Positions 1 to 12,389 of a DNA stretch of 12,389 bases are shown here, piece by piece; the first letter of the stretch is position 1, and each line of letters begins with the position of its first letter. The translations under genes were made by a program, and so were the position numbers. Under the pieces are notes generated by a model. That model did no database searches. It was not told the origin of the DNA and saw only the letters and a program-made list of their open reading frames with translations. The stretch spans positions 1 to 12,389 of the forward strand of contig JACRDV010000120.1 in assembly GCA_024860865.1 (NCBI GenBank), given 5' to 3'. Source of the stretch: JACRDV01 sp024860865 [NCBI: Methanobacteriota archaeon]. GTDB taxonomy: Archaea > JACRDV01.

Positions 1-619
1 CTTCGAAGATGGGGTATTTATCGAGCCGTTAGGATGTGTGGTGCGCGGACAAAGGTTAGCGCGCGTACAAGAGGACAATAGTGTACTCATCCTTGGTAGC
101 GGTATTTCTGGACTTCTCCATGTGCAACTTGCTCGCGTACGAGGAGCAGAACGGGTAATTGCGACGGATATAAATGAATATCGTTTGAACGTTGCAAAAA
201 AATTCGGAGCAGATGCGGTGATACGCGCTGAAGAGGATGTACCTGAAAGACTGCGTAAACTCAACGAGGGCAGACTTGCGGACAGGGTGATAGTTTGTAC
301 AGGAGCCACATCAGCAAGCAAACAAGCATTGCAGTGTGTGGATCGCGGAGGCACTGTTTTATTCTTTGCAGTACCGGAACCAAGCATTGATATTTCTATT
401 CCAATTAGTGACTTCTGGCGCAACGAAATAACAATAATGACTTCTTATGGCGCAAGCCCAGAAAATCTCAAAGAGGCGCTAAAACTGATTAGTGACCGTA
501 AGGTAAACGTGCACGAGATGATTACACATCGATTAAGTTTAGAAGAAACTGGTTTGGGTTTTAAGCTCGTCGTCGACGCTAAGGAATCTCTCAAAGTGAT
601 TATCGAACCGCAGAGATAA
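1..619 (+). CDS. Zinc-type (MDR) alcohol/polyol dehydrogenase, 5' partial
   Basis: This is the C-terminal part of a medium-chain dehydrogenase. The frame is open to the window's left edge (first whole codon at base 2) and gives 205 residues. The N-terminal GroES-like catalytic domain with most zinc ligands lies outside the window. The visible part opens with FIEPLGCVVRG, the end-of-catalytic-domain segment typical of sorbitol/threonine-dehydrogenase relatives. It then shows a Rossmann fold with GSGISG and, at the end of the second strand, ATDIN, whose Asp suggests NAD(H) rather than NADP(H). A GTG at 38 lies inside the conserved fold and is not the real start. The gene overlaps the convergent TIM-barrel gene by 20 bp, and together they suggest sugar or polyol oxidation and isomerisation. 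The exact substrate cannot be read from this fragment. Confidence 0.88.
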   Translation, partial: FEDGVFIEPLGCVVRGQRLARVQEDNSVLILGSGISGLLHVQLARVRGAERVIATDINEYRLNVAKKFGADAVIRAEEDVPERLRKLNEGRLADRVIVCTGATSASKQALQCVDRGGTVLFFAVPEPSIDISIPISDFWRNEITIMTSYGASPENLKEALKLISDRKVNVHEMITHRLSLEETGLGFKLVVDAKESLKVIIEPQR

Positions 620-1370
620 TTTTAGTTACAACCTCATAAGTATTAATAAAGTCTGCATATGGATCCAAACTGGGTCGATATTCTAGACATATTAGTTCTT
701 TAAACTTTTCACGAACAACTTTTAGTATAGGATCAAAGTCTATACTTCCCTGCCCTGGTGGTTTTGAGTTCGTGTCGTGTAGATGGAGTTCCGCAATTTC
801 TGTGGCATATTCCCTGATCGTCTCTGCCACATTTTCTCCGTTGGCATGGATATGCATGGTATCTGCCATTAGGCGAACGTGATCTGAGCCCAAGTCATGA
901 ACAAAGCGGTAAACTTCAGATATGCTGGGAAGAAATGTTGTTTTGTCTCTGCTTAATGCTTCAATAGAGATTGTAACATCAAGTTCCGCCCCAAGTTTAC
1001 CAAAGTGTCTGAATATATCGATGCATTTTTCCATCGGATTGTTAATTGTTGGTTCCCCATAGGTGGCAACTGTCACAACATTCTGTGCCCCAACTTTAGA
1101 GGCTATTTTTATCGTTTCTTCTACATGACTCAACGCAACTTTTCGGTCCCTGTTTTTCGCACTTAACATCCGTAGGTCATGCAATAGATATGCCTGGACG
1201 GACTTGATCGGGGTATTAAAACTCGGTAATATCCCTAAAATATTATTTAATTGTTTTTTATTAAAACCATCATTGACTAATTCTAACCACATTTTATGCG
1301 ACTCCAGCGCTCTTAACTTGTCCTCTAATGTGTTCCCAGGAACCGCAAATTCAACACATCCTAAAGCCAT
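600..1370 (-). CDS. Sugar phosphate isomerase/epimerase-like TIM-barrel protein
   Basis: This is a xylose-isomerase-like (AP endonuclease family 2 fold) TIM barrel, expected to be a cytoplasmic metal-dependent isomerase or epimerase. I chose the ATG at 1370 (256 aa) because GGTGAG at 1375-1380 sits 4 nt upstream. An upstream in-frame ATG at 1397 would add nine residues that do not fit the family. The likely metal ligands are in the usual order: Glu137 in SIEAL, Asp170 in ADTMH (with His173 three residues on), His196 or His198 in LHLHD, and Glu230 in LEYR, matching the E-D-H-E set of ketose 3-epimerases. The gene runs towards the dehydrogenase and overlaps its end by 20 bp. Substrate is unknown; an epimerase or isomerase of a sugar handled by the neighbouring dehydrogenase is an inference. 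Confidence 0.83.
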   Translation of the reverse strand: MALGCVEFAVPGNTLEDKLRALESHKMWLELVNDGFNKKQLNNILGILPSFNTPIKSVQAYLLHDLRMLSAKNRDRKVALSHVEETIKIASKVGAQNVVTVATYGEPTINNPMEKCIDIFRHFGKLGAELDVTISIEALSRDKTTFLPSISEVYRFVHDLGSDHVRLMADTMHIHANGENVAETIREYATEIAELHLHDTNSKPPGQGSIDFDPILKVVREKFKELICLEYRPSLDPYADFINTYEVVTKIISAVR

Positions 1371-1424
1371 ACATCTCACCATTAAAATAGGGCTCAAGTA
1401 TTTAGTAATGATATTATTTCCTAT

Positions 1425-1432
1425 GTTTTAAA
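1425..1432 (-). promoter_or_regulatory. Candidate TATA box of the TIM-barrel gene
   Basis: TTTAAAAC on the minus strand lies about 55-60 nt upstream of the chosen ATG. Archaeal spacing would put transcription start near 1403 and leave a short leader carrying the GGTGAG site. It is assigned by position and sequence only. Confidence 0.35.
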
Positions 1433-1445
1433 TTCAACATAATAG

Positions 1446-1451
1446 TATAAA
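1446..1451 (+). promoter_or_regulatory. Candidate TATA box of the kinase-ahcY pair
   Basis: TATAAA lies 43-48 nt before the kinase ATG. Start of transcription about 25 nt downstream, near 1473, would leave a roughly 20-nt leader containing the GAGGT ribosome site at 1483-1487. It shares the 123-bp divergent intergenic region with the TIM-barrel promoter. Confidence 0.45.
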
Positions 1452-1493
1452 CTAAACTAATTGCCATAACCTTGCTGCATTAGAGGTTTACTT

Positions 1494-2039
1494 ATGCCTT
1501 TCGCAATTTGGATTTCTGGACTGCCTGGATCAGGAAAATCTGTTAGAGCCTTGGCTTTAAAAAATCTATACGAAAAGAATGGAATCGACGTTCAAATTCT
1601 AAGGTCTGATGAAATAAGAAAAGTATTAACTCCGCATCCAAAGTACACTGAAGAAGAAAGAGAGATTGTTTATAGAGCAATAGTTTATATGGCTAAACTT
1701 CTGGTTGATAATGGAAAAAACGTAATTATCGATGCTACTGCACACAAAAAAGAATGGAGAAATTTAGCAAGACAATTGATAAAAAATTTTGCTGAAGTTT
1801 ATTTGAGGTGCCCAATCAAAGTATGTATAGAACGAGAGGGAAAAAGAAAAGATATATTTGCTCCTTCTAAAATTTACAAAAAAGGTTTAACAGGAGAGTC
1901 AAAAACTGTACCTGGCATTGGTGTTGTTTACGAAGAATCAGAAAGTCCAGAGGTTATAATTGAAACAGATAAAATTGATCCCAAAGAATCCGCTAAAATA
2001 ATTTTCGAAAAAGTCTACAAGTTATGGGAGATTAGCTAA
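1494..2039 (+). CDS. APS-kinase-like P-loop kinase
   Basis: This 181-aa P-loop kinase resembles adenylylsulfate kinase (which phosphorylates APS to PAPS) in length and C-terminal layout. Walker A is GLPGSGKS at residues 9-16. The C-terminal stretch from IYKKGLTGE (127-135) through PGIGVVYEE (140-148) to IIETD (155-159) follows the APS kinase pattern of lid, 'GID-PYE' and 'TD' segments. Two substrate regions do not: the DGDN-R motif reads RSDEIR (37-42), and the usual ISP-R segment reads IDATAHKKEWR (79-89), closer to AAA_33-type kinases. The start is supported by GAGGT at 1483-1487, 6 nt upstream. The next gene, SAH hydrolase, follows after 18 nt, so the two are probably co-transcribed. Kinase activity is likely; APS as the substrate is doubtful. 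Confidence 0.8.
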   Translation: MPFAIWISGLPGSGKSVRALALKNLYEKNGIDVQILRSDEIRKVLTPHPKYTEEEREIVYRAIVYMAKLLVDNGKNVIIDATAHKKEWRNLARQLIKNFAEVYLRCPIKVCIEREGKRKDIFAPSKIYKKGLTGESKTVPGIGVVYEESESPEVIIETDKIDPKESAKIIFEKVYKLWEIS

Positions 2040-2045
2040 ACTTAA

Positions 2046-2051
2046 GAGGTG
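2046..2051 (+). promoter_or_regulatory. Ribosome binding site that sets a TTG start for ahcY
   Basis: GAGGTG lies exactly 6 nt before TTG 2058. The GTG at 2049 that would extend the frame is part of this Shine-Dalgarno motif, so it is unlikely to be the start codon. Confidence 0.75.
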
Positions 2052-2057
2052 TTTAAA

Positions 2058-3314
2058 TTGTCTACAGAATATGAAGTGAAAAATCGAAATCTTGCTCCAA
2101 AAGGAAAACTAATGATCGAATGGGCAGAAGCTCATATGCCTGTGCTAATGAAAATTCGAGCTGTTTTTCAAAAAGAAAAACCTTTAAAAGGAATTCAAAT
2201 TGCATCGTGCTTGCACGTAACTAAAGAAACGGCTGTTTTGGTGAAAACATTAAAAGCAGGAGGGGCGGAGGTAGCTCTTTGCGGTTCTAATCCCCTTTCA
2301 ACTCAAGATGAAGTTGCAGCAGCTCTTACTTACGATAAAATAAATGTCTATGCATGGCGTGGAGAAACTGAAAAAGAGTATCAGCGGTGCATTGATAAAA
2401 CTCTAACTTATAATCCAGTCATTTTAATGGATGATGGAGCTGACCTGATATCAACTTCCCACAAAAAGGGAATTGTTAAAGGAATAACTGGAGCTTCTGA
2501 AGAGACAACTACAGGTATAACTCGCTTAAGATCAATGGAACAAGAAGGGGCTTTAAAATATCCCATAATTGCTGTTAATGATGCTTATACAAAATATCTT
2601 TTTGATAATAGGTTTGGAACTGGACAAAGTACTATTGATGGTATAATAAGAGCTACAAGTATTCTCTTAGCCGGAAAAAATTTTGTTGTTTGTGGTTATG
2701 GCTGGTGTGGACGTGGAATTGCAATGAGGGCAAGAGGGATGGGGGCAAATGTAATCGTAACTGAGGTTAATCCTATCAAAGCTTTAGAAGCAGCGATGGA
2801 TGGGTTTACTGTAATGTCAATAGATAGAGCTGCTAAAGTAGGAGATATTTTTGTAACAGTAACTGGCGATACCAGTGTGATTAGAAAAGAACACATGCTA
2901 AAAATGAAAGATAGCGCGATATTAGCGAATAGTGGACATTTTAACGTCGAAATCAGTATTCCAGACTTAGAAGCTATCTCTAAATCTAAGAGAACAATTA
3001 GACAGAACGTGCAGGAATATATGCTAAAGGATGGGCGGCGACTATACCTTCTTGCTGAAGGTCGATTGGTAAATCTCGTAGCAGCTGAAGGCCACCCACC
3101 TGAGGTTATGATGATGTCTTTTGCAAATCAAGCACTTAGCGCTGAATATTTAGTAAAATATGGAAAGGAATTAGAACCAAAGATATACAAAGTTCCAGAA
3201 GAAATCGATCAAAAGGTTGCAACGCTCGCGTTAAGTGCGATGGGTATCCAAATAGATAAGCTCACTGAAGAACAGGTTAGATATCTAAAGAGCTGGGAAT
3301 TGGGAACGACTTAA
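2058..3314 (+). CDS. ahcY: S-adenosylhomocysteine hydrolase (adenosylhomocysteinase)
   Basis: This NAD-dependent enzyme reversibly splits S-adenosylhomocysteine into adenosine and homocysteine, removing the inhibitory product of SAM-dependent methylation. From the TTG start it has 418 aa, the usual archaeal length. Family motifs are intact: [10 protein letters not shown] (His53), [20 protein letters not shown] (Asp126), GASEETTTG (Glu149), [18 protein letters not shown] (Lys179, Asp183, Asn184), the NAD-binding GYGWCGRG (213-220), SGHFNVEI (His294) and EGHPPEV (His346). The C-terminus ends in WELGTT and lacks the HYRY-type tail of eukaryotic and many bacterial enzymes. The start is set by GAGGTG at 2046-2051. 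It lies 18 nt behind a P-loop kinase, whose product could help pull the unfavourable hydrolysis forward if it consumes adenosine; that link is an inference. Confidence 0.97.
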
Positions 3315-3355
3315 AAACCGAGACTTGGAGATAAAAGAGATTACATTATTTCAAT

Positions 3356-4231
3356 TTAACTATAGCCTACTAACATAATCTTTAACGCATCTTCAATCTT
3401 TGAAATAGGAGCTATTTCAATACCAGGAACAGCCAACCTAACATCACTTGGGACAAGCAGCACTCGATAGCCTTCATTTCTTGCAGCAATCGCTTTTTGA
3501 TTAACCCCGCCAACAGGACCAATACTATGATCGAGCTCGATAGTGCCAGTTATTGTGATATTAGACCGCAAGGTATAGCCGCCCATTGCTGAAATTAATG
3601 CAACAGTAAGTCCAGCTCCACCACTTTCTCCATCCACAACTACCGGCAATATCATACCTTCAATGTTTCTGGGCTCGCGAATTTTAAATAAAAATTGGTG
3701 CTTACTTGGTGAAGTCTTCAAAATTTCACATACAACTTTAACTGCTTTCATTCCAGCCTTTTCAGCCCCTACACCTGATAGAACCTCACTTATTTCAAAA
3801 TAGGTTCCAGATAAACCATGAGTTACAAATACGTTAGTTGGTATCATTATTCCCTCTCCCCAAGGATTAACAGCTGGAAGTTCTATGGATGTACTTTTTA
3901 CCTCTTTTAGTGTTTGCACTTCGCGCAGTAAATCTAAAGCAGTTTCTTCAGTTTTTTTCAGTTTAAATTCTAAACGCTCATTTGCATCTTTAAGCTCATT
4001 GACTTGATTTCCTAGTTTAGCTATCTGGTCTCTCAGCTCTATTGTTTCATTTTTAAGATGTGTGATGTTTTCTAAGAGCGCTTGATTTTCACTTCGAATG
4101 GCTAAGTTCTCACTTTGGAGAGTTTCAATTTCACGGTTATATTTTGTATTTAAATAAAATGAGTAGGCAAATATCGCTGAAGTAACTGCTAGTAATGCTA
4201 TTAGAGCTATAATAAGTTTATTTCTATGCAT
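3356..4231 (-). CDS. Membrane-anchored coiled-coil protein with Lon-like (S16) protease domain
   Basis: This 291-aa protein has three parts. Residues 5-27 form one hydrophobic signal-anchor segment. Residues about 31-112 are a long Glu/Lys/Leu-rich coiled coil. Residues about 118-288 match the ATP-independent archaeal Lon-type protease family (COG1750-like). The catalytic dyad is visible: Ser203 in DGESGGAG and Lys246 in GGVNQKAIAA, with the Lon-like GPVGGV strand before the lysine. There is no AAA+ ATPase domain. The Lys-rich residues before the anchor suggest a cytoplasmic N-terminus and an outward-facing protease domain, which is inferred. No good Shine-Dalgarno precedes the ATG and a TATA-like box sits about 17 nt upstream, so the mRNA is probably leaderless. 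It is convergent with ahcY and divergent from the DUF350 gene. Confidence 0.88.
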   Translation of the reverse strand: MHRNKLIIALIALLAVTSAIFAYSFYLNTKYNREIETLQSENLAIRSENQALLENITHLKNETIELRDQIAKLGNQVNELKDANERLEFKLKKTEETALDLLREVQTLKEVKSTSIELPAVNPWGEGIMIPTNVFVTHGLSGTYFEISEVLSGVGAEKAGMKAVKVVCEILKTSPSKHQFLFKIREPRNIEGMILPVVVDGESGGAGLTVALISAMGGYTLRSNITITGTIELDHSIGPVGGVNQKAIAARNEGYRVLLVPSDVRLAVPGIEIAPISKIEDALKIMLVGYS

Positions 4232-4243
4232 TTTTTACACTTG

Positions 4244-4251
4244 TTAAATAT
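4244..4251 (-). promoter_or_regulatory. TATA-like box of the Lon-like gene (leaderless)
   Basis: ATATTTAA on the minus strand lies 13-20 nt upstream of the ATG at 4231. At archaeal spacing, transcription would begin at or within a few bases of the ATG, which fits the lack of a ribosome site. Confidence 0.4.
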
Positions 4252-4282
4252 GTTTTTGATAGGTGCTGGCAATAAATATTTT

Positions 4283-4299
4283 TAGGATTAAAAATCCTA
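4283..4299. promoter_or_regulatory. 17-bp perfect palindrome, candidate operator
   Basis: TAGGATTAAAAATCCTA is a perfect dyad with 7-bp arms and a 3-bp centre. It lies between the divergent Lon-like and DUF350 genes, 54-70 bp before the DUF350 ATG and 52-68 bp from the Lon-like ATG. The position suits an operator acting on one or both promoters. No T-run follows, so it is not a terminator. The binding protein is unknown. Confidence 0.4.
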
Positions 4300-4339
4300 C
4301 TGGATTCTCTAATGAGTTAAAATTTTTTAAGATAAGCAA

Positions 4340-4348
4340 AGGAGGTGA
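4340..4348 (+). promoter_or_regulatory. Strong Shine-Dalgarno that fixes the DUF350 start
   Basis: AGGAGGTGA is a near-full anti-16S match ending 4 nt before ATG 4353. It shows that the frame's upstream ATG at 4263, which would cover a palindrome and a poor coding stretch, is not the real start. Confidence 0.85.
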
Positions 4349-4352
4349 ATCT

Positions 4353-4538
4353 ATGAGTATTGTAGCTTTCTTTGCTGCCGGACTACAGCTTGTTCTAGCA
4401 ATAATCCTAGCTATAATTGCAATATACATCGGGCTATCAGTTTTCGGCAAACTAACGAAAGGAATAGATGAGATAGAAGAACTTAAGCGCGGCAATGTTG
4501 CGATAGGAATAATCTTTGCAGCATTAGTACAGGTATAG
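4353..4538 (+). CDS. Small DUF350-like membrane protein, end possibly frameshifted
   Basis: This 61-aa protein has one long hydrophobic helix (about residues 3-31, MSIVAFFAAGLQLVLAI onwards), then a short charged stretch KGIDEIEELKRGNVAIGI and a second hydrophobic segment cut short by a stop. The motif of acidic residues followed by GNVA is the hallmark of DUF350 membrane proteins, whose function is unknown. Family members usually have a full second membrane helix. Here the frame ends in AALVQV, while the -1 frame from 4526 reads STGIAATLIG before stopping at 4558, a better continuation of such a helix. A one-base deletion near 4525 is possible, or the protein may truly be short. It follows a very strong ribosome site and is read alone. 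Confidence 0.72.
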   Translation: MSIVAFFAAGLQLVLAIILAIIAIYIGLSVFGKLTKGIDEIEELKRGNVAIGIIFAALVQV

Positions 4539-4570
4539 CAGCAACTTTAATCGGATAATTTTAAAAGCAA

Positions 4571-4602
4571 ACCTCTTTTCTTTTTATTTTATTGTTTTTT
4601 GG
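4571..4602 (+). terminator. T-rich archaeal terminator after the DUF350 gene
   Basis: A 32-nt tract made almost only of T, with several runs of four to six T, begins about 30 nt after the DUF350 stop. Archaeal RNA polymerase terminates on such tracts without needing a hairpin. Confidence 0.5.
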
Positions 4603-4742
4603 CTCAAAAAGCCTTGAAAGCCGTGATGTTGACCCCAAAAACAAGTAAAATCAATCAATAGCTAAATTAAAGCCTAATGTTCCTATATTCCGGATAATCA
4701 GCCCGTTCCTGGTTATTTGTGCGCATACTATTGAGAAGCTCT

Positions 4743-4765
4743 TTTAAAGCTTTCGCTATATAATA
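4743..4765 (+). promoter_or_regulatory. tbp promoter region with two TATA-like boxes
   Basis: TTTTAAAG at 4743-4750 would place the start of transcription near 4772, just upstream of the GGAG ribosome site (4777-4780). A second match, TATATAATA at 4757-4765, would put it near 4787, at the TTG codon itself. The first fits the ribosome site better. TBP could bind its own promoter here. Confidence 0.4.
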
Positions 4766-4787
4766 CAAAAAGTTTTGGAGAATCTTT

Positions 4788-5372
4788 TTGGAGAAACCTG
4801 AGAAACCTAAAGCTATTATTAATATTGAAAATGTCGTTGCCTCTGCTTCTTTAAATCGGGAGCTTGATTTGGAAAAAGTGGCTGAAGCTCTCGAAAACAT
4901 TGAATATGAACCTGAGCAGTTTCCTGGTTTAGTATATAGGTTAAAGGAGCCAAAGACTGCTGCTTTAATTTTTAGGTCTGGTAAAATAGTGTGCACTGGA
5001 GCAAAGAGCATAGATGAAGTTCATCAGTCTATTGCTCAAACAGTTGAAAAAATGAAAAAGCATGGAATTGATGTAAGCCATGGCGTTGACATTCAAGTGC
5101 AAAACATAGTTTCTTCAGCAGATTTAAATGCTGAACTTAATTTAGATGCGATTGCTGTTGGCCTTGGTTTAGAAAATGTTGAATATGAACCTGAGCAGTT
5201 TCCTGGTTTAGTATACAGGTTAAAGGAGCCAAAGGTTGTAATTCTATTATTTGGTTCGGGCAAACTTGTCTGTACAGGGGCAAAGGATCCAAAAGATGCA
5301 GAAATTGCCGTGGCTAAAGTAACCGAAGAGCTAAAAAGGCTCGGTTTAATGGGTGAGCCAAGGCATGCTTAA
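4788..5372 (+). CDS. tbp: TATA-box-binding protein
   Basis: TBP recognises archaeal TATA boxes and, with TFB, recruits RNA polymerase. The 194-aa product has the two-fold pseudo-repeat of the family: half one is about residues 10-95, half two about 101-187. Each half carries VxN-VASA/VSSA, EYEPEQFPGLVYR, a Phe-containing strand (IFRSGK at 61-66, LFGSGK at 154-159) and a C-TGAK motif (VCTGAK twice). Phe45/Phe62 and Phe138/Phe155 are the expected DNA-intercalating pairs. The TTG start is supported by GGAG at 4777-4780, 7 nt upstream, and gives a normal N-terminus. No acidic C-terminal tail is present. The two halves share a nearly identical 56-bp DNA block. The stop overlaps the following DUF116 gene by 8 nt, so the two are probably co-transcribed. 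Confidence 0.97.
   Translation: MEKPEKPKAIINIENVVASASLNRELDLEKVAEALENIEYEPEQFPGLVYRLKEPKTAALIFRSGKIVCTGAKSIDEVHQSIAQTVEKMKKHGIDVSHGVDIQVQNIVSSADLNAELNLDAIAVGLGLENVEYEPEQFPGLVYRLKEPKVVILLFGSGKLVCTGAKDPKDAEIAVAKVTEELKRLGLMGEPRHA
4900..4955 (+). repeat. Intragenic direct repeat in tbp, copy 1
   Basis: This 56-bp block, coding for the end of NIEYEPEQFPGLVYRLKEPK, is identical at 55 of 56 positions to 5179-5234, 279 bp (93 codons) downstream. The single difference is the synonymous Tyr codon TAT versus TAC. Similarity falls off sharply on both sides. Confidence 0.95.
5179..5234 (+). repeat. Intragenic direct repeat in tbp, copy 2
   Basis: This is the second copy of the block at 4900-4955, in the second TBP half, in the same reading frame. 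It differs only by a TAC for TAT tyrosine codon. Confidence 0.95.
5352..5357 (+). promoter_or_regulatory. Ribosome binding site of the DUF116 gene inside tbp
   Basis: GGTGAG lies 7 nt upstream of ATG 5365. It includes the GTG at 5353 that would extend the frame by four residues, so the ATG is preferred. Confidence 0.65.
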
Positions 5373-6063
5373 TATATTTTATGAAACATTGGGCAAGTTA
5401 ACTCTCTTCTCAATCATAGCAATTTTTTTTCTAATGTTGCTAGGGTTGTACTTAGGATTGCTGGCTGTTAAGAAAGAAAAATTAATTTTACCAAAATTTG
5501 TTTTGTTTATTCTAGATTCCTTTTATCTTCCTTTAAAAAAATTTGCTCCCCACCTCGGGTTAAAAGAAGACATAGTTGACCAGATTGGAATACAAGTAAG
5601 AAATAAAATTCATCTCAAAAAATTCAAAAAAACTCTGCCAAATGAAAGAATTCTAGTTTTTCCACAATGTTTGAGGCATCCGGATTGCCCAGCTCGGCTC
5701 AAATCGCTCGGCTTAATTTGCCTTAGCTGTGGAAAATGCATTATATCTAAAATTAAAGCCGAGGCTGAAAAACTAGGTTACAGAGTTTTCATTGTTCCAG
5801 GTTCAAGCTTCGTTAAAAGAATTGTTAGAGAGTTTAAACCAAAGGGAGCCCTGGGAATTGCATGCTGCCAAGAATTAAATTTGACTATGCTAAAGACAGC
5901 CGAGCAAAAATGTAGCGTACAAGGCGTAGCTCTCTTAAAGGAAGGTTGCATAGAAACTCAAGTTGATATCTCTGAAATTCTCAGTAAATTGAAGTTAGGC
6001 TTGGAAGAATTCACTCCGCCAAAAAAGCCTGCTTGTGAAACTACCGAAAGTTTATCCAGTTGA
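5365..6063 (+). CDS. DUF116 family membrane-anchored cysteine-rich protein
   Basis: This 232-aa protein matches the uncharacterised DUF116 family. A hydrophobic helix lies at about residues 12-35, followed by a second apolar, partly amphipathic stretch (about 41-55). The soluble part carries the family's cysteine pattern: PQCLRHPDCPA (Cys102, Cys108), then GLICLSCGKC (Cys119, Cys122, Cys125), GIACCQEL (Cys167, Cys168), Cys183 and KEGC (Cys195). The spacing suggests metal or iron-sulfur binding, but no function is established. The segment from VFIVPG to FKPKGALGIAC fits a small alpha/beta fold. Its ATG overlaps the end of tbp by 8 nt, so it is read from the tbp promoter. Whether the link with transcription is functional or just local gene order cannot be told. 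Confidence 0.87.
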   Translation: MLNIFYETLGKLTLFSIIAIFFLMLLGLYLGLLAVKKEKLILPKFVLFILDSFYLPLKKFAPHLGLKEDIVDQIGIQVRNKIHLKKFKKTLPNERILVFPQCLRHPDCPARLKSLGLICLSCGKCIISKIKAEAEKLGYRVFIVPGSSFVKRIVREFKPKGALGIACCQELNLTMLKTAEQKCSVQGVALLKEGCIETQVDISEILSKLKLGLEEFTPPKKPACETTESLSS

Positions 6064-6087
6064 TTTTGTTAGCTTAATATCAAAAAA

Positions 6088-6095
6088 TTTAAATT
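6088..6095 (+). promoter_or_regulatory. TATA box for a leaderless gene
   Basis: TTTAAATT is centred about 26 bp before ATG 6117, the archaeal distance from TATA box to transcription start. This suggests a leaderless mRNA beginning at the ATG and supports that start over the TTG at 6111. Confidence 0.5.
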
Positions 6096-6116
6096 TTCGA
6101 TAACCAATTCTTGTGC

Positions 6117-6662
6117 ATGGAAATTGATGACTCAACTATTGCAAGAGTGTTCTCTTTTGATGAGCACCTCAAAGGAAGCGAAAAAACTAGATTTTACCGC
6201 AAGCTCTACGGTTATCGAAGTGTTATAAAGGGCAAGCTTTACCATTATTCTGGATTAGCTGATGAAATAGTGTGTTTCTACTTAGGAAAAAGTATAATTG
6301 CAACGCCAAATTATTTCACAGAAAAGCTCAGAAAATTCTTCAGGGATTGGTCGAAGGTTTCAGTGATTGAATTCGACGCCATTCTACCGAACCAAGAGCG
6401 CTGGAATGCTATTGACAAGCATGTGCTTGGCCTTAAAATCGAGTTTTTAAGTGGGACATCAATTTTAATAAATGAGATCGAAAACCTCCTAGAATTGCTA
6501 AGCTCTGGAAGAGAAAATTTAGGGCCATCTGAAGAAGAGAAAGCAGTTATCGTTGTGAAAGCAGTTAAAGAAATAGTGCAATACGATTGGACGGATGGAA
6601 AAGAGTACAGCAAGAAAATTTTAGAGAGAATCCAACCCATCACAAGTTTGATATCTAAATAA
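6117..6662 (+). CDS. Conserved-looking archaeal protein of unknown function
   Basis: I do not firmly recognise this 181-aa protein. It has no membrane segment, signal peptide or cysteine motif. The first 100 residues contain FYRKLYGYRS, a KGKLYHYSGLADEI stretch and a beta-rich segment YLGKSIIATPNYFTEKLRKFF. From memory this layout resembles a family of uncharacterised archaeal proteins, but I cannot confirm it. The second half is helical and acidic (LINEIENLLELL, SSGRENLGPSEEEKAVIVV). I prefer ATG 6117 because a TATA box lies about 26 bp upstream and no ribosome site is visible; a TTG at 6111 would add two residues. It lies between the tbp unit and mcm, where some archaea have a GINS gene, but I see no GINS motif. 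Base composition is like its neighbours, and it is very likely a real gene. Confidence 0.75.
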   Translation: MEIDDSTIARVFSFDEHLKGSEKTRFYRKLYGYRSVIKGKLYHYSGLADEIVCFYLGKSIIATPNYFTEKLRKFFRDWSKVSVIEFDAILPNQERWNAIDKHVLGLKIEFLSGTSILINEIENLLELLSSGRENLGPSEEEKAVIVVKAVKEIVQYDWTDGKEYSKKILERIQPITSLISK

Positions 6663-6711
6663 CAACTTTGAATTAGAATTTTAAGCCCATTTATAAAAAT
6701 TTATTTCAGTT

Positions 6712-6755
6712 TCAAACTTAGTTTGAGCATTTATTTGATTTCTTTCCTTCTTTTG
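6712..6755 (+). terminator. Dyad plus pyrimidine tract, possible terminator
   Basis: The perfect 15-bp dyad TCAAACTTAGTTTGA is followed by a tract rich in T and C with short T-runs. It is well placed, 50 nt after the 181-aa gene, for termination. The dyad's one-base centre makes a hairpin strained, so it might instead bind a dimeric regulator. Confidence 0.35.
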
Positions 6756-6796
6756 ATGAATACTTTCGATTACCTCCCCCTCTCTCTTAAAAAAGC

Positions 6797-6825
6797 TTAA
6801 ATAGAGCTCCGTATGCTTAATAAAG
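6797..6825 (+). promoter_or_regulatory. mcm promoter candidates
   Basis: TTAAATAG (6797-6804) and CTTAATAAAG (6816-6825) are both TATA-like. They would start transcription near 6827 and 6846 respectively, leaving a leader that contains the GAGGT ribosome site. The second start would overlap the origin-recognition-box-like dyad. Confidence 0.35.
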
Positions 6826-6842
6826 CCGGAAGAATGGAGCTT

Positions 6843-6867
6843 AACCCCTTTACTTCCACTGGAAAGG
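6843..6867 (-). promoter_or_regulatory. Origin-recognition-box (ORB)-like site upstream of mcm
   Basis: Read on the minus strand, the site runs TTTCCAGTGGAAGTAAAGGGG. Its TTCCA-N-TGGAA dyad (6854-6864) with an AAA stretch and a G-run downstream is the layout of archaeal Orc1/Cdc6 recognition boxes (dyad, then AAA, then G-string). Only one copy is visible in the window. It lies 44-68 bp before the mcm start, so it could be an Orc1/Cdc6-controlled operator or a part of an origin. Confidence 0.5.
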
Positions 6868-6911
6868 TTGTACACTAAAGATAAGCCAGGTAAATCCTCT
6901 GAGGTAGTAAT

Positions 6912-9900
6912 TTGGATATAACTACAGATATACCACAACGGCTAGGATTTGAGACTAAAGTTTCAAAGTTTGAGGAATTTCTTCAAAGGTATTGCAATGA
7001 AAATGTTCTAAATCTAGGTCTTTATCCGGAGAAAAAATCTCTAATTATAAATTTCGCAGATTTAGATAAGTTTGACAGTGCGTTAGCAGATGAACTGATT
7101 AAGTATCCAGATCAAACAATTCAGGCTGCTGAGGCTGCACTTAAGCAAATTATCTCACGCCATTGTGAATTGTCGAATGAAGTTAATTTTCATGTCAGGT
7201 TTAAGAATTTATTTGAAAAAACTCCAGTTAGAGAAATCAGAAGCGAACATATTGGAAAATTGATTGAAGTTGAAGGAGTTGTTAGAAAATCAACTGATGT
7301 TAGACCAAAGGTTGTAAAAGCAATATTCCGCTGCAAGCGCTGCGGGGAAGAAATAAGTATTTTACAATTTGAAAAATTCAGAACTCCTTTTGAGTGCACA
7401 AATTGCCAACGTACAGGACAATTCGATTTTTTAATTGAGAAGTCAAATTTTATCGATGCTCAAAAAATTAGAATTCAAGAGCCCCTTGAAGGTTTGCGAG
7501 GCGGAGAGCAACCTAAACAAATCGATATCTATCTTGAAGAAGATTTAACTGGAAAAGTAACTCCTGGCGATCCTGTTGAAATTGTTGGAATTTTAAAATC
7601 TCAGAGAAAGTTTGGAGATAATAGCACAGTTTTTGAGATTTTTTTAGATTGCAATTATGTTGAAACACTTGAAAAGGAGTTTGAAGAATTAGAGATTACT
7701 CCAGAGGATGAAAAGGCAATTAAAGCACTAGCGAATGATCCGGAAATTTACCGAAAAATCAGAGATTCAATTGCACCTCACATCTATGGTCATGATGAAA
7801 TAAAGGAAGCCATAATGTTGCAACTCTTTTCTTCTCCTGCAATTCACTTGCCCGACAAAGCACGAATTCGAGGAGATCCACATGTAATTCTCATCGGTGA
7901 ACCAGCGACAGGAAAATGCCTTACTAAAGATATGGAACTCATTCTGAGAGATGGTCAAGTAATTAAAATTGGAGAGTTTATTGAAAACGTCTTTAAATCA
8001 AACAAGTCAAAAATTTTCGAAACATCTGATGGGAGACAATATATTAAAATAAACAATTTGATTTCAGCTCTTTCATTATATCCAGATTTAAAAATAAAGC
8101 AAAGCAATATTTCTATTGTTTGGAGACGAAAATATTCAGGAAAAATACTCAATATTTTCACTAGATCGGGAAGGCAAATAAAAGTTACTCCTGAGCATCC
8201 GCTTTTTACTATCCAAGAAGGCAAAGTTGTAACGGTTCCAACTAGGGCTTTTGAAGTAGGGGATTATCTAGCGACCCCTAGAAGGATATCCATTGTTGGT
8301 AAATCTCAGGAATTAAACATCAAAATTCGAAGGGGTAAAACAAATGCCTTTCATATTTCTATACCTAACCAAACAACTCCTGGACTAATGCGATTTCTAG
8401 GATATTTAATTGGGGAAGGATCTAGCCTTGAGAGAGTAGCAAGATTTTCAAATTCAGATCCAATCTTAATAAATGATTTTATAAAGATATCTAAGAAATT
8501 GTTCGGGATAGTTCCACACCATTATATTTACTCTAGATCTAGAAGAGAAGTTCAAATAACATCTATAGAAGTAAAAGAATTTATTAAAAAATTAGGAAGA
8601 GAAATTCTAGAAAATTCCAATAAGAAAGCCCTGCCATGTTTTGTATTTAAATGTAGTGACGAGGAAATAGGAAATCTAGTAAAAGCAATTTTTGATGGAG
8701 AAGCAACAGTTTCTAAAACTGGCAAACAAATAGAAATTACATTAGGAAGTCGCTCATTAATAAAACAATTACAAATTCTTTTACTCAGGATGGGAATCAT
8801 TTCTTATTTTAGACCAACCTTTAAATATGCAACCAATTCAAAAAATAAAATCAAAAGAAAATATTTTAGGCTATGGATAACTGGCCGCGATAATTTAATT
8901 GCTTTTTACAAAAATGTTGGATTTCAGAGTCAAGAAAAAAGGAAGCGATTACAGAGGGCAATTAGCAAACTAGATTTAAAAATAATCCCTCAAACAAATG
9001 TGGATGTAATCCCGAAGATTGGAAAATTATTACGAAACTTACGTAAAGCAAGCAAACTAACAAAACATGATTTGGGCCTTTCTAACGTTGCACAATTTAG
9101 AGCCTACGAACTAGGAAAGAAAAACCCCTCCAGACAAAAATTGCTTAATATAGTTTTTGATCTATCTCGGAGTCAACAATTATCAAATGGAGGTTCATTA
9201 AACAAAGGAATTCAAAATCTAAAAAAATTGGCTGAATCAGACATTTACTGGGATAAGATAATAAAAATCAAAGAAACTCTCACTGATGAATACGTTTATG
9301 ATCTAACTATTGAGGGTACGCCTAATTTTATTGCAAATGGAATAATAGTTCATAACAGTGAGATCTTGCAATTTGTTGCAAATAACTTAGCTCCTCGCGG
9401 AATTTATACCAGCGGTAAGGGAAGCACGAAAGCAGGACTTACAGCGGCAGCTGTGCGCGATGAATTTGCTGAGGGTAGTTGGTCACTTGAAGCTGGAGCA
9501 CTTGTACTTGCTGATCGAGGATCTTGTGCAATTGATGAATTTGAGAAGATGAGCGAAGATGACCGTTCTGCAATGCACCAGGCGATGGAACAACAATCTT
9601 ACCACCCTTCAGTAGAAATACTGTTTACAGGTGGCGAAAAAATCAAAATTGGAACTTTCGTTGAAGGATTGTTTGAAAAATATTCTAAAAGAAAGATAAT
9701 TGGGTATAATTGTGAAATTCTCCCAATTAAAGAACTTAATATTCAATTATGGAGTACAGATTTTAACAAGACCTTTCCGATTAATGTAAATAGAGTGAGC
9801 AGGCATAAAGCTCCTCCATATTTCATCAGACTTAGGTTCTCAAATGGAAGAGAGATTATTGTAACACCTTCACATCCAATTTATGTCTCCAGAAACAGTA

Positions 9901-11972
9901 AAATAATCGAAGTTTTTGCTGAAGAGGTTGAAATTGGAGAATATGTACCAGCACCGCGAAAACTTCCACTTACTAGAAGTAAATTCACTTTGGACACTGT
10001 TGATCCATGGCATTTTAATCTAAAAAGGATCAAAATTCCGAATAAATTGTCACCTTCATTTGGAAGATTATTAGGTTATCAAATTTCGGAGGGGCATGCT
10101 TATTTTAATGAAAGTAATCGATATGCTGAACTTGGTGTCACGAATTCTGATGGAAAAGTAATTAATGAAATGACTGCCCTATTTTTAGAGAAATTTTCGT
10201 TGAATCCTTATACCCAAGTAAAGAACAATTGGGGGACCAGCGTATCCGTTCTTAGGTATCCCTCAAGAATTCTATATGCGTTTTATCAGAAAAACTTCCC
10301 TGAAATATTGAAAGGCGCTACTGCTAAGCGAATCCCAAAAAATATCTTTGGCACTAATATAAGGTGCAAAATCGAGTTTCTTAAAGCAGCATTTATTGGA
10401 GATGGTTTTGTCGATAGCGAAAGATTTGGGTACAGAACAGCTTCCAGAAAACTCGCTGAAGACATGCAAGACGTTTTTTGGCAAATTGGAATTGACTCGT
10501 ACATATCAAGAGATGATAATTATTTCAAAGTAGTTATAACTGGTACGCAAAGTATGTTAAAATTCGCTAATAAAATTGTTGAAGATTGGGATTGGAGATA
10601 TAAAAGAATTCAAAGATTGATAGCAAGAAGCAAGAAAGTTAACCGCTCACATGATGTATCACCGCCAGATGTAGTTATTGTTTTAAAAGATATGCTTAAA
10701 AAAATGCACATGGATGATGGTTACTTAAATGAACATATTAAACAGAATTATGGAATAACCCTCCCAACACTGCAAAAATACATTAAAAGGTTAGAAAATT
10801 CAGCAACAAAAGCAAAGAAGAAAATATCGACCTTAAATAACGCCAGAGAAATCAGAAAGATTTCAAAAATATCGCTCCTTGAAGTTGCAAAAGCAATGCA
10901 ACTCTCGACGAGCATGATTACTTACATTGAGCGAAATAAAGCTTCCAGATATAGAGAACTGCTAATAAAAGTCAAAGAGCTTGCAACAGAAAAATTAAAA
11001 GAACTAGAAAAGTCGATTTCAAGAATAAAATATGTATTTCTGAACTCTGATTTGCGTTGGGGTAAAATTGTAAAGAAAGAAATTATTCCTAATGCTGGTA
11101 ACTATAAAAATAATTTTGTCTATGACGTCACGGTAGAGCCAACAAATACATTTGTGAGTGAGGGATTAGTTCTTCATAATTCTGTTTCTATTGCAAAAGC
11201 AGGTATTGTGGCTACATTAAACGCTCGCACAGCGATTCTTGCAGCTGCAAATCCAAAGTACGGAAGGTTTGACAAATACAAATCAATGGCGGAGCAAATT
11301 AATTTAAGCCCGACGCTGCTTTCTAGGTTCGATCTCATTTTCTTTGTTGAAGATGATCTCTCAACAACTAGAGAGATGGCAAAACATATTTTAAATTCAG
11401 TCGTTGAGCCGGAAAAAATCTTACCTCCTATTGAACCTGAATTTTTAAGAAAATACATCGCATACTCTAGACAGCACATTGTCCCTCAATTATCAAAAGA
11501 AGCTAGAGATAAGATCGAAACTTTCTTCACTGTTCTAAGAGAGCAAGTCGCTGGAGATAGAAGTTCTCCTGTTCCAATGACTGCACGCCAACTATGGGCG
11601 ATCATTAGGTTGTCCAGATCAAGCGCTAGAGTTAGATTAAGCAATGAGGTTACTCTTGAAGATGTTGGGCGAGCTATTAGATTAGTCAATTTATCGCTCA
11701 AGCAAGCAGGAATCGATTTTGAAACAGGGAAACTTGACATAGACAAAATTGAAATTGGAATCACAATGTCACAGCGCGATAAAATTGTTACAATTCTAGC
11801 AATTATTGAAGCAGTTGAGGATCTCCATGAAGGGTTGGCTCCACTTGAAGAAGTTTTAGCAGAGACTGAAAAGAGAGGGATTGAGCGGCGAGTAGCTGAA
11901 GAATTGATTGAGATGTTAAGGAAGCGGGGTGATCTGATTTCACCTCGCCATGGTATTATAAAAAAAGCATGA
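6912..11972 (+). CDS. mcm: MCM replicative DNA helicase precursor with two inteins
   Basis: MCM is the hexameric ATP-driven helicase that unwinds DNA at archaeal forks. The 1686-aa precursor contains 678 aa of MCM and two inteins of 480 and 528 aa. The N-terminal domain has a zinc site (Cys141, Cys144, Cys162, Cys165). Walker A GEPATGK (329-335) is separated from its Ser816 by intein 1. The central exon (816-895) carries Walker B with Asp875-Glu876 in CAIDEF. Intein 2 follows EQQ. The last exon (1424-1686) begins SVSIAKAG, with sensor 1 Asn1447 in AANPKYG, the arginine finger Arg1472 in LLSRFD and a C-terminal winged-helix region. The TTG start has GAGGT 6 nt upstream (6901-6905). All catalytic residues are intact once both inteins splice out. 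The gene appears to be transcribed alone. Confidence 0.97.
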   Translation: MDITTDIPQRLGFETKVSKFEEFLQRYCNENVLNLGLYPEKKSLIINFADLDKFDSALADELIKYPDQTIQAAEAALKQIISRHCELSNEVNFHVRFKNLFEKTPVREIRSEHIGKLIEVEGVVRKSTDVRPKVVKAIFRCKRCGEEISILQFEKFRTPFECTNCQRTGQFDFLIEKSNFIDAQKIRIQEPLEGLRGGEQPKQIDIYLEEDLTGKVTPGDPVEIVGILKSQRKFGDNSTVFEIFLDCNYVETLEKEFEELEITPEDEKAIKALANDPEIYRKIRDSIAPHIYGHDEIKEAIMLQLFSSPAIHLPDKARIRGDPHVILIGEPATGKCLTKDMELILRDGQVIKIGEFIENVFKSNKSKIFETSDGRQYIKINNLISALSLYPDLKIKQSNISIVWRRKYSGKILNIFTRSGRQIKVTPEHPLFTIQEGKVVTVPTRAFEVGDYLATPRRISIVGKSQELNIKIRRGKTNAFHISIPNQTTPGLMRFLGYLIGEGSSLERVARFSNSDPILINDFIKISKKLFGIVPHHYIYSRSRREVQITSIEVKEFIKKLGREILENSNKKALPCFVFKCSDEEIGNLVKAIFDGEATVSKTGKQIEITLGSRSLIKQLQILLLRMGIISYFRPTFKYATNSKNKIKRKYFRLWITGRDNLIAFYKNVGFQSQEKRKRLQRAISKLDLKIIPQTNVDVIPKIGKLLRNLRKASKLTKHDLGLSNVAQFRAYELGKKNPSRQKLLNIVFDLSRSQQLSNGGSLNKGIQNLKKLAESDIYWDKIIKIKETLTDEYVYDLTIEGTPNFIANGIIVHNSEILQFVANNLAPRGIYTSGKGSTKAGLTAAAVRDEFAEGSWSLEAGALVLADRGSCAIDEFEKMSEDDRSAMHQAMEQQSYHPSVEILFTGGEKIKIGTFVEGLFEKYSKRKIIGYNCEILPIKELNIQLWSTDFNKTFPINVNRVSRHKAPPYFIRLRFSNGREIIVTPSHPIYVSRNSKIIEVFAEEVEIGEYVPAPRKLPLTRSKFTLDTVDPWHFNLKRIKIPNKLSPSFGRLLGYQISEGHAYFNESNRYAELGVTNSDGKVINEMTALFLEKFSLNPYTQVKNNWGTSVSVLRYPSRILYAFYQKNFPEILKGATAKRIPKNIFGTNIRCKIEFLKAAFIGDGFVDSERFGYRTASRKLAEDMQDVFWQIGIDSYISRDDNYFKVVITGTQSMLKFANKIVEDWDWRYKRIQRLIARSKKVNRSHDVSPPDVVIVLKDMLKKMHMDDGYLNEHIKQNYGITLPTLQKYIKRLENSATKAKKKISTLNNAREIRKISKISLLEVAKAMQLSTSMITYIERNKASRYRELLIKVKELATEKLKELEKSISRIKYVFLNSDLRWGKIVKKEIIPNAGNYKNNFVYDVTVEPTNTFVSEGLVLHNSVSIAKAGIVATLNARTAILAAANPKYGRFDKYKSMAEQINLSPTLLSRFDLIFFVEDDLSTTREMAKHILNSVVEPEKILPPIEPEFLRKYIAYSRQHIVPQLSKEARDKIETFFTVLREQVAGDRSSPVPMTARQLWAIIRLSRSSARVRLSNEVTLEDVGRAIRLVNLSLKQAGIDFETGKLDIDKIEIGITMSQRDKIVTILAIIEAVEDLHEGLAPLEEVLAETEKRGIERRVAEELIEMLRKRGDLISPRHGIIKKA
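7917..9356 (+). mobile_element. Intein 1 of MCM, in Walker A, with LAGLIDADG endonuclease and HTH
   Basis: This 480-aa in-frame intein begins with Cys1 (CLTKDMEL) right after Walker A GK and ends with His479-Asn480 before the extein Ser. Splicing blocks are clear: block A at the start, block B TPEHPLF (Thr91, His94), block F YVYDLTIEG (459-467) and block G GIIVHN (475-480). The endonuclease part has two LAGLIDADG-type helices, FLGYLIGEGS (acid Glu167) and LVKAIFDGEATV (acid Glu262), so homing could still work. At about residues 366-411 (9021-9149) there is an XRE-like helix-turn-helix, from LLRNLRKASKLT to YELGKKNPSRQKLL, probably aiding target binding. All residues needed for class 1 splicing are present. 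Confidence 0.95.
9597..11180 (+). mobile_element. Intein 2 of MCM, Ser1 type, with LAGLIDADG endonuclease and HTH
   Basis: This 528-aa in-frame intein follows the conserved MEQQ and ends in LVLHN before extein Ser1424; joining restores MEQQSVSIAKAG. Its first residue is Ser (SYHPSVEILF), not Cys, a less common but workable nucleophile. Block B is TPSHPIY (Thr90, His93), block F FVYDVTVEP (507-515) and the end is His527-Asn528. The LAGLIDADG helices are LLGYQISEGH (Glu165) and FLKAAFIGDGFV (Asp269). A helical insert (about 355-400) may be another DNA-binding unit, and residues about 415-455 (10839-10961) form an XRE-like helix-turn-helix: EIRKISKISLLEVAKAM then STSMITYIERNK. Little sequence similarity to intein 1 is visible, so the two probably entered separately. 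Confidence 0.95.
11958..11967 (-). terminator. Possible terminator of the Lrp gene
   Basis: On the minus strand a CTTTTTTTAT tract lies just past the end of the extended Lrp reading frame and inside the 3' end of mcm. T-runs like this end transcription in archaea. Assigned by position only. Confidence 0.3.
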
Positions 11973-11982
11973 AATAAAACTT

Positions 11983-12112
11983 TTATAACGACTTGAGGAT
12001 GCTCCTTGAATTGAAAGCGATTACTCCTTGCACTCTCTATATTTTTTTCTGGATGAAATCGCTGAGTTCGTCCAAATCTTCAAAAAACGCTCTAAATTCG
12101 ATGTTGTACTCC
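11983..12112 (-). pseudogene. Displaced C-terminal half of the Lrp regulator
   Basis: Shifting frame at the GGG run (plus-strand CCC at 12111-12113) gives EYNIEFRAFFEDLDELSDF, then IQKKI, a TAG stop (12037-12039) and RVQGVIAFNSRSILKSL before a TAA at 11983-11985. This matches the expected GEYD-like strand, helix and closing strand of the Lrp/AsnC effector domain far better than the in-frame tail. One missing G and one stop therefore separate it from the N-terminal part. Confidence 0.65.
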
Positions 12113-12389
12113 CGTCAACTAGGCTCACATCTTCAACTCCCTCAAGCTTTTTTAAGGAACCGACCACGCTGTCAAGCTTAGATGCTTCAATCCTCAGCGA
12201 AACTATTGTTGGTATGCTTTTCCCGAGCTTTTTGTAGTCTATGACTGGAACTACCTTTTTGATAATTCCAGCTCTTTCCATCTTCGAGAAGCGCAAGGAT
12301 ACAGTAGCAGTCGATAACCCCAACTTCTTTGCTATCCGTCTGAAAGACTGCCTGCCGTCCAACTTTAACTGCTCTATTATCTCTAAGTC
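12021..12389 (-). CDS. Lrp/AsnC family transcription regulator, 5' partial, apparently frameshifted
   Basis: This is a DNA-binding regulator of the Lrp/AsnC (feast/famine) family, cut at its N-terminus by the window edge. The frame is open to base 12389, beginning DLEIIEQLKLDGRQSF, the usual start of the winged helix-turn-helix, so the TTG at 12362 is internal. RRIAKKLGLSTATVSLRFSKM is the helix-turn-helix, IKKVVPVIDYKKLGK the wing and linker, and TIVSLRIEASKLDSVVGSLKKLEGVEDVSLVDG the first half of the effector domain. After LVDG the frame turns into an unrelated Ser/Thr/Lys-rich tail ending RECKE, while the correct continuation is in another frame. As it stands the protein would lack half its effector/dimer domain. 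It is convergent with mcm. Confidence 0.8.
   Translation of the reverse strand, partial: DLEIIEQLKLDGRQSFRRIAKKLGLSTATVSLRFSKMERAGIIKKVVPVIDYKKLGKSIPTIVSLRIEASKLDSVVGSLKKLEGVEDVSLVDGSTTSNLERFLKIWTNSAISSRKKYRECKE

Follow-up and report, generated by a model that had tools for sequence, protein, structure and literature searches.

In bacteria, DnaA boxes mediate autoregulation of the initiator as well as the control of other initiator-controlled genes. To our knowledge, how helicase supply is matched to origin firing in archaea is little understood. The archaeal sites most similar to the one described here are the origin recognition boxes (ORBs) of oriC regions, e.g. those of Sulfolobus oriC1, Methanomicrobia, and Methanomassiliicoccales; at origins, flanking ORBs are often of opposite polarity, as described in PMC6742236 and PMC4595724. 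Isolated ORBs have also been reported, namely in 'Ca. M. intestinalis', where they lie downstream of ftsZ and nifH/nifE (PMC4153887, Table 2), and in Thermococcales, within the DP1 gene (PMC2643942). In addition, the Orc1-2 protein of Sulfolobus is described in PMC9738581 as a damage-response regulator acting at promoters, including its own.

The 12,389-nucleotide stretch analysed here (hereafter, the window) contains an ORB-like site in front of mcm, the gene for the replicative helicase. This site resembles the oriC ORBs in sequence and in the spacing of the dyad and the G-string, but it is single, has no inverted partner and no adjacent initiator gene, and lies in the mcm leader. With the isolated ORBs it shares the property of being a lone ORB at a chromosomal gene; in PMC4153887 and PMC2643942, however, those are reported as positions, whereas the present site lies in the promoter region of the helicase gene and recurs there in several lineages. 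The role proposed below resembles that of Sulfolobus Orc1-2 in placing an Orc1-family protein at promoters, but Orc1-2, according to PMC9738581, is a non-initiator paralogue with the site ANTTTC, whereas the present site is an initiator-type ORB. The mcm ORB would work in the manner of bacterial DnaA boxes, as an initiator site in the promoter of a replication gene, although the initiator and the site are unrelated to the bacterial ones and the transcriptional effect is a prediction. Isolated ORBs have already been reported, but no description of an ORB in an mcm promoter was found among the papers listed in the literature searched (titles and abstract openings, with few subscription journals). 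A recurrent ORB in the mcm promoter provides, in lineages such as Methanoperedens, a specific circuit that can be tested. It is also relevant to origin prediction: a predictor that calls ORB-bearing intergenic stretches beside replication genes origins, as described in PMC4164010, could miscall ORB-bearing mcm promoters.

The features surrounding the site are listed in Table 1. The ORB is separated from the mcm start codon by 47 bp and matches the common ORB motif of DoriC, TCCA[CG]T[TG]GAAA[TC][GA]AAGGGGT (PMC4164010, Table 1), at 19 of 20 positions, with a change of A to G as the only departure. A looser 21-mer, YTCCANNNGAAAYNNAGGGGT, is matched with one mismatch. This 21-mer was derived from known ORBs together with three sites of the present data set (that of the genome's cdc6 and those of loci L011 and L019); the DoriC motif is independent of how the 21-mer was chosen. 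In 150 dinucleotide-preserving shuffles of the window, the 21-mer had no match with 0–1 mismatch, 7 with two mismatches, and 50 with three. The bare dyad, TTCCANTGGAA, was rejected as evidence in its own right, because about one match is expected per window when one mismatch is allowed (0.83 expected; one found, exact). The significance of the mcm site derives from the G-tract. No further match to the 21-mer with fewer than five mismatches is present in the 12.4-kb window, and cdc6 is absent from the nine ORFs scanned.

Table 1. Features at and around the ORB-like site in the window
Feature	Sequence	Position	Strand	Remarks
Uncharacterised gene upstream of the ORB		6111..6662	plus	183 aa; no Pfam match
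Best BRE/TATA-like element	AAAAAAGCTTAAATA	6789..6803	plus	Full score in a crude consensus scan; predicted promoter
Second TATA-like element	CGTATGCTTAATAAA	6810..6824	plus	Same crude scan; predicted start on the ORB
ORB-like Orc1/Cdc6 site	TTCCAGTGGAAGTAAAGGGGT (minus strand, 6864-6844); ACCCCTTTACTTCCACTGGAA (plus strand, 6844-6864)	6844..6864	minus	
Dyad of the ORB-like site	TTCCAGTGGAA	6864-6854	minus	Facing mcm
G-tract of the ORB-like site	GGGGT	6848-6844	minus	
RBS-like element	GAGGT	6901..6905	plus	Precedes TTG 6912; predicted from sequence
mcm, replicative helicase		6912..11972	plus	1686 aa; two LAGLIDADG inteins; from the ORF list and Pfam

The mcm product has Pfam matches to MCM (1e-75), MCM_OB, MCM_N, MCM_lid, and two intein domains. 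An in-frame TGA at 6900-6902, ahead of the TTG, excludes an earlier mcm start and thus places the ORB in the leader/promoter. Promoter geometry was deduced from a crude home-made consensus scan for BRE/TATA elements: the best element predicts a transcription start at about 6823-6830, so that the ORB would lie at or just after the start, between this element and the start codon. The initial annotation had described an ORB-like dyad and G-tract on the minus strand, located in the mcm leader/promoter, as a single copy in a window without cdc6. All of these points hold, and the identification as an ORB is further supported by the fit to the published motif and by the similar sites that precede the genome's own orc1/cdc6. 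By its motif, the mcm-leader site is a genuine ORB, predicted to be bound by Orc1. Two minor features of the neighbourhood may be added. By our own reading of the sequence, one of the mcm inteins directly follows the Walker A lysine. The uncharacterised gene upstream has a sole other homologue among the fetched loci (L092:895-1461, 36% identity), which is located in a Hodarchaeaceae genome and also lies beside an ORB.

Comparable sites elsewhere in the genome were found only before an initiator-type orc1/cdc6 gene and on contig C86. The dyad followed by 2-4 bases and AAGGGG occurs in exact form at two places in 1.54 Mb, the mcm site and C86:5397 (reversed control, 0). A 20-mer built on these two sites occurs with up to three mismatches at three places, the third being C20:291, while the control at this laxer setting also gives one. 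These genome-wide scans used the stricter patterns; the general 21-mer was applied to 40 of the 160 contigs (331.8 kb), where it gave no match with 0-1 mismatch and the DoriC motif gave none with 0-2. The random scatter of similar sites against which the initial annotation had cautioned is not what these scans reveal. The C86 site is intergenic; its two neighbours are small, divergently oriented genes whose only matches, to helix-turn-helix and Myb-like domains, are weak. No replication family was found for either neighbour, and no homologue of either was detected among the loci searched. By eye, the C86 ORB is flanked by an imperfect inverted repeat, GTCAGACAAACGACGGACAA / TTGTCTGCTAATTGTCTGAC (L004:5340-5450), and it could represent a second origin or else a regulatory hub.

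Both orc1 genes are encoded outside the window, on contigs C20 and C6. On C20, the cognate initiator gene is itself preceded by two boxes. The first, C20:291-311, matches the common motif at 20 of 20 positions (0 mismatches) and lies 86 bp before the predicted start of orc1/cdc6 (Pfam Cdc6_C), and the second, at 92-112, is 199 bp further up, with one mismatch to the 21-mer and three to the common motif. Downstream of orc1/cdc6 are a gene with a match to DNA polymerase subunit B, taken for PolD DP1, and then DP2. The ORB pair, at the end of the contig, is a probable oriC. The C20 protein matches PDB chain 2qby_A, which we take to be Orc1-1 of S. solfataricus, with 367 bits. Of the four arginines that PMC9738581 names as ORB contacts in A. 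pernix Orc1, three are conserved in it and the fourth is replaced by lysine (alignment read by eye, numbering shifted by 12); the genome thus encodes an initiator-type Orc1 with ORB-contacting wing/helix arginines. In the same reading, with the same shift of 12, the Orc1/Cdc6 paralogue on C6 keeps none of the four. The mcm site might belong to another protein recognising a similar dyad, e.g. the C6 non-initiator paralogue acting as a transcription factor, as Orc1-2 does in Sulfolobus (PMC9738581). This is very unlikely, because Orc1-2 recognises ANTTTC and not the ORB dyad, according to the same source, and because contig C6 contains no match to the common motif within four mismatches.

The reading that we favour, and to which we would give about an even chance, is that the ORB is bound by the C20 Orc1 and controls the expression of mcm rather than starting replication. 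We infer both the binding and its sign, repression. Orc1 on the mcm ORB would block RNA polymerase; helicase synthesis would fall when free ATP-bound Orc1 is plentiful and would rise when Orc1 is engaged at oriC or has been inactivated. Since orc1 has its own ORB shortly before its start, one protein would set the levels of both the initiator and the helicase.

Searches restricted to the family, class, and phylum of the window genome reached only G000 and gave no relative, and none was retrieved from genome contigs with the MCM N-terminus as query. Named contigs were scanned with a conserved MCM alignment, and the best 80 of 487 confirmed loci were taken, 79 of them with a start. The mcm-start zone was defined as -400 to +60, which amounts to 35.7 kb in total, with 817 kb of other DNA. 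In these 79 loci (from the best 80 of 487), the 21-mer with up to two mismatches occurs five times at mcm starts and once elsewhere; the outside rate predicts 0.04 at mcm starts, which corresponds to an approximately 100-fold enrichment resting on 5 versus 1. At three mismatches, the numbers in the same loci are 1 at mcm starts and 6 elsewhere, and at four mismatches they are 9 and 151. The excess is gone at these levels, and the enrichment is therefore confined to good matches. The five loci are those of archaeon OS_PC_MetaG.mb.32 (L011), uncultured archaeon LFW-280_3_1 (L019), two Methanoperedens (L022 and L027), and DHVE2 (L061). L019 falls within the Methanoperedens family according to the family search described below, and the five ORBs are spread over three lineages. 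Start codons of the relatives were assigned by simple rules. L028, which has no start, was left out, and loci with an improbable (L053), wrong (L250), or no usable start (L205 and L209), with masked bases at the start region (L196), or with only 17 bp upstream (L259) were kept in the counts as lacking a site. Using both cdc6 proteins, cdc6 was sought in 133 fetched mcm loci and found only in L057; none of the 19 ORB-bearing mcm loci listed among them has it, many of these spanning only 2-4 kb. In L057, from Hodarchaeaceae, cdc6 (7707-8930) lies shortly downstream of mcm, and the fetched stretch has no ORB with three or fewer mismatches. The mcm of L018, titled Bacteroidales bacterium Bact_23, groups inside Methanothrix, and this bin is thus probably mislabelled or contaminated.

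A site at the promoter of the same gene is present in relatives, but patchily and with some degenerate copies: in 6 of 23 loci of the sister phylum, in 8 of 30 of Methanoperedenaceae, and in one DHVE2 locus. The sister phylum, i.e. the phylum of the L011 genome (G001), comprises 23 genomes, of which 22 have an MCM match, and 23 mcm loci were examined. The six ORB-like sites are on the minus strand, as in the window, at -110 to -133, and have two (G001 and G068), three (G060 and G064), one (G061), and four (G063) mismatches. Two other loci (G050 and G051) have a plus-strand match at -63/-64 that shows four mismatches and lacks the G-tract, and the remaining 15, including L205 and L209 (no usable start) and L196 (masked), have nothing within four mismatches. 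Conservation upstream of mcm, the point on which the initial annotation had made its case depend, is therefore borne out in the six loci with a site on the same strand, but not in the 15 with nothing, and several of the copies are degenerate.

Matches with two mismatches are weak evidence by themselves: genome-wide, the sister phylum has 105 matches with up to two mismatches versus 64 in the control. G060 contains fifteen three-mismatch matches in 400 kb. Given these numbers, the copies other than that of G061 count only by their shared place and strand. Sites with 0-1 mismatch number 34 in the sister phylum, distributed to cdc6 (22), mcm (1), other places (6), and stretches without context (5); the one at mcm is that of G061 and is the only such site in that genome. 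When the window and the six site-bearing loci, which were chosen for the site, were aligned, 9 of 18 invariant columns fell within the 21 ORB columns and 7 further ones in a second motif. This motif, similar to ACTTTTCCNRYGCTCTC, precedes mcm in nine aligned sister-phylum genomes (L187-L195), three of which lack the ORB; relative to the ORB, it is located some tens of bp further upstream. Tested in 400 kb of G060 as the mark of a putative regulon of replication genes, ACTTTTCCNRYGCTCTC has an exact match only at mcm and one-mismatch matches at two places in or beside ORFs, none of which was recognised by eye as a replication gene.

In the MCM tree, the window is sister to 15 rows of the group (100/99), and those 15 are held together at 100/98. 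The minus-strand site is missing from a nested clade of seven rows and, outside this clade, from G062 and G065; presence at the base followed by later losses in the sister phylum is one reading of this distribution. The patchiness among relatives, the degenerate copies with three to four mismatches in G060, G063, and G064, and the high controls at two mismatches would also be expected of a chance match or of the relic of an old origin. We nevertheless consider such an explanation quite improbable, since matches with 0-1 mismatch are absent from the 150 shuffles and the 331.8-kb genome sample, and since place and strand are shared with G061 and with the five other site-bearing sister genomes, whose MCM N-terminal identity to the window is 50-57%.

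The family search for Methanoperedenaceae covered 34 genomes, 32 of which had a match, and the best 30 mcm loci were examined. Eight of these contain the 21-mer with up to one mismatch within 350 bp of mcm, all on the plus strand at -81 to -240; three of the eight are the genomes of L019, L022, and L027 again, and the other 22 loci have no such site within that distance. By the same scan, six of the eight also have a second, degenerate box, which precedes the ORB by 159-165 bp. L244, L250, and L268 have another gene between mcm and the ORB, which is approximately 0.85-1.3 kb distant from mcm and is accompanied by a box some 160 bp away, and the remaining 19 of the 30 loci, one of which has only 17 bp upstream, show neither arrangement. 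The ORB and the box are in direct orientation, about 160 bp apart, in L240-L243, L246, L247, L251, L256, L244, L250, and L268, and the DNA that they enclose is 64-75% AT (59% in one of the 11). The existence of such a direct pair, able to stand away from mcm, is the best evidence of a role beyond plain promoter control.

Geometry differs among the lineages. The ORB is on the minus strand after the TATA-like element in the window; it is on the minus strand in the six sister-phylum loci, where, unlike in the window, it precedes the best such element by 69-82 bp in four loci, this element being close to the start codon, while the order is ambiguous in the other two; and it is on the plus strand in Methanoperedenaceae. 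These differences in distance and strand indicate that a single promoter mechanism is not conserved. On the favoured reading, an Orc1 site would have been recruited repeatedly to control mcm, probably by repression in the window genome. A more far-reaching proposal, which we put forward only tentatively, is that of an old archaeal circuit in which Orc1 at an ORB before mcm would tie helicase supply to licensing through its ATP state; this circuit would predate the split from the sister phylum, would have been lost in part, and would have re-arisen in Methanoperedenaceae and DHVE2 (Thermoplasmatota).

Features expected of an origin were compared with those of the mcm site. GC skew shows no sign change at the ORB in the window, on what is a short contig. 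In 400 kb of G060, the minimum of cumulative GC skew falls in the 485-490 kb bin, beside a cdc6 gene whose three ORBs occupy 483.9-484.3 kb. A change in the sign of the slope is seen at this minimum with flanks of 50 and 80 kb, but not with 20 kb, and the strongest slope change in the 400 kb is near 503 kb. At the mcm gene of G060 (637.5 kb), the slope is positive on either side whichever of the three flank lengths is used, and its change ranks 147 of 300 positions. Several ORBs of opposite polarity flanking an AT-rich element are not found in the window, which has one ORB, nor is an adjacent initiator gene or a turning point of base skew, whose minimum in G060 is beside cdc6. ORBs at mcm are single or form direct pairs. 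The initial annotation had offered an origin element or initiator control as alternatives, with a leaning toward control, and had proposed GC skew around mcm as a check. The skew favours control, and the leaning is partly supported, by ORB identity and mostly favourable tests, but it is weakened by the patchy occurrence and degenerate copies among relatives and by the isolated ORBs that precede many other genes in some Methanosarcinia.

ORBs are the defining element of origins, and the ORB and box of Methanoperedenaceae enclose AT-rich DNA and are in some loci separated from mcm. Both would be accommodated if the site were an accessory or dormant origin, or served to load MCM: Orc1 would recruit MCM to the AT-rich promoter, and replication would start there under some conditions. 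We regard this as unlikely. The 12.4-kb window has one ORB only, the two boxes of Methanoperedenaceae are in direct orientation, whereas those of origins often or usually have opposite polarity (as described in PMC6742236 and PMC4595724), no cdc6 is present in the ORB-bearing mcm loci checked, and the skew sign changes neither at the window site nor at the mcm of G060, whose copy of the site is weak.

The 49 whole genomes behind 50 of the named loci (from the best 80 of 487) were searched with the 21-mer at up to one mismatch. Such an ORB is present in 35 of the 49 genomes, with 131 sites in total versus 9 in the control. At least 42 sites lie within 2 kb of a recognised cdc6, this number being a lower bound because the labels rest on BLAST to the window genome's two copies within cut flanks; 3 precede mcm by no more than 350 bp, 17 fall inside ORFs of at least 150 aa, and 69 lie elsewhere. 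In other words, 89 of the 131 sites are away from a recognised cdc6, and 3 of these 89 are before mcm. These placements indicate that isolated ORBs are common in some Methanosarcinia, where they precede many other genes. In two genomes (G052 and G054; L213:1501 and L237:1501), an ORB is found where two convergent genes meet, apparently the same pair in both; the gap is only a few bases long, and a promoter would not be expected there. The ORB of L101 likewise lies between convergent genes.

Sites of this kind could form a reservoir that holds Orc1 as the titration site datA does, the closeness to mcm then being without regulatory meaning. Such a role would suit the abundance of isolated ORBs in some genomes (89 of the 131 sites have no recognised cdc6 nearby) and those between convergent genes (L101, L213, and L237), and a titrating function has been proposed for the ORB cluster of oriC2 in H. 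hispanica (Haloarcula), as described in PMC4010727. For the mcm site, it is a rather unlikely explanation: a single site titrates little, mcm starts are enriched approximately 100-fold (5 versus 1, in 79 of the best 80 of 487 loci), and strand and distance are common to six sister-phylum genomes.

Several further placements of ORBs were observed. An ORB is located upstream of a Tyr/Trp-type tRNA synthetase gene in two Methanoperedens genomes and one Hodarchaeaceae genome (G009, G013, and G026; L139:2499, L142:671, and L092:1501). In another Methanoperedens genome (G010), a one-mismatch ORB at L135:2524 lies 130 bp upstream of a gene for a RadA homologue. Small proteins of approximately 140-155 aa without a Pfam match, alike by eye, are encoded next to paired ORBs in genomes of Njord-, Bathy-, and Methanomethylicia (L091:1724-2188, L182:2936-3388, and L185:1865-2284) and are possibly an origin-linked family.
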